In this document: one piece after another, positions 1-64,000 of the stretch
How the letters are laid out: each line of letters begins with the position of its first letter
Position numbering within the stretch: position 1 is the stretch's first letter
Origin: a virus
Reading direction: 5' to 3' (one strand)
IMG/VR virus record: IMGVR_UViG_3300042905_002966
Location: 39,631 to 103,630 of that record
DNA length: 64,000 nucleotides
Made by a program: the position numbers and the translations under genes
The notes under the pieces: generated by a model
The model's database searches: none
Told to the model about the DNA's origin: nothing
Seen by the model: only the letters and a program-made list of their open reading frames with translations

Positions 1-3000
1 ATTGATAATAGTCTCACGCTTACTTTTCAACCATTAGGCACTGGACAAATTCCATTAGTGGTTCTTGGACCAGTTTTAGCACCATCAAGTATACCTTTAA
101 ATACTCGCGGTTTGGCATATAGCAACAATACATTTAGACTTGTGACTCGTGGTTTAGATTATGATTTTGGTGTTGCGAATTTAATTGTTAATGGTGTTAC
201 ATCACAAAATAATGCTACAACTTTGGTTATGAATAGACCAGTAACAGATATTCATACATTAAATGTTGAGGGCGCGCAATTTGTTAATCAATCATTTACT
301 TTATCATTTACTCCAACAATCGAGGTTATAACTACAGACGCACCACTGTTTATAGGTACACAGTTTGAAGCAGAATCTAAACACACTACATTAGCAATTA
401 TAGATACTGAAAGACCCATTAATCATCAAACCACATTATATATTGATGGTTTTATAGACTCTGCAAATAATCTTAATAATGGAGAAAACAATTTTAATCT
501 ACAAAGAAATGAATCTATTGTAGACATTTCTCATTTACCAGAAACCTATGCCACAACCTTAACATATAATAATAGCTCTACAACTACAAACTCATTAACC
601 AGAGTTTCTTTAACTAGTAGTAATCAATTTTTACAAAAAACAAAATCGATTTCTGCGACAAATGTATATCTCGGTTCACAAAATAAGTTACTAGAAAGTA
701 ATAATGCGGCATACATTACACAGATCAGCGATGTTGACAATAATGCAACAAGAGCATTTTATCGTGACGAATCTATAACAAATTTTGGGCAGTTGAATCA
801 CTTATTAAAACGCGATATATATGATTCTAATGGTAGATATTTTGTTCTTGGAAGTAAAAATGAAGATATTGCAGATATAGATATCTATGAAATAGTAGAT
901 AACAAGAATGTACAATTTATATCTAAAATTAGCATGGGCTTGGCAAAAGCTGTTCCCGGCACATCGGAAGCATCAGATTTATTATATGGTAAAAATGGTA
1001 TAACTGATTTACCATTTGGTGATTCATTTGTCACTATTAGAAGACAATTAAAGTCATATTTCTCTGGCGTGTTTTCTAATTCTAACATTAATGATTCTTT
1101 ATCTTCTATAGTTGTTAACGATTTGAAGATTTCTGATTTTAATACTTGTGCAATTTCTTTACGAGTAAGACTGTATTATAGTGTTGGAACCACGAATGAA
1201 ACAAAAACGTTCAATGTAATTATATTATTCAAACTGTCTGATTTACAGACAGGAACATCTAATGTTACATCATTTGTAGGTCAAACAACTTATTATGTAG
1301 ATCATTATCATTATTATATTCTACAAGAAAGTGGAAACGATCAAAGCAAATATTCCGCAGCATACAATCTTGCATTCTGTCAAGATGATTTATATTTCGA
1401 AAGACATAATGGACAATGGGGGCAAATTTGTAGATTGTTAGCTAGCGAAAATTATAGTTCATTACAAGTAGTTATAGATTATGCAGAACATCCAGATGTT
1501 CAATATTATACAAATACAAATAATTCACCATATATTTCTGATTCTAGAAAGAAAGCTGGTTTTGGTATTCCATTAAAGATATATAATGAATATCGTTCTG
1601 ACAGTCATATTATGTTGATTGGCGCACAATTATTTGACCCATTTGTATTTAATACATTAACACAACCACATAATCCAAATGCGATTGGTGCAGTTTATAT
1701 ATATCGTCTTCCAACTGGATCTTCTACTTGGAATTATGTTGGTGCCATGTATGGTAAAGGCAATACATCTTCCAATGTGATAGCAAATCTAAATAACTAT
1801 ACTAGTTCGGGAATCGAAGATAAAGAATATTGCTTATTTGGTTTTGATTTTGATTACATGGATGGTAATGCCGCGATATCTGAACCCGGTGGCTCTGGCT
1901 CTAATGAGATTAATGGTGGAAAAGTTTATTTATTTAATATTGAAGGCTCTAATATCGCTCTATTAGATCAGTATTCTATTAATGATATTTCTTTGCCGCT
2001 TGGTTATACATTAAATAGTCAAAATAATTTTGGCTCATATATAGTACTTATAGATAAAAATACACCGATAACTTTTTCCAATTCTTCTGCTGGAAATGGA
2101 TTGATACATAATTTGTCAAATGGCTCAACATTAGTTGCTAGTTTAGCTTATACTCAATCAGAATATACTACTCTTAATGAAGCTAGAGCCAACATAGAAA
2201 ACGAAACTAAACCATATGATCCAGTATTGGTCAACCCATCAATAACAACCAGATCTCAGTATGTATTATCTATGAAGAGGCTAAATTTTGGTAATTCAAC
2301 TAGAAAGCTGGGCCTAGTAAGAGAATTTAGAACACGTAGCGATAATTCTAATTTCACATTTGATTTACAAAAAGTATTTATAATGGATGTTCAGCCAATT
2401 GGATTTACATTATTTATTGGCGGTCCACCGGCAAAAAACAATACTCTAACATTACAAACACTACCACATGAGATACTAAATGATACTTTATTAACCAGCA
2501 TTTATGGTAAAGAAATTATATCTAGTGGATTAAGTTTAGTAGCTGCTAGTAATTTTGGCTTGGGCGATATGCCGTTACATATAGAATATGTCAACGACAA
2601 CGCAACTACTCTATATATTAGTTCGCAAATACAAATTAATTCTGATGAATTTACAACCAATATTACTGGTAAAGATATATATAACATCAATACTACACTA
2701 TGGACATCATCAGCAATTAATAGCGCGTCTGGTATTAATTTAAATACTTATGGACAAAACATACGCACTAATACAGCTAAATTGTATACTAGAGGATATA
2801 CTAATGCAACCATAAATACAACACTAACAACTAGTGGAATATTTATGGACAATAATTCAGCTAGTTTAATTGTAACAGGGCATATCAATAGAGCCACTGG
2901 TATAAATACAGTTATTGTTGGATATGATATAATTAATAATAGCGGCATGTTCTTTAGTACTAGCGGCGCTATACTTGGCGACATATATAGAACAACACCA

Positions 3001-3597
3001 CTATTTATTGGCAAAGACGCATACGCCAATAATGCAACATCAATATTTATTGACAGTTTTGTAGTTTCCTCTGGATCTGAATATAAGGCAGTAGGCAATA
3101 CTCTGCACATCAACGCTAGACCATCGTCTGTTTATGACACATTTGATTCTCATTCGTTATATATAAACGGTCCAGATCGTGAATACTTAAACACAGATGC
3201 CACTATATTTATTTCTGCACCAATTCCAGAAATCTCAGAAGATGGCGCATACATACATTCTGGATATTTAATAACAACAATTACTGGTAACAATGATGCA
3301 GGCTCATTTTTTGTCTCTGAAAAATATCAAACACTAAATGTTGTTGGCAGTATTGCGAATGCTAGTGGTATGTCGCTTTATATGGAAAGACCAACTGCTA
3401 ATGCGCTAGGACTATTTATTAAGGATTTAAATCCAACTTCTACAATTACTACAGCAATTAGTGGAGCATTTTATGGTAGTGGATCTACTGATTTGTGTGT
3501 ATTAGGACCAACACCATCTACTGGAACTTTTTCGTTATACATTGAACAACCACAAAGCAATCTGACCACACTAACTACTAGAGGTTATTTAGAGTAA
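1..3597 (+). CDS. Large repeat-rich virion protein (tail fibre/adhesin-like), 5' end cut by window edge
   Basis: The frame is open from base 1, so the GTG at 58 is internal and the true start lies outside the window; at least 1198 residues are present. The outer parts are built of short degenerate beta-type units of about 20-30 residues with cores such as 'NATTLYI.G' and 'NTTLTTSGIFM', densest from about base 2400 to 3590. The middle (about bases 650-2100) differs and has FG-GAP-like blades: Gly-rich turns followed by 'GAVYIYRL' near 1690 and 'GGKVYLFNI' near 1917. This resembles elongated phage tail or surface proteins. It is followed after 3 nt by further structural genes on the same strand. 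The exact virion role is inferred from architecture and neighbours. Confidence 0.7.
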   Translation: MDNSLTLTFQPLGTGQIPLVVLGPVLAPSSIPLNTRGLAYSNNTFRLVTRGLDYDFGVANLIVNGVTSQNNATTLVMNRPVTDIHTLNVEGAQFVNQSFTLSFTPTIEVITTDAPLFIGTQFEAESKHTTLAIIDTERPINHQTTLYIDGFIDSANNLNNGENNFNLQRNESIVDISHLPETYATTLTYNNSSTTTNSLTRVSLTSSNQFLQKTKSISATNVYLGSQNKLLESNNAAYITQISDVDNNATRAFYRDESITNFGQLNHLLKRDIYDSNGRYFVLGSKNEDIADIDIYEIVDNKNVQFISKISMGLAKAVPGTSEASDLLYGKNGITDLPFGDSFVTIRRQLKSYFSGVFSNSNINDSLSSIVVNDLKISDFNTCAISLRVRLYYSVGTTNETKTFNVIILFKLSDLQTGTSNVTSFVGQTTYYVDHYHYYILQESGNDQSKYSAAYNLAFCQDDLYFERHNGQWGQICRLLASENYSSLQVVIDYAEHPDVQYYTNTNNSPYISDSRKKAGFGIPLKIYNEYRSDSHIMLIGAQLFDPFVFNTLTQPHNPNAIGAVYIYRLPTGSSTWNYVGAMYGKGNTSSNVIANLNNYTSSGIEDKEYCLFGFDFDYMDGNAAISEPGGSGSNEINGGKVYLFNIEGSNIALLDQYSINDISLPLGYTLNSQNNFGSYIVLIDKNTPITFSNSSAGNGLIHNLSNGSTLVASLAYTQSEYTTLNEARANIENETKPYDPVLVNPSITTRSQYVLSMKRLNFGNSTRKLGLVREFRTRSDNSNFTFDLQKVFIMDVQPIGFTLFIGGPPAKNNTLTLQTLPHEILNDTLLTSIYGKEIISSGLSLVAASNFGLGDMPLHIEYVNDNATTLYISSQIQINSDEFTTNITGKDIYNINTTLWTSSAINSASGINLNTYGQNIRTNTAKLYTRGYTNATINTTLTTSGIFMDNNSASLIVTGHINRATGINTVIVGYDIINNSGMFFSTSGAILGDIYRTTPLFIGKDAYANNATSIFIDSFVVSSGSEYKAVGNTLHINARPSSVYDTFDSHSLYINGPDREYLNTDATIFISAPIPEISEDGAYIHSGYLITTITGNNDAGSFFVSEKYQTLNVVGSIANASGMSLYMERPTANALGLFIKDLNPTSTITTAISGAFYGSGSTDLCVLGPTPSTGTFSLYIEQPQSNLTTLTTRGYLE

Positions 3598-3600
3598 TAT

Positions 3601-5262
3601 ATGATTACATTTATATCGCATGATACAAATCAAACAATATTGATAGGTGGACAATCCGCTTTAGGTGGTGCATCAACTGGTGTAATTGGCCCAATGCCAC
3701 AATATTCCATATCCCGTGAAGATTTATTCACTGGTGATGGAACATATATGAATACAAAATTCAATATCAATATTACCGGAACAGCCACATTAGCATCTTA
3801 TAGCAAGTCAGATTTACAAACCAAAGGATCGCGTCAAGCTAGTTTAGCTGGTGAAGCGGTAAAATTGTTATTGTCAAATAAGAATTCACCAATGATGGGA
3901 TATGGCAAACTACAAATTACTCCATATGGTGGTTTATCTGGTGGTCTAATTTTTAATGATGCCAAAATAATTTCAATAGAATTACCAGTTCAAAATGAGG
4001 AAAGTGCTGGCACACAATATCTAGAATATAATTTTGTTTTTGAAGCATATGAAGATGCTAGTCAATCAAGTACTTCTAATGCACCGATATCGCCAGCTAA
4101 ATCAGAATACTGTTTAACATCGGCAGAAGAAACTTGGGAATTATCTCCAAATAGTAGTGAAGTAGCATTTTTTGGTAGAAATTTTATTGGAGATGACCAG
4201 CATACAACTTACACGCTAACTCATACTTTGAGCGCTGTTGGTGTTACAAAATATGATGGTAATGATCTAGATAAAAATAATGGATATGCTTGGCGTCAAG
4301 CTGTGTTATGGGTAAAAGAAAGACTAGATAGAACATTAACCGAGGATCTAGATCCAAACAAAACAATTACTAGAGATATATTTGATAATGATAAATCAGA
4401 TGCAATAATAAATCAATTTAATGCATTCTATATGAATGAAAATAATAATACATCCTTTTTTAATTTAAGCGGATATAAAGCTAGAAATCATATCAGATCT
4501 GTTAGTAGTGATATAGGTGCTGGTTCTTATTCTGTTACTGATACTTGGTTAGTATCCTTAGATAATATTAAAGCTATTTCTGACATTAGTGTCAGTATAG
4601 ATAATTCTATTGATGATATTAATGTAACCGTTAATGCCAATGGAACTATTGTTGGTCTTAGTGAGGTTGCCAGCACTGCTATACAAAATAGTGATAAGTA
4701 TGGTAATGCACTATCAGAATATAATTCTATACTTGTAGATCAAATTGGAGATATTCTTGAAAGCAAGGTTGGTAAATTTCTAAAAGAAAAATATGAGGAT
4801 TTTAATGCAGCTGGCACTCAAACAGGCATATTACAAACTAAGCCAATATCTTTTCAAGTTACTCATGATAAAGTTAATGGAGTAATTAGTTGGAATTTAT
4901 CATTTAGTGATGCTGAAACAATTGCTGGTGCAATTTCTAAAAATGTACAATTTACGTTTCAAAATGATTGGGGAGGAGATGCGGGGGAGCGTTATCATGA
5001 TTCACCATCCGTGATACAAATTGTAAGTGGCGGTCCATTTATCTATAATCCAAATACAACCATAGAACGTAAATGGAGCGTGTCTGTTGATTTAGTAATG
5101 GATTTTAATAGCAGAGCTAACAAGCCAGATGGTAGAACAGCGTATGATGAGCCATCAATTACACAACTTAGCAATAGTCCTCCAACGATAACAGCATCTA
5201 CAGAATCTTGGAATCCAAAAACTGGTGCATATAATTTTACACTGGAAAAAACCTATATTTAG
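3601..5262 (+). CDS. Virion structural protein, paralogue of the next gene
   Basis: A 553-residue protein with no recognised domain. It is a clear paralogue of the 529-residue product of 5272-6861. Both open with a beta-rich stretch ending in 'IGG', then 'GP.P.YSISRED', 'NI.ITG.AT', 'G.RQ...GE.VKL', and a later 'TYT..HTLSA.G..KY..G' block. 'SVTDTWL' occurs in the middle of both and a 'F..F...TGAY.F..E' ending closes both. Located between the repeat protein and a hub-like protein, it is most likely a tail or baseplate component. The start follows the previous stop by 3 nt, which suggests translational coupling. Confidence 0.65.
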   Translation: MITFISHDTNQTILIGGQSALGGASTGVIGPMPQYSISREDLFTGDGTYMNTKFNINITGTATLASYSKSDLQTKGSRQASLAGEAVKLLLSNKNSPMMGYGKLQITPYGGLSGGLIFNDAKIISIELPVQNEESAGTQYLEYNFVFEAYEDASQSSTSNAPISPAKSEYCLTSAEETWELSPNSSEVAFFGRNFIGDDQHTTYTLTHTLSAVGVTKYDGNDLDKNNGYAWRQAVLWVKERLDRTLTEDLDPNKTITRDIFDNDKSDAIINQFNAFYMNENNNTSFFNLSGYKARNHIRSVSSDIGAGSYSVTDTWLVSLDNIKAISDISVSIDNSIDDINVTVNANGTIVGLSEVASTAIQNSDKYGNALSEYNSILVDQIGDILESKVGKFLKEKYEDFNAAGTQTGILQTKPISFQVTHDKVNGVISWNLSFSDAETIAGAISKNVQFTFQNDWGGDAGERYHDSPSVIQIVSGGPFIYNPNTTIERKWSVSVDLVMDFNSRANKPDGRTAYDEPSITQLSNSPPTITASTESWNPKTGAYNFTLEKTYI

Positions 5263-5271
5263 GAATACAAG

Positions 5272-6861
5272 ATGGCAATTAAATTTTATTCACATCATCC
5301 AGATATTAATGAAGAATTAGTGATAGGCGGTAAAGATTCCAGTTTTAGTGCTATGGAGGTTGGCGGATATGGTCCATTTCCATCATATTCAATATCGAGA
5401 GAAGATATTTTTGCCGATGATGGATCATATTTGAATTCAAAATACACTATTAATATCACCGGATATGCGACTATGAAACCCGGTGATGCTACAGATATAT
5501 TAGTAAAGGGAGGCAGACAATCAAAGATTATAGGCGAACAAGTAATTAAGTTACAATCTAATAGAAGTAAATGGCCTATGTCTGGATTGGGTACATTAGA
5601 TATTGAATTATATGATGGTACTGATAATGTTTTACAATTTCATGATGCTAGACTAACCAATATAGAAATTCCAGAAGCGACAGAAGAATCTTCTGGTTTG
5701 CATTATACAGAATATTCTTTTACATTTGAGGCATATAATTTTAATGACCATGCTTTGCCAACAGACTCATTGTCAAGCGTCGGTGAATCATGGACATTTG
5801 ACCTTAATGAAGGTCAATTTTCTTATGAAGATGACGATATATCAAATCAAGCATATAAAACATATACAATATCTAGAACATTATCTGCTACAGGAATTAA
5901 AAAATATGTTAATGGCATTTTATCCAAAGATTCTTGGAGGAGTGCATCAAACTGGATCGAAAAGAGAATTTTAAATATAATAGAAACAGATACTAAAATT
6001 GATGAACATATTAATTCGATCACAATAGAAAATGATGATATAAAATTTCAACCAATTAAAATGAATTCTGAAGGTAGTTCAGAAAAAATTGTACCAGATT
6101 TAAAAAATCAAAAAAGATATAGAACATTCAATCATTCTAGAAATTCTAATACAGATATACCAAATGGCTCATGTACAGTTACAGACACTTGGATATTAGC
6201 ATTAGATAGTAGTACATGCTTACAGTCGTTTCAATCTAGTGTGGATTTTAATCAAAATTCAAACGCTCCAACTATAGAAGTTAGTGGAGAAATTACTGGA
6301 TTAAATACATACAATATTACTGAGAAAAAAAATAATGCATATTTAAATGCGAAAAATATTGTTAATCAAAATATGAGTAAGGCATTTAGCTTGGCACAAT
6401 CTGCTTACGGTAATAGTGGAATAAGTGGAAATCTAATACCAAGTGATTACACAGTAAAAAACAATAAACAACAAACTAGTGTAAGTCATAATAGAAACAA
6501 TGGAACTATTACTTGGTCTGTTACATATATTGCTGATAAATTTTTATGTGATCCAGAATATGTTCAATCTGAAAATATTACAGAAACATATGACAATCCA
6601 TACGGAGAAGCAAAACCAGTGGCGATTATACCAATTATTGGTAGACCAAATGGTCCAGTTATTCAAACATTTACTACCGGTAAAGAGATGAAAAAAAATG
6701 TGACTATAGATATAATATTAAAACCGAATAAAAGAACTCTTGCAAATGGAAGATTAGCAGTGAAAGGTTTTTTAAGTGGTGTTGGATTAATTTCTACAAA
6801 TTCTGAATCATTTAATCAAATAACTGGGGCATATAGTATAAATATAGAATGGACAAGTTAA
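5272..6861 (+). CDS. Virion structural protein, tandem paralogue
   Basis: A 529-residue protein homologous along its length to the preceding gene product, sharing 'YSISREDIFADDGSY', 'NITGYATM', 'EESSG.HYTEY.FTFEAY' and 'CTVTDTWILALD'. The two copies have diverged substantially, so this is an old tandem duplication rather than an assembly artefact. Position in the late + strand block points to a tail or baseplate role, possibly two subunits forming a hetero-oligomeric ring. No enzymatic motif is visible. Confidence 0.65.
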   Translation: MAIKFYSHHPDINEELVIGGKDSSFSAMEVGGYGPFPSYSISREDIFADDGSYLNSKYTINITGYATMKPGDATDILVKGGRQSKIIGEQVIKLQSNRSKWPMSGLGTLDIELYDGTDNVLQFHDARLTNIEIPEATEESSGLHYTEYSFTFEAYNFNDHALPTDSLSSVGESWTFDLNEGQFSYEDDDISNQAYKTYTISRTLSATGIKKYVNGILSKDSWRSASNWIEKRILNIIETDTKIDEHINSITIENDDIKFQPIKMNSEGSSEKIVPDLKNQKRYRTFNHSRNSNTDIPNGSCTVTDTWILALDSSTCLQSFQSSVDFNQNSNAPTIEVSGEITGLNTYNITEKKNNAYLNAKNIVNQNMSKAFSLAQSAYGNSGISGNLIPSDYTVKNNKQQTSVSHNRNNGTITWSVTYIADKFLCDPEYVQSENITETYDNPYGEAKPVAIIPIIGRPNGPVIQTFTTGKEMKKNVTIDIILKPNKRTLANGRLAVKGFLSGVGLISTNSESFNQITGAYSINIEWTS

Positions 6862-6862
6862 T

Positions 6863-9205
6863 ATGGCTATAACAATGTTTGGTGCATTAGTTAGCGAGAT
6901 AAGCTGTTCAGTCGCTTGGGGCGGCGAGGGCGGTTCATGTCAAATGACAGTAGTAGAAGATACAGATAATGGCATTTCTATTTCTTTACCTGAAGTGGGA
7001 ACACCTGTATTTATACAACATGGTGCATTTTATTTTGGAGGAATCTTTCAAAGATATACATATAGAGGCAGTATTTCTGGTCGTTTTTATGATGTTATTA
7101 TAGAGTCTCCAGCAAAATTACTAGATGGTATTCAAGTAATATTAGATGACTTTAATGGCCGAGTAGTTGGGGCCAATAACAGATATGCACCAGAAGATGG
7201 TCAATTATTTACTGATCAAATACGCAACGTATACAATGTTTATGGTAGAGTAGAGTCTAGAGATGGATTTGGTAATTCTTATGTTAATAGTTCTGGATTT
7301 CCAGCATATAGCTTGTTAACTACTTTACAGCAATTAATGAGTGAGAATAAAGCAGTATTTGGATCTTATTCTTATGGATTAGATATATCTCAAATAATAG
7401 GCGCGTTTAATGGTGTAAACTATAGAATAAAAGGACCAGTGCAAAGTTTAGCATCTATTATAACTGAGTGTTGTGAAGCGGCTGGTTTAGATTATTTTGT
7501 AGAATTACTTGGAACTGGTGCCAATAATGTGATTTCTAATCCACAAATCCGCCTTAGAACTATTAATAGATCTACTAGTTCTGGTCGTGGCGAAGTAGCA
7601 GACTTAGTTTTGAACGCCACCAATCTTGTGTCTGGTGATGTAGGTGAAGAATTTGCACTACCAGTTACACAGAAGTTAGTAATAGGTGGCCCAGTTTCTA
7701 GATGGGTGCCACATGATATGTCTACTAGTATACCATTATGGGGTAAGTTTTCTAATGGACAATATATATATACTCCCGGTGTCACTACTCCAATAGTCTA
7801 TAATAATCCAGATTTTCCAATACCAATAGCATTAGATGAATACAGTGGTAATATTGATTATGTAGCAACTTTATTTGAATTGAGAATGGCTACAGGGGGC
7901 AAAGAGACTTGGGAAACATTCAAAATGTTTGAAACTGCTTCTGGTAATGAACGCAATGGGTTCAACAATATTTCATCTGCCCCTTGGATAGGTAAGGCAG
8001 AAGTCACAGCCCAAGTAGTTAACTTAATGAGAGGCAATCGATTTGTTTCTTCTGACGCTGAACCAACAAGTTTATCTTCGACCCAAAAAAGATTACTTAG
8101 AGATTTACAAGAACAATCTGATTTAATATTTGCTGCTGTTAGCAAAGTAGCAAGTAATTTTTATGGTCAAATGTTTCTTATGCCCTTAAGATTAGATCAA
8201 CAAATTAGATATATACAGGATGATATACAGTATGAAGCCGCTTGGGATATAGTTGATAGCGCTTTTCATCCAGATGTGCCATATAATGATATTGCTTTTT
8301 ATGATGGAGAAGGAAGATTAAGGGGCGTATCTGAATGGCCTCAAAATTCTTTATATGATTATAGCGGTTTTGGTGGAGAGTGGGCATTATCTATTGATGG
8401 TGGTATAGCTACTACAAAAGGTGGGCCAGAAAAAGAATTATATTATATTGGTGAATATCCATATGTTATAGTCAAGTCTGGCGCTCAAGTGCCATATTAT
8501 GATGGATTAACTACTGCTGATTTTGGTATAGGAGTATTAGTATATAAATTTTTTGGGGTATGGCTAAATCCAAACTCATATTTGACATCTGGAGGAAACA
8601 ACTTACATATGTCTATTCCTCCAGCTATGGCGCATCCAACTTTAATTGGCATACCACAACAAAGTAATATTTATTCTTGGGGTCCGTGGTGGGCTTGGGA
8701 AGGTGGAGCAGTGGGCAAGTCGGAAATAGTAATGGATGAGTCATTAAAACCAGAAACATTTGGTGGTTACGATATTTTGGATTTAGTTGGTTTTGCTAAA
8801 GCCACAACTGGAACAAGTCAAGCAGTACCATTAGAAACTGGTAGTGTGCAAGTGGTTGGTCAGCCAACTTTTAATCTTGCAGATCAAATAGCTGGTAGTG
8901 CATATATTTCTGGCATAGATATTAAGGCCGATCCCGGTGGAGAAACTGTGACATATAAATTCAGTAGTTGGACTAGTCAATTTGGTAGAATTTCTAGTGC
9001 AAATATTGATAGAATTGCTAAAATATATAAGGGTAATTTAGCTTTATCTCAGCGCAATAGATCACAAATAGAAAAAAGACCATTACCTAAAATAAAGTTT
9101 GAAAAATCAGAACTGGGGGATTCTTTTAAGAACAGAGATAATGCACAATCAGAATCTCCAGTTATGATTCACAGCTACATGAATGAAACGCTTGGAGGAA
9201 TATAA
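6863..9205 (+). CDS. Baseplate hub/tail-like structural protein
   Basis: A 780-residue protein. The N-terminal 100 residues ('SEISCSVAWGGEGGSCQM', then 'GTPVFIQHGAFYFGGIFQRY') look like the beta-barrel fold of phage hub or tail proteins that mediate contact between tail tube and tip. The rest is Trp- and Gly-rich with no catalytic signature. The stop overlaps the next start (TAATG at 9203-9207), which indicates translational coupling with the repeat protein downstream. The hub assignment is inference from N-terminal character and gene order. Confidence 0.5.
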   Translation: MAITMFGALVSEISCSVAWGGEGGSCQMTVVEDTDNGISISLPEVGTPVFIQHGAFYFGGIFQRYTYRGSISGRFYDVIIESPAKLLDGIQVILDDFNGRVVGANNRYAPEDGQLFTDQIRNVYNVYGRVESRDGFGNSYVNSSGFPAYSLLTTLQQLMSENKAVFGSYSYGLDISQIIGAFNGVNYRIKGPVQSLASIITECCEAAGLDYFVELLGTGANNVISNPQIRLRTINRSTSSGRGEVADLVLNATNLVSGDVGEEFALPVTQKLVIGGPVSRWVPHDMSTSIPLWGKFSNGQYIYTPGVTTPIVYNNPDFPIPIALDEYSGNIDYVATLFELRMATGGKETWETFKMFETASGNERNGFNNISSAPWIGKAEVTAQVVNLMRGNRFVSSDAEPTSLSSTQKRLLRDLQEQSDLIFAAVSKVASNFYGQMFLMPLRLDQQIRYIQDDIQYEAAWDIVDSAFHPDVPYNDIAFYDGEGRLRGVSEWPQNSLYDYSGFGGEWALSIDGGIATTKGGPEKELYYIGEYPYVIVKSGAQVPYYDGLTTADFGIGVLVYKFFGVWLNPNSYLTSGGNNLHMSIPPAMAHPTLIGIPQQSNIYSWGPWWAWEGGAVGKSEIVMDESLKPETFGGYDILDLVGFAKATTGTSQAVPLETGSVQVVGQPTFNLADQIAGSAYISGIDIKADPGGETVTYKFSSWTSQFGRISSANIDRIAKIYKGNLALSQRNRSQIEKRPLPKIKFEKSELGDSFKNRDNAQSESPVMIHSYMNETLGGI

Positions 9206-12200
9206 TGCCAATAGAGATTAATTCATCAACAGCAAAAGCTGGGTCATATGTAATGGCTCAAAATTTAGAATATTCTGCTGGATGCTCTATGGAGCAGATA
9301 TTTACTCCAATCAATATTATCAAAGGTAGTTCTGCTCCCGGTCCCGGTTTTGCACAACCACTAACTCCAAGTTTCGAAAAAGGAATGTTTAATAATGAGT
9401 CAGTTGGTCCAACTATATTAGAACTAAATCCTTATTTTCCGGTTATATTTGGTGATAATGGTAGTAATTTTATAGCTAATTGTGACTATAATTTAGTTGT
9501 TCATGCTCCATCGGTTGATTTCAATATCAAAAAAAATTCAAATAGATCTTCAATAAGTCAAATTAAGACACAGGGGCTAAGATCTCCATTAATTCTTTCT
9601 GGATGGGGATATGATATTGCCGGTATGCCCGTTCCCACGACTAATGGTACAGATTTTAATCCTAGCCTTGTTAATCAAAGATCATCATGGAAAACAGGAC
9701 CATTACACGTAATGTGGGATGATGAAAGACAAATATGGACCGGTGGATATCAATTAGTATATGGTGTATTACAACAAAGAATTAGACCTCCTAATGGTGT
9801 ATTAGCAGGCACCACATTTAAAGTAAAAGTTCTAAGAAGGATTAATGGTCAACTTACTAGCGACTTAGGAGAAGAAATTCAATGTATAAATAGAGATAAA
9901 AATTTTGAACTAACCATATCAGATAAAGAAATAGAAGAAGAAAAAATATTTGTAATTTGTGCAAGAATTAACTATGAGTGGGTGCTTCTATGGGCCACAA
10001 GTAAATTTGTGGTTTATTTTGGATATTTTGATGATGATTGGAAAAAGCTGGATTTAAAAACTGTTAGACAAACAATTCCAGAACCAGAACAGGGTAAAGA
10101 AGAAGTTCAAGTATATAATAACTTATTTGAGAGCGTTGGAGTAAAAGAAGAACGTACCACTTGTTCTTTTATATATGTTCCAGAACAAGAAAGATATTAT
10201 CTTATTTCCGTAGAACAAAAAGCGTCTGAAGTGCTTTATGGATATTTTAGTGGTAAATGGGAATTAAACGATACCAAAACTGTTAGACAAACCAAGCCAG
10301 AGCCAGAACCGGGCAAAGAAGAAGTAGAAGTAAAAAATATACTTTTTGAAAAGGATATACACAAACCCGAAAACGAACAAACAACATGTTCCTTTACAAA
10401 GATAGAAGATGAATATTATTTAGTATCAGTTGAACAGCAACCCGAAATGTATATTGGTTATTTTACTAACGATGCTAAACGTGGTGTGCCATTAGAAGTC
10501 TTTCAGTTATATCCAGAGCCAGATCCAGAGGATGGATCTGTTACTGTTGAAAATAATCTTTTTGATCGCGCAGGTGAAGTAGATGGAATCAAAAATTATT
10601 GCTCATATACTAAAATAGGTGATAAGTATGAGTTAATATCTATACAGCAGCGTAATCAACATTACTTTGGTACATTTACCGGAGAGTGGAAAAAAACGGA
10701 AAAAAAATCTGTTAAAGTTGTTGTACCAAGACCGGACGCTGCAAATGATACATATGAAGTAGAAAATCTTATTTATACCACAATAGGATCGTCACAAGAT
10801 GATAAACCTAGATATTGTTATTTCATAAAATTAGCACCAGCATACGGAAGCAATCTTGGACTTACTGAACCGGATCGATATTTATTAGTAGCAGCAGAAG
10901 AAGAATCATCGCCATTATTTTTTGGCTACTTTAGTGGTAAGTGGAAATTAAATGAAGATAAAACAGTAAGACAAACTAAGCCAGATCCAGAAGAAGGCAA
11001 GGAAGAGGTAACCGTTAGAAATCTACTCTATGAATCAGATATCCATAAACCAAATAACCAACAAACTACATGTTCATTTACTAAAATAGAAGATACTTAT
11101 TATTTAGTTTCTGTTGAACAACAAACTAATCAAATATTTTTTGGTTATTTTACAGGGGAAGCTAAACGTGGGCAAACATTAGCAGTTTTTCAATTATATC
11201 CACAACCAGATCCACAAGATCAACAACCAGTAGAAGTTAGAAATGGAGTTTTTGATAGGGCTGGAGAATTTGGTGGTGTTCGTAATTATTGTTGTTTTAC
11301 TAAAATAGATGATAGATATGATCTTATTTCTATACAGCCAAGAAATGAAAATTATTTTGGCACATTCACTGGTGAGTGGAAAAAAAATGAATTTAAAACA
11401 GTTACAGTTACCACTCCTAGACAGATCGGTGGAAATACCGAATTCAATGTTGAAAATTTGATCTATGAAAAACTTGGTTCCTCTGGAAATAATACACCAA
11501 ATTATTGTCATTTTGTTAGACTAGCCCCCGCTCATGGAGATGATTTGGGTCAAGGTGAATCAGATAAATATTTATTAGTCGCAGCAGAAGAAACTGGTTC
11601 TGAATTAAGAATAGGATATTTTGGTGACAAATGGAGAATAAATGAAGAAAAGGAAGTAACACAGGTATATCCAGAGCCGGGCGATGATGGACCAGATTAT
11701 ACTGTGCTAAATAAAATTTTTAATGAAGTAGGCATTGATGGTACTAAACAGCATTGGTGTAGTTTTACAAAAATAGATGATGAGTATTATTTAATATCTG
11801 CCGATAATGAACCATCTACTAGATTTGGTACTTTCAATAGTTCATGGAAAAAGGGCAATAGTGTAACAGTTACTCAAACCCATCCACAGCCAAATCCAGA
11901 AGACTCCGAAGTGCAAGCAATAAATCTTATTTATGACGAAATAGGAGAACCCGGTGCTAGCAATCAAGTCTGTGCCTTTACAAAGATTGGTAATCAATAC
12001 TATATTATTTCTGTACAACAATATGATAGTATTTATATAGGTAATTTTTCGGGTAAGTGGGCAAAAGGACAAAATAAAAGTGTAACAAGAGTCGGTGGTG
12101 GGCCACCAAGCAGTAAAGGCACTATAGATATTGTTTTAAATCCTTGGACTAATGTTTCGCAAGGAAGTGCCATATATGTAAAAATTGGTAATACTTACTA

Positions 12201-12258
12201 TTTAATAGCGGCTATACCAGATTGTGATGATAGTAATACATCTAACACACCATATTAA
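9205..12258 (+). CDS. Ten-repeat virion-associated protein
   Basis: A 1017-residue protein with two parts. Residues 1-268 are a unique N-terminal region that probably anchors the protein. Residues 269 to about 1005 hold ten tandem repeats of 62-84 residues with the pattern 'YFGYF.GKWK....V.Q..P.P', a short 'V.N.LF' strand, then 'CSFTKI.D.YYLISV.Q'. A Cys sits at a fixed place in repeats 1-9. Repeats 2-4 and 5-7 are a duplicated triplet. No enzyme motif is present. Such arrays usually form extended fibres or carbohydrate- or protein-binding modules. A tail fibre or surface-binding role fits the position; the function itself is not recognised. Confidence 0.7.
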   Translation: MPIEINSSTAKAGSYVMAQNLEYSAGCSMEQIFTPINIIKGSSAPGPGFAQPLTPSFEKGMFNNESVGPTILELNPYFPVIFGDNGSNFIANCDYNLVVHAPSVDFNIKKNSNRSSISQIKTQGLRSPLILSGWGYDIAGMPVPTTNGTDFNPSLVNQRSSWKTGPLHVMWDDERQIWTGGYQLVYGVLQQRIRPPNGVLAGTTFKVKVLRRINGQLTSDLGEEIQCINRDKNFELTISDKEIEEEKIFVICARINYEWVLLWATSKFVVYFGYFDDDWKKLDLKTVRQTIPEPEQGKEEVQVYNNLFESVGVKEERTTCSFIYVPEQERYYLISVEQKASEVLYGYFSGKWELNDTKTVRQTKPEPEPGKEEVEVKNILFEKDIHKPENEQTTCSFTKIEDEYYLVSVEQQPEMYIGYFTNDAKRGVPLEVFQLYPEPDPEDGSVTVENNLFDRAGEVDGIKNYCSYTKIGDKYELISIQQRNQHYFGTFTGEWKKTEKKSVKVVVPRPDAANDTYEVENLIYTTIGSSQDDKPRYCYFIKLAPAYGSNLGLTEPDRYLLVAAEEESSPLFFGYFSGKWKLNEDKTVRQTKPDPEEGKEEVTVRNLLYESDIHKPNNQQTTCSFTKIEDTYYLVSVEQQTNQIFFGYFTGEAKRGQTLAVFQLYPQPDPQDQQPVEVRNGVFDRAGEFGGVRNYCCFTKIDDRYDLISIQPRNENYFGTFTGEWKKNEFKTVTVTTPRQIGGNTEFNVENLIYEKLGSSGNNTPNYCHFVRLAPAHGDDLGQGESDKYLLVAAEETGSELRIGYFGDKWRINEEKEVTQVYPEPGDDGPDYTVLNKIFNEVGIDGTKQHWCSFTKIDDEYYLISADNEPSTRFGTFNSSWKKGNSVTVTQTHPQPNPEDSEVQAINLIYDEIGEPGASNQVCAFTKIGNQYYIISVQQYDSIYIGNFSGKWAKGQNKSVTRVGGGPPSSKGTIDIVLNPWTNVSQGSAIYVKIGNTYYLIAAIPDCDDSNTSNTPY
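10009..12216 (+). repeat. Ten tandem protein-coding repeats with a duplicated three-repeat block
   Basis: Repeat starts read from the translation are about 10009, 10231, 10447, 10660, 10912, 11134, 11350, 11602, 11818 and 12030. Repeats 2, 3 and 4 (10231-10911) match 5, 6 and 7 (10912-11601) one-to-one. Both second-type units carry 'DIHKP' and 'QQTTCSFTKIED', both third-type units carry 'VFQLYP' and 'FDRAGE', and both fourth-type units carry the longer 'RLAPAHGDDLG' or 'KLAPAYGSNLG' insertion. This shows a block duplication of about 690 bp after the single repeats had already diverged. Confidence 0.85.
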
Positions 12259-12275
12259 TAAATAAAAGGAAACTA

Positions 12276-12818
12276 ATGATATATTGTTGTTGTACTGGAG
12301 GTTGTAAATTGATCGATATTTTGAATGGAGCTGAAAACTCGGGATGGCCCGGTTTAAAAATTTCTATTACTGGATCTATTATTAGATATGGGACTTATGA
12401 TGGAGTACCAAATGGATTTTGGCAAGGGCGATGGCAAACAGGTAACGATCCATCTAGTGTTTCACTTACTTTTGATGGGAAAAAACCAAAGAAAATTATT
12501 GTGCTATCTTCAGCAATGGAACGGGGTGAATCACATATATATTCTGTTGTTGGATATGCTGAATCTGTGATTCTTGATTTGGCTCGGCCTTCTAGCGCAT
12601 ATAGACAAGGAGAATATAATCAATATTCTGATGAGATATTCAGGGCAGACGGGCAAAGGGGGACGAATTCTAGATTTCGTCTTACAATAACAGAAGATAC
12701 AACTGATAGTTTATTAGGTTTTGTTTGGGCGCATAAAACAACTAACAATGCAAATGGTATGGTAAATGCTATATTTTTGTGTGATAGTTTAAATAGTAGT
12801 GCTACATTTTCTTCTTAA
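12276..12818 (+). CDS. Hypothetical protein in the virion block
   Basis: A 180-residue protein that I do not recognise. It starts with a Cys-rich segment ('CCCTGGC' at residues 4-10) and continues with a predicted beta-rich body and a Ser-rich tail. An AGGA ribosome-binding site lies just upstream of the ATG. Small size, beta content and position between the repeat protein and further small virion-block genes suggest a minor tail or decoration protein, but nothing in the sequence proves this. Confidence 0.55.
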   Translation: MIYCCCTGGCKLIDILNGAENSGWPGLKISITGSIIRYGTYDGVPNGFWQGRWQTGNDPSSVSLTFDGKKPKKIIVLSSAMERGESHIYSVVGYAESVILDLARPSSAYRQGEYNQYSDEIFRADGQRGTNSRFRLTITEDTTDSLLGFVWAHKTTNNANGMVNAIFLCDSLNSSATFSS

Positions 12819-12838
12819 TCAAGAAAGGTATTGTATCT

Positions 12839-13153
12839 ATGACAACACCACCAATGATACCACCATTAATTCCACCAACACAAAATGTCTTTGAGTTTCC
12901 CGGCACAGAATTAAAAAAACTACTTTTAAGATGGCCTTTTTATATTAAAATTACTGGTAATTGTTCTTGTTTAAATCGAGCTAAACTCATGGATGATCTT
13001 GGTACAAACTGGTGTGAAAAAAATATTGATACAATTGTAGGATGGCTTAAAGAAGAGGCTACAAAACGTGGACTTCCATTTATAGAAATAATAGCACGTA
13101 TTATCATAAAATTAGCTATAAAAAGAGCTAAAAAAAATGCAAATATCAAATAA
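12839..13153 (+). CDS. Small basic hypothetical protein with Cys pair
   Basis: A 104-residue protein. A Pro-rich N terminus is followed by a Cys-x-Cys ('GNCSCLNRAKLMDDLG') and a third Cys at 'NWCEKN', then a helical segment ending in a Lys-rich tail. The three closely spaced cysteines could bind metal. It precedes the 321-aa virion protein gene and is probably co-transcribed with the structural block. Function unknown. Confidence 0.5.
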   Translation: MTTPPMIPPLIPPTQNVFEFPGTELKKLLLRWPFYIKITGNCSCLNRAKLMDDLGTNWCEKNIDTIVGWLKEEATKRGLPFIEIIARIIIKLAIKRAKKNANIK

Positions 13154-13203
13154 AAATTGTGTATACAATACTAGATTAATCTCATTTAAGGAGACTATTA
13201 AAC
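13154..13203 (+). promoter_or_regulatory. Possible promoter plus strong ribosome-binding site for the 321-aa virion gene
   Basis: This 50-bp spacer contains TTGTGTATA near 13157 and an AAGGAG Shine-Dalgarno sequence at 13188-13193 ahead of the ATG at 13204. The same nine bases TTGTGTATA occur on the - strand at about 52134-52142, in the leader of the other likely abundant virion gene (51384-52064). A shared phage late-promoter element is possible, but the match is short and AT-rich. The ribosome-binding site is the firmer call. Confidence 0.3.
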
Positions 13204-14169
13204 ATGGCAGATATTAGATTTCAAGTAATTGGCGGGGCAAATATGGTGCCAAGCCTTTATACCCTAAGTGGATCTGGTTTGGCTTTTTATGGCACATCAG
13301 CTGGTTCATCTGTACAAATAGGCTCTTATCAAGACAATACCTATGTTGCTAACGCAGATGGTAGTGTCTATAAAAATGCCACAAACAATATAAAATATAT
13401 ACCAAACGTATATCCAAGCGGTATGACAACCGTTGATGAGTTTGGTAGCTCTGAATTCACATGTGGTCTATCTGGTATTAAGTCTTATCAAGCTACACTT
13501 GGTATTGAATTTAGCCATTCATCTGCCGTGAAAACTCAAAATGTTCAGCTTCGCATATATGATAGAAGCAACATCAATTATCCTGCTAGTGGCGTAAATA
13601 CTAAAGTAGCAGAAATTATTAATCATAATGGCAGCGCATTTAACACTCAGGGTGGCACTGGTTCTTCTATTGTTGTTGGTAGTGGTGATGCTTTCTGGTG
13701 GGGCGAGGCTTGGCCCACGCAGTTTGTCTCACAAAACTACTACACCAATAGTTCTGGTGAAGTATTTAGAAATGGCGCAGCTGGTACAAACGTAAATGGT
13801 GACTCAAGATTATCCGCTGCTGGCATTGCTGGCTCTTATACCACAGTGGGTGGTACAGGTATTGTTGTGCCATTAGCTAATAGCCCCGGTAGTGGTCAAA
13901 AGTTATTACAAAGAAGTCAAGTAGCTGGTGCAGAGGGTCAGATCTGGCCCAAGTGGACACAGTATGTTACTAATAGTAGTAATCAAACAACAATGTTGGG
14001 TGCTATTAATAGTTTTGGTGATGGATCTACAGGATCTAACAGGCCAAAGACATATGGTGGCACTGGTGTAGATACTCACCATACATGGGCCGTCGCTCTT
14101 TCTGCTTCTCCTCTCTCTATCGGAAGCAAAGAGCAGTACGGATTATATATCTCATTAGAATATCTCTAA
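13204..14169 (+). CDS. Putative abundant virion protein
   Basis: A 321-residue protein, Gly/Ser/Thr/Asn-rich and beta-type throughout, with no signal peptide or catalytic motif. It has its own spacer with a strong AAGGAG site and is followed at once by a clear rho-independent terminator. That arrangement is typical of a highly expressed capsid, tail-tube or fibre gene. The C-terminal half has Gly-rich turns ('GSGQKLLQRS', 'KTYGGTGVDT') and ends in a hydrophobic 'GLYISLEYL'. The exact virion role cannot be told. I saw no reverse transcriptase or template repeat that would make it a diversity-generating target. Confidence 0.6.
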   Translation: MADIRFQVIGGANMVPSLYTLSGSGLAFYGTSAGSSVQIGSYQDNTYVANADGSVYKNATNNIKYIPNVYPSGMTTVDEFGSSEFTCGLSGIKSYQATLGIEFSHSSAVKTQNVQLRIYDRSNINYPASGVNTKVAEIINHNGSAFNTQGGTGSSIVVGSGDAFWWGEAWPTQFVSQNYYTNSSGEVFRNGAAGTNVNGDSRLSAAGIAGSYTTVGGTGIVVPLANSPGSGQKLLQRSQVAGAEGQIWPKWTQYVTNSSNQTTMLGAINSFGDGSTGSNRPKTYGGTGVDTHHTWAVALSASPLSIGSKEQYGLYISLEYL

Positions 14170-14193
14170 TATTCTCTATATACTGTGTAATAA

Positions 14194-14220
14194 AAAACCC
14201 CGCTCAAAAGGCGGGGTTTT
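14194..14220. terminator. Bidirectional rho-independent terminator between converging blocks
   Basis: A perfect inverted repeat AAAACCCCGC / GCGGGGTTTT (14194-14203 and 14211-14220) with a 7-nt loop, followed by TTTT-C-TTTTTT on the + strand and preceded by an A-tract that serves as the U-tract for - strand transcripts. It sits between the stop of the 321-aa gene (14169, +) and the stop of the zinc-ribbon gene (14227, -), so it can end both transcription units. Confidence 0.93.
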
Positions 14221-14226
14221 CTTTTT

Positions 14227-14556
14227 TCACTTAGTGGTTTTGGATTTACCATCCCACTTTTGCCATCCCTTATCTGGTAAATAATTACCTTCTGCGTCCT
14301 TCCTTCGTGGGAACAATCCGCCACCCTTTTTATGGACACCAAAAGCTAATTTGGCACCACAATCCATACATCTCAATTCATAATATTCATTACCATCGTT
14401 TTCTCTAACAACATATCTTAAATTTTCAGAAGAACACTTACCACAAACATTTTCGCCAAACACTTCTTCAAATGTTGCTAAATCTTTGAAAATTTCCTTC
14501 TGTGTTTCTCTTTCAATATCTATTGTGAGATTTCCGATGGTCTTTGTAATCTTCAT
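14227..14556 (-). CDS. Zinc-ribbon phage protein
   Basis: A 109-residue protein with two CxxC knuckles, 'CGKC' and 'CMDC', about 28 residues apart in the middle, a typical zinc ribbon. A basic, Trp-containing C terminus follows ('GGLFPRRK', 'GWQKWDGKSKTTK'). It is the last gene of the long leftward block, 2 nt after the possible annealing protein, so the two may work together on DNA. A nucleic-acid-binding or recombination-accessory role is inference. Confidence 0.6.
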   Translation of the reverse strand: MKITKTIGNLTIDIERETQKEIFKDLATFEEVFGENVCGKCSSENLRYVVRENDGNEYYELRCMDCGAKLAFGVHKKGGGLFPRRKDAEGNYLPDKGWQKWDGKSKTTK

Positions 14557-14558
14557 TT

Positions 14559-15311
14559 TTACCTCCAGTTTGGATCATACCCCGCAATCTCTTCTGAGAT
14601 TTTGCGTTTCTTGTTTTGATATTCATTCAATGTTGATAGCATACGGATACCCGTTTTCTTGCTAACACTATTAATTGAATCATATTGTTCTGATCCAGAA
14701 TTAATAAACTTCAATACATTAATATCTAATTGTTTACACTTAGTGTCAATAAAATTTATTTGGGGATTGCTAATAGAGTCTTCTTCTTGCCACTCCCCAT
14801 CAATAGTTTTGCTTGAATTTATTGTCTCTCTTACTATAGATTCAACATCTTTCTTTCTAGTAAGTTCTTCCGCTGACAAACATCTAATCTTTAAAGCTTT
14901 TCTTAATGCTCTACCTTCAGCCCTAGTGCTTGCTGTTGCCACAGGATGGGCGCAAAATAAATCATCCGTATTTCCATGCCAAACATCAGCTACATCAGAA
15001 TATGTTCTCATATTTCCAGAATTCATCCAATCAAATACTACTTCAAACACCACAGTGGCTCTTCCCGGTCCATTGGGATCTAAAGATGGAAAAATCTGCA
15101 CCGGTCTACTGATAACAATGCTACCAAGCACATCTTCCGCTACCCTTCTTAATCCGGCACAAGTTGGGTTACCATCTATTAATTCTTTAGTTTCAAACTT
15201 CGACATAATATAGTCATGCCATTCTTGTGAGCCATAAGATGGTATATTATCTCTTTCTTTTTCTAATGTATCATTAGTTTGTTCTTCTATGTCAAAAAAC
15301 TGTTCACTCAT
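14559..15311 (-). CDS. Conserved phage protein, possible single-strand-annealing/recombination function
   Basis: A 250-residue protein. The core has 'GNPTCAGLRRVAEDVLG', a beta-rich segment ('GRATVVFEVVFDW'), and a helix 'ATASTRAEGRALRKAL'. That helix resembles the Ala/Arg-rich helix seen in Rad52/RecT/Erf-type annealing proteins. The C-terminal third is a charged linker plus a helical tail. Overlap with the upstream nuclease gene (8 nt) and adjacency to a zinc-ribbon protein fit a recombination cassette. The family link is pattern-level only and needs a profile search; a different phage-specific DNA-binding role is possible. Confidence 0.4.
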   Translation of the reverse strand: MSEQFFDIEEQTNDTLEKERDNIPSYGSQEWHDYIMSKFETKELIDGNPTCAGLRRVAEDVLGSIVISRPVQIFPSLDPNGPGRATVVFEVVFDWMNSGNMRTYSDVADVWHGNTDDLFCAHPVATASTRAEGRALRKALKIRCLSAEELTRKKDVESIVRETINSSKTIDGEWQEEDSISNPQINFIDTKCKQLDINVLKFINSGSEQYDSINSVSKKTGIRMLSTLNEYQNKKRKISEEIAGYDPNWR

Positions 15312-16086
15312 TATTTATCTCCAATTCAATAAATCTTTGACCTTTAGGTGGAAACTTATTTTCAATACTGGATATGTGATCTAATACCAATTTGCACAAC
15401 TTATTACCAATAGATCTTGTCATATGTTTACAAAGATATTTTATTCTAATAACACAATATCCATGTGTTAACAATAAACCATTTTTTCTTTCATCAGATT
15501 TAATAATTTTTTGAAGCTTATCTTCGCCCCATAATGGAAGAAAATGCTGTGGCCCATCTATCTCTATTATAGTGCGAAGTTGTGGCAAAAACAAATCTAT
15601 TTCAAAATCTCCCGGTATGAGATTATTCTTGTGCAACATAATATCATAACCAAGTTTTTCTAATTTAATTCTCAATATTTTTTCCGCCTTAGATCCTTCA
15701 ATTGATGCCTGACGCAATGCTCGTCCAGCCATCTCTTGTAGTTCTCTTTTTTTAATAGCCGACATTTCATCCCATCGTTTTTTAACCTGTGAACAAAAAT
15801 CATCTTTTTTGGATTTTGGCATCTCTTTCCAGTTTTGTCTTATTGCTATGCCAATCTTATCTTTTTCTTGTTCTGTTCTTTTTTTTCCTCTAGTGGGATG
15901 TTTTATTCTACCGCTTTTTAGAGCTAATGATTGAGCTTCAGATTTATCTCGTAATTGTTGTCCGTTCTTTTTGAGAATACGTTCAATTTTCTTTGGATAA
16001 GTATTTAATTCTTTTGCTATACTACACGTACTCTTATTTTTAATAACGTATTGTTCTACAATATATTCTTCGTTTAGATCAGACAT
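15304..16086 (-). CDS. HTH plus PD-(D/E)XK (Vsr/DUF559-like) endonuclease, possibly a homing-type nuclease
   Basis: I place the start at the ATG at 16086 (260 aa), which overlaps the upstream stop by 8 nt; the longer upstream frame only extends into the neighbouring gene. The N terminus looks like a helix-turn-helix ('KSTCSIAKELNTYPKKIERIL'-type), followed by a basic linker with 'GKKRTEQEKDKIG', as in modular mobile endonucleases. The C-terminal domain is a Vsr/DUF559-type nuclease fold: 'PGDFEIDLFLP' gives the catalytic Asp and 'TIIEIDGPQH' the E-x-D strand, and 'CVIRIKY' closes the sheet. No intron is visible nearby, so it may be free-standing. Confidence 0.6.
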   Translation of the reverse strand: MSDLNEEYIVEQYVIKNKSTCSIAKELNTYPKKIERILKKNGQQLRDKSEAQSLALKSGRIKHPTRGKKRTEQEKDKIGIAIRQNWKEMPKSKKDDFCSQVKKRWDEMSAIKKRELQEMAGRALRQASIEGSKAEKILRIKLEKLGYDIMLHKNNLIPGDFEIDLFLPQLRTIIEIDGPQHFLPLWGEDKLQKIIKSDERKNGLLLTHGYCVIRIKYLCKHMTRSIGNKLCKLVLDHISSIENKFPPKGQRFIELEINNE

Positions 16087-16552
16087 TAGAATAATCCTGT
16101 TGAGTAAGAGAAAGTAACTGACTAACATTCCAGTTGTCAACAATTCCTACTGTTTTCTTATTGCAAAAATTGTATATCATAGCCTCATGTGACTCACTAC
16201 GGGCAATGATTTTTAATCTTGAATCACGTAATATATTTGTTATAGCGGAATATTTTGATGGATACGTTAACCATTCTAGATTCCATAAGTATAAAAATTT
16301 ATTTGCATTATTATTAGATTTTAATAAAATACTAGCTTCATCTATAGTTGTAGCAATTGCCGTATGGTGATATCCAGACAAAAATGATACGCTTTTGCAT
16401 GAAAACATAGCTGGTATTACTGGAACAGAAGCTCTTTTAAAGAAAACCGATACACATAAATCATTTTGTGATAATGTTTTATTAAATTCTTTTATGAGAT
16501 AAAATGACTTTTGTGATGGCCCAAGGTTGTCAACAATAGCCGCTATGTTCAT
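16079..16552 (-). CDS. Hypothetical protein of the glycan island
   Basis: A 157-residue protein, unrecognised. 'NKFLYLWNLEWL' and the alternating beta/alpha pattern in 'LKIIARSESHEAMIYNF' and 'VGIVDNWN' are reminiscent of a half GT-B (Rossmann-like) domain, but the E-x7-E glycosyltransferase motif is missing. It lies 5 nt after the GT25 gene and overlaps the nuclease gene. It could be a degenerate or accessory glycosyltransferase subunit; confidence in any function is low. Confidence 0.5.
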   Translation of the reverse strand: MNIAAIVDNLGPSQKSFYLIKEFNKTLSQNDLCVSVFFKRASVPVIPAMFSCKSVSFLSGYHHTAIATTIDEASILLKSNNNANKFLYLWNLEWLTYPSKYSAITNILRDSRLKIIARSESHEAMIYNFCNKKTVGIVDNWNVSQLLSLTQQDYSNV

Positions 16553-16557
16553 AATAA

Positions 16558-17241
16558 TTACCTTTCTATCGTACCGCTAAACGATATGTTGCTGAGTTGA
16601 TTACATAAATATGGATAAGTGTGATAAACATTAAAATTGTTTAAATGAAAAATATGATTTAGATGCCAATCAATCGGTAAAGCAAATGGCACTATTGTAT
16701 CTAATGTTTTTTGTGCTGATTTCTTATTATATATTAGTGATGATGTTGTATTAGTTGCTGGATGCCCTGACAAGATATACCCATTAAATATTTGCTTAAC
16801 CGGTAATATATTGTGACTAAAAGCGCCGCCTATAAATATTATGTCCCAATCGCTTGGAGCATCAGATATAACATCATTTAATGTAATACTATTTTCATAA
16901 AAATTACAATCATCTTCAAGAACTAGTAATTCATCGTAATCGCTTTCAAGAAACAATTCTAATGATTTTATATGCTTAATACATAGAGATATTGATGCTA
17001 ACGAAAGCTCCCTATACACAGAATATGGGGACATGCTATGTTTGAGCGTTACATTTGAGTGCTTGTCAGTTGTGGCCTTATCATTAATATAATATTTATC
17101 AATTATATCTTTTGTTAGTTGTTCTTTGTCAAAATCTGTTATAAAACTATAGTCTTGTATATTTTGTTTTTCAAGCTGGTCCTCTATGTGTTTTTTTCTA
17201 TCTGTTAATTTTTGATAGTGCAATATGTGAGTTTTAAGCAT
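16558..17241 (-). CDS. Glycosyltransferase family 25 (LPS-type)
   Basis: A 227-residue protein that matches the GT25 layout. The N terminus is 'HILHYQKLTDRKKHIE', typical of the family's 'hv..L....eR...i' start. There is 'LLVLEDDC' with the EDD motif at residues 109-111, which substitutes for DxD in metal and nucleotide-sugar binding. 'DIIFIGG' lies mid-protein and 'PIDWHLNHIF' at 189-198 contributes acceptor- or base-side residues. The family adds galactose or glucose to lipooligosaccharide or collagen. Length is close to the family norm. It overlaps the preceding exostosin-like gene by 8 nt. Confidence 0.82.
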   Translation of the reverse strand: MLKTHILHYQKLTDRKKHIEDQLEKQNIQDYSFITDFDKEQLTKDIIDKYYINDKATTDKHSNVTLKHSMSPYSVYRELSLASISLCIKHIKSLELFLESDYDELLVLEDDCNFYENSITLNDVISDAPSDWDIIFIGGAFSHNILPVKQIFNGYILSGHPATNTTSSLIYNKKSAQKTLDTIVPFALPIDWHLNHIFHLNNFNVYHTYPYLCNQLSNISFSGTIER

Positions 17242-18049
17242 TGATCTTCTCCAGCATATAGTTAGACAAACCTTCGGGAGAGCAATAATAGTTATGCCAT
17301 TTTCTTCCAGACATAGATATTGTGGACATTAAGTTCTTTTTATTAAGAACAGATCTAATAGTATCCGATATTTCATTAACCCAGTTATTTATTGGTATAA
17401 ATGGGGCAGTATTATAAAAGTCAACATTTGGCTGTGGAACAGATAAAACAACACACCCACACATCATAGCTTCAAAAAACCTAAATGTTTCAAAACTAGC
17501 CGATCCGGTTGGAACAAGTGCTATTTTGGTATTATTCATTATCGCACAATAGTCTTCTATTTTAGCCCCATTATTCCATCCATTGTACCATAATTCCTTG
17601 TATTTGACACCATTTAAAGTCTTGGCTATCTCTATAGCATTTTTAAAATCTGTCCTTCTGTATGGGTCATATTGGCCCATCCAGCACCAATCGTACTCCC
17701 TATCATGTATATTTTTGCTAAAATCGGTAAATCCATTTAACTCACACAATGGCAGGGCAAATATCCGTGGTATATTTTCTACAGAATTAACATCACGATA
17801 ATTTGACATTGGTATATATTGTTTAAAAATATAAGCAACATCTGGATCATTAATCTGTTGTGGTATTTTATGTGTTTCGTCTGATGTTAGTATTAATATC
17901 TTTTTATGTTTTGTTTTTGGCGTTGCATCACTCCAAACCTGTAAGACAAAAGAAAAATCATCTTGTAATTGTTTGGAAAGTATCTCTGCCGCCTTTTGGT
18001 ATACATGAGAGTCTGGATTTTTATCAATTAGATTAATTATTTCAGACAT
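17234..18049 (-). CDS. Exostosin-like (GT47-type) glycosyltransferase
   Basis: A 271-residue protein. The diagnostic region is 'ALVPTGSASFETFRFFEA' followed by 'MMCGCVVLSVPQ'. This is the exostosin-type nucleotide-sugar site, where a Gly/Ser-rich loop and 'FRFFEAM.cGcvPv' precede the binding helix. 'YDWCWMGQYDPYRR' upstream corresponds to the domain interface. It is paralogous to the products at 36021-36929 and, more distantly, 20112-20888. The start overlaps the ColD-like gene by 8 nt. Donor and acceptor cannot be predicted. Confidence 0.7.
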   Translation of the reverse strand: MSEIINLIDKNPDSHVYQKAAEILSKQLQDDFSFVLQVWSDATPKTKHKKILILTSDETHKIPQQINDPDVAYIFKQYIPMSNYRDVNSVENIPRIFALPLCELNGFTDFSKNIHDREYDWCWMGQYDPYRRTDFKNAIEIAKTLNGVKYKELWYNGWNNGAKIEDYCAIMNNTKIALVPTGSASFETFRFFEAMMCGCVVLSVPQPNVDFYNTAPFIPINNWVNEISDTIRSVLNKKNLMSTISMSGRKWHNYYCSPEGLSNYMLEKINA

Positions 18050-19217
18050 TATTTCCGTACTCGTTTATTAGATTGCATATTTTATGTATATCTTTTTCGG
18101 TCAAATCTTGATGATTAGGCAAGTACATACCATAATTATCAATCAAATTTGAATTTTTGCTCTTATACTCTTTATACTTTTTTTTCCAAGCTGGCTGTGT
18201 TCCCATGCTTCCAGATATTAGTGGCCTACATTCTATATTATTTGTTTTAAATATTTGATACATTATATCTTTATTTTTTACAATTAGCGGGTATCCCATA
18301 TTCGATATAACATTTTGATCTTTTGTGGCTATTGGCTTCCATAAGTCTTTTCGAATACAATTTACATATTGAAAATAATTTTTCTGCCTCTTTGTTACTA
18401 TGTCTGATATTTTATCCATTTGGTTAATTCCAATAAACGCCTGTAGATCAGTTGATCTTAAATTAAATCCCATATGATAAAATGTATATAATGATGATAT
18501 AGAATTTTCTGGTATATTATTAGATGCTCTATAGAAAGCTTTTGTGTTGCTGTCTAAGTCCCTATCCCATCCATGACTTCTAATCATTTTTATAATATTT
18601 GCTAGGTCTTTATTGTTTGTACATACCATTCCGCCTTCAATTGTTGATATGTGATGCCCAAAATAAAATGAGAAAGATGAAGCTAATCCAAAAGATCCAA
18701 GCTTTTTACTATTTACCTCAGAGCCAAGGCTTTCACATGTATCCTCAATTATTAATATATTTTTTTCGTTGCATAGATCAATAATCTTTTGAATATTAGA
18801 ATTTAAACCAAGCACATGTACTAGCATAATTGCTGCTGGATTTTCTTCTTTAATAATTCTTTCTAGATCTTCTATGTCAATGCCAAGGTTATGCATATCA
18901 CAGTCACACAGTATTGGAATCAATCCAAGCTGCATTGCTGGAAAAACTGTTGTAGACCATGAAATTTGTGGAACTATTATTTTGTCATTTTTTAACATTC
19001 CAGATTGGAGTAAACCAGAAACTATTAATAGATTCGCAGAAGAACCAGAATTACAATAGATAGAATGTTCACATCCAATAAATTCAGAAAATTCTTTTTC
19101 AAACTTAATTGTTTGTTCGCCCTTTGTTAGCTGTGGCATGTTTTGAAGCCAAAACGCCAACTTTTGTATATCATATTTGTCTATAATATCTGAACACAAT
19201 TTTATTGGTTTATTCAT
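18042..19217 (-). CDS. DegT/DnrJ-family PLP enzyme, ColD-like sugar 3-dehydratase candidate
   Basis: A 391-residue protein with the full fold-type I layout. 'CNSGSSANLL' (54-63) is the cofactor-phosphate loop. 'IIEDTCESLGS' (156-166) holds the Asp that pairs with the pyridine N. Where aminotransferases have the Schiff-base lysine it reads 'SFYFGHHISTIEGGM' with His188-His189. In this family, His at that site marks PLP/PMP-dependent 3-dehydratases such as ColD (GDP-4-keto-6-deoxy-mannose 3-dehydratase, catalytic His188, about 388 aa) rather than transaminases. The gene overlaps the GT10 fucosyltransferase by 4 nt, and a GDP-fucose-synthase homologue lies 4 kb upstream. Dehydratase activity is inferred from the residue swap; the substrate is not proven. 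Confidence 0.8.
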   Translation of the reverse strand: MNKPIKLCSDIIDKYDIQKLAFWLQNMPQLTKGEQTIKFEKEFSEFIGCEHSIYCNSGSSANLLIVSGLLQSGMLKNDKIIVPQISWSTTVFPAMQLGLIPILCDCDMHNLGIDIEDLERIIKEENPAAIMLVHVLGLNSNIQKIIDLCNEKNILIIEDTCESLGSEVNSKKLGSFGLASSFSFYFGHHISTIEGGMVCTNNKDLANIIKMIRSHGWDRDLDSNTKAFYRASNNIPENSISSLYTFYHMGFNLRSTDLQAFIGINQMDKISDIVTKRQKNYFQYVNCIRKDLWKPIATKDQNVISNMGYPLIVKNKDIMYQIFKTNNIECRPLISGSMGTQPAWKKKYKEYKSKNSNLIDNYGMYLPNHQDLTEKDIHKICNLINEYGNNV

Positions 19218-20131
19218 TCTACAATCGTTTCTAATTTAGAGAGTATAAATTCTGGAGTGGCACATTCTGGTATTTTATTATCTGGAAAACATGGTTGTGT
19301 TTGTATATCGTAGAATAATTCTTCATTTTTGTATATCTGAAAAACACGATCATGCACTTCATCTAGATTATCAAACCTTCTCACATGTATAAACCCATCT
19401 TTATTAAACTCTTCTTCTACATCAATTCCGCCCCAATAAATTGGTATTGACCCCTCAGACATTGGGTGTATTAATTTTTCTGTAATCCATCCCGGTAAAT
19501 CACTATTATCATATGTTAAATGAAATTTAAAATTCTTTATAAAATCTATTTTATCTTTTTCGTCCCCATTCAGTTTTGGGCAGGTTTGACAAAAATTGCC
19601 ACGGCTTTCTACCAATAGACCCTTTGAGGTTGCAAAATTTATGAATTGTGGATAAGCTGTAGCACGATATCCTAAAGAATTATTTGTTAAAGCTGAACAA
19701 AATTTATCTTTTGTTTGTTTTTCTTTTGGCGTTATTAGTTTTTTGGGGCTAACTAAATAGGCTTGATTTCTACCGGGATGATATTGGTTATTAAACCAAT
19801 CTATATACATAGACCATAATGGTATTCTTATATTTTTGTCATGGTTAAACTTGCATGATGTTATAGAAAAATCACATTCTGTATAATTTGGATCTCCAAT
19901 TCTATCCAGTGACTCTACATACCAGTGAATAATTTTAGATTTACCCCTAAATGCTCTAGTAACATTTTTAGCCGCTACACTTTCTGTATTTTGGCATATA
20001 ACGATATCTGGAGTTTCGTTTTGTAAGTTAGCAATAACATCATACTTTAATTTTAGTGTGTTGGTGATAAGATTATCATGAGGGAAAAATCCTCCCCACA
20101 TATTATAAAAATTAATCTTGATTTGCCTCAT
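19214..20131 (-). CDS. Glycosyltransferase family 10 (alpha-1,3/4-fucosyltransferase type)
   Basis: A 305-residue protein. The GT10 signature is unmistakable at residues 201-234: 'FKFHLTYDNSDLPGWITEKL' continuing 'IHPMSEGSIPIYWGG'. This is the GDP-fucose binding site, with the conserved E-N-S/D-N-S and T-E-K residues. 'DIVICQNTE' and 'IIHWYVES' near the N terminus fit the acceptor-side Rossmann fold. The enzyme would transfer L-fucose, or a related GDP-linked 6-deoxy or dideoxy sugar, to a glycan. Its place directly upstream of the ColD-like gene and near a GDP-fucose synthase homologue supports a coordinated deoxysugar pathway. Confidence 0.87.
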   Translation of the reverse strand: MRQIKINFYNMWGGFFPHDNLITNTLKLKYDVIANLQNETPDIVICQNTESVAAKNVTRAFRGKSKIIHWYVESLDRIGDPNYTECDFSITSCKFNHDKNIRIPLWSMYIDWFNNQYHPGRNQAYLVSPKKLITPKEKQTKDKFCSALTNNSLGYRATAYPQFINFATSKGLLVESRGNFCQTCPKLNGDEKDKIDFIKNFKFHLTYDNSDLPGWITEKLIHPMSEGSIPIYWGGIDVEEEFNKDGFIHVRRFDNLDEVHDRVFQIYKNEELFYDIQTQPCFPDNKIPECATPEFILSKLETIVE

Positions 20132-20888
20132 TTAAAATTCTTTCTTTCCAGTATGTCATTGTTAATGTTTTAGATTTAAATAGCGAATAATCAAAATTGT
20201 CAATTATATTTTTTAAAAAATCCTCTGTTACTTCTTTCCAATCGTCTATATAAACTATTGGTAGCTTTTCATTAAAAAAATGTGTTATATGTTTTTTTAC
20301 TATTGGTATACATCCAAGATATAGAGCTTCCCATACTCTATGCGTATCTATGCCATTTCCGCGTGGGCATAGGCAATATTTATATGTGCATAAATTATTA
20401 ACATATGAATCAAATGCTATACCATTTATACATCTATACATATCAGCATTTATTTTTTTCATCCAAATATCGTAACAAAGATTATATCTTTCGGATGGAA
20501 AAGTATCTGGATTAAATTGTGCAAAAATTCTATTTTTTCTCTCTTGTTTGCTATATATTGCTTTATTAATTAAGTTTCTTTTATTAGGATGCCAATGCTC
20601 ATTTTCTAATCCTATTGGAATAGGTGAGATCTTTTCATGGACATAGTTAACATTTGTACCGTACCACTTAATTAAGTTAATTGGTATATCTGTGCGTTCA
20701 ATAGAATGGTCACTATTATGTGTCACTAATATAAATTTTATATTTGTATATTGCGCTATTCTATTCAATGCTTGTTGATATTCGTGCGTATTAGCATAAA
20801 TAATTACTTTATCCTTATTTGGGATTGCATCTTGCCAAGTACATTCACAGACTTTTTTAAAACCATTCCCATCTATGTAGTCTTGCAT
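20112..20888 (-). CDS. Exostosin-like glycosyltransferase
   Basis: A 258-residue protein. 'CLCPRGNGIDTHRVWEALYL' followed by 'GCIPIVKKH' is the nucleotide-sugar binding motif of exostosin-like enzymes common in phage and giant-virus glycan loci. The N-terminal half has the matching beta/alpha repeats ('VIIYANTHEYQ', 'KFILVTHNSD'). It overlaps the GT10 gene by 20 nt and the preceding gene by 16 nt, so it is co-translated with them. Specificity unknown. Confidence 0.65.
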   Translation of the reverse strand: MQDYIDGNGFKKVCECTWQDAIPNKDKVIIYANTHEYQQALNRIAQYTNIKFILVTHNSDHSIERTDIPINLIKWYGTNVNYVHEKISPIPIGLENEHWHPNKRNLINKAIYSKQERKNRIFAQFNPDTFPSERYNLCYDIWMKKINADMYRCINGIAFDSYVNNLCTYKYCLCPRGNGIDTHRVWEALYLGCIPIVKKHITHFFNEKLPIVYIDDWKEVTEDFLKNIIDNFDYSLFKSKTLTMTYWKERILNEANQD

Positions 20889-21718
20889 ATAAATTGTCCC
20901 AAATTTTTACTATGTATATGTAGATTGAAAATAGGATTATGTTCCGTATATGGCTTAACATCAAATACTGGATGTATTTCATTTAGTAGAATTTTTTGCC
21001 CTATATAATGTGATGGATCTACAAAACCAGCCCCATGACCATTATTTGTGCCACCTAAATACTGACCATAAGAACCCGGATCATATATAAAACCATTATA
21101 ATTTTGAAATATTGGAAAACATTTAACTAAATTGTTTCTTAGGGCCATATTTAATAGTGACATTTCACTAATATGATCATAGCCAAACGATAATAAATTT
21201 TGCTCCCCATGTTCTAACAACATAATAAAATACGAACATAAATCAAACAACTTTGCTGGCGTTGGAAAATATGAAAATGCAAATGTTGTATGTGTTAATG
21301 ACATTGGTGTAATAATTACATTTTGAGAAACTTCTACATCTTTTAAATCATGGTATATTAAAACATCATTCTCAAAATGGAATACTTCATCCATTGTATC
21401 TCTTAGCATTAGTTCTAATATATAGAATATTCTTTCAGCCGTTCTATGCCAAAACAAATCTGGACTAGGATATGTAGTATTTGGTGTGCCATGACGCCTA
21501 AATGAACATACTTGATTAAATCTTTTTAGTGTTTGCCCTTCAGCTAGTGACTCTTGATCAACCCACTTAATATTTAACTTATCAAAAAATTCTTGTTTAT
21601 ATTTACAAATAAAATAAATCTCAATTTCTGGATTAAAATGTCTAGCTTGTTCTAAAGATAGTGCAACATAATCTGGAACATCGTTTTTGTCTGATATGAA
21701 TGTATTTATGAGTTTCAT
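20873..21718 (-). CDS. Probable GT-A-like glycosyltransferase
   Basis: A 281-residue protein. An N-terminal beta strand 'KLINTFISDKNDVPDYV' is followed by 'EIEIYFICKY'. The central 'EVFHFENDVLIYHDL' has the position and flanks of a DxD-type metal motif in a nucleotide-diphospho-sugar transferase (here ENDV). The C-terminal half has 'GSYGQYLGGTNNGHG', often part of the acceptor-binding region in such proteins. Context is a run of glycosyltransferases on both sides. Function as a transferase is likely, family uncertain. Confidence 0.55.
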   Translation of the reverse strand: MKLINTFISDKNDVPDYVALSLEQARHFNPEIEIYFICKYKQEFFDKLNIKWVDQESLAEGQTLKRFNQVCSFRRHGTPNTTYPSPDLFWHRTAERIFYILELMLRDTMDEVFHFENDVLIYHDLKDVEVSQNVIITPMSLTHTTFAFSYFPTPAKLFDLCSYFIMLLEHGEQNLLSFGYDHISEMSLLNMALRNNLVKCFPIFQNYNGFIYDPGSYGQYLGGTNNGHGAGFVDPSHYIGQKILLNEIHPVFDVKPYTEHNPIFNLHIHSKNLGQFICKTT

Positions 21719-21719
21719 G

Positions 21720-22427
21720 CTATGTCCAAGTGTGTACAGTAAATAAGTCTATTGGAAGTGTTTTACATAGCTCTTTAGCAATTATTAATTCTTGTGTATC
21801 CCATGAAGTATATTTACCAAGAGTTTTAGTCTTTGTCAATCTAAATGTATACATCCCACTAAAGTTATGAGCCACAAAATTACCATATGTTTCAAATTCA
21901 GAAAATAAATATCTATCATCGGACAGATAGGTATTTAAGTGTTCGACAAATCTATTTATTTCTGGTAGCATTATTCTACAAAGCTGTTTGTCAAATATCA
22001 TGAAGTCATTAATAAAAGTATGATTAGCCCACTCAGTTATTCCAAAATATGATTTCATAAAATTGAAATATGGTTCATGATGCTGCGCCCTATCGCTGAT
22101 AAAGAATGTTTTTCCAGTAAAATGTATTGGACGATTAAAAATAACATCACTATCTATGCACATGTAGATATTATTTGCTGTAAAATCTTGATATAACTTA
22201 ATTAGCTGTTGATAAATCCAGTTTGGTCTTTTATAATGTATTTGTTCAATATCTACGTTTATTGCTTCTTTATCGCTAATTGATATTAGTCCATCAATAG
22301 AAACAGCATCTGGAGTAACCAGATATGTATGCATCGGAGATGGATCTAGATTACGTAAAGAATCTAGACAAAATGAAATCTTGTTATAGTCTTTTGGATG
22401 TGATAAAATTATAGCATCATATATCAT
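21720..22427 (-). CDS. DUF6492-type glycosyltransferase-like protein
   Basis: A 235-residue protein. 'PNWIYQQLIKLYQ' precedes 'YMCIDSDVIFNRPI', a clear D-x-D metal and nucleotide-sugar site. 'TFINDFMIF' and 'LFSEFETYGNF' follow. This series matches the DUF6492 glycosyltransferase-like family, where a conserved SE-E-YG motif lies at the end of the catalytic domain. It starts within the end of the GT2-like gene (11-nt overlap). Acceptor unknown. Confidence 0.62.
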   Translation of the reverse strand: MIYDAIILSHPKDYNKISFCLDSLRNLDPSPMHTYLVTPDAVSIDGLISISDKEAINVDIEQIHYKRPNWIYQQLIKLYQDFTANNIYMCIDSDVIFNRPIHFTGKTFFISDRAQHHEPYFNFMKSYFGITEWANHTFINDFMIFDKQLCRIMLPEINRFVEHLNTYLSDDRYLFSEFETYGNFVAHNFSGMYTFRLTKTKTLGKYTSWDTQELIIAKELCKTLPIDLFTVHTWT

Positions 22428-23268
22428 AGTTTATGTCGCTCAATATATCAATTTCTTTATGTGGACAATCAATGTTATCAAAATTTAATGTACTAAGTTG
22501 TATTCTATATCCATTCTTGTATAGAGTAGATAATTTTTCTGGACTATAGTTAAAATATGATCCAGCTTTATTTGATAGATGAGTATTTTGTATTCTATTA
22601 TTTGGACTATTAACTACTGTGCTATTTTTTTGACAAACAATAATATTTGGTGTGACTGCCCAATATCTTTGCATTTGTGTTTCTAATTCGTTTGGAGATT
22701 GTTTAAAGTGATATTTCTTATCTAAATAAGACAATTCATCAAATATTTGAATTAGATCGGCTTTACGAAAAATATGACCATCTAAAGAATGTGAATAACT
22801 CCAATAAGAACCATAGTTATAAGCTGTTTTTGGGATTAATAAATAATCTGTAGTTTCAAAACAAATTCTCGGAATATCATCAATTACTTCATGTAAGTGT
22901 TCTCTTTTAATTGTATTCAAACCTAGTCTTAATGATATAGTACAAAATTCTTCATGATTAAATATTTGATCACATATTATGTGGTTTGTATTTTTATATA
23001 CAATATCATCATCTGTAAATAAACAGATATACTGGTTAACGGCATTTTTACATAGGTCTAAACAGTCATGGTATATAGAAGACGTTTGTTGAAAAATATT
23101 TATATCTTGATGTTCATTGCTTAATATATCAAGCATCTTACTATAATTATCATCATATTTTTCTAAAACTAATATTTGATTACAATCAAGAAAATTTCTT
23201 TTAATTGATTTAATGCATAGATCTAATTGTAGTGGGCGATTTTTACTAAAAATTATTGATGTAATCAT
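22417..23268 (-). CDS. GT2-like glycosyltransferase
   Basis: I use the ATG at 23268 (283 aa) because GAGGG lies 8 nt upstream of it. The longer frame would only add residues inside the Fcl-like gene. The N terminus 'TSIIFSKNRPLQLDLCIKSI' is the standard opening strand and helix of GT2-type enzymes, and 'CLFTDDDIVY' supplies the acidic DxD-like triad. Helical segments follow with 'YGSYWSYSHSLDGHIFR', which may form the acceptor site. Length is typical of a single-domain GT-A transferase. Substrate unknown. Confidence 0.6.
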   Translation of the reverse strand: MITSIIFSKNRPLQLDLCIKSIKRNFLDCNQILVLEKYDDNYSKMLDILSNEHQDINIFQQTSSIYHDCLDLCKNAVNQYICLFTDDDIVYKNTNHIICDQIFNHEEFCTISLRLGLNTIKREHLHEVIDDIPRICFETTDYLLIPKTAYNYGSYWSYSHSLDGHIFRKADLIQIFDELSYLDKKYHFKQSPNELETQMQRYWAVTPNIIVCQKNSTVVNSPNNRIQNTHLSNKAGSYFNYSPEKLSTLYKNGYRIQLSTLNFDNIDCPHKEIDILSDINYDI

Positions 23269-24205
23269 TAAATCTACCCTCATTTTGATTAAACCACTCA
23301 ACGGTATATTTTATACCATCCATAAAGGATGTTTTGGCTTGAAAGCCCAGCAACGACTTCGCCCTGTTAGTATCTAAACATCTCCTTGGTTGTCCATCTG
23401 GAAAATTTGAATTAAATTGTATGCTTCCAGTATATCCCATTTCTTTTCCAATAAGCGATGCCAGATCTCTAATATTAATTTCATTACCAGTTCCTATATT
23501 AATAGGTTCTGGAGACACATTAGCCGTAATGGATTTTACTATGGCTTCTGCACAATCATCTACATATAAAAATTCTCTACTAGCGTTACCAGTACCCCAT
23601 ATTTCTACTACATCTTCTTTTTTGATTATTGCTCGCTTATATTTCAAGATAAGAGCTGGTATAACATGACTAATTCTTGGATCAAAATTATCATTTGGTC
23701 CATACATATTTACTGGAATTAAATTGACACAATTAAAATTATATTGTTGTTTATACGCTATAAGCATTTGCATTAATGTTTTTTTTGCTATCCCGTATGG
23801 AGCATTGGTTTCTTCTGGAAAACCATTCCATATATCATCTTCATTAAATGGAACTGGAGTAAATTTGGGATATGCGCATACTGTTCCGGCCATTACGAAA
23901 TTTTCTAACTTGTCATATTGTCTACAGGCTTCTATTAAATTAACACCCATTATTAAATTTTCATAAAAGAATAAACCCGGATTTTCTTTATTTGCTTGAA
24001 TACCCCCAACTCTTGCCGCCAAGTGTACAACAATATCTGGTTGATAATGAGCCAACATACAATCAACATATTTCTTATTTGTTAGATCCCACTTCGCTTT
24101 TCCATTTGCTGGAAGTATATCGTATTTAGTTTCTTCTGATAGTTTTTTAATTACAGCAGTGCCAAGAAATCCATTTGCTCCAGTTACTAATACTTTTTTA
24201 GACAT
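23246..24205 (-). CDS. fcl: GDP-L-fucose synthase / GDP-colitose synthase-like epimerase-reductase
   Basis: A 319-residue extended SDR close to GDP-4-keto-6-deoxy-mannose epimerase/reductases. The NADP(H) loop is 'TGANGFLG' (8-15), followed by 'HLAARVGGIQ'. The catalytic set is 'GTVCAYPK' (Thr108 in place of Ser, Cys110), 'PYGIAKK' (Tyr137, Lys141) and 'SHVIPAL' (His180). 'REFLYVDDCAEAI' is also family-typical. Fcl converts GDP-4-keto-6-deoxy-mannose to GDP-L-fucose; its homologue ColC makes GDP-L-colitose after ColD. Both are compatible with the window, since a ColD-like gene and a GT10 transferase lie downstream. The GDP-mannose 4,6-dehydratase is not present here. The symbol follows the family; the colitose reading is inference. 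Confidence 0.85.
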   Translation of the reverse strand: MSKKVLVTGANGFLGTAVIKKLSEETKYDILPANGKAKWDLTNKKYVDCMLAHYQPDIVVHLAARVGGIQANKENPGLFFYENLIMGVNLIEACRQYDKLENFVMAGTVCAYPKFTPVPFNEDDIWNGFPEETNAPYGIAKKTLMQMLIAYKQQYNFNCVNLIPVNMYGPNDNFDPRISHVIPALILKYKRAIIKKEDVVEIWGTGNASREFLYVDDCAEAIVKSITANVSPEPINIGTGNEINIRDLASLIGKEMGYTGSIQFNSNFPDGQPRRCLDTNRAKSLLGFQAKTSFMDGIKYTVEWFNQNEGRFNDYINNF

Positions 24206-25235
24206 TTATTATCTCCAATTTTTTTGTAAGAATAAGATTTGCAATTTGTGGCATATTAAAATAATGCATGATTTGTGCTATTCTATCAAAAGATGTGTGA
24301 TATTTTTTTACTATTGATTGTCCAATATTAGCAACCTTTATTCTTTCTGACGGATGATTTAGATAATATTCTATTTTGTTTTGAAATTCGTCTGGTGTTT
24401 TAGCCATAATCAAACCATCACCAAATAATTTATATGAATCTACATAATCAGATATACAAAATCCGCCAGCAAATAAAATCTTGAAAATTCTCTCATTGAC
24501 ATCTATACCAAACGCATGTGCATGTGGCTCGCTTAAATTTGGACAAATTTTCGCAGATACAAAGAGATTCTTTACTTCTGTGTCACTTATCATACCACAA
24601 TATTGATTTGAGGGCCATACTTGATTTCCAAAGATTTTAATATTATATTTACCAACATCGTTCATTAATGGAAATAGATACTGATTGATTACTAAACCCT
24701 TATAGGGCCAATAGCCACCAACAAACGCTATATCACAATCTAGTTTGGGATCATACTGTGCATTAGAATACATCATTATGTCCGCGCTCATCATTACTGA
24801 TTTAGGTTCAATGCCAATAGATCTAAAATGATTATGGGTAATATTTATTGATGTTTCATCATAATGAATATATACAAAATCTGGTTTTCCTGTCTCATCT
24901 TTTAATTTCTGCAAAATCTGTTTTTCTGACGATGAGCAGTATAAAATATTATACTGCGATTTATCAACTATAGATTCTTGATCTCCCCAATCTCCAGCAC
25001 GTAAAGCCACTTTTAAATGTGGTCTTTCATAGATACATTTAATCAAAGCTGGTTCTAAATTATATGTCTGTCCTAAAAAAATATCTGGTTCATATGTATC
25101 AAATATATCAAATGCTGGTATTTTTTTACAATCCCACAATATCGATTGTATACCACACGCATTAAATGCGTTTGCCCAAGCTGCTCGTTCAAAAAAATGA
25201 GCATGTACACCATCACTCGCTATCAATACTTTCAT
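24198..25235 (-). CDS. CgeB-like GT-B glycosyltransferase
   Basis: A 345-residue protein. The N terminus 'MKVLIASDGVHAHFFERAAW' and 'YEPDIFLGQTYNL' form the first Rossmann half. 'DCDIAFVGGYWPYKG' starts the second. 'VNERIFKILFAGGFCISDYV' matches the conserved segment of the CgeB/glycosyl-transferase-1_2 group, where the Glu/Asn-Arg-x-Phe region contacts the nucleotide. It overlaps the Fcl-like gene by 8 nt and the nucleotidyltransferase by 4 nt. Substrate unknown. Confidence 0.68.
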   Translation of the reverse strand: MKVLIASDGVHAHFFERAAWANAFNACGIQSILWDCKKIPAFDIFDTYEPDIFLGQTYNLEPALIKCIYERPHLKVALRAGDWGDQESIVDKSQYNILYCSSSEKQILQKLKDETGKPDFVYIHYDETSINITHNHFRSIGIEPKSVMMSADIMMYSNAQYDPKLDCDIAFVGGYWPYKGLVINQYLFPLMNDVGKYNIKIFGNQVWPSNQYCGMISDTEVKNLFVSAKICPNLSEPHAHAFGIDVNERIFKILFAGGFCISDYVDSYKLFGDGLIMAKTPDEFQNKIEYYLNHPSERIKVANIGQSIVKKYHTSFDRIAQIMHYFNMPQIANLILTKKLEIINV

Positions 25236-25954
25236 ATATCAATATCCTTTATTCTATCTATTTCTGTTATGCTCATATTGTTAGGCTCATGACATTCAAA
25301 ACAAGCTCCAGTATTTATCATCTCATTTAATAATTCAAAACACAACATTTTTTTATGTGTTGTTTCAAATTTTTGGAATAAATTTTTAGCTATTTTTGTT
25401 TCTTTACCAGTTAAGTATGCGATCTGACACCATTTAGTATTTAATCCATACGATAAAATACTAGCCTTGTTGGTGTCACTACATATTGTTACACCAACTT
25501 CACTATTGTTAAATCTTTTATTGCTATCTACTAATATAAAGGATTTATTATACTTGACATTAAATGTTTCTTTATTAAAGAATAAATCACCATGTAGAAA
25601 TAGTATGTTGTCATTTAATGTATTATTAAAGGCTAGTCTTAAACTTTCAGCTGCGTTTGTGGTTTCATATAATTGGTTTTCCACAATTCTGACATTGTAA
25701 TTTTTTTTGATGATTTTTTGGGCGTCGTATCCAACTACGCAAATAATTTCTGGACAATCAAATACAGTATTTAGTATGTCTATTTGATGTTCTAGTAGTG
25801 TTTTATTTTTTATTTTCAGAATACTACGAGGCTCATATGATTTAATTCTTAATCCAACTCCAGCACAAAGCATGATGATACTAATATTGCTTGTCTTCTT
25901 AGAAGTTTTAGGATTAATTCTTATCTTAGTAATATTAGTTGTAAATCTATTCAT
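25232..25954 (-). CDS. Sugar-nucleotidyltransferase-like protein
   Basis: A 240-residue protein. 'IIMLCAGVGLRIKSYEPRSI' continuing 'LKIKNKTLLEHQID' is the nucleotidyltransferase signature loop; the usual 'PK' after the Gly-rich loop reads 'PR' here, with Lys three residues on. 'DNILFLHGDLFF' gives the metal-binding Asp. Such enzymes make NDP-sugars or CDP-alcohols from a sugar phosphate. It lies between a GT2 and a GT-B gene with 1-nt and 4-nt overlaps. A second, distinct nucleotidyltransferase is encoded at 57361-58194. The exact sugar cannot be inferred, and the altered signature makes activity less certain. Confidence 0.65.
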   Translation of the reverse strand: MNRFTTNITKIRINPKTSKKTSNISIIMLCAGVGLRIKSYEPRSILKIKNKTLLEHQIDILNTVFDCPEIICVVGYDAQKIIKKNYNVRIVENQLYETTNAAESLRLAFNNTLNDNILFLHGDLFFNKETFNVKYNKSFILVDSNKRFNNSEVGVTICSDTNKASILSYGLNTKWCQIAYLTGKETKIAKNLFQKFETTHKKMLCFELLNEMINTGACFECHEPNNMSITEIDRIKDIDI

Positions 25955-26730
25955 TATCTGCTACTTAATATTTTAGCGTTTTCTTTAAAGATTTCTGATG
26001 TCATTTTATATGATTGATTTTGTCCAGTTTGATTAGCAATGGCTAATATTTTTGGAACGTGCGTGAAAATACAAACCTTAGATAATCTTAACCATAAGTC
26101 ATAATCTTCAGTACATCCTATAAATCCCTTGCTAGCTGCGCCATGTAACCTAGAATCAAAAATTTCTTTATTTGGAAGTATGACAGACTCTATTTTTGAT
26201 TTTTTAATAAGGGAGTTGCTATGCACTATACAGCGATTTAACAATATATCTCTACTATATGATTCTTTAAATTCTGTTTTACGATAACCTGAATATACAT
26301 TATTATAATCAGCGTATGCCACTCCTACTTCTTCGTATTCAATTAATTTTTCTACCAAGATAGACACCTTATTTTCAAAATAGGCATCATCAGCATCTAA
26401 TATACCAAAAATTTCAGCCCAATCCCATGACTGCCATATAGCTACATTTCTGCCAGTACTTGCTCCAGAATTATTAATCCTAAAAGCATAAATATTATCC
26501 TTTTGTCTGTGGTCAATTGGGCCAGAATAATAGGGTTCATTTATTGTTGCACAATATTGGTGATCTGTGATATTCGAAATTTTTTCCCAAGAGTCATCAC
26601 TAGATCCATCATCTAAAACATATACACGCAAGTTACCAGCGTAATCTTGATTAGTGGCGCTATTTATTGCTTGTATAACATATTTACCATAATTATAGTT
26701 AGTAATAATAATAGCTACATTAGGATTCAT
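25954..26730 (-). CDS. GT2 family glycosyltransferase
   Basis: I place the start at the ATG at 26730 (258 aa), where the conserved 'NVAIIITNYNYGKYVIQAI' opening begins; the upstream Met would lie inside the preceding gene. 'VYVLDDGSSDDSW' is the first acidic motif, 'SGASTGRNVAIWQS' the nucleotide-sugar-contacting helix and 'ILDADDAYF' the DxD. 'TEDYDLWLRLSK' is the catalytic-base region. All canonical GT2 elements are intact, so an active inverting transferase is likely. Donor unknown. Confidence 0.85.
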   Translation of the reverse strand: MNPNVAIIITNYNYGKYVIQAINSATNQDYAGNLRVYVLDDGSSDDSWEKISNITDHQYCATINEPYYSGPIDHRQKDNIYAFRINNSGASTGRNVAIWQSWDWAEIFGILDADDAYFENKVSILVEKLIEYEEVGVAYADYNNVYSGYRKTEFKESYSRDILLNRCIVHSNSLIKKSKIESVILPNKEIFDSRLHGAASKGFIGCTEDYDLWLRLSKVCIFTHVPKILAIANQTGQNQSYKMTSEIFKENAKILSSR

Positions 26731-27514
26731 TGAATTGTTCCCATGTGATAAATGTGTCTGGATCACTTTTAATTGCGGCATTAGCCACTTTATCTAGAAA
26801 TTCTCTATTATCTACAACATCATCTTTAAACAATTTCACGGTGTTTCCGTGGAGAAATTTGAATAAAGCTGTTTGAAATAATAAACCATTAAGTGGTTCT
26901 TTATATGGCTTGACAACACTAAGACGTTTTAGATCTAAATTAACTCGTTTATGGATTTTTTCAATTAGCTTATTATCTATTGATTCTCCAGACTCACACA
27001 CATATGCCCACCCATTTTTTGCATGTTTGAAACATTCGTCTATAATAAATGGCATTGATGATGGCTGTTGTATTAATTGTACAATATGATGATTAGTGGT
27101 ATCAAAATCAAAATATTTACATAACAGCTCTTGTATGCCTTCATTGTATTCTACTTTATCTGTTGATACTACAACATATCTGGCAGCAAAAGATTGATTC
27201 TTTATGTCTTTTATAGTGCTTTCTAATTTACTCATAGCATCCAAAGAATCTGTTTTTAACAAAACAAAAAATCCTACACACGGGATAATCTCTCGTAAGA
27301 CAGTTGAAACTATATTTTCGCTTTCTTGTACAGACAATTCCTCTAGCCAATTTTGTGGACGATATGTGCTACAAAATCTATTTAAGATAAAAGCCCCCTC
27401 TTCATCGTGCGTATCATATGTTAATTTATTATGTCTATCTAGCTTGCATGATATCTGTATGTTATTTTCATAAACACTAAACACGCATCCATTACATTTT
27501 GTATTGATATTCAT
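26720..27514 (-). CDS. Conserved phage protein with N-terminal four-Cys motif, possibly GT-A-like
   Basis: The start at ATG 27514 (264 aa) is set by a strong AGGAGG site 6 nt upstream. The N terminus has 'CNGCVFSVYENNIQISC' and then 'NRFCSTYRPQNW', four Cys that could bind zinc or an Fe-S cluster. The rest alternates beta and alpha ('IPCVGFFVLLKT', 'ARYVVVSTDK', 'GWAYVCESGES') like a nucleotide-sugar transferase scaffold, but no DxD is evident. It is translationally linked to a GT2 gene and a methyltransferase-like gene. Function unknown; a transferase or glycan-sensing role is inference. Confidence 0.5.
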   Translation of the reverse strand: MNINTKCNGCVFSVYENNIQISCKLDRHNKLTYDTHDEEGAFILNRFCSTYRPQNWLEELSVQESENIVSTVLREIIPCVGFFVLLKTDSLDAMSKLESTIKDIKNQSFAARYVVVSTDKVEYNEGIQELLCKYFDFDTTNHHIVQLIQQPSSMPFIIDECFKHAKNGWAYVCESGESIDNKLIEKIHKRVNLDLKRLSVVKPYKEPLNGLLFQTALFKFLHGNTVKLFKDDVVDNREFLDKVANAAIKSDPDTFITWEQFNES

Positions 27515-27930
27515 TTGTGCCTCCTGCATGTCAAAATGATCTTACACTCATTATACTGGAAGTGTTTATTATTTACTTGTAATTTATCTGGTAGATTTTT
27601 TATAATCTCATGAACCGATAAAATACTTTTTCTTTTCCCGCTAAACATTTTTTCATTTAATTCATCCAAATTAATTTCTTCCAAATAAAATCTCTTTGTT
27701 ATTAAACCACAGTCAACTTCTGATATTATTAGTTTAGAATTAAGTCTCAATTTTTCAGTTATTTTATTAAGTAGTTCTTGTTGTTCATTTATAGCAAATG
27801 ATGACAAAAAATCTTCACAAATAATTTCGGTAGCTTCTGATGGTAAAACTGAATCATTTAGCTGTGATAGATTATTAATCCATATATAGTTATCTATACT
27901 TGGCTTATGATTTGATAAAAAAATCTTCAT
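27511..27930 (-). CDS. Truncated methyltransferase-like protein
   Basis: A 139-residue protein. 'ATEIICEDFLSSF', then a helix and 'LRLNSKLIISEVDCGLITKR', look like motif III and the beta-5 region of a class I SAM methyltransferase. The N-terminal Gly-rich SAM loop (GxGxG) is absent and the protein is too short for the full fold. It overlaps its neighbours by 4 nt on each side and has no internal stops, so it is a maintained gene rather than a decayed one. It may be a stand-alone accessory or pseudoenzyme in the glycan island. Confidence 0.5.
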   Translation of the reverse strand: MKIFLSNHKPSIDNYIWINNLSQLNDSVLPSEATEIICEDFLSSFAINEQQELLNKITEKLRLNSKLIISEVDCGLITKRFYLEEINLDELNEKMFSGKRKSILSVHEIIKNLPDKLQVNNKHFQYNECKIILTCRRHK

Positions 27931-28952
27931 ATTTTTCCCTTGTAACGTTCTATAGTTGTATATAGTAGATTGTTCCAGTTATCACAAAACCTGTTTAGGT
28001 TGAACTTTTCTAGTATGGTTTTTCTTGCATTATCTCCGATTTGACGAGCTAAATCATTGTTGTTTAATAACAATTCTAAAAACGATCTAAGTTCTGATGG
28101 ATCATTTGATATTAAGCCATCATACTTGTGTGTAATGATTTCTGGTATCATACAATTAGCAGTTGATACTATGGCACAACCACAAGCCATTGCTTCTAAT
28201 AACACTGTCGGAACTGGCGAATGTATGGATGTATTATAAAAAATCATAGATGAAGAATATATATCTCTTAAGTGTTCTACTGATTCTGCTGGTTGAGAAA
28301 AACCGGCACTTTTACCATATACGCGAACTGGTAATCCGTATGATGTCTCTCTCCATAAATTAAAACCACAGCACCAATCTCTATTGGGCCAATCATTTAC
28401 AACGGATAAACATACGTTATCTCGCTTATCTTTTGTTGGAAACCAAAAATCTGTATCCACACCATGTTCAACTACATTAGAATTAGATTCATTATAGCCC
28501 CATTTCTTTCTGCTGTAATCAGATATAAAAGAATTTGCAAATACTGGTATATTTTGAAATATAGATTTTTGTTGTTCTACATCCATTCTTATATCTGGAA
28601 GAACATGTGTATGTCTTAGGATTGGTATAGCCAACATTGACAATCCAGCATTTTTAGTGTTAGATAATGTGTCGTGAGCATATTGTAATCTATCACAGGA
28701 TGTGTGTGATAAAACTATATCTATGTCTAAATATGGCGGTACTTCATTTATGATGTTGTAATTTTCTGGAATTACTCCATAGTCTTTATCCCAAGATTTG
28801 CCATAATTTAAAGCATAGAAATTATGACCAGTTTTTGATAAATTTTGTTCATATCTTTCATGCGTGGTAAATGTAAGAATATTTAGCTTATCTTCACGCT
28901 GTGGATGTTTTAGTATTGCTTTTATGTTTTTTGGAATTGCACTAGCAATCAT
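27927..28952 (-). CDS. GT4-type glycosyltransferase
   Basis: A 341-residue GT-B enzyme. 'VVEHGVDTDFW' at about 160-170 is the inter-domain element, and 'PTVLLEAMACGCAIVST' (248-264) holds Glu253 in the phosphate and ribose-binding helix typical of GT4. The first half of the E-x7-E motif is less clear, with 'TSIHSPVP' in its place. C-terminal helices 'DLARQIGDNARKTILEKF' also fit the family. It overlaps the next gene by 4 nt. Donor and acceptor unknown. Confidence 0.75.
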   Translation of the reverse strand: MIASAIPKNIKAILKHPQREDKLNILTFTTHERYEQNLSKTGHNFYALNYGKSWDKDYGVIPENYNIINEVPPYLDIDIVLSHTSCDRLQYAHDTLSNTKNAGLSMLAIPILRHTHVLPDIRMDVEQQKSIFQNIPVFANSFISDYSRKKWGYNESNSNVVEHGVDTDFWFPTKDKRDNVCLSVVNDWPNRDWCCGFNLWRETSYGLPVRVYGKSAGFSQPAESVEHLRDIYSSSMIFYNTSIHSPVPTVLLEAMACGCAIVSTANCMIPEIITHKYDGLISNDPSELRSFLELLLNNNDLARQIGDNARKTILEKFNLNRFCDNWNNLLYTTIERYKGKI

Positions 28953-30030
28953 TTAATAAATCCTTTATTGTTGTGCCAACAGACTGATGACTATATAACT
29001 TAGCTTTTTCTATGGCATTATGTGTATCATTTTTTGCTTCTACTGTATTCCATTTCATATAATAGTTTCTCATAGCTATCATTAGAGATCTTATATCTAT
29101 TTCTGACCAATCACTATGCGCATTGTCCAAAAATGGAATTGTATCAACCGCCCCAAAGCATGGTGTAGTTCTTGACATTACTTTTATGCCATAACTAAAA
29201 TCATCCATTCCAGTATTACTAGCATGTATTACTGGTAATCCAAGGGCCATAGCTTCTAAAGCTGGTATACAAAATCCCTCTGCCCTACTTGGCATTACAA
29301 AACAATGGCACTGTTTTATTACAGAAAGATAATCATTTTTATTAAGCTTACCACAAATGATGATTTCTTTTTTATATGAGGTTCTAATTTTAAGCCCTCT
29401 TTTTATTGATTCACTATAATTATTGATATAGTCAATGTTCTGCCTAGATGTTTTAATCATAAGATTGACAGGCTCTGTCATATCAAATTCAGTATGAAAT
29501 GCTTTTATTAAAGCTGATATATTCTTTCTTTCAATAAACTCGCCAATAAATAGAAAATTAAAAGTATTCTCTAATTCTACAATTTTTTTTGTAAATTGTG
29601 CATTTAGATATTGATTTATATCTAAAGAATGTGGAACCACATGAATAGGAACAGTAATACCACTTCTTCTACATGCCGCCTTAGAATATAAACTAGGCAC
29701 CCATATTTCATCTAATAAATTTGCATGATGTTGCCATGCAGTATCTTTAAAATTAGAGCTTTCTACGGCTAAAAATCCTATATTTTTTTTATATGTAGAA
29801 TCATATACATATGAATCTGGTAAAACATGCTGAATACATATATCGCAATTATAACTTGATTTTTTTTCTAGTTCTAAAATCTTCTCTGGTGGATTTCCAT
29901 GTTGCACAGAATACGAGACACATCTTGGCACAACATCAATACCTATTTTGTCCATTGCCAAAATATTGTTAATACAGGCATCAGACCAGCCACTACCATC
30001 TCTATAGTTACCTATATATAAAACTTTCAT
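28942..30030 (-). CDS. GT4-type glycosyltransferase
   Basis: A 362-residue protein. 'GNYRDGSGWSDACINNI' is the N-terminal acceptor-side loop, 'HVVPHSLDINQY' the linker and 'FLFIGEFIERKN' the start of the donor domain. 'PSRAEGFCIPALEAMALGLP' (247-266) contains the complete E-x7-E motif (Glu251, Glu259). A canonical retaining GT4 enzyme is likely. It overlaps the preceding gene by 4 nt and the next by 11 nt, so the three GT4 genes here form a coupled set. Confidence 0.82.
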   Translation of the reverse strand: MKVLYIGNYRDGSGWSDACINNILAMDKIGIDVVPRCVSYSVQHGNPPEKILELEKKSSYNCDICIQHVLPDSYVYDSTYKKNIGFLAVESSNFKDTAWQHHANLLDEIWVPSLYSKAACRRSGITVPIHVVPHSLDINQYLNAQFTKKIVELENTFNFLFIGEFIERKNISALIKAFHTEFDMTEPVNLMIKTSRQNIDYINNYSESIKRGLKIRTSYKKEIIICGKLNKNDYLSVIKQCHCFVMPSRAEGFCIPALEAMALGLPVIHASNTGMDDFSYGIKVMSRTTPCFGAVDTIPFLDNAHSDWSEIDIRSLMIAMRNYYMKWNTVEAKNDTHNAIEKAKLYSHQSVGTTIKDLLNDC

Positions 30031-31664
30031 GATATTTTAAATTTTTCCAATCTGGCCTGTTCCCAATGATTCATTTGTAGTCTAAAATTTGTCATTTCTT
30101 TCATGGCTTCATCTATAGAAAATGGTTTAACAGTACTATATGATTGTATATGCGATTCATTAAAGTAAAAATCATGCTCAAGATTTTCACACCTATATCC
30201 AAAACTACAATCTCTTAATACTCTTCTCCAAAGATATCCGCCAATCCATTCTGGTTTTCCCAATACGTTATTAAAAATGAAATTAACCTTATCTAAAGAT
30301 GTAGTCAACTGTTCTGGAATAGCATGTGCTGGACTAAATAATTTTGATGGTGATTTCCAAGAAAGATGCTCTGGTATAATTTCTGTATTTAATATATAGT
30401 CCATCCACTTATTTGCTGTCTGGTCCCAACTATATGCTTTTCTTGCTTTATTGCATACGCTAGTACCTATATTTTTTAATTCATCTTGAGTTTTTTCTGA
30501 TAGCCTTAATAATATATCAATAAACTCTTGATTGTTTGGAATAGCTCTATTGCAACCGGTTTCGCATTCTTTACTAAACGCAATTGGATTTACACCTATA
30601 CCTCCGATATTATCAATGACAGACTTCATTGCTGAATAATATATAGAAACAACTGGTAAACCACAGTATGCTGCTTCTAATTGCGGCATACCAAAACCCT
30701 CACTATTTGCATATTGTATATATACATCAAATATATTATAGATTTTAGCTAATTCTTTTTCTGTAATGCTATTGCCAATACCAACCAACGCATTAGTAAA
30801 ATTACCACACGACTTACAAAACTGCATAGCATCTTGAAAAAAATCAGTAGTAATTTTACCACATTTTTTACATTTGTATGTAAATAATACCCTGTTAGAT
30901 AAAGAATACGTGTCTAATAATTCTGGTATATTCCATCCGATATCTGGATAATATGTATGGCAATATAAAAATACATCATTTCTATTTGATAGATTTAGAA
31001 ATTCTCTAAATGATTCAAACAAGTCTGGATAAAGTTTTCTTTTTTGATTACGCATGACGGTGCCAAATATCAATGAATCTGGTCTTAAACCGCATTGTGA
31101 TTTATGTTGTGCCTTGTTAGCAACAGGAGTAAAACATTCACTTGCTGCTGGAGATGCAATGTCTAAAAACTTAATATTATCACACTGATTTAATAGTACA
31201 TCTCTACCAAATTCTGAATATGTAAAAACAGCATCTGCTGATTCATATGTATTAATCCATTGATTATTTTGTGGTTCAGCATCAACAGTTGGCATTATTG
31301 CCCACTTGAAAAAATTTCTAAACGGCGATCTTTGCTGAAACTCAATCATCCACCAATCCCTAATATCTAATACAAAATGTGGATTAAAATCTAATAATAC
31401 TTCATTAAAAGAAAAATCCCCAAATTGAGCGCTAGGACTTACTTGATAAGTCTTATATTGTGGATGATTACTTGATGGTTTATTGCCATAAATTTTCCAA
31501 GGAAAATCTTTGACATGTGGGTCATCTGAAGAGGCGTATATAGCTATTTGTGCAACATCTAAAGATGGATTTTGTACTAGTCTTTTTAGGACTTGATTTC
31601 CATATACAGAATATCCAGTGCTATACCACGGAGCTTCTGATAAGAATAAAACTTTCTTTTTCAT
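30027..31664 (-). CDS. GT4-type glycosyltransferase with inserted zinc ribbon
   Basis: A 545-residue protein, longer than a usual GT4 (about 350-400). 'PWYSTGYSVYGNQVLKRLV' opens the acceptor domain, 'SLIFGTVMRNQKRK' starts the donor domain, and 'SEGFGMPQLEAAYCGLPVVS' (321-340) carries the E-x7-E motif. Between them, residues 265-286 insert a zinc ribbon: 'CKKCGK' and 'CKSCGN' separated by 14 residues. The extra C-terminal 150 residues are unassigned. The insertion may bind an acceptor protein or nucleic acid, or simply stabilise the fold. Confidence 0.82.
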   Translation of the reverse strand: MKKKVLFLSEAPWYSTGYSVYGNQVLKRLVQNPSLDVAQIAIYASSDDPHVKDFPWKIYGNKPSSNHPQYKTYQVSPSAQFGDFSFNEVLLDFNPHFVLDIRDWWMIEFQQRSPFRNFFKWAIMPTVDAEPQNNQWINTYESADAVFTYSEFGRDVLLNQCDNIKFLDIASPAASECFTPVANKAQHKSQCGLRPDSLIFGTVMRNQKRKLYPDLFESFREFLNLSNRNDVFLYCHTYYPDIGWNIPELLDTYSLSNRVLFTYKCKKCGKITTDFFQDAMQFCKSCGNFTNALVGIGNSITEKELAKIYNIFDVYIQYANSEGFGMPQLEAAYCGLPVVSIYYSAMKSVIDNIGGIGVNPIAFSKECETGCNRAIPNNQEFIDILLRLSEKTQDELKNIGTSVCNKARKAYSWDQTANKWMDYILNTEIIPEHLSWKSPSKLFSPAHAIPEQLTTSLDKVNFIFNNVLGKPEWIGGYLWRRVLRDCSFGYRCENLEHDFYFNESHIQSYSTVKPFSIDEAMKEMTNFRLQMNHWEQARLEKFKIS

Positions 31665-31665
31665 A

Positions 31666-31962
31666 TCAATTTTGATTTACAAATATTTTAAATGTTGTGA
31701 TTCTAAAAACAGTATTATTATTTTCTTTTCTAGCTACGGCCTCTACTACTATATAGTCATTAGCCATTGATTGAGTGGTAATCGCTATTGCAGCACTATC
31801 CCATGCTTCAAATTCTAATATATCTTTTCTTTTACGCTTGTTTCCATCTTTATCTTTTCTATATTCTTCTATTTCTAGAAGAAATCTAGTGAATTTTGCA
31901 AAATCATTTGTTTGCAATTGTGGCGTATCTACAAACCTACCAAGAAAATGACACTTATTCAT
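31666..31962 (-). CDS. ssb: Single-stranded DNA-binding protein (OB fold)
   Basis: The start at ATG 31962 (98 aa) is chosen over an upstream TTG because the SSB-type opening 'NKCHFLGRFVDTPQLQTN' begins there and GAGGA lies 9 nt upstream. 'FTRFLLEIEEYRK', 'KRKDILEFEAWDSAAIAI', 'DYIVVEAVAR' and 'VFRITTFKIF' give the five-strand order of an SSB OB fold. It lacks the long acidic tail of bacterial SSBs. It directly follows the C-terminal polymerase gene in the replisome operon, which supports a replication role. Confidence 0.78.
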   Translation of the reverse strand: MNKCHFLGRFVDTPQLQTNDFAKFTRFLLEIEEYRKDKDGNKRKRKDILEFEAWDSAAIAITTQSMANDYIVVEAVARKENNNTVFRITTFKIFVNQN

Positions 31963-31976
31963 ATGATCTATAATCC

Positions 31977-33524
31977 TCAAACTTGTGTAACTTTATTTAC
32001 AATTAATGATGTGTTTTCCTTTTTAGAGATTTCTCCATTAATATATACTGTATTGCCTTCTGTCAATAAATCTTTATATTCTGAATAAGTCTCTGGAAAA
32101 ATGGTAATAGAGTCTAGCATTCCACTACTGTCTTCAGCACACAAAAAAGCCATTATCTGACCGGGATTTTTACCCTTTTTTGTTTTGTATTGACGAACAG
32201 AGTTAATACTCACTACTATATTTGCCTTACCTGTTATCAAGCCATTGGATATATCTTTGCACATATTAGCAGCAAGAAATTGGTCAGAAGCATCTGTCTT
32301 ATTGCATGTTAAAGAACATCCAAAATATTTCGATTCTTCTTCGGCTATAGTTACGATTGAATCTTCCAAGTTGTACATTGGATTTTTCAGTGAATTACTA
32401 ATATCTAATACGATTTGCTGTCTACTTTGTACTATTTTTAGTGTTGATAATAAGTCTATTATACAGTCATGTAGTGATTTTTTACCAGCATAATTATTAG
32501 CTATATGATCTTGCTCTCTATTAGAAAGTAATTTCCAACTATCATATTCATATAACATCTTTTTTCTATGTTCTAGATTATATTTACCATTAAATGCTCC
32601 AGCAGATATTAAAGCTATAACGGATCTCTTATTAAGGTTGTATCTATGAATAATATTTATCAAACAATCTAGCCATGTATATCTAGTTATATCATGATTA
32701 TATTTGATTTCTTGGATTTTTTTGCACTCTGCTTCTCCAACATTTTTAATATGATTTAAGCCAAAAAATATCTTACCATTCTTGATTGTGAAATCTGTAT
32801 ATAGATTATCTAGCCTTGGTGGATATACATCTATATCGTTTGATTTTGCATCAGTGATTAATTCCTTTATTTCTTTTTGTGAGTCTGGCTTTCTATGTGC
32901 ATGATTTAGGTAAGTTTTATAGAAGCTTAGTGGTTTCCATTTTTTACAATACGCACTCCAATACGCATTGATAGCATAGGAGACTGCATGTGATTTATTA
33001 AATGCATATCTATTAGATTTTTCTATCCAAGAGAAAATTTCTTCTGCTGACTCTTTCGTGACTATATTTAGTTTTTCTGATCCTTGAATAAATTGTTCTT
33101 TGACTTCATTCATGAGTGCTGCATTTTTCTTGCCAATCGCTTTACGCAGTGAATCCGCTTCTTTTAGTGAAAATCCTGCTAGTTTTTGTGCAATCATCAT
33201 GGATTGTTCTTGATATACCAATACACCATATGTCTCACTTAAAATTGACTCCAATGAGTCATGAGGATATGTTACTGGGTCTTTGGCATGTTTTCTATCA
33301 ATATAATGTTGCGTCATAGATTTGCCATCTACATACGCCTTTAGACATCCCGGTCTAATTAAACTAATCAAAGCTGCAAGTTCTGATAGGTTTCTAGGTT
33401 TTAGCTGTTTAGCCCAATGTCGTCCAAGATTAGATTCTAATTGAAAAACTCCTTTGGTTTTTCCAGTACAAATCAAATCCCAAACCTCGTCGTCATCAAA
33501 ATCATTTATGTTAAATGTTTTCAT
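31977..33524 (-). CDS. dnaE: DNA polymerase III alpha, C-terminal half (fingers to OB fold)
   Basis: A 515-residue protein collinear with the second half of DnaE. It begins 'MKTFNINDFDDDEVWDL', then 'GKTKGVFQLES', which in intact DnaE follows the palm by a few residues. 'GVLVYQEQSMMIAQKLAGFS' and 'SLRKAIGKK' belong to the fingers and nucleotide-binding region. 'YAFNKSHAVSYAINAYWSAY' is the classic motif before the tandem helix-hairpin-helix. 'FFGLNHIKNVGE' marks the HhH, and an OB domain closes it ('GQIMAFLCAEDSSGMLD'). A tau-binding tail is missing. It must pair with the half at 34433-36028 to make an enzyme. No intein sequence is seen at its N terminus. Confidence 0.87.
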   Translation of the reverse strand: MKTFNINDFDDDEVWDLICTGKTKGVFQLESNLGRHWAKQLKPRNLSELAALISLIRPGCLKAYVDGKSMTQHYIDRKHAKDPVTYPHDSLESILSETYGVLVYQEQSMMIAQKLAGFSLKEADSLRKAIGKKNAALMNEVKEQFIQGSEKLNIVTKESAEEIFSWIEKSNRYAFNKSHAVSYAINAYWSAYCKKWKPLSFYKTYLNHAHRKPDSQKEIKELITDAKSNDIDVYPPRLDNLYTDFTIKNGKIFFGLNHIKNVGEAECKKIQEIKYNHDITRYTWLDCLINIIHRYNLNKRSVIALISAGAFNGKYNLEHRKKMLYEYDSWKLLSNREQDHIANNYAGKKSLHDCIIDLLSTLKIVQSRQQIVLDISNSLKNPMYNLEDSIVTIAEEESKYFGCSLTCNKTDASDQFLAANMCKDISNGLITGKANIVVSINSVRQYKTKKGKNPGQIMAFLCAEDSSGMLDSITIFPETYSEYKDLLTEGNTVYINGEISKKENTSLIVNKVTQV

Positions 33525-33533
33525 GTTAATTGT

Positions 33534-34223
33534 CTATTGTATATAGAGTTCGCTATTTGCAAAGGCTTTTTCAAACTTGATTTTCTTTAATAGATTACGC
33601 TGTAGCTTTAGAAATTTTATCAGTATATTTGCTGTATCTTTAACGTCTTGTAAGGCGTCATGTGAATTTTCTGAAGATATTCCGAAATAATCTCTTAAAT
33701 AATCCATGTTATAACCTTTTACATCGTGATTATTTTCAAACCAGCAATATATATGATTCATTAGATCTATCTTGAATATTGGATTAAAGATCTTTTGCTC
33801 ATTTTTGATTTTATCAAATGGTCCATATTGTTTACATAAGCGATCTACGATAACCATATCATATCCAATGATATTATAGCCAACAGCTACTGGTGCGGTA
33901 TATGATGTTTTCTTAAAATTGTATTGATTACAGAATTCTGCAAATTTTTTCCATACAACTTTTGGTAGCGGTGCTTTGGCTAAAGTGTCTCTATTTTTTC
34001 TGGTAATCTCTAATGCCTTATCCTCAAGCGGTCCTACTCCAGCTTTAATAGCTTCTTCATCGTCAATTATTGGTCTAATTTCACTATTAAAGACTCCATT
34101 TGGTTGTAGTTCCAACTTCTTCGCATGTATGGCTACTGCGGCTATCTGTGTGGGTTGACATGTATTTGGATCAGCGCCACCAGTTTCAAAGTCGAACACA
34201 ATATAATCTCTATGATTTGCCAT
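33534..34223 (-). CDS. DEDDh 3'-5' exonuclease (DnaQ-like)
   Basis: A 229-residue protein. All four acidic motif residues are present: 'YIVFDFETGG' (Asp11, Glu13), 'GYNIIGYDMVIVDRL' (Asp122) and 'SHDALQDVKDTANI' (His188, Asp193), which is the DEDDh arrangement of DnaQ epsilon and RNase T. It lies exactly between the two polymerase halves, 9 nt before the C-terminal half, so a proofreading exonuclease for this polymerase is the simplest reading. Confidence 0.85.
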   Translation of the reverse strand: MANHRDYIVFDFETGGADPNTCQPTQIAAVAIHAKKLELQPNGVFNSEIRPIIDDEEAIKAGVGPLEDKALEITRKNRDTLAKAPLPKVVWKKFAEFCNQYNFKKTSYTAPVAVGYNIIGYDMVIVDRLCKQYGPFDKIKNEQKIFNPIFKIDLMNHIYCWFENNHDVKGYNMDYLRDYFGISSENSHDALQDVKDTANILIKFLKLQRNLLKKIKFEKAFANSELYIQ

Positions 34224-34446
34224 TCAGTTTTCCTCTGGTTAATGCAAAAAATTTATCTACAGCTTCATCAATATTATGATACATATTATAACAATGATGC
34301 TTATCTGACCAAACTTGGTACTTTGCTGCTCTGGATATCAATTTGTTCTTGAGATGATTTTCTATGTTACATATAGACACACCACCACAATCTACAGCGC
34401 ATCCAGCAAAAACAACAGCTTTAATATCTTGCTTAGTTATTGTCAT
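34210..34446 (-). CDS. Small unknown protein between the polymerase halves
   Basis: The start is placed at ATG 34446 (78 aa), with GGAG 6 nt upstream; the longer frame extends into the polymerase gene. The sequence has 'VVFAGCAVDCGGVSICNIE' followed by a basic helical region with 'SDKHHCYNMYHN'. Four Cys and several His could bind metal. It overlaps the exonuclease by 14 nt and the N-terminal polymerase half by 14 nt, so it is probably made stoichiometrically with them. It could be a bridging or assembly factor; that is speculation. Confidence 0.5.
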   Translation of the reverse strand: MTITKQDIKAVVFAGCAVDCGGVSICNIENHLKNKLISRAAKYQVWSDKHHCYNMYHNIDEAVDKFFALTRGKLNGKS

Positions 34447-36028
34447 TTTCGTCTCCAATAATCTCCATGATCTTACTTAATAAATCAATTCCAAGAATAT
34501 CGAACTTGATATGTCCTTGGCTTTCTAAATCGTTCATTTCAAATGCGGCTATCATTTGATCGTTTTTGTCTTTAACCATTGGACATATATCTAGAAGTTT
34601 TTGTTGAGAGATTAATACTCCAGCCGCATGTTTGCCTTGCGACTTATTAGTACCCTCAATGTCGATTGCCTGTTTAAATATATCTGCTAGCGGTCCTTCT
34701 AATGTGCCATTTTCGTTTTTATAGCACCAATTCTTTAATGATTCAGCGTCATTATCTAATGCCCAATTAATGATAGATTTTTCACCCATTAATTCTAGCT
34801 GATCAGAGATTTCTGCCTCGTTTGGTATTCTTTTAGTTATCTCATTCATTTCAGCAAATGACACGGCATCATTAATCCTTAAAACCTCTTTTAATGCTGC
34901 TCTACCTTGTAGTCTACCGAATGTAATCATTTGAGATACATTTTCATGTCCATATTTTGTTTTGATATAGTCAATAATGTTATCTCTATATTCAGCTGGT
35001 ACATCGACATCAATATCTGGTAACGAGATGTGGTCTTTAGTGTTTCTACCTTCGTTGTAGAATCTTTCAAAAAGTAGACCATGTTGGATTGGGTCCACAT
35101 CTGTAATTCCTACTAGAAACGATACCAGACACCCTGCGGCTGAACCTCTACCGGGACCAGCTAACCATCCTCTACGCTTGACTTCATTGACTATATCTTG
35201 CACAATTAGAAAATATCCGGCGAGATTTGCATTTAGTATTACATCCAGTTCATGTTTTATTCTATTAGTATATTCCGTCTTTTTATCTTCATTCAATATT
35301 TTACCAGTTTTGATTAATCTATCCATCCACCCAATTCTACATAACTGCCTCAAATAATCATTTTCATTAATATCATTTGGGCATTGAAATTTTGGTAGTC
35401 GTGGTTTTTCTGTTATATCATATGACTCGCATAATATGTTTAACTTATCAGAAATTGATTGATAAATAGTATCACTTGGCGGAATAGTTAAGTAGAAATC
35501 ATTTCTAGTAAAAAATTCCATATGCTCAAATTCTTCATTGTTTCTGATCTTTTTCTTTATATTTGGCAATGTTGTTTTCTGATCCGCACATAACAAAATA
35601 CGATGACACTCTACGTCCTTTTGATCTACATAGTAGATAGCATATTGCTTTATATTACATTGAATAAAATTGTCTAGAAAAATTTTTTCTATATTTAGAT
35701 CGTTAGACATACATAATATATTGTTGGTTTTAGCAATATCCTCTAGCATGATATGATCAATATCTGAAACTATTCTCATTAGTTCAAACCATCCAGATTT
35801 ATTTTTTGCAATCAATATAAATTCGCCAAAATCACATCCTATAATTGGTTTAATGTTGTTTTTTTTACAGGCTTGATGAAACTCTATTGCTCCAGATATG
35901 GTTTTTTTATCTGCTATAACACAGCCATCATATCCATACTCATTACATCTCTTTGCTAAGTCGTCACATTGTGATAAGCCATTTAGTAAACTAAAATGTG
36001 TTTTACAATTTAATGCAATATTAGACAT
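34433..36028 (-). CDS. dnaE: DNA polymerase III alpha, N-terminal half (PHP and palm)
   Basis: A 531-residue protein. The PHP domain starts 'ALNCKTHFSLLNG' and contains 'NNIKPIIGCDFGEF'; the first metal His of the usual 'HvHS.yS' motif is Lys here, so PHP activity is doubtful. The palm has 'GPGRGSAAGCLVSFLVGITD' and the catalytic 'PDIDVD' (337-342, Asp340 and Asp342). 'QGKHAAGVLIS' follows. The third catalytic Asp is in 'HIKFDILGID' (Asp510). The chain stops 21 residues later, just where intact DnaE passes to the fingers. All three catalytic acids are in this half and the fingers are in the gene at 31977-33524. Confidence 0.88.
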   Translation of the reverse strand: MSNIALNCKTHFSLLNGLSQCDDLAKRCNEYGYDGCVIADKKTISGAIEFHQACKKNNIKPIIGCDFGEFILIAKNKSGWFELMRIVSDIDHIMLEDIAKTNNILCMSNDLNIEKIFLDNFIQCNIKQYAIYYVDQKDVECHRILLCADQKTTLPNIKKKIRNNEEFEHMEFFTRNDFYLTIPPSDTIYQSISDKLNILCESYDITEKPRLPKFQCPNDINENDYLRQLCRIGWMDRLIKTGKILNEDKKTEYTNRIKHELDVILNANLAGYFLIVQDIVNEVKRRGWLAGPGRGSAAGCLVSFLVGITDVDPIQHGLLFERFYNEGRNTKDHISLPDIDVDVPAEYRDNIIDYIKTKYGHENVSQMITFGRLQGRAALKEVLRINDAVSFAEMNEITKRIPNEAEISDQLELMGEKSIINWALDNDAESLKNWCYKNENGTLEGPLADIFKQAIDIEGTNKSQGKHAAGVLISQQKLLDICPMVKDKNDQMIAAFEMNDLESQGHIKFDILGIDLLSKIMEIIGDENDNN

Positions 36029-36929
36029 ATTGTTCTAGCTCTCTTCTTATTTTTTGTATTTCTGATTGTATAATTGTTTTATCTATATTATTTCTATTTT
36101 GTAATACTTTATATAAATGTAGTGCGAGTTGTTGCTCATCTAGTATGTTCATATTATATATAGCTAATTTTTCAAATGTGTTTCTGGATATAGTGCTATT
36201 TAGATAATTCAAAGATGTTGATAAATAAAAATCTAATTCGTGCCACCTACACTTGAAGAATGGTGCATTCTCATAATACCACAGCTTGGGCAATCTTTCA
36301 ACCATTGGAATTGCGCCCATTTTAATGCATTCAAAAAATCTAAATGTTTCTAAGCTATAAGCGCCGGGTGGACACAATGCTATTTTTGAGTCGTTTAATA
36401 GCTCAACATATTCTGTATGTGATAGTCCATTATTAAAACCATTAGTAAATTCTAATACATATTTAAACTTCTTGCCAGTTTTTAATATTAATTGTTCTAT
36501 ATTTCTTTTAAAAGAATCTCTAGTACCAGTGTGTGGTATTTGCCCCACAAAAGAAAAATCATATTTCCTTTCTGGAATCGGTTTGATTTCTATAGATTTC
36601 AACTGATCAAAATCGACAAATGTTCCTATTGGCATTGGATATGCTAGTGGATTATATATAGGATATTCCCATCTATCTAGCATAAAATAGTTTTGAAAAA
36701 TAGCGTAAACATCATCTCTAAAAAAATTATTAGGTATAGAGTGTGTTTCTCTTGAGGTCGCTATTTCAATATTTAGTAAATCATCATTAAATATTGGCAA
36801 TTCTGCATTATCATACTTTAGAATTACTCTGAATTTATTACATAATAAGTTGGCTAATTTTTTTCCAACGTTATATGTAAACATATTACCAAGATGAAAT
36901 TCTTTATGTAAGTCGAGTAATTCAGCCAT
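36021..36929 (-). CDS. Exostosin-like glycosyltransferase embedded in replication genes
   Basis: A 302-residue protein. 'YDFSFVGQIPHTGTRDSFKR' and 'ALCPPGAYSLETFRFFECIK' continuing 'MGAIPMVERLPK' are the exostosin-type donor-site motifs. It is a clear relative of the product at 17234-18049 ('SASFETFRFFEA'). It overlaps the polymerase gene and the nuclease-like gene by 8 nt each, so it is read as part of the replication transcript, not the glycan island. This may be a recent paralogue insertion, or a sign that glycosylation is coupled to DNA synthesis. Confidence 0.7.
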   Translation of the reverse strand: MAELLDLHKEFHLGNMFTYNVGKKLANLLCNKFRVILKYDNAELPIFNDDLLNIEIATSRETHSIPNNFFRDDVYAIFQNYFMLDRWEYPIYNPLAYPMPIGTFVDFDQLKSIEIKPIPERKYDFSFVGQIPHTGTRDSFKRNIEQLILKTGKKFKYVLEFTNGFNNGLSHTEYVELLNDSKIALCPPGAYSLETFRFFECIKMGAIPMVERLPKLWYYENAPFFKCRWHELDFYLSTSLNYLNSTISRNTFEKLAIYNMNILDEQQLALHLYKVLQNRNNIDKTIIQSEIQKIRRELEQYV

Positions 36930-37404
36930 ATTGTTTAAGATCCTTGATTGCCATATTATAACAGTTAGCTTTTACAATAAAGCCATTACTATGGTCTATA
37001 TCCCCCTGTTTTAGAAATCTTGCCTTTTGAAAATATTCTGTTTTAGGAAAATATCCTAGAATCCAAGCCCTACCCCAGTTATTATTTTTGTATTCTATTC
37101 GCACGAATACATATGTGTCACATTTTTGTTTAGTATTATATGCCGCTATCGAACATTCGTAATATTCTTTTGGTTTACTTGTACATCTTTTTGTTTTTAC
37201 GTCATATTTTTTTCCTTCTTTAATTATATCATAATCATAAGTATTATTAATCGTGCCATTAATAACAGAATTGGCTATTTCTTCTCCTAAAAATCCAGCC
37301 AAATTACCATCACCATTAGTGATAGAATTAACCAATTTACCCATATCTTTGGCCTTTTGAAAAGCTCGCTCTTTCATCTGTTCTGTAATTTTTACTTCTA
37401 ACAT
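36922..37404 (-). CDS. PD-(D/E)XK nuclease-like protein
   Basis: A 160-residue protein. 'GNLAGFLGEEIANSVI' provides the first helix with a conserved Glu pair. 'DYDIIKEGKKYDVKTKR' contains the Asp and the D-x-K of a PD-(D/E)XK core with Asp in place of the usual Glu. 'DTYVFVRIEYKNNNWGRAWI' is the next strand pair. This is a restriction-endonuclease-type fold of unknown target, common in phage replication modules. Overlap with its neighbours suggests coordinated expression. Confidence 0.55.
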   Translation of the reverse strand: MLEVKITEQMKERAFQKAKDMGKLVNSITNGDGNLAGFLGEEIANSVINGTINNTYDYDIIKEGKKYDVKTKRCTSKPKEYYECSIAAYNTKQKCDTYVFVRIEYKNNNWGRAWILGYFPKTEYFQKARFLKQGDIDHSNGFIVKANCYNMAIKDLKQYG

Positions 37405-37406
37405 AA

Positions 37407-38429
37407 TTAACCCGGCGCTGAATAATATCCTATATCAAAATTATCATTAGTGCATTTTTCTATTGTTTCATCATATCCAAAAGCTCTTAAATGATCTTCA
37501 ACATAATTGCACATTGGTTTATTTGTTCCCGGCCAATTGTTCTTATAGAAGTGACATAATTTAGTACATTTAAAATTAGATCTATCATTAGAAATAGGCT
37601 TAGGAAAATCATTATGTTGAATTTGCTTATATCTAGATTCTAGCATGGACAAGAAATTATTTTGATCCTGTTCATCAAAACACATACTAAATGGTCCACC
37701 GTCTTTAATAAAGAAGATAGACATAATTGATTGTTTATATTCTGGAAAAAGTTTAGATGTGGCATAATTATATAACATCAGCTGTGGGTCTTGACATAAT
37801 TTATCATATGTTTTTTCTTCCCCTGTTGCCCAATTAAGTCTTTTTCCTGTTTTCCAATCTATGATTTCTATCACATCTTTATCTACTTCTGTTACAAGAT
37901 CAATAGTACCCTTAATAGCTAATTGACCTTTAACAATTTTACCATTTGGTAATTTATATTCGTATTTAGCCCATCCAGTTTCTATTGGAATATCAAATTG
38001 TGGTTCTGCGGCAATAATTTTTCTATTACGTGGATCAAATTGTCCATCATTATATTCTAACGCTGTTTTAACTAAGTCTTTACAGAAAGCAAGATCTGCT
38101 GAATGATAGTCATGAGTGCATTTACTTGTGTAATGATCATAGCTTTTACTAATAAGCTTATCTACAAAAGACTTAGTAAATAAAGAGTTGGCAGTAAATG
38201 ACAGATCTCCAATCGCGTCATCATTAATAGATAAAGATTTTTTTGTACTACTGGATTGTAATGCCTGTTTGCATTTAGCTAAACATTCCATAACCTTATG
38301 TACAATCGTACCAAGCTGTGCTTTCTTTCCAGATATGCTTTGATGTCCCAAAACATATGTAATAAAATACTGCATCTGACAATATTCATAATTGTTATAG
38401 CTCGATGATCGAATATATGTAATAATCAT
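37407..38429 (-). CDS. RecB/Cas4-like PD-(D/E)XK exonuclease
   Basis: A 340-residue protein. 'RSSSYNNYEYCQMQYFITYV' is the N-terminal Cys-containing motif of PDDEXK_1 nucleases. 'QLGTIVHKVMECL' holds the conserved His, 'GTIDLVTEVDKDVIEIIDWK' plus 'TGKR' the catalytic D-(E/D)-x-K, and 'DPQLMLYNYATSKLF' the QxxxY motif. A C-terminal Cys cluster ('KCTKLCHFYKN', 'PMCNYV') may complete an iron-sulfur site as in AddB/Cas4. A recombination or end-processing role together with RecA and SSB is likely. No CRISPR array is present, so Cas4 adaptation is unlikely. Confidence 0.8.
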   Translation of the reverse strand: MIITYIRSSSYNNYEYCQMQYFITYVLGHQSISGKKAQLGTIVHKVMECLAKCKQALQSSSTKKSLSINDDAIGDLSFTANSLFTKSFVDKLISKSYDHYTSKCTHDYHSADLAFCKDLVKTALEYNDGQFDPRNRKIIAAEPQFDIPIETGWAKYEYKLPNGKIVKGQLAIKGTIDLVTEVDKDVIEIIDWKTGKRLNWATGEEKTYDKLCQDPQLMLYNYATSKLFPEYKQSIMSIFFIKDGGPFSMCFDEQDQNNFLSMLESRYKQIQHNDFPKPISNDRSNFKCTKLCHFYKNNWPGTNKPMCNYVEDHLRAFGYDETIEKCTNDNFDIGYYSAPG

Positions 38430-38430
38430 T

Positions 38431-39315
38431 TTATTCCTTTATTTTATGTATGCCACCAACCTTTTGTAGCATTGATTTATTATTTGGTATTATTTCTTTA
38501 CCTAGCCAACCCCAGCTATCTAATATTTCAATAAGCTTAATATTGGTTTCGTGTATAGATAAATCTTGATTATCTATAGTTGCATCAAAATGATTACACT
38601 CCTTTAGTTCCGCTTCGCTACTATGACTATCGTCATATAAATTTCTAGTTAAATATATCACTTTACCACCAGCATTCTGTATAGCATTCACTTCATTGAT
38701 AAATCTACAATCATCTACAATTGCTACTAATGGTTGTTCATGATTAATGTCATTCAATAATCTACTATACCAAATATCTTCATATATTTTCCTACATATA
38801 TCTGTGCCAAAGAATTGTAAAAATTCTCTGTGTGTCATCTTGCCTTTTTGATGGTAATGTAATATTCCACTATCTACTAATTTCTTTATTTCTGGATTGG
38901 TAAGTAAATCTTTATCTGTAATAACAGATGGCATATCTTCCCATCTATAGAATGTATTCGCATTCTTCATGGAATTATTGCCATATATATTTTCTTGTTG
39001 CAAACCAAATAGACCAATGCAAATATCTTTGAGCGGAGTGGCAAATGAATAGTTCTTAATGAACGGCCACATATTATATACCGCCCACTCTGCAAACTCT
39101 GCATCTAATCTGTTAGTCTCTAATAATCCCAATCCTTCTTTCTCTTTGCCGTCATCGTCTATGATGGCCGTTTTTATAACTAGCTTTCCATCTGTAGTAA
39201 TATCAAATCCATCAATCACGCCATTAGCCCTAAGTTGATAGCCATGTAAAAAATTAGAACATGTGGTTTTTCCAGCCTGTTTATGACCAGCAAAAGCTAA
39301 AATTCTAGTTTGCAT
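38431..39315 (-). CDS. Deoxynucleoside monophosphate kinase-like P-loop protein
   Basis: The ATG at 39315 (294 aa) has AAGGAG 6 nt upstream and is preferred to the TTG just before it. 'LAFAGHKQAGKTTCSNFL' is the P-loop. 'THREFLQFFGTDICRKIYED' matches the nucleotide-binding region of phage dNMP kinases (T4 gp1 type), and 'LVAIVDDCRFINEVNAIQNA' with 'VIYLTRNLY' the Walker-B and lid part. The role would be phosphorylation of dNMPs for phage DNA synthesis, next to the ribonucleotide reductase and dUTPase encoded further upstream. Confidence 0.72.
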   Translation of the reverse strand: MQTRILAFAGHKQAGKTTCSNFLHGYQLRANGVIDGFDITTDGKLVIKTAIIDDDGKEKEGLGLLETNRLDAEFAEWAVYNMWPFIKNYSFATPLKDICIGLFGLQQENIYGNNSMKNANTFYRWEDMPSVITDKDLLTNPEIKKLVDSGILHYHQKGKMTHREFLQFFGTDICRKIYEDIWYSRLLNDINHEQPLVAIVDDCRFINEVNAIQNAGGKVIYLTRNLYDDSHSSEAELKECNHFDATIDNQDLSIHETNIKLIEILDSWGWLGKEIIPNNKSMLQKVGGIHKIKE

Positions 39316-40345
39316 CAATTACTCCTTTTAGTTGGGGTGCTAGTTCTTTCTGTAGATCTGATATTTTCATATCGCCAGCATCTTTGGCTGAAATTCGTGG
39401 TCGATAATAATTAAATCTACGACCGCATTTTTTGACTATCTGTTTATAGGCCATATCACCAGCATCATCTGAGTCCGTTAATATAATTACATTACATGCT
39501 CCACTATTTTCCATTAGTAATAGTTGATCATCACTGATACTGGAACCAAAAATACCTACTGTTTGTTTATATCCAGCTTCGTGCATCCTCCATACATCAC
39601 CCTGACCTTCTACCAAAATTATGTTACCAGTTTGTAATATATCATATTTAGCTATATGCATACCATATAACACAGCTTTTTTAAAGCCTTTACTGTATAA
39701 CCACTTAGGTTGCAAATCATTGTTCAATGCTCTACCAGCACATCCAACATATTTATATGATTGATCATATATTGGTACTACAGATCTGCCAGACATAGGT
39801 TTATTTTTTTCTTTACAAATACCAACATCAAATGTGTTTAACGTTTCTGGTAGAAATCCTCTATTGATAAAGTATTTGCATGGTATATCTAGTTTTAATC
39901 TAACTTGTGATCTAGATAATTCACTACCTATATCTTGTGGTTTTTTTGTAAAGACTTCTAGTATGTCTAAATTTTTGGTTGGTATTTCTATATCAGAGTG
40001 GTTCAATTTTGTGCCAAGTATATTTTCACAAAATGATAGAGTTTCATTTAATGAGATTTTTTTTCTTCGTGTGTGAGACATAGCCCCTCTAACAAATCCA
40101 AAAATATTACTAGTATATTCTTCTTGACAATTATGTGTCCAGCATCTCCAATTACCTTTAGCTGAATCGCCATCAACAAACAAACTGCATCCCTCTGGAT
40201 TATCACCACCATGCACAGGACAAGGAAATGAAAATCTATTTGGATATTCTATGTAGTCAATTTGAAATGTATTCAATATTTTGGGAATATTGTCTATCAA
40301 TTTAACACAGATACTATATATCTGTTTCTGAGTCAATTTCTCCAT
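39305..40345 (-). CDS. dnaG: DnaG-type DNA primase
   Basis: The start is at ATG 40345 (346 aa), with AAGGA upstream; an earlier TTG is less likely. An N-terminal zinc finger has 'CPVH' (42-45) and 'CWTHNC' (68-73). The TOPRIM domain has 'IILVEGQGDVWRMHEAGY' with the catalytic Glu and 'VIILTDSDDAGD' with the DxD. 'CKYFINRGF' in between corresponds to the RNA-polymerase core start. It is shorter than bacterial DnaG and lacks the C-terminal helicase-binding domain. It overlaps the DnaB gene by 32 nt. Confidence 0.85.
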   Translation of the reverse strand: MEKLTQKQIYSICVKLIDNIPKILNTFQIDYIEYPNRFSFPCPVHGGDNPEGCSLFVDGDSAKGNWRCWTHNCQEEYTSNIFGFVRGAMSHTRRKKISLNETLSFCENILGTKLNHSDIEIPTKNLDILEVFTKKPQDIGSELSRSQVRLKLDIPCKYFINRGFLPETLNTFDVGICKEKNKPMSGRSVVPIYDQSYKYVGCAGRALNNDLQPKWLYSKGFKKAVLYGMHIAKYDILQTGNIILVEGQGDVWRMHEAGYKQTVGIFGSSISDDQLLLMENSGACNVIILTDSDDAGDMAYKQIVKKCGRRFNYYRPRISAKDAGDMKISDLQKELAPQLKGVIDAN

Positions 40346-41774
40346 CGATCTCAAATCCTTCTTGTTTATTTTTTGCCTTTTGATGTATTTCGTTTCTAGT
40401 CTTGCCTTCTTCTATTTTACCAATAGAGCCAAACATCTTCATGCTAATATAATCGCCATCATCTAGTCCTCCACCATGCCTTGACACGATTGGTACAAGT
40501 TTACGATTTCCATTTTCTTGCCTATCTTCAGCAATTTCTTCATCTGATTTTAGCTTGAATATTGAGAAACTTGTACATAGCCAAATTAATCTATCTGATC
40601 CAGAAACTACATCTGTAGATTCCTTAGTAATACCATCTCTATTTAATTGTACAAAACTAAGGCATGGTACATCATACTTTACGCAAAAATTATGTAGTTT
40701 AGTAATTTGAAAACCAAGAACTTGATATTCTTGCATAGAATTGTTTATTGTTTCTGATCCCATTAATTTTAGATAGTCATATATTATTAAACAGTCTTTA
40801 GTAGAGCCATCCTCATTAAATCCTACATATTGATATATCCATTTTCTCATGATTGATATTATATTTTCAAATGGCTGACCAGCAATACTGATGTAGTGAT
40901 ATGGAATACTTTTAAGTTCTTCTGCTGCCTTATATACCTTCTCTTTATCTAATTCACATTGTCCAAATTTTCCAGTAGATATCTTATTAATTTCTACACC
41001 GCTCAAATTTGCTATCATGCGATTGAGATGATCTTCCTTTGACATTTCAGTATCGAGCATAAGAACTGGTATTTTAAGTCCTTTGGATACATTTAAAGCT
41101 ACAGCATCACCAAACATTGATTTACCAATTTTTGGTCTGGCGGCAATTAAATCTACGCATTTTCTACGCAAGCCACCACCTATGGCTAAATCATATCTAC
41201 TAAAGCCTGTTGGAATACCTGCAAAATCTGATGGATTGTCGCATAGGTATGTAATATACTCTTCTATATTTGATCCTATGATTTCAGTAGACTTATTAGA
41301 TGATTGATAAATACTAGACGTTGCATCTAATATTGGCTCTTCTATACTAGATATCATATCCATGATATCTTCTTCACCGTTTATAGTCTCTAGTCTCTCA
41401 GAGCAAACTTTAAGAGTTTGCTTTAGATCTCTAGCTAATTTTAATTTAGCGATTTTAGCTGCATGTATGGAAACATTTTCTTTATGAATAGGGAAATTAA
41501 ATAATGATCTAATGAAACCTATTTCATCTTTAGTATTAATCTTTTCAGAAATACCTAGATCACTAGCGGCAGATAGAATTGATGTTAAATCAACTTTGAT
41601 ATTATTGTTTATTATGGCCTTTAAGCAACTGAATATAAGTTGATTGGTGCTATTATGAAAATGGTCGGTATCAACAAAGTCTATATTGAGATACACATCT
41701 AAGCCATATTGGCATAATCCAGCCAATACGGCTCTTTCAGATGCAGCATTTTCTAGCAAGCTTTTCTTTTGCAT
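40314..41774 (-). CDS. dnaB: Replicative DNA helicase (DnaB-type)
   Basis: A 486-residue protein. The N-terminal domain has 'SERAVLAGLCQYG' and 'HFHNSTNQLIFSCLKAI', typical of DnaB. The RecA-like motor has 'TGFSRYDLAIGGGLRRK', Walker A 'RPKIGKS' (213-219, with Lys-Ile instead of Gly-x), 'VLMLDTEMSKEDH', Walker B 'LIIYDYLKLM' and 'LSFVQLNRDG', which precedes the arginine-finger region. Length is near the family norm. It is the hub of the replisome operon with primase downstream. Confidence 0.88.
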   Translation of the reverse strand: MQKKSLLENAASERAVLAGLCQYGLDVYLNIDFVDTDHFHNSTNQLIFSCLKAIINNNIKVDLTSILSAASDLGISEKINTKDEIGFIRSLFNFPIHKENVSIHAAKIAKLKLARDLKQTLKVCSERLETINGEEDIMDMISSIEEPILDATSSIYQSSNKSTEIIGSNIEEYITYLCDNPSDFAGIPTGFSRYDLAIGGGLRRKCVDLIAARPKIGKSMFGDAVALNVSKGLKIPVLMLDTEMSKEDHLNRMIANLSGVEINKISTGKFGQCELDKEKVYKAAEELKSIPYHYISIAGQPFENIISIMRKWIYQYVGFNEDGSTKDCLIIYDYLKLMGSETINNSMQEYQVLGFQITKLHNFCVKYDVPCLSFVQLNRDGITKESTDVVSGSDRLIWLCTSFSIFKLKSDEEIAEDRQENGNRKLVPIVSRHGGGLDDGDYISMKMFGSIGKIEEGKTRNEIHQKAKNKQEGFEIDGEIDSETDI

Positions 41775-42175
41775 TATTTACCTATACATCTATCGCAGAT
41801 AAAGAAATCTCTTTTATGTGTTGGATGAGTCTGAATTGATTTATTGCACTTTTGACAAGTTTGATATATTGGTTGAAACCTTGGTCGCTTTCTTTCTGTT
41901 GGCTTTATATCTGGTGTAGTAATATCTTTGGCTTCTATTCCATCATCTTGAAACGTATTTACACGTTTCTTGATGGCATTTACAGGCACCCCTCTTTTGT
42001 TGTCATTCTGTGATTTTGGCATAGTGAAGATGAATTCATTATTGTCGTCTTTTTTCTCTATTGGTGCTGCTATGTCTTGTTCAGACATTAAAGAACTTGC
42101 TAGTGCAATTAGTTCTTCGTCATTTGTTTCTATTGCTTTTTTTAATAGGTTCTTTATGTGTTCTGTTTTATTCAT
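41774..42175 (-). CDS. Hypothetical protein with C-terminal zinc ribbon
   Basis: A 133-residue protein. The N-terminal third is helical and acidic, the middle is low-complexity and basic, and the C terminus has 'CQKCNKS' and 'CDRCIGK' 17 residues apart, a zinc ribbon. It precedes the helicase by 1 nt and overlaps the next gene by 8 nt. Helicase-loader or helicase-accessory proteins in phages often sit here, but no sequence similarity supports that directly. Confidence 0.5.
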   Translation of the reverse strand: MNKTEHIKNLLKKAIETNDEELIALASSLMSEQDIAAPIEKKDDNNEFIFTMPKSQNDNKRGVPVNAIKKRVNTFQDDGIEAKDITTPDIKPTERKRPRFQPIYQTCQKCNKSIQTHPTHKRDFFICDRCIGK

Positions 42176-42638
42176 TATATTTCCTCTTAGCTAAACTAGA
42201 TAATATTTCTGACATCTTTTTGATAGTGCTGATTTTATTTTGTAATACCTTGATTCTAGCACTAGAATAAGTTTTTACTTTAACAATTTGTGTTGCTAAT
42301 GGATTTTCCTTAACTGCTTTAAAGTACTTCTCTTGCCATTTTGTATATTTATCTCCGTACTGATCTATCTTGTCTGCAATCACATACCATATGCTATCAT
42401 CAGCCCAATCGAAGGCAATTTGCTCTTTGCACAATAAACTATCTAAATATTCACTATATGCATATAATTCATATGCATACTCTAGGCATTGATTATGAGT
42501 TAATTTTCTGAGTTGATCCCTACCAATATTCAATATTTCATCTATCGCGGGATTAGGTTTGACAGCTTGAATGCCATGCAAATTAATCCAATCTTCAATA
42601 GAAGATTTGAATACTTCAAATCTTTCTTCTCCATTCAT
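42168..42638 (-). CDS. Hypothetical helical protein in the replication operon
   Basis: A 156-residue, mostly helical protein. 'LTHNQCLEYAYELYAYSEYL' and the basic C-terminal helix 'ARIKVLQNKISTIKKM' are its clearest features. I do not recognise a domain. It lies between a nuclease-like gene and the zinc-ribbon and helicase genes and overlaps both, suggesting a DNA-replication or recombination accessory protein. Confidence 0.5.
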   Translation of the reverse strand: MNGEERFEVFKSSIEDWINLHGIQAVKPNPAIDEILNIGRDQLRKLTHNQCLEYAYELYAYSEYLDSLLCKEQIAFDWADDSIWYVIADKIDQYGDKYTKWQEKYFKAVKENPLATQIVKVKTYSSARIKVLQNKISTIKKMSEILSSLAKRKYNE

Positions 42639-43020
42639 TTATATCCTCATTATAATTTAGTTCAACTAACTTGATGGAATTAATATCACACCACTCTCTT
42701 TTATCATTATCTCTGGCTTTTGCACGATAAAAATGTAACTTGTTTTTGAAGAAGAATTTATTGAATTTGTAATGCTGCTCTCCATGAACTTCTATGATCA
42801 AATTTCTATTTGGTATGAAAAAATCGGCTCTCAATACAGTGTTTCTGTACTTTGTCTTACTTCCGGGTAAAGATACCTCTTCTAAAACTCTATCATGTGG
42901 AAATAGTTCATTCAATAAGTCTTTTGCCATCATATGTAATGATGATCTATTTTCTGTGTCTGCTTGATTTGCAGACGGGTTCCAACTATAGTTTTTACCA
43001 TCTAGTCCTAATATGTTCAT
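42616..43020 (-). CDS. Vsr/DUF559-like PD-(D/E)XK endonuclease
   Basis: The start at ATG 43020 (134 aa) gives the standard ATGA overlap with recA. 'LRADFFIPNRNLIIEVHGEQ' contains the catalytic Asp and the E-x-H/G-x-Q motif of Vsr-type nucleases. 'ARDNDKREWCDINSIKLVEL' is the following helix-strand with the conserved D-x-x-K. It resembles the C-terminal domain of the nuclease at 15304-16086 but lacks the HTH half. Its place next to RecA suggests a recombination nuclease rather than a homing enzyme. Confidence 0.62.
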   Translation of the reverse strand: MNILGLDGKNYSWNPSANQADTENRSSLHMMAKDLLNELFPHDRVLEEVSLPGSKTKYRNTVLRADFFIPNRNLIIEVHGEQHYKFNKFFFKNKLHFYRAKARDNDKREWCDINSIKLVELNYNEDINEWRRKI

Positions 43021-44096
43021 ATCACACACTTAATATTATTTTCCAATATTGACACTACTTCTGGATTAGATACTAAAAATTGATATAGGTTATCTTGTCC
43101 TTGAAACTTAAAAGCCTTTTCTATCGCTTCGCTATCTTCGATATCCAAATCTGGTTTTATCTTCTTAATTAAGTCTTTATGCTGCCCCATAAAGGAACAT
43201 GTCATCCATGCACCGGCCTTATCTATCATACCAAGATCCAGAGCAAGAATCAATACCTCTTGCACTTTATCAATTCCATGACCATATCTAATCCAACTTT
43301 GTACTTGTCCACCGGGTGGCCCCATCGATGAACATAAAATTTTCCAGTTCACAACCTGACCAATTCTTTCTTGATTATTATTAGTCCAAGGAGTTACAGC
43401 GGATAGCTTTTCTCCACCACTCTTGATTTCCATTCTTGTATCTGCTTGATATTGAATTTTTGTACCACCATCAGCCATTTTAGTGGCACCAAATCCAGCT
43501 GTGTTTGCTATGAAGTGTGTAATTGCTATTATTAAGCCACGTTGTCTTGGTAAGAGCTGACCCATCTTTTTAGTAAAGATAGATAGAATCTTTGGTAATC
43601 CAGCCCTACCGGGGGTCATATCTCCATCTAATTCTTTTGCTGGCATTAATGAGGATATAGAATCTATAATAAGTACCGCACCATGATAATCTGGATGACT
43701 CATTAACTTATGTGCCACATCTAAAAAATCCTCTGCTGGTAGTGGTTTATCTTCTGGATGTATAATTTTCATTTTTGAGGCATCTAAATCTCTTACTTCA
43801 AAGTTCATATCTTTCAATCTGCCCTCAACATCTAAATATATAACCGGTCTTCCCTCCTTTTGGCAATTAGATGCTATTTGCATTGCAGTTGTTGTCTTAC
43901 CGCTTTTTGGATCTCCAGTAAGTGTGAGCCAAGTTCCTTCACGAATACCTCCACCTAAAGCAATATCTATGGCTGGACTCACAGATATAACTTTGTAGTT
44001 ACGTTTTTCCTCTAGGATCTGCTGACCATTAGATATAATATTACCATACTGTTTTAGAATCTTTGTAAGATATTCTGGATCTTTTTCTTTAGCCAT
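43017..44096 (-). CDS. recA: RecA/UvsX-type recombinase
   Basis: A 359-residue protein. 'GGGIREGTWLTLTGDPKSGK' holds Walker A (GDPKSGKT, 61-68) and 'GAVLIIDSISSLMP' Walker B. 'RPVIYLDVEGRL' and 'GLIIAITHFIANTAG' follow RecA-family order, with loop-2-type residues in 'GFGATKMADGGTKIQYQAD'. It lacks the RecA N-terminal helix and acidic tail, as usual for phage versions. It would carry out strand exchange for recombination-dependent replication with SSB, the RecB-like nuclease and the possible annealing protein. Confidence 0.85.
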   Translation of the reverse strand: MAKEKDPEYLTKILKQYGNIISNGQQILEEKRNYKVISVSPAIDIALGGGIREGTWLTLTGDPKSGKTTTAMQIASNCQKEGRPVIYLDVEGRLKDMNFEVRDLDASKMKIIHPEDKPLPAEDFLDVAHKLMSHPDYHGAVLIIDSISSLMPAKELDGDMTPGRAGLPKILSIFTKKMGQLLPRQRGLIIAITHFIANTAGFGATKMADGGTKIQYQADTRMEIKSGGEKLSAVTPWTNNNQERIGQVVNWKILCSSMGPPGGQVQSWIRYGHGIDKVQEVLILALDLGMIDKAGAWMTCSFMGQHKDLIKKIKPDLDIEDSEAIEKAFKFQGQDNLYQFLVSNPEVVSILENNIKCVI

Positions 44097-44592
44097 TTTG
44101 TGCTTTCCTAATCTTATTCAAGAGTGTAGTTTTTAAATTTTTTGGTCTGGTTGTATATTCTAATTTGTCAATGTTTGCTGTGTCAAGAGTCTTTTTTGGT
44201 TTTTGTTTTTCAGCTTCTGTTATTTCAAAACTGATTTTAATATAATCTTCAACATATTTAGAAATCAATACAAATTTTTTAGATGAATGTAAAAAACCTA
44301 ACGAGTATGTTTTTTTACCGTGTGCCGTATTTAAATAATGTAATACTGCTTCTATTGAATATTTATTTATTAATTTATTGGCAACTCGGATTTGTATCTG
44401 ATACTCGTCCTTTTGCGATTTATTCCAAAATTTATATTCTAGATTACCAGTATTATCTTTTTCTCTTTTCCTAATACACACCAATTCAGCTATATATTGT
44501 GCTGCGGTACAGGGTTCACCCGTTGAGCAACTTTTGTATTTCTGGATGTTCTCGTTTTTTTGATCCATTTTTAAATAACATGCTTGCAACAT
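44089..44592 (-). CDS. Hypothetical basic protein upstream of recA
   Basis: A 167-residue protein, or 159 if translation begins at ATG 44568; neither start has a strong Shine-Dalgarno sequence. The protein is Lys-rich with 'CSTGEPCTAAQYIAELVCIR' and 'KKTYSLGFLHSSKKFVLISK', and ends in a basic helix. No domain is recognised. It overlaps the RecA gene by 8 nt, so an accessory role in recombination is plausible but unproven. Confidence 0.5.
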   Translation of the reverse strand: MLQACYLKMDQKNENIQKYKSCSTGEPCTAAQYIAELVCIRKREKDNTGNLEYKFWNKSQKDEYQIQIRVANKLINKYSIEAVLHYLNTAHGKKTYSLGFLHSSKKFVLISKYVEDYIKISFEITEAEKQKPKKTLDTANIDKLEYTTRPKNLKTTLLNKIRKAQNG

Positions 44593-45022
44593 TTTCTTCT
44601 GTCAATACTCTAGTACTATGTCTTTTTTCAAACTGACTAATAGGCCAAGTATATTTTGCAACATCTATACAAGAACAGTCATCTCTTAAAAGTCCAACTG
44701 TTATTGTTTGAAAAGACTGTGAATGACTTCCATCCATTGCTTGATCTTTAGCCATGCCACGCATAACAAACACGCCATCTAGACCTTCTTCATCTTCAAA
44801 GAAAATCTCATGAGGCGCACCAAACATATGTAATTCCACCTTTACTGGATATACATCATTCTCTGCACAATATCTTTTAAGTCTAATCCAAGGATTATCA
44901 AATCCTTCTCTGTCATAATCTCCATAAGCTTTTGTGCCATCATTAAGAGTAATTTGCCAACTGATCATAAGATCATGATAGCATAATTTTTCCATGTATC
45001 CATCTATACTTTTGCAAATCAT
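44516..45022 (-). CDS. Hypothetical conserved phage protein
   Basis: A 168-residue protein with AGGA upstream of the ATG. 'ISWQITLNDGTKAYGDYDRE' and 'VYPVKVELHMFGAPHEIFFE' suggest a compact beta sheet; 'GMAKDQAMDGSHSQSFQTIT' is the longest Gly/Ser region. No catalytic motif is recognised. It is read with RecA and the unknown protein between them. Role unknown. Confidence 0.5.
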   Translation of the reverse strand: MICKSIDGYMEKLCYHDLMISWQITLNDGTKAYGDYDREGFDNPWIRLKRYCAENDVYPVKVELHMFGAPHEIFFEDEEGLDGVFVMRGMAKDQAMDGSHSQSFQTITVGLLRDDCSCIDVAKYTWPISQFEKRHSTRVLTEENVASMLFKNGSKKREHPEIQKLLNG

Positions 45023-45023
45023 A

Positions 45024-45338
45024 TCAATCCTCCCGAATTTTATGAATTACATCTCTATATTTTCTAGATGAGTATACATCTAATTTAGTCTTTTTTTCAT
45101 CCGCTGACATTGAAGCAGATTCTGTCATAACAACTACACCACGCTCTTTGTTTCTTGCGTATAGATTTATATCTGAACCACCATTATTGGTATCAGTTGT
45201 AGGAGTAAGTGTTTTCAAATATGTCTCAACAACCTTATCTGATCTTTGTAATTTAGAGGCTAGTTCAACTAGTGTCATATTAGATCTATTAGCGTCAATA
45301 AATTCTTTATCTGCTTTAGATAGTGGTCCTTTTCTCAT
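45024..45338 (-). CDS. Small HTH-like protein
   Basis: A 104-residue protein. The first 45 residues ('PLSKADKEFIDANRSNMTLV' then 'ELASKLQRSDKVVETYL') look like a helix-turn-helix of the sigma-region-4 or transposase type. A linker and a basic C terminus follow. It may be a small DNA-binding regulator. It abuts its neighbours by 0-1 nt. Confidence 0.5.
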   Translation of the reverse strand: MRKGPLSKADKEFIDANRSNMTLVELASKLQRSDKVVETYLKTLTPTTDTNNGGSDINLYARNKERGVVVMTESASMSADEKKTKLDVYSSRKYRDVIHKIRED

Positions 45339-45679
45339 TATATTTGCTCCATTACTATTCTTCTTGCCATTGTAAAGTATAAACGATTTTTTGTTTGAAG
45401 AAATTTTATATATGAATCGAATGCCTGTTTATTAACCTTTTTGAATATTTTTGGATATGTAGTATTGCGTATGCTACTATCTATATGATGTGGATCTATA
45501 ATCTCTCCACGCGCATATTTAATATAATATAATTCTTTATCGTCATTAATTGTTTTTTTGGCGAATGCTACTTCTTCATTATTAGTCTCTTTGGCGTTTT
45601 TGTCAAAGAAAGTCCTGACAAGATGTACTGGATCTGGTAAATTTAGATCACTTACATCTTCATTTTCCCACCTAGCCAT
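45338..45679 (-). CDS. Hypothetical protein
   Basis: A 113-residue, mostly helical and charged protein ('NDDKELYYIKYARGEI', 'FDSYIKFLQTKNRLYFTMAR'). No recognisable domain, signal peptide or membrane segment. It shares its last base with the next gene start and overlaps the gene upstream by 8 nt, so it belongs to the replication operon. Confidence 0.45.
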   Translation of the reverse strand: MARWENEDVSDLNLPDPVHLVRTFFDKNAKETNNEEVAFAKKTINDDKELYYIKYARGEIIDPHHIDSSIRNTTYPKIFKKVNKQAFDSYIKFLQTKNRLYFTMARRIVMEQI

Positions 45680-45902
45680 TTAATCTCTCCAATTTTTGTT
45701 TAAGATATTTAATTGCTTCTGCCTCTGACACGGCAGAAAAATAAAATTGTGCTTTATTTGATATACCATAATCAGATAGAAGTTTATTTCCTAATACTTG
45801 TTGATCAAGCGTTCCATCTGGTAATATCTTTCTAATATCAATTTTCATTGTAATAGTGACATGATGTGGGTGTTCTTTTCTATTACTCAAATTATGATTC
45901 AT
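45672..45902 (-). CDS. Hypothetical protein
   Basis: A 76-residue protein with a His-rich N terminus ('EHPHHVTITMKIDIRKILP') and an Ala/Glu-rich C-terminal helix ('SAVSEAEAIKYLKQKLERL'). Likely a small beta-alpha fold. It follows the FmdB-like gene without a gap. Function unknown. Confidence 0.45.
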   Translation of the reverse strand: MNHNLSNRKEHPHHVTITMKIDIRKILPDGTLDQQVLGNKLLSDYGISNKAQFYFSAVSEAEAIKYLKQKLERLNG

Positions 45903-46243
45903 CAGTCACCATCTTTAATCCAACGTACTTTTTCTTGTTGGGTCATTTTATTAATTCTTCTATTAAGTTTACGTTGTTCTGTGATTTCTGATGCTTGATG
46001 AATATTATTTTTAGCATTCTTATCTTGTAACTCATATTTTCCCATTTTTTGGGTATTTCTATCTGCTAGTTGTGCAATTGTTACAGGTTCTCCCCTTATC
46101 ATGATTGCTGGTGGATTAATAAAAACTTTAACTAATGTTTCTTTTCCACAGATTGGGCAAGTATGAGTAGAGGGATCATTAAATCCCTGTTTAATTTCTA
46201 TATAAAACGCACATGGCTCACACTCAAAATCGTATGTTGGCAT
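45902..46243 (-). CDS. FmdB-like zinc-ribbon protein
   Basis: A 113-residue protein. 'MPTYDFECEPCAFYIEIKQG' plus 'THTCPICGKETLVKVF' is the standard FmdB-type ribbon: 'Y.F.C..C', 'F', then 'CP.CG'. A basic, Gln-rich tail follows that is not part of the ribbon. The family is widespread and of unknown biochemical role, often presumed regulatory. It may be the first gene of a transcript, because a 67-bp gap with a TATAAT-like box precedes it. Confidence 0.72.
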   Translation of the reverse strand: MPTYDFECEPCAFYIEIKQGFNDPSTHTCPICGKETLVKVFINPPAIMIRGEPVTIAQLADRNTQKMGKYELQDKNAKNNIHQASEITEQRKLNRRINKMTQQEKVRWIKDGD

Positions 46244-46310
46244 ATAGCTCTCCGTAACCTTCCTTTGTCCTTCATTATAGATAGATCATAATCAAAAAAC
46301 ACACAACATA
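46244..46310 (-). promoter_or_regulatory. Possible promoter ahead of the FmdB-like/replication operon
   Basis: One of the few real gaps in the leftward block. On the - strand it contains TATAAT (46274-46279), about 35 nt before the FmdB-like start, with AAGGAAGG and GGAG-like ribosome-binding sequence in between. No good -35 match sits at 16-18 nt, so a phage-type or extended -10 promoter would be required. Confidence 0.3.
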
Positions 46311-46982
46311 CTAAAGTCTGGCAATAATTCTAGCAATAATTTTATTTCTTACAATATCCTCTGATGATAGTTTACATATCCCAACACCTTCAACGCCCCT
46401 AAGTCTTTCTATGCAGTCATCTAAACCGCCGTCAGACTGTTCGTTCAAATCCGTTTGTGTGATATCGCCATTAATTACCGCTTTAGATTGTGTTCCAATT
46501 CTTGTTAAGAACATTTTTATCTGTTCATATGTAGCATTTTGTGCTTCATCTAATATCATAAATGAATTATGAAAATTTCTTCCTCTCATATATTCTAGTG
46601 GACATAATTCTATGGCATTGGTATTCTTGTAATTATTAAATGTGTCAGTACTTAAATATAGTTTCATTTCTTCCAACGTGGGTATTAAGTATGGTAATAC
46701 CTTTTCTGTTAATGTTCCCGGCAAATATCCTAAACCACGACCAGATTCTACAACAGGTCTAGTAATAATAATTTTCTCAATTCTATTAGTTAGTAAATAT
46801 TCACATGCCAATCCAACGGCCACAGCTGTTTTACCACTACCAGCTGGTCCTACGCAAAAAGTTATATCGCATTCAGACATTGTTCTAATATAGTCTACTT
46901 GATTTTGTGTTTTAGGTTTGAATACTTTTCTTAATGGTGGCTTTTTTTCTTTATTAGAATCTGTTGTTCTTTTTTTTCTCAT
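46311..46982 (-). CDS. phoH: PhoH-like ATPase
   Basis: The start is placed at ATG 46982 (223 aa); the longer frame runs into the upstream virion gene. After a basic N terminus, 'FCVGPAGSGKTAVAVGLAC' is Walker A, 'KIIITRPVVESGRGLGYLPG' is the PhoH signature, 'SFMILDEAQNATYEQIKMFL' is Walker B and 'KAVINGDITQTDL' follows. PhoH genes are very common in large phages; proposed roles include RNA metabolism. Length matches the single-domain phage type. Confidence 0.88.
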   Translation of the reverse strand: MRKKRTTDSNKEKKPPLRKVFKPKTQNQVDYIRTMSECDITFCVGPAGSGKTAVAVGLACEYLLTNRIEKIIITRPVVESGRGLGYLPGTLTEKVLPYLIPTLEEMKLYLSTDTFNNYKNTNAIELCPLEYMRGRNFHNSFMILDEAQNATYEQIKMFLTRIGTQSKAVINGDITQTDLNEQSDGGLDDCIERLRGVEGVGICKLSSEDIVRNKIIARIIARL

Positions 46983-46983
46983 T

Positions 46984-48081
46984 TTAATATGGCCCAGTGT
47001 TTGAGATTGAACGAATAGTAGCACCTTTGTATTGTACTAAATCACTATAATCATTTTTATATGACAGTGTTAGTTCCACATTACCTCCACCGGTATCTCC
47101 ACCAGAAGTAGAGATATTATCTAGGTAGTTTTTCGTCCCTAAATCCCACACAAAATATTGACTGCCTAAAGCATCAGCTACAATTTTTATTTGTTTGTTT
47201 TCTTCGAATGTTTTATCTAAGCGCAATATATCTTGATATAGGTATATACTTCTAATAACACCTACCAATGAACAGGTTATACTGATTGGTAAGTTCACAA
47301 ACTTCCAGAGATTGACATCTGTTTCATCATTTGCCCCTCTCCAAATACCAATATCATTTAGTTCTGTATAATCTATTGTAGCTTCAATTTGTATTGACTG
47401 TAAACCAAATACATCTTTATTGTCTATAGATAGTGGACTATTCAATTTAAAAATTTGATTGGCTTCTTCTGGCAAGATAGTAGAAGACATTTTAATATGC
47501 TGTCTTTTTAGAATATCTCCATCTTGAGCTGAATCGGGTAAAGCATCAATATCGCCATCATCATATTTTACAATATTACTAATAAGTGTAATTGTTTCTG
47601 TGATTTGATCAACACCAATATCATATGATATATTTGTTAGTAGGCAATTTTTATATGACACTTTTGTCAGTGTTGCACTATCTTGTATTAAAGATACATC
47701 ATCTTCTCCATATACTATTATAATATCATAATTTTTTAATCCACTACTATTAGTATATGTGTCTGATCCTTGACATCCTAGATTTGTATTAGATAGTAGA
47801 TGACACTGATTATAATTAGTACTAGAACTTTCATCATAGTAGAATAATTGTCCACCCCTTGGTATTATTCTAGAAATATTAATTTCATGAGTACGGTTCT
47901 TATTTTCAAAACGAAACCTTCTTTGAAATCTACCAATGTCTACTATAGATGAAGATTCGCTAGTGCTACTTACGCCAACTGACTGAGCGCCATCTAAGTA
48001 TGCATAAGTTCCACCAGATTTAGTATTTCGTTTTCTATACAGTACAGCCTGACAGGCATAGAAAACTCTATTTTGAGACAT
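46984..48081 (-). CDS. Probable virion (tail-associated) protein
   Basis: A 365-residue beta-rich protein. 'VFYACQAVLYRK', 'DGAQSVGVSSTSE' and 'SYKNCLLTNISYDIGVDQIT' continuing 'ETITLIS' are reminiscent of tail-tube or neck-type phage proteins, which have the same 'QSVG' start and 'nisY...v......E..tL' strand. No enzyme motif. It lies, unexpectedly, between PhoH and dUTPase in the leftward block instead of with the + strand virion genes. Assignment rests on sequence style only. Confidence 0.5.
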   Translation of the reverse strand: MSQNRVFYACQAVLYRKRNTKSGGTYAYLDGAQSVGVSSTSESSSIVDIGRFQRRFRFENKNRTHEINISRIIPRGGQLFYYDESSSTNYNQCHLLSNTNLGCQGSDTYTNSSGLKNYDIIIVYGEDDVSLIQDSATLTKVSYKNCLLTNISYDIGVDQITETITLISNIVKYDDGDIDALPDSAQDGDILKRQHIKMSSTILPEEANQIFKLNSPLSIDNKDVFGLQSIQIEATIDYTELNDIGIWRGANDETDVNLWKFVNLPISITCSLVGVIRSIYLYQDILRLDKTFEENKQIKIVADALGSQYFVWDLGTKNYLDNISTSGGDTGGGNVELTLSYKNDYSDLVQYKGATIRSISNTGPY

Positions 48082-48083
48082 AT

Positions 48084-48572
48084 TTAATTTCCGCTACTGC
48101 CAAAACCAGACTGTCCTCTGTCAGAATTATTTAATTCCTCAGTCTCTATCATTTGTACAGATAAAATAGATTGAAATAATATTTGTGCTATTCTATCCCC
48201 AGCCTTAACATTATATGGTTCATATCCATGATTTTGTAACACAACACACACTTCGCCACGATAACCACTATCAACCACTCCAGCCATAGTATCAAGCCCG
48301 TGCTTAACAGCCAATCCAGATCTAGGCCATATTAAACCAACATAGCCATCTGGAATTGCCATAGATATTCCAGTTTTAATCATCAATCTATTCTGTGATG
48401 GTATTATGCAATCCTCTAGGGCATATAAATCATAGCCAGCATCTGTATGATTAGCCTTAGATGGAGCTATAGCATTTTTATCTAGCTTCTTAAAATGGAT
48501 ACTATGATTATAGGTAGTATTTGATATATTTATAGCTGAACAATCTATCAAGGTTGTTAAATCAATTGACAT
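48084..48572 (-). CDS. dut: dUTP diphosphatase
   Basis: A 162-residue protein with all five trimeric dUTPase motifs: 'DAGYDLYA', 'PRSGLAVKHG', 'GVVDSGYRGEVCVVLQNHG', 'GDRIAQILF' and the C-terminal 'DRGQSGFGSSG'. The motif-3 Asp and Tyr that bind deoxyuridine are intact. Converts dUTP to dUMP, protecting the AT-rich phage DNA from uracil and supplying dTMP synthesis. It lies 15 nt after the ribonucleotide reductase. Confidence 0.94.
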   Translation of the reverse strand: MSIDLTTLIDCSAINISNTTYNHSIHFKKLDKNAIAPSKANHTDAGYDLYALEDCIIPSQNRLMIKTGISMAIPDGYVGLIWPRSGLAVKHGLDTMAGVVDSGYRGEVCVVLQNHGYEPYNVKAGDRIAQILFQSILSVQMIETEELNNSDRGQSGFGSSGN

Positions 48573-48587
48573 AATATGTCTCCAATG

Positions 48588-50786
48588 TTATACTAGTTCA
48601 CATGTTCCGCCAGAACAAGCCCATTCCTGTTCTGCTTTTGTATTGTTTGTTTCTTCTATGACGCTGGTGAAATCTATATCTTGATATTCACGATTTAGAT
48701 CTACCCACTCTTTCCAGTTAAATACGTCCTTCATACAGTATGTTAATTTTCGTAAATCCCCATCAAAATATTTACCTGCAAACTTTTTACATCTATTTGC
48801 AAATTCTTTCTTTTCTGATCCCTTGATTTTTTGTCCTATTCCAAGCAAGGAATCACAAGCGGCCCATAAATTATCTTCCCATAGTTCTAATGCCACTTCT
48901 ATTAAGCCGCTCACAAACAATGAAGCATCTCCATAATGTTTTACTTGTTCGTGTGGAGTATAAACTGTTGTAAATGGTGCCTGTGGATAATCTTTATCTC
49001 CAGTAATTGGCAATAATGATATCCCACAAAAGTATTCTCTATTATTATATATGTAGTCAGTAACAATAGACCACTCTTCTGGCTTAATATTTATCGTATT
49101 TGATACGTTATGTACCAGCCAAGGTTGTGTACATAAATGCTTGTTTGTACCATTTAATACCCAGTTTTTTTGGGTATTTTTTACATGCTCTAATAATTGT
49201 ATGGCGTCAATTTGATTTTTTATTTTAGACCCATCTGGAACTTCTACGCAAAATGAAATGACATCATCACTATCATTATTTGACCATACACTATCTTCAC
49301 ATGCCCTTGGATTAACTGATTTGAAGTATTGATATATTGGTTCCATTTTATTTGCTTGGACCTTACGAATATATCTTTTAGCATGATGAGGATGTATACC
49401 GCTGGATGTGCCTAAAATGCAACTTGATGTACCTTCTGGTTTAACACATGTAGTTCTTGCGGCTTGATTAATTGCTATCATATTAGCTATTTTAGCGTTG
49501 GTATCTCTAACAATATTTGCTCCAGCGCTTTGTATGGTATCATTAAGACATATATCATATTGTTCCATGATTCCGGTCATAGAAACACCAAGTAGTGCTT
49601 CTCTTGAGATAATTCTTTCTGACACAGAACCCAAATAATCAAATTTATTAAATCCTGCTTGTAGTGTTCCAATTATAGATGCGGCCCTACATGCATCATA
49701 AAAATCATTTTCTGTTTTTACTTTGGCACAATTGATTGTACTTAGGTTACATGCCTGCCAGCCAGTTTGTCCAGTTTCTATATCTACGGGCCACATACCA
49801 ATTTCAACACAAGGATTAACAATTAACTCAGTTGAATCTGACCATACAAATCCCGGCTCTCCAAAATCTTTGACAGATTGCATTAACTCATTAAATTGTT
49901 CTTTAGTAGTTTCTTTTCTCAATAATAATGCTGAGTTATTTGATCTACCGCGTTGTGGATTTTCAATAAACCAATTACCAGTTTTGGCCTTTGCCATATC
50001 TTGATCGTCTGGACTAAAAACACAAATAGTAGCACTACGTCTGACTCCACCACTAATTACAGCGTCAGCACTATACATAACTATATCATATGCTTCTATT
50101 GGAAGTAATTTTCCTATTCCAGACTTCATACTCTTATCTAATAGTTTTTTAATATTATTTAAGGCTTTGCGTAATGGCTCTGGACCCGGAGCCTTACCAC
50201 CACTAGATTGTAAAAATGCTCCAGCCGGTCTAATTTCAGAAAAATCGAATGTTATATTTTTACCATTATATTCTGGAAATAAGTCTGTATCTTCAAAATA
50301 ACTAGAGACTAATATTCCAATAGCATCAGACCATCCTTCGATTGAATCAGATATAGTAAACTTTTTATTTCCAGATTTAGTTTTTACTAAATTAGGAAGT
50401 TTATTAATATGGTGTTTTTGTACTGAGAATCCTGTACCACATCCACATAGTAATAGATACATGCACTCTTGGAAGAATCTAACGCGATCTACGTATGAGG
50501 CAATGCAATTATATATTCTAGCGTTGTGTTTAAAGATAGGACTTCCGCCAAATTGTAAAGCTCTTTGTGAACCAAGCACCCTCTTCTTCCTCATCATCTC
50601 ATAAGCCCATTCAATTTCTTGCTGAAGTTCTTTATGGGCCGGATTAGACTGATCAATATATTTGTCAATCATCATTTGCTTTACTCTGTCTACTGCCTCA
50701 TTCCAAGTTTCTCTTCTTTTTTTTTCTGGACACCATCTAGCGTACTTAGACACAAACGTATAATTCATAAGAGCTTTAAGTGACAT
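48588..50786 (-). CDS. nrdJ: Class II (B12-dependent) ribonucleotide reductase, monomeric type
   Basis: A 732-residue protein, close in length to the monomeric Lactobacillus-type RTPR (739 aa). 'RIYNCIASYVDR' has redox Cys94, 'NPCVEIG' the thiyl-radical Cys326 and Glu328, and 'QACNLSTINCA' the partner Cys346. 'GGVRRSATICVFSPDD' and 'RTTCVKPEGTSSCILGTSSG' are substrate-site motifs. The C terminus 'ACSGGTCELV' has the swinging Cys pair (724, 729). No small subunit (NrdB) or NrdG lies nearby, as expected for class II. It needs adenosylcobalamin and works with or without oxygen. Confidence 0.92.
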   Translation of the reverse strand: MSLKALMNYTFVSKYARWCPEKKRRETWNEAVDRVKQMMIDKYIDQSNPAHKELQQEIEWAYEMMRKKRVLGSQRALQFGGSPIFKHNARIYNCIASYVDRVRFFQECMYLLLCGCGTGFSVQKHHINKLPNLVKTKSGNKKFTISDSIEGWSDAIGILVSSYFEDTDLFPEYNGKNITFDFSEIRPAGAFLQSSGGKAPGPEPLRKALNNIKKLLDKSMKSGIGKLLPIEAYDIVMYSADAVISGGVRRSATICVFSPDDQDMAKAKTGNWFIENPQRGRSNNSALLLRKETTKEQFNELMQSVKDFGEPGFVWSDSTELIVNPCVEIGMWPVDIETGQTGWQACNLSTINCAKVKTENDFYDACRAASIIGTLQAGFNKFDYLGSVSERIISREALLGVSMTGIMEQYDICLNDTIQSAGANIVRDTNAKIANMIAINQAARTTCVKPEGTSSCILGTSSGIHPHHAKRYIRKVQANKMEPIYQYFKSVNPRACEDSVWSNNDSDDVISFCVEVPDGSKIKNQIDAIQLLEHVKNTQKNWVLNGTNKHLCTQPWLVHNVSNTINIKPEEWSIVTDYIYNNREYFCGISLLPITGDKDYPQAPFTTVYTPHEQVKHYGDASLFVSGLIEVALELWEDNLWAACDSLLGIGQKIKGSEKKEFANRCKKFAGKYFDGDLRKLTYCMKDVFNWKEWVDLNREYQDIDFTSVIEETNNTKAEQEWACSGGTCELV

Positions 50787-50788
50787 AT

Positions 50789-50971
50789 TTAATCTTTCTC
50801 TGATGGATCTTTTTCTAGTGTGATAGTTATCTTATTGAGATTTATTTCAATTACTGTCTTATCATCCCTTTGATAGATATTTACATTATCGGCCAAAGTA
50901 GTGATTTTGTCAACTAAACTCTTTTTAATTCCAAGCTCTTTGATAATAGAATTAACTAAGATTTGTATCAT
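50789..50971 (-). CDS. Small hypothetical protein
   Basis: A 60-residue protein: an N-terminal helix ('IQILVNSIIKELGIKKSL') and beta strands with 'KTVIEINLNKITITLEKD'. It lies 2 nt before the ribonucleotide reductase gene and 3 nt after the coiled-coil membrane protein. No domain recognised; coding is supported by tight spacing. Confidence 0.45.
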   Translation of the reverse strand: MIQILVNSIIKELGIKKSLVDKITTLADNVNIYQRDDKTVIEINLNKITITLEKDPSEKD

Positions 50972-50974
50972 ATG

Positions 50975-51307
50975 TTAGTGTGTTACTTTATTGAGTAGTA
51001 TTTCAATTTTTTGTATGATATGATTTAACGAAGATGCCTTTTCATTTATTGATATCTTACAATCAATTACATTTTTCTCTATTGCATCTATTTTAGATTC
51101 TAGTCTGCTTTCCATTCCAACAACCCTATCTTCTAAAGACAGCATTCTTCTATTTAATGAATCATTGACTTTTTCTTCAAGAATAATTATTTGTTTGCCA
51201 TGATTAACCAATGTTAACATAACCCAAGCAATGAATGGTATAAATATAATACCAAGTACTTCTATGATATTGTGAAATAGTGACCAAATATTTAAAGCAT
51301 CGTTCAT
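50975..51307 (-). CDS. Membrane-anchored coiled-coil protein
   Basis: A 110-residue protein. One transmembrane helix at about 13-35 ('IIEVLGIIFIPFIAWVMLTL') is followed by a long heptad-rich segment ('LEEKVNDSLNRRMLSLEDRV', 'MESRLESKIDAIEKNVID'). This is the layout of phage spanin- or holin-associated proteins and of some structural tail-associated coiled coils. It lies beyond a transcription hairpin from the virion gene upstream. Function unknown. Confidence 0.55.
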   Translation of the reverse strand: MNDALNIWSLFHNIIEVLGIIFIPFIAWVMLTLVNHGKQIIILEEKVNDSLNRRMLSLEDRVVGMESRLESKIDAIEKNVIDCKISINEKASSLNHIIQKIEILLNKVTH

Positions 51308-51339
51308 TATAGCACTCCTTATAGGATATTATTTTGGTA

Positions 51340-51370
51340 GACACAGGGGGCTTTTAATACCCCCTATGTC
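51340..51370 (-). terminator. Hairpin terminator after the 226-aa virion gene
   Basis: On the - strand, GACATAGGGGG and CCCCCTGTGTC (51360-51370 and 51340-51350) pair almost perfectly (one T-G pair) around a short AT-rich loop. It stands 14 nt past the stop of the 51384-52064 gene. The following sequence is only moderately U-rich, so it may attenuate or process the transcript rather than end it fully. Confidence 0.65.
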
Positions 51371-51383
51371 ACACCAACATAAA

Positions 51384-52064
51384 TCACATACCAGTTATTG
51401 CTTTATAATTGAAGAAGTCGCCACCACTAGCCACAGATAATGTTACGAAGTCTACCTTCATAACTAGTTCACCGGGAACTGCTCTGGTTGGATTAGCGGC
51501 ATTATCTATATGACGAGCTTTATTATCATTAACTGGACTCCACATATAACCACTACTAAATGTATTAAGAGCAGTGGGTTTAGCAGATGCTGTACCAGCA
51601 GCATTAAGGAATAGTCTACGCGACTGAAGCTTAGTACCATTGTTGAGATATCCACTTCTGGCAAATCTATTACTTCTAATAAAGCTAGTAGTAGTAGCAC
51701 CAAAATCATGCTCAAATTGAGCAATAGATCTAGTATTATCACCCCTACCAGTAATTAGAATATTAGTATTAGCAGCACCAGATAGTGTAGCACTACTCGC
51801 TGCAATTACATATTTACCAGCTTCGCTATAGGCAAATGTGCCACTAGAGTATGGTTTACGATTGTGACTAAGACCATTATCTTTCACTCTTGGTAAAGTG
51901 CCATCTGTATATTCTGTGGCATTATCCTTGAGTGCAAGAGCTTTGGTAATTCTTTCAGTGCTTGTTGTAGTATTGCCAAGGATAGTTCCACCCTGTCTGG
52001 TACTACTATAAGCGCCACCTGTTGTATTTTTTAGATAATTAGCTTTAGATGTAGGAACTGGCAT
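51384..52064 (-). CDS. Putative abundant virion protein
   Basis: A 226-residue, Thr/Ser/Ala/Asn-rich protein without Cys ('TTGGAYSSTRQGGTILGNTT', 'SSATLSGAANTNILITGRGD'). Like the 321-aa gene at 13204, it has its own 5' spacer with GGAG, and it is followed by a hairpin. Composition and isolated regulation suggest a structural protein made in quantity. It is out of place among replication genes. No homologous domain recognised. Confidence 0.55.
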   Translation of the reverse strand: MPVPTSKANYLKNTTGGAYSSTRQGGTILGNTTTSTERITKALALKDNATEYTDGTLPRVKDNGLSHNRKPYSSGTFAYSEAGKYVIAASSATLSGAANTNILITGRGDNTRSIAQFEHDFGATTTSFIRSNRFARSGYLNNGTKLQSRRLFLNAAGTASAKPTALNTFSSGYMWSPVNDNKARHIDNAANPTRAVPGELVMKVDFVTLSVASGGDFFNYKAITGM

Positions 52065-52150
52065 AATTATGCTCCATGTAATTTGAATATAACATAATCC
52101 TAATTATCCTAAATACAATCCATGTCCATAGCTATATACACAAAATGGTA
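52065..52150 (-). promoter_or_regulatory. Leader of the 226-aa virion gene, possible phage promoter
   Basis: An 86-bp gap, long for this genome. On the - strand it holds TTGTGTATA (52134-52142), also found ahead of the 321-aa virion gene, several TATATT/TATGTT-like boxes, and a GGAG ribosome-binding site 7 nt before the ATG at 52064. A promoter is likely given the downstream hairpin, but its exact elements are not certain. Confidence 0.35.
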
Positions 52151-52612
52151 TTAACTTTTAACTAGATTTTTACACATCCTAATAGCTTTTTTTAATCTTC
52201 TTCTTGCTGTTTCTCTACTATAGCCATTCTCGTCAGCAATTTCAGTCATGGTCATATTATGAAAAAATCTTTGCTCTAATAGAGTTTTCATACCGCTAGG
52301 CAGGCTCTCTAATATGTCAAATACTTCATTCTTAATAGAAAAACTTATTGGTTGTTCTATGCTGTCCGAAGCATATTCTATATTTTTCTTTTTTAGTTCA
52401 TTTTTAAGAGCATATAAAAGCTGTTGATATAGATAAGATGTAAACTTTGCACCCTTTGTTGGGTCATACTTTTCTATGCATTTCCATAATGTTACCATAG
52501 CAATAGAAGATATGTCATTATGGTCTAATGCATACATGAACTTATTGGACACAGAATTTATTATATTACGTATGTTGCTGTCTTTCAAATAGTTTTCAAT
52601 ATTTTTATCCAT
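52151..52612 (-). CDS. Sigma-70-family RNA polymerase sigma factor
   Basis: A 153-residue protein. Region 2 is represented by 'DHNDISSIAMVTLWKCIEKY' and 'DPTKGAKFTSYLYQQLLYAL', the classic 'yDp.kG.kF.tYa' core. Region 4 is 'LPSGMKTLLEQRFFHNMTMT' continuing 'EIADENGYSRETARRRLKKA', a good HTH. There is no region 1 or 3, so it is ECF-sized. It probably redirects host RNA polymerase to phage promoters, perhaps late ones such as those ahead of the virion genes. It overlaps the next gene upstream by 8 nt. Confidence 0.85.
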   Translation of the reverse strand: MDKNIENYLKDSNIRNIINSVSNKFMYALDHNDISSIAMVTLWKCIEKYDPTKGAKFTSYLYQQLLYALKNELKKKNIEYASDSIEQPISFSIKNEVFDILESLPSGMKTLLEQRFFHNMTMTEIADENGYSRETARRRLKKAIRMCKNLVKS

Positions 52613-53228
52613 TAGTACCTCTTAAGATAATTCCACCCTTTTTATTTTTCATAACCGTTAACTTATTTAGTCCGTCTAAGTAAGTTTTATCCATTTTATC
52701 AGAAGCTATGTATTCTACTTCACCGTCTGGAGACACTAGTATAGACCAGTAATCGACAGATTGCAACTGTTTCTTGACCAAATCTACGGTTTGTCGTAGA
52801 TCATTATCTGATAATATTTCTTCTTCTGTATAATTACAGATAGCATTTTCTATATCTTTTCTTACGTGCTTAATATTAAATAGTCTAGCAACCCCTATAA
52901 AAAAAGAATATCTACCCATAATTTTTAAGGCTTCAACTCCTTCTATTTTTTCAATTATTTCTGCAATATTAACTGTTACATCAAAATTTGTATGTCCGAT
53001 CCAGCAATCCCATCTATCAGAAGGTTTTAATAGAGAATCTTGTGGGTATGGACCCATAGGGGTATGAACTATTTTGTTCTGAAATAACAAATCATGTGCA
53101 AGTAATGGATACTCGTCATCCGAATCTTCTAGCAAGCTTACGCTTGCCTCACTAAGGGCATTATCAGATAAAGATTCTTCTACTTTAGAATTCCAACTTT
53201 CCCAAGCTATTTTTTTTATTTTGTGCAT
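52605..53228 (-). CDS. Hypothetical protein upstream of the sigma factor
   Basis: A 207-residue protein. An acidic Ser-rich N-terminal stretch is followed by 'PSDRWDCWIGHTNFDVTVNI', a helical part and a beta-rich C terminus ('DYWSILVSPDGEVEYIASDK'). No recognised domain. Its stop overlaps the sigma-factor start, so a partner or anti-sigma function is conceivable but unsupported by sequence. Confidence 0.45.
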   Translation of the reverse strand: MHKIKKIAWESWNSKVEESLSDNALSEASVSLLEDSDDEYPLLAHDLLFQNKIVHTPMGPYPQDSLLKPSDRWDCWIGHTNFDVTVNIAEIIEKIEGVEALKIMGRYSFFIGVARLFNIKHVRKDIENAICNYTEEEILSDNDLRQTVDLVKKQLQSVDYWSILVSPDGEVEYIASDKMDKTYLDGLNKLTVMKNKKGGIILRGTNG

Positions 53229-53249
53229 AATTATCCCTCACTGGATGAA

Positions 53250-53627
53250 TTATTTGATATCTCTTGGGCGCACTACAATACTATTATTGCTCGATATTTT
53301 GTTTTTATGTAATTGTGATAAATTATTCTTGATTTCATTAAACTCATCAAGCCTATTATTTTCTACACATTGGGAGTATAAATGTTGTAATATTCTTTCT
53401 AGAATATCTCCATACTTTAACTCAAATATGATCTGTGATATATATTTTACCCCATCTTGTGTATTGTCCCAATCACAAACAAACATTAATTCATTAGTTT
53501 CTTTTTCAATGTATAGAGATAGTTGTGCTAACACATCTAGCTTAGAATATTCTGAATTTTCTTGATAGAATTCTTCCATAAAAACTTTCGAAATTTGGCT
53601 TATTGTTGTGTGAAACAAATTTTCCAC
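53250..53627 (-). CDS. Hypothetical helical protein
   Basis: A 125-residue helical protein if translation begins at GTG 53627, which overlaps the upstream gene by 86 nt; the ATG at 53579 would give 109 residues and a smaller overlap. Neither has a good ribosome-binding site. 'YSKLDVLAQLSLYIEKETNE' and 'GDILERILQHLYSQCVENNR' are amphipathic helices. Function unknown. Confidence 0.42.
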   Translation of the reverse strand: MENLFHTTISQISKVFMEEFYQENSEYSKLDVLAQLSLYIEKETNELMFVCDWDNTQDGVKYISQIIFELKYGDILERILQHLYSQCVENNRLDEFNEIKNNLSQLHKNKISSNNSIVVRPRDIK

Positions 53628-53910
53628 GTTTTTCTATACCAAGCAAATTAGGTAATTTTATTGCATAAACTACTTCACAATCTGTGGTATTTACTTTTCT
53701 AAAGTCCATCAACTCAATTGAAGTCCAATCAAAGTACACACTAACATATTCAGAAAATAAGTCCCTCGCGGTATCTGTTATATCTTTGGTAGAGATATAT
53801 TTACTAGGAAATTGACCTTCTTCTGTGAGCAAGAATTTGAAAAAATCATCGTGCGAATACTGTACATTAGGATTTTGTTGCACGACAATTAGTGTCAATG
53901 CTACTTTCAT
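53542..53910 (-). CDS. Degenerate Nudix-like protein
   Basis: A 122-residue protein. The opening 'MKVALTLIVVQ', then 'FPSKYISTKDITDTARDLFS', follows the strand-helix order of Nudix-like transcriptional or hydrolase domains (strand, 'lP.g.i...e.l..aA..ll'), but the catalytic GX5EX7REUXEEXGU residues are missing. It is therefore probably a non-catalytic Nudix fold, if it belongs there at all. It overlaps the gene upstream by 4 nt. Confidence 0.4.
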   Translation of the reverse strand: MKVALTLIVVQQNPNVQYSHDDFFKFLLTEEGQFPSKYISTKDITDTARDLFSEYVSVYFDWTSIELMDFRKVNTTDCEVVYAIKLPNLLGIEKRGKFVSHNNKPNFESFYGRILSRKFRIF

Positions 53911-54134
53911 GTTGGTTCTTTTGCATCAGAATTAGTTGTAGTATATTGGACTTGTGATTTTAGATTTTTGACAATTTCTAATTGTGATGCCGCACTTTGA
54001 TACTGTCTAATAGCATTCAATAATTCATTTAAAGAATTATTCTTAGATTGATCTTTAACTAAGACATTGATAATAAAAGAATTTTCGTCTATAATAGATT
54101 GTAATCTGCTTTCAGCCGCTCCTAAAATATCCAT
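53907..54134 (-). CDS. Small helical hypothetical protein
   Basis: A 75-residue, all-helical protein ('LGAAESRLQSIIDENSFIIN', 'LNELLNAIRQYQSAASQLEI'), probably a coiled coil. Starts 10 nt after the previous gene. Nothing else recognised. Confidence 0.45.
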   Translation of the reverse strand: MDILGAAESRLQSIIDENSFIINVLVKDQSKNNSLNELLNAIRQYQSAASQLEIVKNLKSQVQYTTTNSDAKEPT

Positions 54135-54144
54135 TATTTTCCTT

Positions 54145-54585
54145 TCAATTATTCAAGTACCAAGCAATTCCATAGAATTTTTCTTGTAGTAGTAACTTTT
54201 CATTATCAGATAGTATATGATTTTTATCTCCAACCGTGTCTATTATACTATTGATTAAGAAAATGTCAAGATCTGCATATTTATCTTTGAGCGAATCCCC
54301 AAAAAAATATTTACCAGCCAGTGTGTATAAATGATTTAATTTTTGCGTATCTATATCATATGATATAATTCTATCAGCAAATACTTTATTAAACACTGCT
54401 AGGTTTAATCTATCAGTATCATTTGTGACTATATTAGTGATCTTAGACACTTGTTGTGCTATAGCATCTGTTGGTTTTTGTATACCAAGGCTTGGAGTGA
54501 CATCCTTTTCTACTCCAGATATTTTGCTTAGAAATACAAAAACCACCAGAGCTAATCCAGCAATAAGCAAATAATTACTTTTCAT
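54145..54585 (-). CDS. Membrane-anchored hypothetical protein
   Basis: The ATG at 54585 (146 aa) has AGGA about 10 nt upstream; the preceding codon is TTG. Residues 5-21 ('YLLIAGLALVVFVFLSK') form a signal-anchor. The rest is soluble and helical with 'HILSDNEKLLLQEKFYGIAW'. It follows another single-span protein and the 58-aa holin-like protein, so it may belong to the lysis or envelope set. Confidence 0.5.
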   Translation of the reverse strand: MKSNYLLIAGLALVVFVFLSKISGVEKDVTPSLGIQKPTDAIAQQVSKITNIVTNDTDRLNLAVFNKVFADRIISYDIDTQKLNHLYTLAGKYFFGDSLKDKYADLDIFLINSIIDTVGDKNHILSDNEKLLLQEKFYGIAWYLNN

Positions 54586-54892
54586 CAATAGTTTTCCTAT
54601 TTTTTTCTAGTGTATATACAGATACCAACATTGGAAATACTTCTTGTAATTTATTGTAAGCATCAAGTAAATTAGCTTGTTTACAGGCATTTGATAATAT
54701 TTCCCACTTTGCTACTATAGATGTTAAATCTGTATTAGTAGTTGGTTTGGGTGTTACTTCCTGTTTATTATCAAACAAACTTTTTACATTTGATACTACA
54801 TAATCTTTAGAACCAAGTATTAGCATCAATACACCACACCCCAAGACAATCCATTGAGTAGGAGTTAATAAACCTAAAATATCTTTCATCAT
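54575..54892 (-). CDS. Single-span membrane protein
   Basis: A 105-residue protein. A transmembrane helix lies at about 13-29 ('QWIVLGCGVLMLILGSK'), a Thr/Pro linker follows, then a helical domain ('AKWEILSNACKQANLLDAYN'). Its ATG overlaps the TGA of the 58-aa holin-like gene (ATGA at 54889-54892), so the two are translationally coupled. A lysis accessory or inner-membrane function is possible. Confidence 0.5.
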   Translation of the reverse strand: MMKDILGLLTPTQWIVLGCGVLMLILGSKDYVVSNVKSLFDNKQEVTPKPTTNTDLTSIVAKWEILSNACKQANLLDAYNKLQEVFPMLVSVYTLEKNRKTIDEK

Positions 54893-55065
54893 TTTGTCTC
54901 TCTAATAGTATCTCCAACTACCCATGCTACAACAATACTGGTAACCGCTAAAAGTTGCTCATGATCAAGTTGAACACCAAATAATTCAGATGAAACTACT
55001 GTTGCTAAACCAATTGCTGCAACCCAAAAACGTCTTGAAGTGAGTAAAGATTTGACTTTATTCAT
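54889..55065 (-). CDS. Small holin-like membrane protein (58 aa)
   Basis: A 58-residue protein read directly from the sequence: ATG at 55065, AGGAG site 6 nt upstream, TGA at 54889-54891. It starts with a basic segment ('MNKVKSLLTSRRFWV'), then a hydrophobic helix ('AAIGLATVVSSELFGV'), a short acidic turn ('QLDHEQLL') and a second helix ('AVTSIVVAWVVGDTI'). Two short helices with a charged turn is the class II holin-like layout common in phages. It lies in a run of membrane proteins after a papain-like peptidase gene, which would fit lysis. Function inferred from topology. Confidence 0.62.
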   Translation of the reverse strand: MNKVKSLLTSRRFWVAAIGLATVVSSELFGVQLDHEQLLAVTSIVVAWVVGDTIRETK

Positions 55066-55074
55066 TTTTCGCTC

Positions 55075-55398
55075 CTATTGATGTTGTTTGATTATTAACC
55101 CCGCGCCATGAAATGGACATTCTGTTGTATGTCCATCACCGTGTATTATTCTTCCAGTTCCTTTGCATGGACACTTTTTAGGATCTGGATTTGGTCTAAT
55201 TATATTGTCATCTGGTTTTGGCTTAATTTCAAATATTTCTTTTTCTGCCTTACTAAAAGCATTATTAGCACTATACACAAGATCTTCTATGTTTATTTTT
55301 GATGAACTAAAGTTAGAATCTTGAGTTTGTATTACTCCATGAAATATAAATGGCAATAATAATGTAAGTGATAAAGCTACAAATTTAAGATTTCTCAT
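55075..55398 (-). CDS. Exported Cys/His-rich small protein
   Basis: The start at ATG 55398 (107 aa) has GAGG upstream; the longer frame has no such site. An N-terminal signal peptide ('NLKFVALSLTLLLPFIFHGV') is followed by a Ser/Asn-rich linker and the C-terminal motif 'CPCKGTGRIIHGDGH' then 'ECPFHG'. Three Cys and three His there could bind a metal. No lipobox is evident. It sits between the papain-like peptidase and the holin-like gene. Function unknown. Confidence 0.55.
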   Translation of the reverse strand: MRNLKFVALSLTLLLPFIFHGVIQTQDSNFSSSKINIEDLVYSANNAFSKAEKEIFEIKPKPDDNIIRPNPDPKKCPCKGTGRIIHGDGHTTECPFHGAGLIIKQHQ

Positions 55399-55399
55399 A

Positions 55400-56329
55400 T
55401 TAAAATACCTCATCAAGAGTCCAATCTATATTTCTTGCTGGAAAGCCATCAACATCACTAAACACCCATGATCCACTAGAGCCTAACATATCACGGGCTA
55501 CAGATTCTCTAATCCAAAAACTTCCATCTGGTTGATCGTGTCGTTTTGGGCCATTATTCCAAACTCCCCAACTATTTTGAACCAAGAAAAGAGTTTCATT
55601 ATATATTTCATGGGTATCATCTGCGGCTATCCAAGCCATAGCGTGCGCCCAAGATCCAGATGGGGCGGCTATACCATACTTATCTCTACGAGAACTGAAT
55701 CCAAACATTGAACATACGCTTATGCCATATCCATTTGCCAGAGCGTCTCTGGCCTCTTCTACGGTTGTTATTAAACTGGCTGTTCTTACTGGCCTCTTTT
55801 GTGCTTCTTCTATAAGCGTCTTAGGTGGCCCGCTTCGTCCCCAAGACGATGCAAGTTTACCTTGATATGATGTTAAATCAATATTGTCATATTTTTGTCT
55901 AATTAATACACCACCAGTTTGTTTGACAAATCTTGCCGCACCAGAACATGTCATGCCTTCACCACCGTGTCCGCGTGAACCATATATGCCTTCTGTAGCA
56001 CCGCGAGCAACAAACTCTTCATTTTCTCCATTGATAATTTCACAGCTTCTAGTGATATCTATTGCATTACGAGTAGAGTGTGAGACACAATCACCAACTA
56101 CTTGTCTTTCTGAAGGACCAAAATTAGGATCGAATTTTAATAGATTTTTAAATGGAAGAGATAATTTTCCTTTTCCTGTTCCATATAATTTATATGCAGC
56201 AGCACCGAATAATGGATGTCTTAATTCACCCAATAATTTATCAGTATCTTCTGGATCACAAATGCTACCGACGAATCCATCCTTGTACGTCTTTAGAATT
56301 TTTGATGGAGTACTAAAGTCGAGTTGCAT
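55400..56329 (-). CDS. Papain-like (C1-type) cysteine peptidase
   Basis: A 309-residue protein with the papain triad in order: 'RQVVGDCVSHSTRNAI' (Cys81, with Gln76 as possible oxyanion residue), 'SGSWAHAMAWIAAD' (His229) and 'LFLVQNSWGVW' (Asn252). No signal peptide or propeptide-like inhibitor is visible. In phages such enzymes act as virion maturation proteases, as tail-borne peptidases, or occasionally as lysins. Followed within 2 nt by an exported protein and then by holin-like genes, a lysis-linked role is possible. Catalytic assignment is firm, substrate unknown. Confidence 0.8.
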   Translation of the reverse strand: MQLDFSTPSKILKTYKDGFVGSICDPEDTDKLLGELRHPLFGAAAYKLYGTGKGKLSLPFKNLLKFDPNFGPSERQVVGDCVSHSTRNAIDITRSCEIINGENEEFVARGATEGIYGSRGHGGEGMTCSGAARFVKQTGGVLIRQKYDNIDLTSYQGKLASSWGRSGPPKTLIEEAQKRPVRTASLITTVEEARDALANGYGISVCSMFGFSSRRDKYGIAAPSGSWAHAMAWIAADDTHEIYNETLFLVQNSWGVWNNGPKRHDQPDGSFWIRESVARDMLGSSGSWVFSDVDGFPARNIDWTLDEVF

Positions 56330-57386
56330 TTAATATTCCTTTAGCTGAGTTTTGCCATGAAAATTTTTCTGCTGTCTGAATACCATCTACATTAATATTT
56401 AGTTCACCGTTCTGTTTTTTCTTATGCACCAGCCTCATATGACTTATAGTTTCTTCTTTTTGATTATCAGACAACTCAGCCCAAAAACCACATTTACCAT
56501 CAAAAAATACTCCATCAAACGCTGTCTCTAGATTATCGACATCTATAAGCATGGCATTTTGATTATTGCAAAACTCTGTATGTGCAGAATAGTTGGTAGT
56601 AATTACATGTTTTCCGCATGACATCATTTCAAGTAACTCTAAATTCCACCCTTCAGCCCTAGATGGAAATATTCCACAATCTGAGAGCCTCATAATATTA
56701 TACACATCTTTTTGGGTTTGCTGTCTAGGTATTATCCTTATTTTTTCACCCAGCTGTGAGTTTTTATATAGGCTTTTCCATTCATTATTTTGTTCGCCTA
56801 TAAAAGGATTATCGCATAACATCCATAGTTCTACATCGTCATGATAGGTAAATGCCCTATTAAAACACTCAACAATAATATCGTGACCTTTTCTAATTTC
56901 CCATTTTCCACAATTGAGAAAGACTGTAGTTGACCTTTTATTTGGCAGTGTACATGGCCTAAATACAGTAGCATCTACACCAAGCGGAATTACATGAATG
57001 TCTGATTGATCAAATTTATTCACATTATTCATTACGACTTCTTTTGCCCAGTTAGAACATACCATAATTTTATCACAATGAGATAAACTGACTATTTCAT
57101 GAGAATTAAATTTGGTTAATTCAAATATTGGAAAACCAAAATATGTACCATTACCAACTTTGGTCTGTAAATCATGTTGATGCCATAATTTTATACACGG
57201 TCTATGTTTATCAAAATAAAGTTGATTATTAATACTTATAGATATAATATGGGTATCATCCATATTTTCTGGTCTTGAAATTGGATATAATGCAATTGTA
57301 TTATCTATTTGATATAATTCTTTCAGTAGATTATATCCAGCTATACCATAGCCGAGATTATTAATTGGAGCTATAAAATTTATCAT
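56313..57386 (-). CDS. GT4-type glycosyltransferase
   Basis: A 357-residue GT-B enzyme. 'INNLGYGIAGYNLLKEL' opens the acceptor domain, 'IHVIPLGVDATVFRP' is the hinge, and 'LNCGKWEIRKGHDIIVECFN' starts the donor domain. 'PSRAEGWNLELLEMMSCGKH' (241-260) contains E-x7-E (Glu245, Glu253). All key elements are intact, so it is probably active. It overlaps the nucleotidyltransferase gene upstream by 26 nt, suggesting that the pair supplies and uses the same sugar. Confidence 0.82.
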   Translation of the reverse strand: MINFIAPINNLGYGIAGYNLLKELYQIDNTIALYPISRPENMDDTHIISISINNQLYFDKHRPCIKLWHQHDLQTKVGNGTYFGFPIFELTKFNSHEIVSLSHCDKIMVCSNWAKEVVMNNVNKFDQSDIHVIPLGVDATVFRPCTLPNKRSTTVFLNCGKWEIRKGHDIIVECFNRAFTYHDDVELWMLCDNPFIGEQNNEWKSLYKNSQLGEKIRIIPRQQTQKDVYNIMRLSDCGIFPSRAEGWNLELLEMMSCGKHVITTNYSAHTEFCNNQNAMLIDVDNLETAFDGVFFDGKCGFWAELSDNQKEETISHMRLVHKKKQNGELNINVDGIQTAEKFSWQNSAKGILNATRL

Positions 57387-58194
57387 TGAATATTTTCTTC
57401 CAATAGTTATATACCATAATTAAATCTTCATCTTGATGTATATTAGACTTTACTATGATATCATTCCACGCATTTATTAATTCTACATCTCTTGGTGTGC
57501 CAAGACATATATATTGTTCTGTTTCATACATCAATATCTTTAGATTGTCGTTAATAATTAAATTATATGGCATTGTTACATAAAATTCATTATTGACTCT
57601 GTTGCCAGATTCTATCAATTTTCTAAAATAATGATTCATCATTTGGAATGATTTGAAATAATATATTCCATTAGATGCGTGTTCAAATATTGGATGTGCT
57701 GTAAAACATCCTTTTTCTTTAATTTCTAATACATTATTATTGCTATCATGTCTAACATGTGCAAAATTAGTATTGTAAAATTTATGCGGATGTAATCCAC
57801 AGTGTGTCAATATACATCCATCAGCATTATTTGTATGAACATATGAAATTAGTTTGTCTAAATTAAAGATACTTACTAGATCACAATAGCTTACAATAAT
57901 TTCTTCTTCTGGATTGATATCTAAATTTGCCGATAATATTGATACAACTGGACCATCTGAATTTGGCGATATTGGATTAATATTTATTTTTGGAAATAGT
58001 TTTTGTAGAATTCTATTACTAGCAACATTACAATTTTTTGTGATCAAATATATATTATCATGTGAGATGCCATCAAACATATTGATTACATGTTCAATCA
58101 TGTATTTATTTACAACTTTTATGAATGATTTTTCTGGATATCCATTTTTAGTAAATCTTTCACTTTTACCAGACAGTGTTATTATTATTTTCAT
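57361..58194 (-). CDS. Sugar-phosphate nucleotidyltransferase
   Basis: The start at ATG 58194 (277 aa), preceded by AGGCG, gives the typical N terminus 'MKIIITLSGKSERF'. 'YPEKSFIKVVNKYMIEHVIN' holds the conserved Lys and the substrate loop. 'EEIIVSYCDLVSIFNL' has the metal-binding Asp, and 'NNEFYVTMPYNLII' and 'GTPRDVELINAW' close the family motif set. It would form an NDP-sugar for the adjacent GT4. Better conserved than the relative at 25232-25954. Confidence 0.78.
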   Translation of the reverse strand: MKIIITLSGKSERFTKNGYPEKSFIKVVNKYMIEHVINMFDGISHDNIYLITKNCNVASNRILQKLFPKININPISPNSDGPVVSILSANLDINPEEEIIVSYCDLVSIFNLDKLISYVHTNNADGCILTHCGLHPHKFYNTNFAHVRHDSNNNVLEIKEKGCFTAHPIFEHASNGIYYFKSFQMMNHYFRKLIESGNRVNNEFYVTMPYNLIINDNLKILMYETEQYICLGTPRDVELINAWNDIIVKSNIHQDEDLIMVYNYWKKIFNDKFYSSN

Positions 58195-59017
58195 TTTTTC
58201 GCCTATAAAATTCTGGTATATGTTTTTTGCTCTCACCCCAAAAATGTATAAATATCGCATTCTTATATTTGTCTACAGTTTCATCTATGGAGAGATTATC
58301 AAATGACTCTTCATAAAATTGTGCTGGGGCATATGGACCTGTTTTTCTAGCCCCCCAAAACTCCTTAATGTTTAGATTTAAATTTTTCTTTTTACATATG
58401 TAATACACTAATTCTAAAATAGTTTCCTCAATGCATTTTGTTTCTATTTTGATATTTAATATATCAAGATGTTCTAGCAATATTTGCTTAAACGACATAG
58501 CTGATTGTTTGTTTGCAAAAATTAGAGACGCATTAGATAATGTGTAAAATTCTTCATCTTGCGATAAATTGATTTTAGATATGAGGTATTTTAGCCATTC
58601 GATTTTTGTATTTGCCCAACCAATCTTGTCTTCTTGTGTTGGTTTTTTATTTGACCAGCAATAAACGTGATTATTATCAATGTTAAGTATATCAAAGATA
58701 TTAATATTATCTAAGTTAATAGCCATATCTAAATGTAACCAATAAAAATTGTCATAACCAGAATCACAAAAATCCAATATTGCAGCTATTGCACTTAATG
58801 TATATACACTGTAATCTTTACAAGAAGGTTTTTTATCTGTCTGAAAATTATTGAGTATAATTTGCATGAATTTATTTTTTTCATCTATTACATTAAAAGC
58901 AAGTCCATGTTTCTTGCAATATTCTATCATCTTATTTTTTTGCAAGTTAACCCAATCTATATTTTCTTTATTATTCAATACTCCAAATCCATATGATGTA
59001 TATATTGAGTTTTTCAT
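58166..59017 (-). CDS. Probable GT-A-like glycosyltransferase
   Basis: The start at ATG 59017 (283 aa) forms an ATGA overlap with the sulfotransferase stop. 'SIYTSYGFGVLNNKENIDWV' and 'FYWLHLDMAINLDNINIF' match the nucleotide-sugar transferase pattern, with LDMA in the DxD position. 'EFWGARKTGPYAPAQFYEES' is Pro/Gly-rich and near the usual acceptor loop. The end, 'NAIFIHFWGESK', resembles the C-terminal motif of galactosyltransferase-like proteins. Family uncertain; activity likely but not certain. Confidence 0.52.
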   Translation of the reverse strand: MKNSIYTSYGFGVLNNKENIDWVNLQKNKMIEYCKKHGLAFNVIDEKNKFMQIILNNFQTDKKPSCKDYSVYTLSAIAAILDFCDSGYDNFYWLHLDMAINLDNINIFDILNIDNNHVYCWSNKKPTQEDKIGWANTKIEWLKYLISKINLSQDEEFYTLSNASLIFANKQSAMSFKQILLEHLDILNIKIETKCIEETILELVYYICKKKNLNLNIKEFWGARKTGPYAPAQFYEESFDNLSIDETVDKYKNAIFIHFWGESKKHIPEFYRRKNENNNNTVW

Positions 59018-59742
59018 TTTGATAAACACTCATTTTCATTTAAACATTTATGCCAATTCATCACTTCATCCAGATTTGGTATAATTTTTTTATATGTATC
59101 ATAATTATTTAATTTATTTGATGCGTCCATCAGCGATAAACTGTCAATATTTTTTGCTTGCAAATTCAAAAAATGCATTATTTTATCTAGTTCTAGTGAT
59201 TGATTTTCAGAATATAAATCCTCATATTTCACTATTAAGGTTTTATTGCTATGATAAAATTTTACATAATTGTAATAACATTGAATATTTTTTATGAAAT
59301 CAAAATAACAGACAGCAAATTCTTTTAAGTCGATTGGTGGTCTTACTTCAGAATAAAAATCATTTAATAAAGACTGAGCTACATCATTTTGAAAACTATT
59401 TTTTAGTCTATGCTTTTCGTATATTTTATAGTCTCCAGAATAGGTCATCGATACAATATTAGATAGCATAGTATCCAAGACACTTTCTCTATATAAAAAA
59501 ATAATCTTTTCAGCCACATCTATTATTTCAAAATTATCTAATATATCTAGAGGCCAGCCTAATATTTTTATAATATCATATGTTTGTATTTCTTCGAACT
59601 TATCTTTTAATGTTACTTGTCTATTTTCATTGCACTCTGGATTATATGGTTCCACAGACAAAGTACTTTCAGATGAATATGCTATATACTCACATAAAGC
59701 TGTTGAACCAGATCTTGGAACTGGTGAAAAAATTAACTTCAT
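59014..59742 (-). CDS. Sulfotransferase-family protein
   Basis: A 242-residue protein. 'FSPVPRSGSTALCEYI' is the 5'-phosphosulfate-binding loop (PRSGST at 9-14) and 'EKIIFLYRESVLDTMLS' (79-94) the 3'-phosphate-binding segment with Arg85 and Ser94. 'KTLIVKYEDLYSENQSLELD' corresponds to the third conserved region. It would transfer sulfate from PAPS, most likely to a carbohydrate, since it is framed by glycosyltransferase genes. No PAPS-synthesis gene is visible, so the donor would come from the host. Confidence 0.78.
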   Translation of the reverse strand: MKLIFSPVPRSGSTALCEYIAYSSESTLSVEPYNPECNENRQVTLKDKFEEIQTYDIIKILGWPLDILDNFEIIDVAEKIIFLYRESVLDTMLSNIVSMTYSGDYKIYEKHRLKNSFQNDVAQSLLNDFYSEVRPPIDLKEFAVCYFDFIKNIQCYYNYVKFYHSNKTLIVKYEDLYSENQSLELDKIMHFLNLQAKNIDSLSLMDASNKLNNYDTYKKIIPNLDEVMNWHKCLNENECLSK

Positions 59743-60704
59743 AATATATTCTCTAACTTTTTCTTAAAATCATTGACAAAATATCTGCCACTTAAAAAGT
59801 ATTTAGGCATATTTTTTAGATATTCATGGGCTTCGATGATTAAATCTGTGTTTCTTATTTTTGATTCAGCCTCAGAAAGATTATCAAAGTATAATGGATA
59901 ATCAGCACCAAGATATTCAACTACTGCTGGTAATTTATTTACTATTATTGGTGTATTTCTAGACATAGATTCTATGATCGCATTATTAGCAGAACTATCA
60001 TATAGATCCAAAAATACTACACCCCTAGTTAATAGTTCATCAAATTGATCGGCTTCTAGAAATTTTAACATTGATACTCCAGCCCACATATATCTAGATT
60101 GATGGGCGTCTGGATTTGTTTTGTTGTATACATCGAGCATAGTTAAAGTATAATCATACGAACTAGGAAGCCAGATTTTTGTATAATCTGTTCCTATATT
60201 TAATTTATGTAGTGAATCTAATTTTCTTAACCAATATCCTAGTTGTATTACTGGCTTGCAACGCTGGTGTATAAATTTATCTGGACACCATTTTAACTTT
60301 GGAATCTGTGTTGGATGCTTAAGATCTATTATTGGAACATCAACACGCGACGAAAGCCATTCTTTCAAATACTTAGATAGTACAATTAAAAGCTTACATG
60401 TTTTTAAAGATTCTTGAAAAATTGGACGACTCAATATAGCATTTGGGGAATCAAAATAATTAAACCAATTTGGCATATTTGGCGGGTTATGCAAAAAACC
60501 TATCCATTTATGCTTATATGGTATTTTATGAATACTTTTTCCACGAAAATGATCGTATAAATACCAAGAAAAAGATCTTTCAATAAAGTCATCACAAAAA
60601 ATACCACTACGTGAGTGTAGTGTTTTTAATTGGCTTAAACAAAACTGCCATCCAGATCTATGATGTATAAATCCAGATGACTTAGATAAATCAATTGTAA
60701 TCAT
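59739..60704 (-). CDS. GT-B-type glycosyltransferase
   Basis: A 321-residue protein. 'WIGFLHNPPNMPNWFNY' and 'KLLIVLSKYLKEWL' form the first Rossmann domain, and 'PVIQLGYWLRKLDSLHKL' begins the second. 'DLYDSSANNAIIESMSRNTP' and 'IIVNKLPAVVEYLG' form the donor site: the Asn-Asn-x-x-x-Glu helix stands where GT4 has E-x7-E. Similar proteins occur in phage glycan clusters. It overlaps the genes on both sides by 4 nt. Specificity unknown. Confidence 0.65.
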   Translation of the reverse strand: MITIDLSKSSGFIHHRSGWQFCLSQLKTLHSRSGIFCDDFIERSFSWYLYDHFRGKSIHKIPYKHKWIGFLHNPPNMPNWFNYFDSPNAILSRPIFQESLKTCKLLIVLSKYLKEWLSSRVDVPIIDLKHPTQIPKLKWCPDKFIHQRCKPVIQLGYWLRKLDSLHKLNIGTDYTKIWLPSSYDYTLTMLDVYNKTNPDAHQSRYMWAGVSMLKFLEADQFDELLTRGVVFLDLYDSSANNAIIESMSRNTPIIVNKLPAVVEYLGADYPLYFDNLSEAESKIRNTDLIIEAHEYLKNMPKYFLSGRYFVNDFKKKLENIL

Positions 60705-61564
60705 ATCAGTTTTCTAGATAGCATCCCCTCATAAAATCCTATTTGATATTTACACTTACATATAACCAAATTTTCCAAATAATCACCATCCATGTCTGGA
60801 TTTGAATCTAATAGCCATCTTGGCATTTCATTATCTAGCATTTCTGGAGACTCTACAAATCTATGCCACAATTCTTTTCTTTTTTCATCTAAGTTTTTAT
60901 TGCTGACTAATAATCCATCTTGGTATCCAGAATCATAATAAAAATCAGATATCTTTTCCATTGAAAAATCTATTTCATCTAGATATTTTATTTTACTCAG
61001 TGTACTACAATAATAAACACGATATCTATTAGCCATTTGTGCTATAAATAATTTATTACTTATATTTTTATGTCTATATGAAATTACTGGCCTATAGGAA
61101 AAATCATTATAGGCTCTTCCAGATATGGCACAGTATAATAAATCTGGATATAGATGTATTTCTTCAGTAAGATCTGATATAACATTATGACCATTATCAA
61201 GATTATATCTTTGATATTTTTGATTTATCTTATGGATACCATTATTAAGTGAGGCGTGTGTATGTGTATTAGTTGGGCCACAGAATATACCACCATCTCT
61301 TAATAAATTATTAATAGAAATGATCTTATTTAAGTAATCATCTTCTACATAAAATGTATTATCAACTATAATAACAATACTAGATTTTACTTGGCTAGGT
61401 AAATCATCAATACTTATTTTATGTATTTGAGCAGATAATTCGTAATATGATATTTCGTGTTTAAAACTATCAATAGCTAATTTATATTGTTTATTATTTA
61501 GTACTAGTTGTTTTGGTTGATTATTTTTCTTGGTTTCATTGATAGCAAAGATTTCAATATCCAA
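60701..61564 (-). CDS. Hypothetical protein of the second glycan block
   Basis: A 287-residue protein. 'VIIVDNTFYVEDDYLNKIIS' and 'GGIFCGPTNTHTHASL' could be a GT-A-like core with an EDD acidic motif. 'DFYYDSGYQDGLLVSNK' and 'LENLVICKCKYQIGFYEGML' are conserved-looking but unassigned. It is coupled to a GT-B gene and follows an exported thioredoxin. A transferase role is plausible, not shown. Confidence 0.45.
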   Translation of the reverse strand: MDIEIFAINETKKNNQPKQLVLNNKQYKLAIDSFKHEISYYELSAQIHKISIDDLPSQVKSSIVIIVDNTFYVEDDYLNKIISINNLLRDGGIFCGPTNTHTHASLNNGIHKINQKYQRYNLDNGHNVISDLTEEIHLYPDLLYCAISGRAYNDFSYRPVISYRHKNISNKLFIAQMANRYRVYYCSTLSKIKYLDEIDFSMEKISDFYYDSGYQDGLLVSNKNLDEKRKELWHRFVESPEMLDNEMPRWLLDSNPDMDGDYLENLVICKCKYQIGFYEGMLSRKLI

Positions 61565-61575
61565 TTTATTTTCCC

Positions 61576-61911
61576 TTATTTCATTAATTTTTTTAGTCTG
61601 TTCTGATAAGAATTGTCGTATCCAGTTATTCTTGCTACTTCTAAAGAATCATCATTTAGAATGATAGTAGTTGGCACAACTCTAATTTTAAAATGTTTTT
61701 TTAGATCTGGTGATTCATCTATATCGATAATCACAATATTGTATATGTCATGTAGATCTGTATTATCATCTAGAAATTTTTTTAAATTAACACAGGAAGG
61801 ACACCATTTGGCACTAAAAATATATAAATCATCCGCAATACAATATTTTGATGTCAAGCCAGCAAATACTAATATACAAAGAAAAGTATTTAAGAATCTA
61901 ACAAGTGTCAT
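61576..61911 (-). CDS. Exported thioredoxin-like protein
   Basis: A 111-residue protein. An N-terminal signal peptide ('VRFLNTFLCILVFAGLTSKY') is followed by a single thioredoxin fold: 'IFSAKWCPSCVNLKKFL' has the C-x-x-C redox site (CPSC), 'IVIIDIDESPDLKKHF' a middle strand, and 'RVVPTTIIL' the cis-Pro loop. It probably acts on disulfides outside the cytoplasm. It overlaps the DUF1501 gene by 4 nt, so the two exported proteins are co-translated. Confidence 0.82.
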   Translation of the reverse strand: MTLVRFLNTFLCILVFAGLTSKYCIADDLYIFSAKWCPSCVNLKKFLDDNTDLHDIYNIVIIDIDESPDLKKHFKIRVVPTTIILNDDSLEVARITGYDNSYQNRLKKLMK

Positions 61912-63179
61912 ACAATTATTTCTAATATTGGTTTTCCGCCATCTACTATTTTTACAGGTCTATTGCCGGGAGCCATAATATGTTTTTCTGGATTAATACC
62001 AAGTAGTGTATATATAGTCGAGGCCCAATCTTCTACTGACACAGGATTATCTAGTGGATCAGTGGCCGTATCATTGCTAGATCCATATACTATTCCAGAT
62101 TTTATACCGCCACCAGCCATTATTCCACTATATAGCTTGGGCCAATGATCTCTTCCGGCAGTTGGATTTATTTTTGGTGTTCTTCCAAACTCTGTTCCAA
62201 CTACTACCAATGTAGATTCTAATAATCCTCTTGATTCTAAATCAAGTATTAAACTTGAAAATGCTTTATCAAAAGGTGGTAATTGAGTTTGCATATTAGT
62301 AGCAATATTATCATGATGATCCCATCCACCATATGTCATTGTTATAAATCTTACTCCAGCTTCTACTAGCCTTCTTGATAATAACATCCTCATGCCAGCA
62401 GAATTCTTGCCATATGTTTCTTTTGTTTCATCTTTTTCTAATGATAAATCAAATGCCTCTATAGCCGCATTAGAATCCATTAGCTCAAAAGCATTTTCAT
62501 AAAATGAATTCATGGCAACTAAAGCATCAGATTTTTGTGTTGCATCAAAATTTTTATTGACGACCTCCAACATTTTTTTTCTTTTATCAAATCTTTGTAT
62601 CGATATTCCTTCTGGCAATCTTAGATCTCTTACTTTAAAATTGGGATCTTCTGGATTTCCACCAAGACTAAAAGAAGAATATGAATGACTTAAATAACCG
62701 GCACCAGCGAATTCATTAGGTACATTTGGTACTGTAATATAGGGTGGTAGATTGTTTTTTCCACCTAATTCATGACCCACTATAGAACCAATACTGGGGT
62801 ATTGTATTGCTGGCGATGGTCGCCATCCGGTAAACATATTGTGTGTTCCACGTTCATGTGCTGCCTCATTATGGTTCATAGATCGTATTACTGTTATCTT
62901 ATCTGCAATCTTGGCAGTATCTTTCAATAATTCGCTAAATTTAATTCCAGTAATTGAAGTATCTATTGATGATAGTGGCCCCCTGTATTCTGCTGGGGCA
63001 AATGGTTTAGGATCAAATGTTTCTTGGGTAGAAAATCCACCGGGTAAATATATGTAAATTACAGATTTTGCTTTTGCTTCTGTAGCAATGTTATCATCTG
63101 CAATTAACATTGAATAATTAGTATTATTAATACCAATACAACTCAATGCGCCAAGCTGTAATATATTTCTTCTATTCAT
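61908..63179 (-). CDS. DUF1501 family protein with Tat-type leader
   Basis: A 423-residue, apparently complete protein. The N terminus 'MNRRNILQLGALSCIG' is a short twin-arginine signal. The body has 'GGFSTQETFDPKP', 'SMNHNEAAHERGTHNMFTGW', 'TMTYGGWDHHDN', 'VVGTEFGRTP' and 'GRDHWPKLYSGIMAGGGIK', then 'SVEDWASTIYTLLGI'. These metal-binding His/Asp motifs define DUF1501, an alkaline-phosphatase/sulfatase-superfamily relative very abundant in Planctomycetes and rarely reported in phages. Its biochemical activity is not established. It may modify or remove phosphate or sulfate groups in the envelope. Host acquisition is inferred. Confidence 0.88.
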   Translation of the reverse strand: MNRRNILQLGALSCIGINNTNYSMLIADDNIATEAKAKSVIYIYLPGGFSTQETFDPKPFAPAEYRGPLSSIDTSITGIKFSELLKDTAKIADKITVIRSMNHNEAAHERGTHNMFTGWRPSPAIQYPSIGSIVGHELGGKNNLPPYITVPNVPNEFAGAGYLSHSYSSFSLGGNPEDPNFKVRDLRLPEGISIQRFDKRKKMLEVVNKNFDATQKSDALVAMNSFYENAFELMDSNAAIEAFDLSLEKDETKETYGKNSAGMRMLLSRRLVEAGVRFITMTYGGWDHHDNIATNMQTQLPPFDKAFSSLILDLESRGLLESTLVVVGTEFGRTPKINPTAGRDHWPKLYSGIMAGGGIKSGIVYGSSNDTATDPLDNPVSVEDWASTIYTLLGINPEKHIMAPGNRPVKIVDGGKPILEIIV

Positions 63180-64000
63180 TTTTTAGTTTGATTATATTTA
63201 GAGCGGAATTAAATATGTTTTCTATAGAGCTTTCTGGTATTCTTGATTTAAAATATGAGAAAATTTGTTTTATCATTTCATGATCTGGATCTTGAGTTAA
63301 TTCTAGCCATCCAACAAAATAATTCCATATCCTATCTTCAAGTATTAATGGATATTTTACACCAAGCGGTCTTCCAAATCTATGTACCCATCCAAGTTGT
63401 GGCAAGCATATATTTTTGCCACCATTTCTTCTAAATTTTTCTGCTATATATCCTTCTTCTCCACCAAATCCTTTAAAGTGTTCACATATTCCCGGCCAGT
63501 TTTTCTTTTCAAAAGAACACAAACCCATACCATGCATTAGTATCTCAAATGGTTTATTAGATTTATATTTTTCATGATCAGTAGCCCATGTTCCGTACAT
63601 ATCTCCGCTCCAATTGGGATCAAAATGAGTAGAAAAATTTTTTAGATCATCATAAATCAACGGTCCCTGTATCAAGTTCTTACAATCCTTATTTTCTGCA
63701 TAATAATTTAATAACGAATTAATAGCGCCTTTAACTAATAAAACATGACAATCAATAATAAGAACATATTTTCCAATAGCATGTTTTACTATTTCATATT
63801 TGTTAAAACTAGAACTTTTATCTTCTTTTGGTATGTATTTACCAAGTTGATTTAATCCGTTTTCAACAAATTTTTTTGTAACTTTTCCGCTTTCGCTATT
63901 TGGATTATTATCTAAAACAATATATTCTACAGAATCTGTGTTACAGATTTCATGATACATTCTTAAACTTTGTATTGTAAAAAATACTCCATCATAATCA
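63172..64000 (-). CDS. GT2 glycosyltransferase, 5' end cut by window edge
   Basis: The frame stays open to the last base; residues upstream of the Met at 63960 read 'YDGVFFTIQSLR', part of the usual GT2 start, so the true start is outside the window. 'EYIVLDNNPNSESGK' is the first acidic motif and 'YVLIIDCHVLLVKGAINSLL' the DxD-equivalent (D-C-H). 'GMGLCSFEKKNWPGI' plus 'GFGGEEGYIAEKFRRNG' matches the polypeptide-GalNAc/galactosyltransferase-like catalytic region. It overlaps the DUF1501 gene by 8 nt. Confidence 0.8.
   Translation of the reverse strand, partial: DYDGVFFTIQSLRMYHEICNTDSVEYIVLDNNPNSESGKVTKKFVENGLNQLGKYIPKEDKSSSFNKYEIVKHAIGKYVLIIDCHVLLVKGAINSLLNYYAENKDCKNLIQGPLIYDDLKNFSTHFDPNWSGDMYGTWATDHEKYKSNKPFEILMHGMGLCSFEKKNWPGICEHFKGFGGEEGYIAEKFRRNGGKNICLPQLGWVHRFGRPLGVKYPLILEDRIWNYFVGWLELTQDPDHEMIKQIFSYFKSRIPESSIENIFNSALNIIKLKNE

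Follow-up and report, generated by a model that had tools for sequence, protein, structure and literature searches.

How can a replicative DNA polymerase be built when the gene for its alpha subunit is divided in two and other genes lie in the gap? Bacterial-type replicative polymerases are usually regarded as single polypeptides, in which palm and fingers belong to one machine. In the window analyzed here (64 kb, the final part of a 103,630-base virus record, i.e., of a phage contig of about 103 kb), the DNA polymerase III alpha subunit (DnaE) is encoded by an N gene and a C gene, which are transcribed from the minus strand in the order N, 78-aa ORF, exonuclease gene, C, and SSB-like gene (Table 1). 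On re-check, coordinates and reading frames of both polymerase genes held as an earlier note on this DNA had assigned them. Its description of short overlaps throughout applies to the junctions N/78-aa ORF and 78-aa ORF/exonuclease (14 nt each), but not to the exonuclease and C genes, which are separated by a 9-nt gap.

Table 1. Features of the split polymerase locus (positions within the window).
Feature	Coordinates	Strand	Size, evidence or prediction
N half of DnaE: PHP-like domain, palm, thumb	34433..36028	(-)	531 aa; PF07733, PF02811; PDB alignment
78-aa ORF, function unknown	34210..34446	(-)	predicted H-E-E-H-E-E-H fold
DEDDh 3'-5' exonuclease, probable proofreader	33534..34223	(-)	229 aa; RNase_T, phrog_192
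C half of DnaE: fingers, helix-hairpin-helix, OB fold	31977..33524	(-)	515 aa; PF17657, PDB alignment
SSB-like gene	31666..31980	(-)	PF00436 E 4.4e-05, under curated cut-off; synteny

Pfam searches identified the palm (PF07733, E 1.3e-72) and PHP (PF02811) domains in the N half, and the fingers (PF17657, E 8.3e-48), HHH_6, and a weak OB-fold match in the C half. Together, the two products thus present the features of a C-family DnaE, namely the palm with its three catalytic Asp residues (D338, D340, and D510 in the window), thumb, fingers, HhH, and OB fold; what is not fulfilled is the single polypeptide. Bacterial alpha has, in addition, a C-terminal region that is missing from the C half of the window. 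Replication genes in the neighborhood encode a DnaB-like helicase, primase, RecA, PhoH, dUTPase, class II ribonucleotide reductase, and dNMP kinase, and the SSB-like gene follows C by synteny in most relatives. The earlier note had named a second intact dnaE as a finding that would refute its reading. Profile searches of the record yielded one PF07733 palm match, one fingers match, and one RNase_T match, and neither PolA, PolB, nor a second DnaE was found, with the reservation that records may be incomplete. Likewise, each of 26 related records (26–177 kb) contains one palm-domain gene, the two palm matches of the L446 record belonging to a single intein-carrying ORF.

The exact position of the break was derived from alignments to solved DnaEs, in which residue 519 of the N half corresponds to E. 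coli 564 and Taq 627 and residue 9 of the C half to E. coli 591 and Taq 650. Since the N half stops at E. coli residue 564 and the C half resumes at 591, only the variable palm–fingers linker is cut, and thus no domain is interrupted. The N half ends 21 residues past D510, which is indeed the third catalytic Asp, and the alignment to E. coli and Taq DnaE supports the further claim of the earlier note that nothing essential is lost, the linker being nearly complete. Among the relatives described below, N does not extend beyond the conserved IDLLSKIMEI helix by more than a few residues (about 25 at the most), and C begins with a short head ahead of a conserved VWDLIC or TW.LF stretch, whereby the distance from the Asp to FQLES is 37–56 residues in split forms compared to 48–61 in the intact ones measured. 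When modeled alone with AlphaFold2, the C half gave a confident fold (pLDDT 89.5, pTM 0.79), for which Foldseek returned a match to 7pu7 (E 1.2e-22); against Mycobacterium tuberculosis DnaE1 the model matched across 528 alignment columns.

In near-identical contigs from other samples (95–100% protein identity) the layout is the same. Searches of viral contigs and one genome search, after removal of copies sharing the same N end, led to a set of 183 distinct loci, all from metagenomic data and comprising those most similar to each query. Every one of them is split into two genes at the same palm–fingers linker, none is fused, and the exonuclease gene lies in the gap in 183/183. They form branch A (88 loci, including the window), in which the 78-aa ORF is present throughout, and branch B (95 loci). 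Between the window and L241, a member of B, the identity amounts to 51% for N, 57% for the exonuclease, and 44% for C. With a more distant query, 62 DnaEs that are intact across the border were obtained, together with 17 more split loci, some of which are near copies of each other, and one truncated locus. The same split, for which the earlier note had proposed to search other phages, is thus present in 200 related loci, and it is real and much wider than first noted, extending over a large group of uncultured phages.

Within the deeper split loci the content of the gap varies. In branch D the halves are separated by the exonuclease gene and by a small ORF similar to the 78-aa ORF, and in branch E by a different small ORF and a divergent exonuclease. 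In the single locus of branch F, the exonuclease gene stands behind N and is followed by about 4.4 kb of other genes before C. In the two loci of branch G, a dUTPase, a 158–159-aa ORF, a zinc ribbon, and a thymidine kinase are located between the halves; no exonuclease was found there, nor an RNase_T gene in a 177-kb record of this branch. The split locus L475 groups with A. When C halves were placed in a tree, the split forms sampled fell into one clade (100/100) against 26 intact DnaEs, with G branching off first and D grouping with B (97/93), although roots and long branches of the tree are uncertain and only two G loci were available. As a separate observation, L448 carries an 849-aa protein with RCC1 repeats (L448:2700-5249) between N and the exonuclease.

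The 78-aa ORF (82 aa if started at TTG 34458) has no family match in Pfam or phrog. Its model (AlphaFold2, pLDDT 81.5) gave no PDB match in fold searches and only weak matches, the best with E 0.024, to phage proteins that are unnamed or uncharacterized. Apart from the similar ORF in D, it is limited to branch A. It had been described as Cys/His-rich, but these residues are mostly not conserved, and a zinc protein was rejected because C26 is the only invariant one among them. A universal linker was likewise rejected, and a necessary part of the enzyme is not supported, since the ORF is absent from all 95 loci of branch B.

The exonuclease carries the DEDDh motifs (D-x-E, D, and H-x4-D), whose five residues are unchanged in 183/183 loci, and it matches RNase_T (E 2.4e-11) and phrog_192, annotated as “DNA polymerase exonuclease subunit” (E 1.1e-24). 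The metal ligands of the PHP domain comprise HxH, TDHG, a Glu, a later His, a Cys or His, and a final D.H. In the window this DnaE feature is lost, as the earlier note had inferred from a Lys in place of the first metal His; it is both HxH ligands, however, and not one, that are replaced (N7, K9). E. coli DnaE likewise has a degenerate PHP metal site. In the members read, the ligands are in place in G, E, and D, with His for Cys in D and E, whereas A and B have lost them and have a shortened domain. G thus has an intact PHP site with no exonuclease found, D and E have both, and A and B have a dead PHP site, so that PHP loss occurs only together with the exonuclease. This gradient along the tree supports the proposal that proofreading moved to the exonuclease, proofreading itself being inferred. 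On sequence grounds it suggests that the split came first, that the exonuclease followed later, and that PHP proofreading was lost thereafter; if D is rightly placed, its grouping with B would mean that the PHP site was lost twice.

It might also be that the exonuclease is a recombination or processing nuclease that stands in the operon by chance. The closest solved relatives, E. coli exonuclease I and the PolC exonuclease, are only weak matches (E about 8e-4), the gene lies kilobases away from C in branch F and is missing in branch G, and D and E retain the PHP site as well, so that the exonuclease need not be the sole proofreader there. We consider this alternative unlikely, yet it has to be kept in mind; the linkage to the polymerase in 183/183 loci, the strongest constraint among the genes of the locus, the restriction of PHP loss to loci with the exonuclease, and the match to a family of polymerase exonuclease subunits all speak against it. 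There are three bacterial parallels in which a DEDD exonuclease has taken over from PHP proofreading (PMC5636811), and there, too, the presence of such an exonuclease goes along with loss of the metal site in the PHP domain. The phage case differs in that the exonuclease gene is located inside the split alpha gene and that intermediates with both systems exist. At least three old bacterial cases of this replacement are known (PMC5636811), and the phages would provide surviving intermediates of it and, if the interpretation is true, a further evolutionary route.

A different possibility is that protein splicing, RNA splicing, or frameshifting rejoins the halves to one normal polypeptide. Such elements do visit polymerase genes, as is evident from the C genes of some relatives, in which the same reading detected inteins and which thus served as a positive control. 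Cis inteins are inserted at IRPG/C in L011 (5291), L013, L098 (6336), and L379 (7141), and split inteins at FNK/C in L013:10437-13873, L077:4091, and L084:10432, whereby L013 has a free-standing 298-aa nuclease-like ORF between the intein halves. Inteins thus do occur in these phages, though none at the N/C break. No intein blocks were found at the N end or the C start in any locus, in line with the absence of intein motifs at either junction that had been noticed before, and no Rfam intron match was obtained at the break. Moreover, the gap is almost wholly coding and filled by conserved genes with 9-nt or negative spacing, and in branch G it is occupied by other genes. Rejoining is thus very improbable, and in the absence of a splicing element at the break the two halves most likely come together as separate proteins.

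Independently of this, the cis inteins of L098 and L379 apparently contain an HNH nuclease, and in-frame LAGLIDADG inteins were seen in a PD-(D/E)XK nuclease gene (L013:4661-6631) and in a branch-G N gene (L446:643-3894). Two further phage DnaEs (L462:2903-7482 and L419:3710-7485) are broken before the PDID motif and have intein-like ends, with a separate 311-aa ORF between the parts in L462.

Could the split gene be decaying or unused, with the host polymerase copying the phage? No sliding clamp gene was detected in the record, which makes it probable that some host replication parts are borrowed. An unused gene is nevertheless hardly conceivable, given median dN/dS values of 0.038 for N and 0.038 for C (exonuclease 0.024, 78-aa ORF 0.051 in branch A), a catalytic Asp triad that is unchanged in 183/183 loci, and conservation over deep divergence; by this sequence measure, both halves, the exonuclease, and the 78-aa ORF are under purifying selection. 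A sequencing or assembly artefact, which the metagenomic source might suggest, can practically be ruled out since contigs from many samples show the same break, at 183 distinct loci and a further 17 deeper ones.

The reading that accounts best for these data is that of the earlier note, i.e., assembly in trans at the palm–fingers border without a split intein, although assembly is inferred and activity has not been demonstrated. Very likely, the Pol III alpha consists of two independently translated subunits, with the exonuclease as a separate proofreader; assembly, activity, and proofreading remain inferences. The N and C halves would be translated separately and associate non-covalently via the palm–fingers interface to one polymerase, and the 3'-5' proofreading would fall to the DEDDh exonuclease, the metal site of the PHP domain being destroyed. 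In historical terms, a single split event may have come first, with the exonuclease entering the gap later and the PHP ligands being lost thereafter in A and B. With less assurance, though on balance probably, this is an obligately multi-subunit C-family polymerase of a deep phage lineage, which was split once at a hinge, whose proofreading was later taken over by the exonuclease, and in which intermediates of PHP replacement survive. What counts against a two-subunit enzyme is that processivity is unexplained, since the C half has no C-terminal alpha region and no clamp gene was found.

Enzymes from genes in pieces are known from T4-like phages, including Aeh1 NrdA, gp43A/43B (PolB) of phages 25 and 44RR, and T4 topoisomerase; activity is retained by the divided Aeh1 NrdA and by the gp43 of phage 25, whose two parts co-purify (PMC2988022). 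The phage DnaE meets the definition of such a gene in that its parts are separately translated without splicing and nothing essential is lost, and in both systems some members have homing endonuclease genes at or near the break. It differs in being a C-family polymerase that is broken at the palm–fingers linker, with a conserved exonuclease in the gap, and in that the break is old and common to a deep lineage. Endonuclease VII-type ORFs are located at the exonuclease–C junction in members of branches A and B, although not in the window, and other gaps contain ORFs of the HNH and MUG113/T5orf172 types. At 85–86% identity, the endonuclease VII-type copy of L241 (B) resembles those of L030 and L091 (A) much more closely than the adjacent polymerase genes of the two branches resemble each other, which points to a recent arrival at this junction. 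By analogy with Aeh1 NrdA, an endonuclease may have broken the ancestral gene, although none was seen at the break in the two loci of branch G.

Other split polymerases are less similar. In the OM43 phages MEP401/402, a small ORF of unknown function separates the two ORFs that encode PolA, for which the authors suggested an intron and left the mechanism open (PMC10580990); this replicative polymerase belongs to the A family and has no exonuclease gene in its gap. PolB of Methanothermobacter thermautotrophicus, also replicative-type, consists of two polypeptides (PMC7776575) but is an archaeal B-family enzyme.

Cyanobacterial DnaE is encoded by a split-intein gene, and Dassa reportedly described in 2009 a “fractured gene” layout of split-intein halves with a free-standing ORF between them (work cited in PMC6892783). 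In these genes the coding region is likewise divided in two with genes between, whereas no intein halves flank the N/C break of the phage DnaE; such a layout is present at FNK/C in relatives.

Three cultured phages were rejected as precedents. The DnaE of Bacillus phage Jayan is encoded by two ORFs, but here the break falls on the active-site motif PDID; Rfam gave no intron match there, and the relative 268TH004 has an intact DnaE. In Pseudomonas phage PA5 the two ORFs overlap and the relative LBL3 has one gene, so that a frameshift is likely. Bacteroides phage DAC16 has a related exonuclease, but terminase and ligase genes adjoin it and not DnaE. No close relative exists among cultured phages, the best N and C matches being about 31% identical, although not all of the ~1,300 cultured DnaE matches were inspected for splits. 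In the open literature searched, the coverage of which is incomplete, no split phage DnaE of this kind is reported. The split marks a large uncultured phage lineage and, as a long-conserved natural hinge split, gives biochemistry and the design of split-polymerase tools a DnaE that already comes in two pieces.

As to the host, the only clue came from MAG bins in the genome search (SAR202, Flavobacteriales), which we do not trust. Close to the contig end, window positions 61908-63179 encode a DUF1501 protein (E 1.8e-109), an unusual phage gene that may be a clue to the host or else a sign that the contig end is chimeric. Furthermore, glycosyltransferase-like genes lie beside the replication genes (window 27927-31664 and 56313-57386). 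A 545-aa glycosyltransferase-like gene behind the SSB-like gene has look-alikes at the corresponding position of branches D, E, and G, which suggests one phage lineage.

Follow-up and report, generated by a model that had tools for sequence, protein, structure and literature searches.

DUF1501 genes from different planctomycete subfamilies in tailed phages, one of them overlapping an exported thioredoxin gene

The window analyzed here, a stretch of 64,000 nt, comprises the right-hand end, bases 39631–103630, of a virus record 103,630 nt long (IMGVR_UViG_3300042905_002966). Near its right end, on the minus strand, lies a gene for a 423-amino-acid DUF1501 protein (61908..63179), which we assign to group alpha, followed by a gene for an exported thioredoxin-like protein of 111 amino acids (61576..61911), with the stop of the former and the start of the latter sharing 4 nt as ATGA. 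The DUF1501 protein matches PF07394 at 1.8e-109 and 366.9 bits (cut-off 27), its residues 37–422 covering the profile from 1 to 390 of 390. Its N-terminus, MNRRNILQLGAL, encoded from position 63179 downwards, opens with the Tat leader MNRRNIL, in which NRRNIL is the Tat motif. The thioredoxin-like protein matches Thioredoxin_2 (8.1e-10) and Pfam Thioredoxin (9e-9, above the cut-off), and its CXXC is present as WCPSC at residues 36–40, behind a hydrophobic N-terminus. These ORFs and their Pfam matches bear out an earlier, sequence-only reading of the locus, namely that a complete twin-arginine DUF1501 protein overlaps a signal-peptide thioredoxin by 4 nt. The Tat motif of one product and the hydrophobic N-terminus of the other, with signal peptides assigned from motif and hydropathy only, agree with its proposal that both are exported.

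The pair is part of a longer run of minus-strand genes. Upstream, a glycosyltransferase of family 2 (63172..63999; PF00535, 5.8e-6) overlaps the DUF1501 gene by 8 nt and is cut by the contig end; it is 289 amino acids long in longer contigs and complete in locus L166. Downstream, the ORF list and Pfam place as the next operon gene a 287-amino-acid protein belonging to no Pfam family (60701..61564), and the same operon continues with a 321-amino-acid protein of no assigned function (59739..60704), a homologue of which adjoins another viral DUF1501 locus, L246. Running on with the operon at 56313–59742 are genes for a sulfotransferase-like protein (59014..59742; PF00685, 3.5e-5), a sugar nucleotidyltransferase-like protein (57361..58260; PF12804, 6.6e-7) and a group 1 glycosyltransferase (56313..57386; PF13692, 2.4e-15), which suggests a surface-polymer cassette. 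Beyond them, at 55400–56329, a 309-amino-acid protein with no Pfam match has, by eye, the look of a papain-type cysteine protease (GDCVSH and NSWG).

The virus record encodes terminase-like and major-head-like genes, as expected for a tailed phage, and the nearest annotated-phage relatives of its terminase are only about 26% identical. Several contigs with a 100% identical DUF1501 protein, one of them 105,195 nt long, extend beyond the window end with the gene order unchanged. In these longer contigs of the window's species, two more DUF1501 genes, beta (414 aa) and A (445 aa), lie shortly beyond the window end and within 12 kb of alpha and share a 4-nt overlap with each other. The sequence-only reading had allowed that the right end might be a mis-assembled bacterial fragment, and more generally the gene could be a host gene carried along passively, or stem from cellular contamination or a chimeric contig. 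The records used here are fragments, none scored complete, and DUF1501 genes are plentiful in the presumed hosts; against this stand identical junctions in several independent contigs, which rule out a chimeric or contaminant contig for the window's species, phage proteins on either side of DUF1501, the phage-like composition of the gene (GC about 0.35 and GC3 about 0.18, matching the AT-rich phage), and the 15-row viral clade and the purifying selection described below. We regard such an origin as scarcely credible, and the assignment of the locus to a phage genome, with the junction recurring inside phage sequence, holds.

Relatives of the window's DUF1501 protein were found at well over 100 IMG/VR loci on contigs of up to 233 kb, forming 54 clusters at 90% identity and seven groups at 50%. 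The IMG/VR scan yielded 31 close viral loci for alpha, 67 beta-like loci on contigs of up to 232,683 nt, 28 A-like loci and three of a further group, gamma. Twenty large viral records carry one to three DUF1501 copies each, and seven of the 20 have a terminase-like ORF of 660–683 aa; shorter terminase-like matches in the large records are probably other ATPases. Of a further 110 loci, which include some redundant ones, 47 have neighbors with homology to other proteins that the window's phage encodes. One locus (L277) has, beside DUF1501, a terminase 64% identical to that of the window's phage, and three others (L239, L284 and L289) have 10–20 proteins in common with it. On contigs sampled by way of an unrelated phage gene, DUF1501 was present on 8 of 16, a count to which fragment bias applies, and was absent, for example, from one of 115,903 nt, indicating that it is common and not universal.

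Several gene arrangements recur around the viral copies. Tandems of DUF1501 genes from different subfamilies with a 4-nt overlap are found at L166:16474-19052, L239:6727-9230, L247:6727-9230 and L023:5881-8447. On its 5' side, viral beta shares 4 nt with the gene for a protein of 627–629 aa that has a membrane segment at the N-terminus and matches VWA weakly (L202:6115-8004 and L205:6121-8004), while in L164 a 624-aa protein lies on the opposite side of its beta gene. Small ORFs that read by eye as zinc-finger or HNH endonuclease-like abut viral DUF1501 or sit between PSD1 and DUF1501 (L204:9245-9592, L205:9245-9589, L208:9245-9598 and L164:7883-8437), and look as if they were homing genes targeting the site. 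Exported trypsin-like or subtilisin-like proteases are encoded near viral DUF1501 in related phages (L008:10605-11366, L018:8067-8999 and L202:9291-10049). In the phage group that includes L013, DUF1501 has a strong rIIA homologue (L013:647-3301; phrog_612, 1.7e-112) a few genes upstream.

Viral DUF1501 is conserved as a phage gene, and purifying selection acts on it. The Tat motif, RR followed by any residue and a hydrophobic one, is present at the N-terminus in all 88 distinct viral copies, and twelve positions (H108, W286, D287, H289, D304, F331, R333, T334, G342, R343, D344 and H345) are invariant among these 88 and nearly invariant among 95 cellular DUF1501 copies. Pairwise dN/dS between phage alpha genes ranges from 0.04 to 0.18, pairs with dS above about 1.5 being saturated and close pairs (dS <0.5) giving 0.04–0.11. 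Together with host origin in the tree, this maintenance under selection makes viral DUF1501 a probable auxiliary (host-derived) gene.

The tree, built by a quick method and containing some long branches, addresses the donor lineage, for which the sequence-only reading had proposed a phylogeny. The 15 viral rows of alpha fall into a single clade (SH-aLRT 97), the A sequences of two phages make up another (100) next to a sequence from a planctomycete, and viral beta groups with host beta. Four to five changes of the viral label are needed, so that several host-to-phage captures are likely. One record in the set (L097) is labelled Klebsiella pneumoniae, probably wrongly, its DUF1501 falling inside Verrucomicrobiota. 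The planctomycete genomes tested contain 24–74 DUF1501 genes each, and each viral paralogue finds its best match in one subfamily: alpha at 64–65% in Planctomycetaceae, with 44–46% for the second-best paralogue of these genomes; A at 61% in one genome and about 50% elsewhere; and beta at 60–66% in nearly every genome of Planctomycetaceae, the other paralogues reaching 42% or less. For beta, 39 of 40 genomes of the family reach the threshold applied, one of the 39 through a 36% paralogue only. In the loci read, host beta adjoins ribosomal-protein and rpoA-type genes. The three viral paralogues tested thus descend from different Planctomycetota subfamilies, the gene in the window is of planctomycete type as first read, and these subfamily-specific matches indicate that the host is probably a planctomycete near Planctomycetaceae. 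The sequence-only reading had named, as an outcome that would speak against it, a family spread widely through unrelated phages with no host link. The family does occur in many phages; the link to planctomycetes is consistent across them, and the gene serves as the host marker it was proposed to be.

To our knowledge, no DUF1501 protein has a known biochemical function, and sequence searches gave no credible solved relatives. The AlphaFold model of the window's DUF1501 protein (pLDDT 79.6, pTM 0.83) has the predicted overall fold of the alkaline phosphatase superfamily, the members of which include ENPP phosphodiesterases, sulfatases and LtaS. Structural matches reach Z values of about 17–19 over some 225–277 residues, among them ENPP6 (Z 18.9, rmsd 2.9 over 240 residues) and sulfatases. 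The canonical active site of this superfamily has two metals, a nucleophile and an Asp-His dyad. Reading the model by strand order, D287/H289 and D344/H345 would fall at the metal site by position, whereas the position of the usual Asp-His dyad reads E330-F331, and with Glu-Phe in this place catalysis cannot be assumed.

In cells, the genes behind alpha commonly encode a PPC-domain protein and a PSCyt2/PSD1 protein, and the gene before beta encodes a PSCyt2/PSD1 protein; the alignment of these PSCyt2/PSD1 partners contains an invariant CXXCH haem motif. The viral copies belong to the same family (PF07394; Planctomycetota and Verrucomicrobiota) as the cellular ones, share the Tat leader and the invariant residues, and are 54–66% identical to the orthologous subfamily. 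They differ in that they reside in tailed phages, are AT-rich, usually have neither the PPC-domain nor the PSCyt2/PSD1 operon partner, and in some cases have an exported thioredoxin behind them. Two phages (G018 and G020) encode PSCyt1/PSCyt2/PSD1 next to DUF1501 gamma; the predicted model of the phage PSCyt/PSD1 protein is poor (pLDDT 59). No PSD1 gene was found in the fragmentary 103–105 kb contigs of the window's species (G000, G002, G003, G015 and G021), where the partner would therefore have to be that of the host. These families are described as uncharacterized and have been tied to PVC cell organization or to redox or carbohydrate metabolism (PMC4452313, PMC2754498, PMC5615132); DUF1501 is reported as a family exported by Tat and, in Proteobacteria, linked to DUF1800 and chitin synthase (PMC5122149). 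The expression 'DUF1501 genomic module' is attributed in PMC4452313 to Kamneva et al. 2012.

An exported or membrane-anchored thioredoxin directly follows DUF1501 in the window's species (4-nt overlap), in L023 (54-nt gap), in L247 (9-nt gap) and in the group of G018, G020 and 3300042521_002419 (180-nt gap or 4-nt overlap). The four thioredoxins are distinct in sequence, being 26–32% identical to that of the window where compared. In L208 a thioredoxin lies 6.3 kb from DUF1501, and most viral DUF1501 loci have no adjacent thioredoxin. A search by the WCXXC pattern, which would miss divergent thioredoxins, gave none adjacent to DUF1501 at 97 cellular loci and one genuine thioredoxin about 2.5 kb away. 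In a rough hand calculation with a chosen chance level of about 1/10, adjacency in four of five cases corresponds to p near 5e-4, and counting five of six lineages gives p = 5.5e-5. The notion that the thioredoxin serves disulfides of its DUF1501 neighbor fails, as the mature DUF1501 protein of the window has no cysteine, implying that the client is something else. With its small exported domain and WCXXC motif, seen in L023 as FxADWCxxC, the thioredoxin resembles ResA, CcmG and DsbD-gamma; we claim likeness only, not family membership, and the proteins described here differ in being phage-encoded and located beside DUF1501.

The pair in the window is real and part of a wider viral habit that was previously undescribed. 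Annotated phage records gave one weak partial match to alpha, none to gamma and no good match for the copies tested, and neither PHROGs nor NCBIfam gave a hit to a DUF1501 model. BFVD lists one viral protein named DUF1501 (UniProt A0A6J5M742, from an uncultured Caudovirales phage), so that at least one occurrence was already deposited; with 489 aa it is only 15% identical to the window's DUF1501 in the structural alignment. The sole phage paper naming DUF1501 concerns a Pseudomonas phage with a weak match of 61 aa, which is not a protein of the window type. The literature searched contained no prior description of multi-copy viral DUF1501 or of the thioredoxin link, and no dedicated report on planctomycete phages. 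Three points had escaped the sequence-only reading: DUF1501 is multi-copy in these phages, its copies trace to several subfamilies of the host, and some of the phages encode PSCyt/PSD1 as well.

Taken together, we assign a probability of about 0.5 to a reading in which the viral DUF1501 proteins are stand-ins for Tat-exported envelope enzymes of the host and, together with a periplasmic thiol reductant, act on the envelope of the planctomycete while it is infected. Tat would carry the DUF1501 protein, already folded, into the host periplasm, where it would work with a PSCyt/PSD1 partner, or displace the host DUF1501 from it, the partner being supplied by the host or, in G018 and G020, by the phage. 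As an outcome, polymers of the surface or the periplasm would be processed differently. The exported thioredoxin would keep periplasmic thiols reduced, most likely the cysteines of the partner's CXXCH for haem attachment. ResA, CcmG and DsbD reduce the CXXCH cysteines needed for haem attachment, and by analogy the partner's CXXCH is the one feature that points to a role in haem maturation. The benefit is the least certain step: a receptor may be masked or rebuilt against superinfection, or an envelope function may be kept running during takeover. An extended version, in which DUF1501 proteins of several subfamilies, the thioredoxin and, in some phages, a c-type PSCyt/PSD1 protein form an exported takeover module that replaces or competes with the host DUF1501–PSCyt system and rewires the planctomycete periplasm, is tentative and falls short of even odds.

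Superinfection exclusion or receptor change might itself be the purpose, with DUF1501 and the neighboring glycosyltransferases, sulfotransferase and nucleotidyltransferase rebuilding a surface polymer to which other phages could then no longer attach. The surface-polymer genes in the DUF1501 gene run and glycosyltransferase-like ORFs beside several other viral DUF1501 genes are in line with this, as is a superfamily that includes polymer sulfatases and phosphodiesterases. However, many large phages encode glycosyltransferases, which could instead act on the virion or DNA, and several viral DUF1501 loci (L239 and L289) lie in blocks of replication genes that contain no sugar genes; we hold this purpose to be less likely than not. 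We consider it rather unlikely that the thioredoxin serves to fold cysteine-bearing exported phage proteins in general, its position reflecting shared timing: related phages do encode an exported trypsin-like protease, a potential client, in the same region, and the L208 thioredoxin is remote from DUF1501, but the thioredoxin stands directly behind DUF1501 in the four sequence-distinct cases. If DUF1501 instead belonged to the virion or tail and broke down surface polymer of the host at entry, the sulfatase- or phosphodiesterase-like fold would fit, yet every copy has a Tat leader, which directs proteins out of the cell, and in many phages DUF1501 is near rIIA, clamp-loader-like and replication genes and not within a tail block, making such a role highly unlikely.

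The reading of viral DUF1501 proteins as stand-ins for host envelope enzymes bears on two highly expanded and poorly understood families of Planctomycetota, DUF1501 and PSCyt/PSD1, both of which earlier work ties to the unusual cell plan of the PVC group. Phages have repeatedly captured particular subfamilies, one of which occurs almost throughout the genomes of the family presumed to contain the host, and this points to the copies that are relevant to the envelope, offering a natural handle on them, while DUF1501 itself gives a marker for planctomycete phages.
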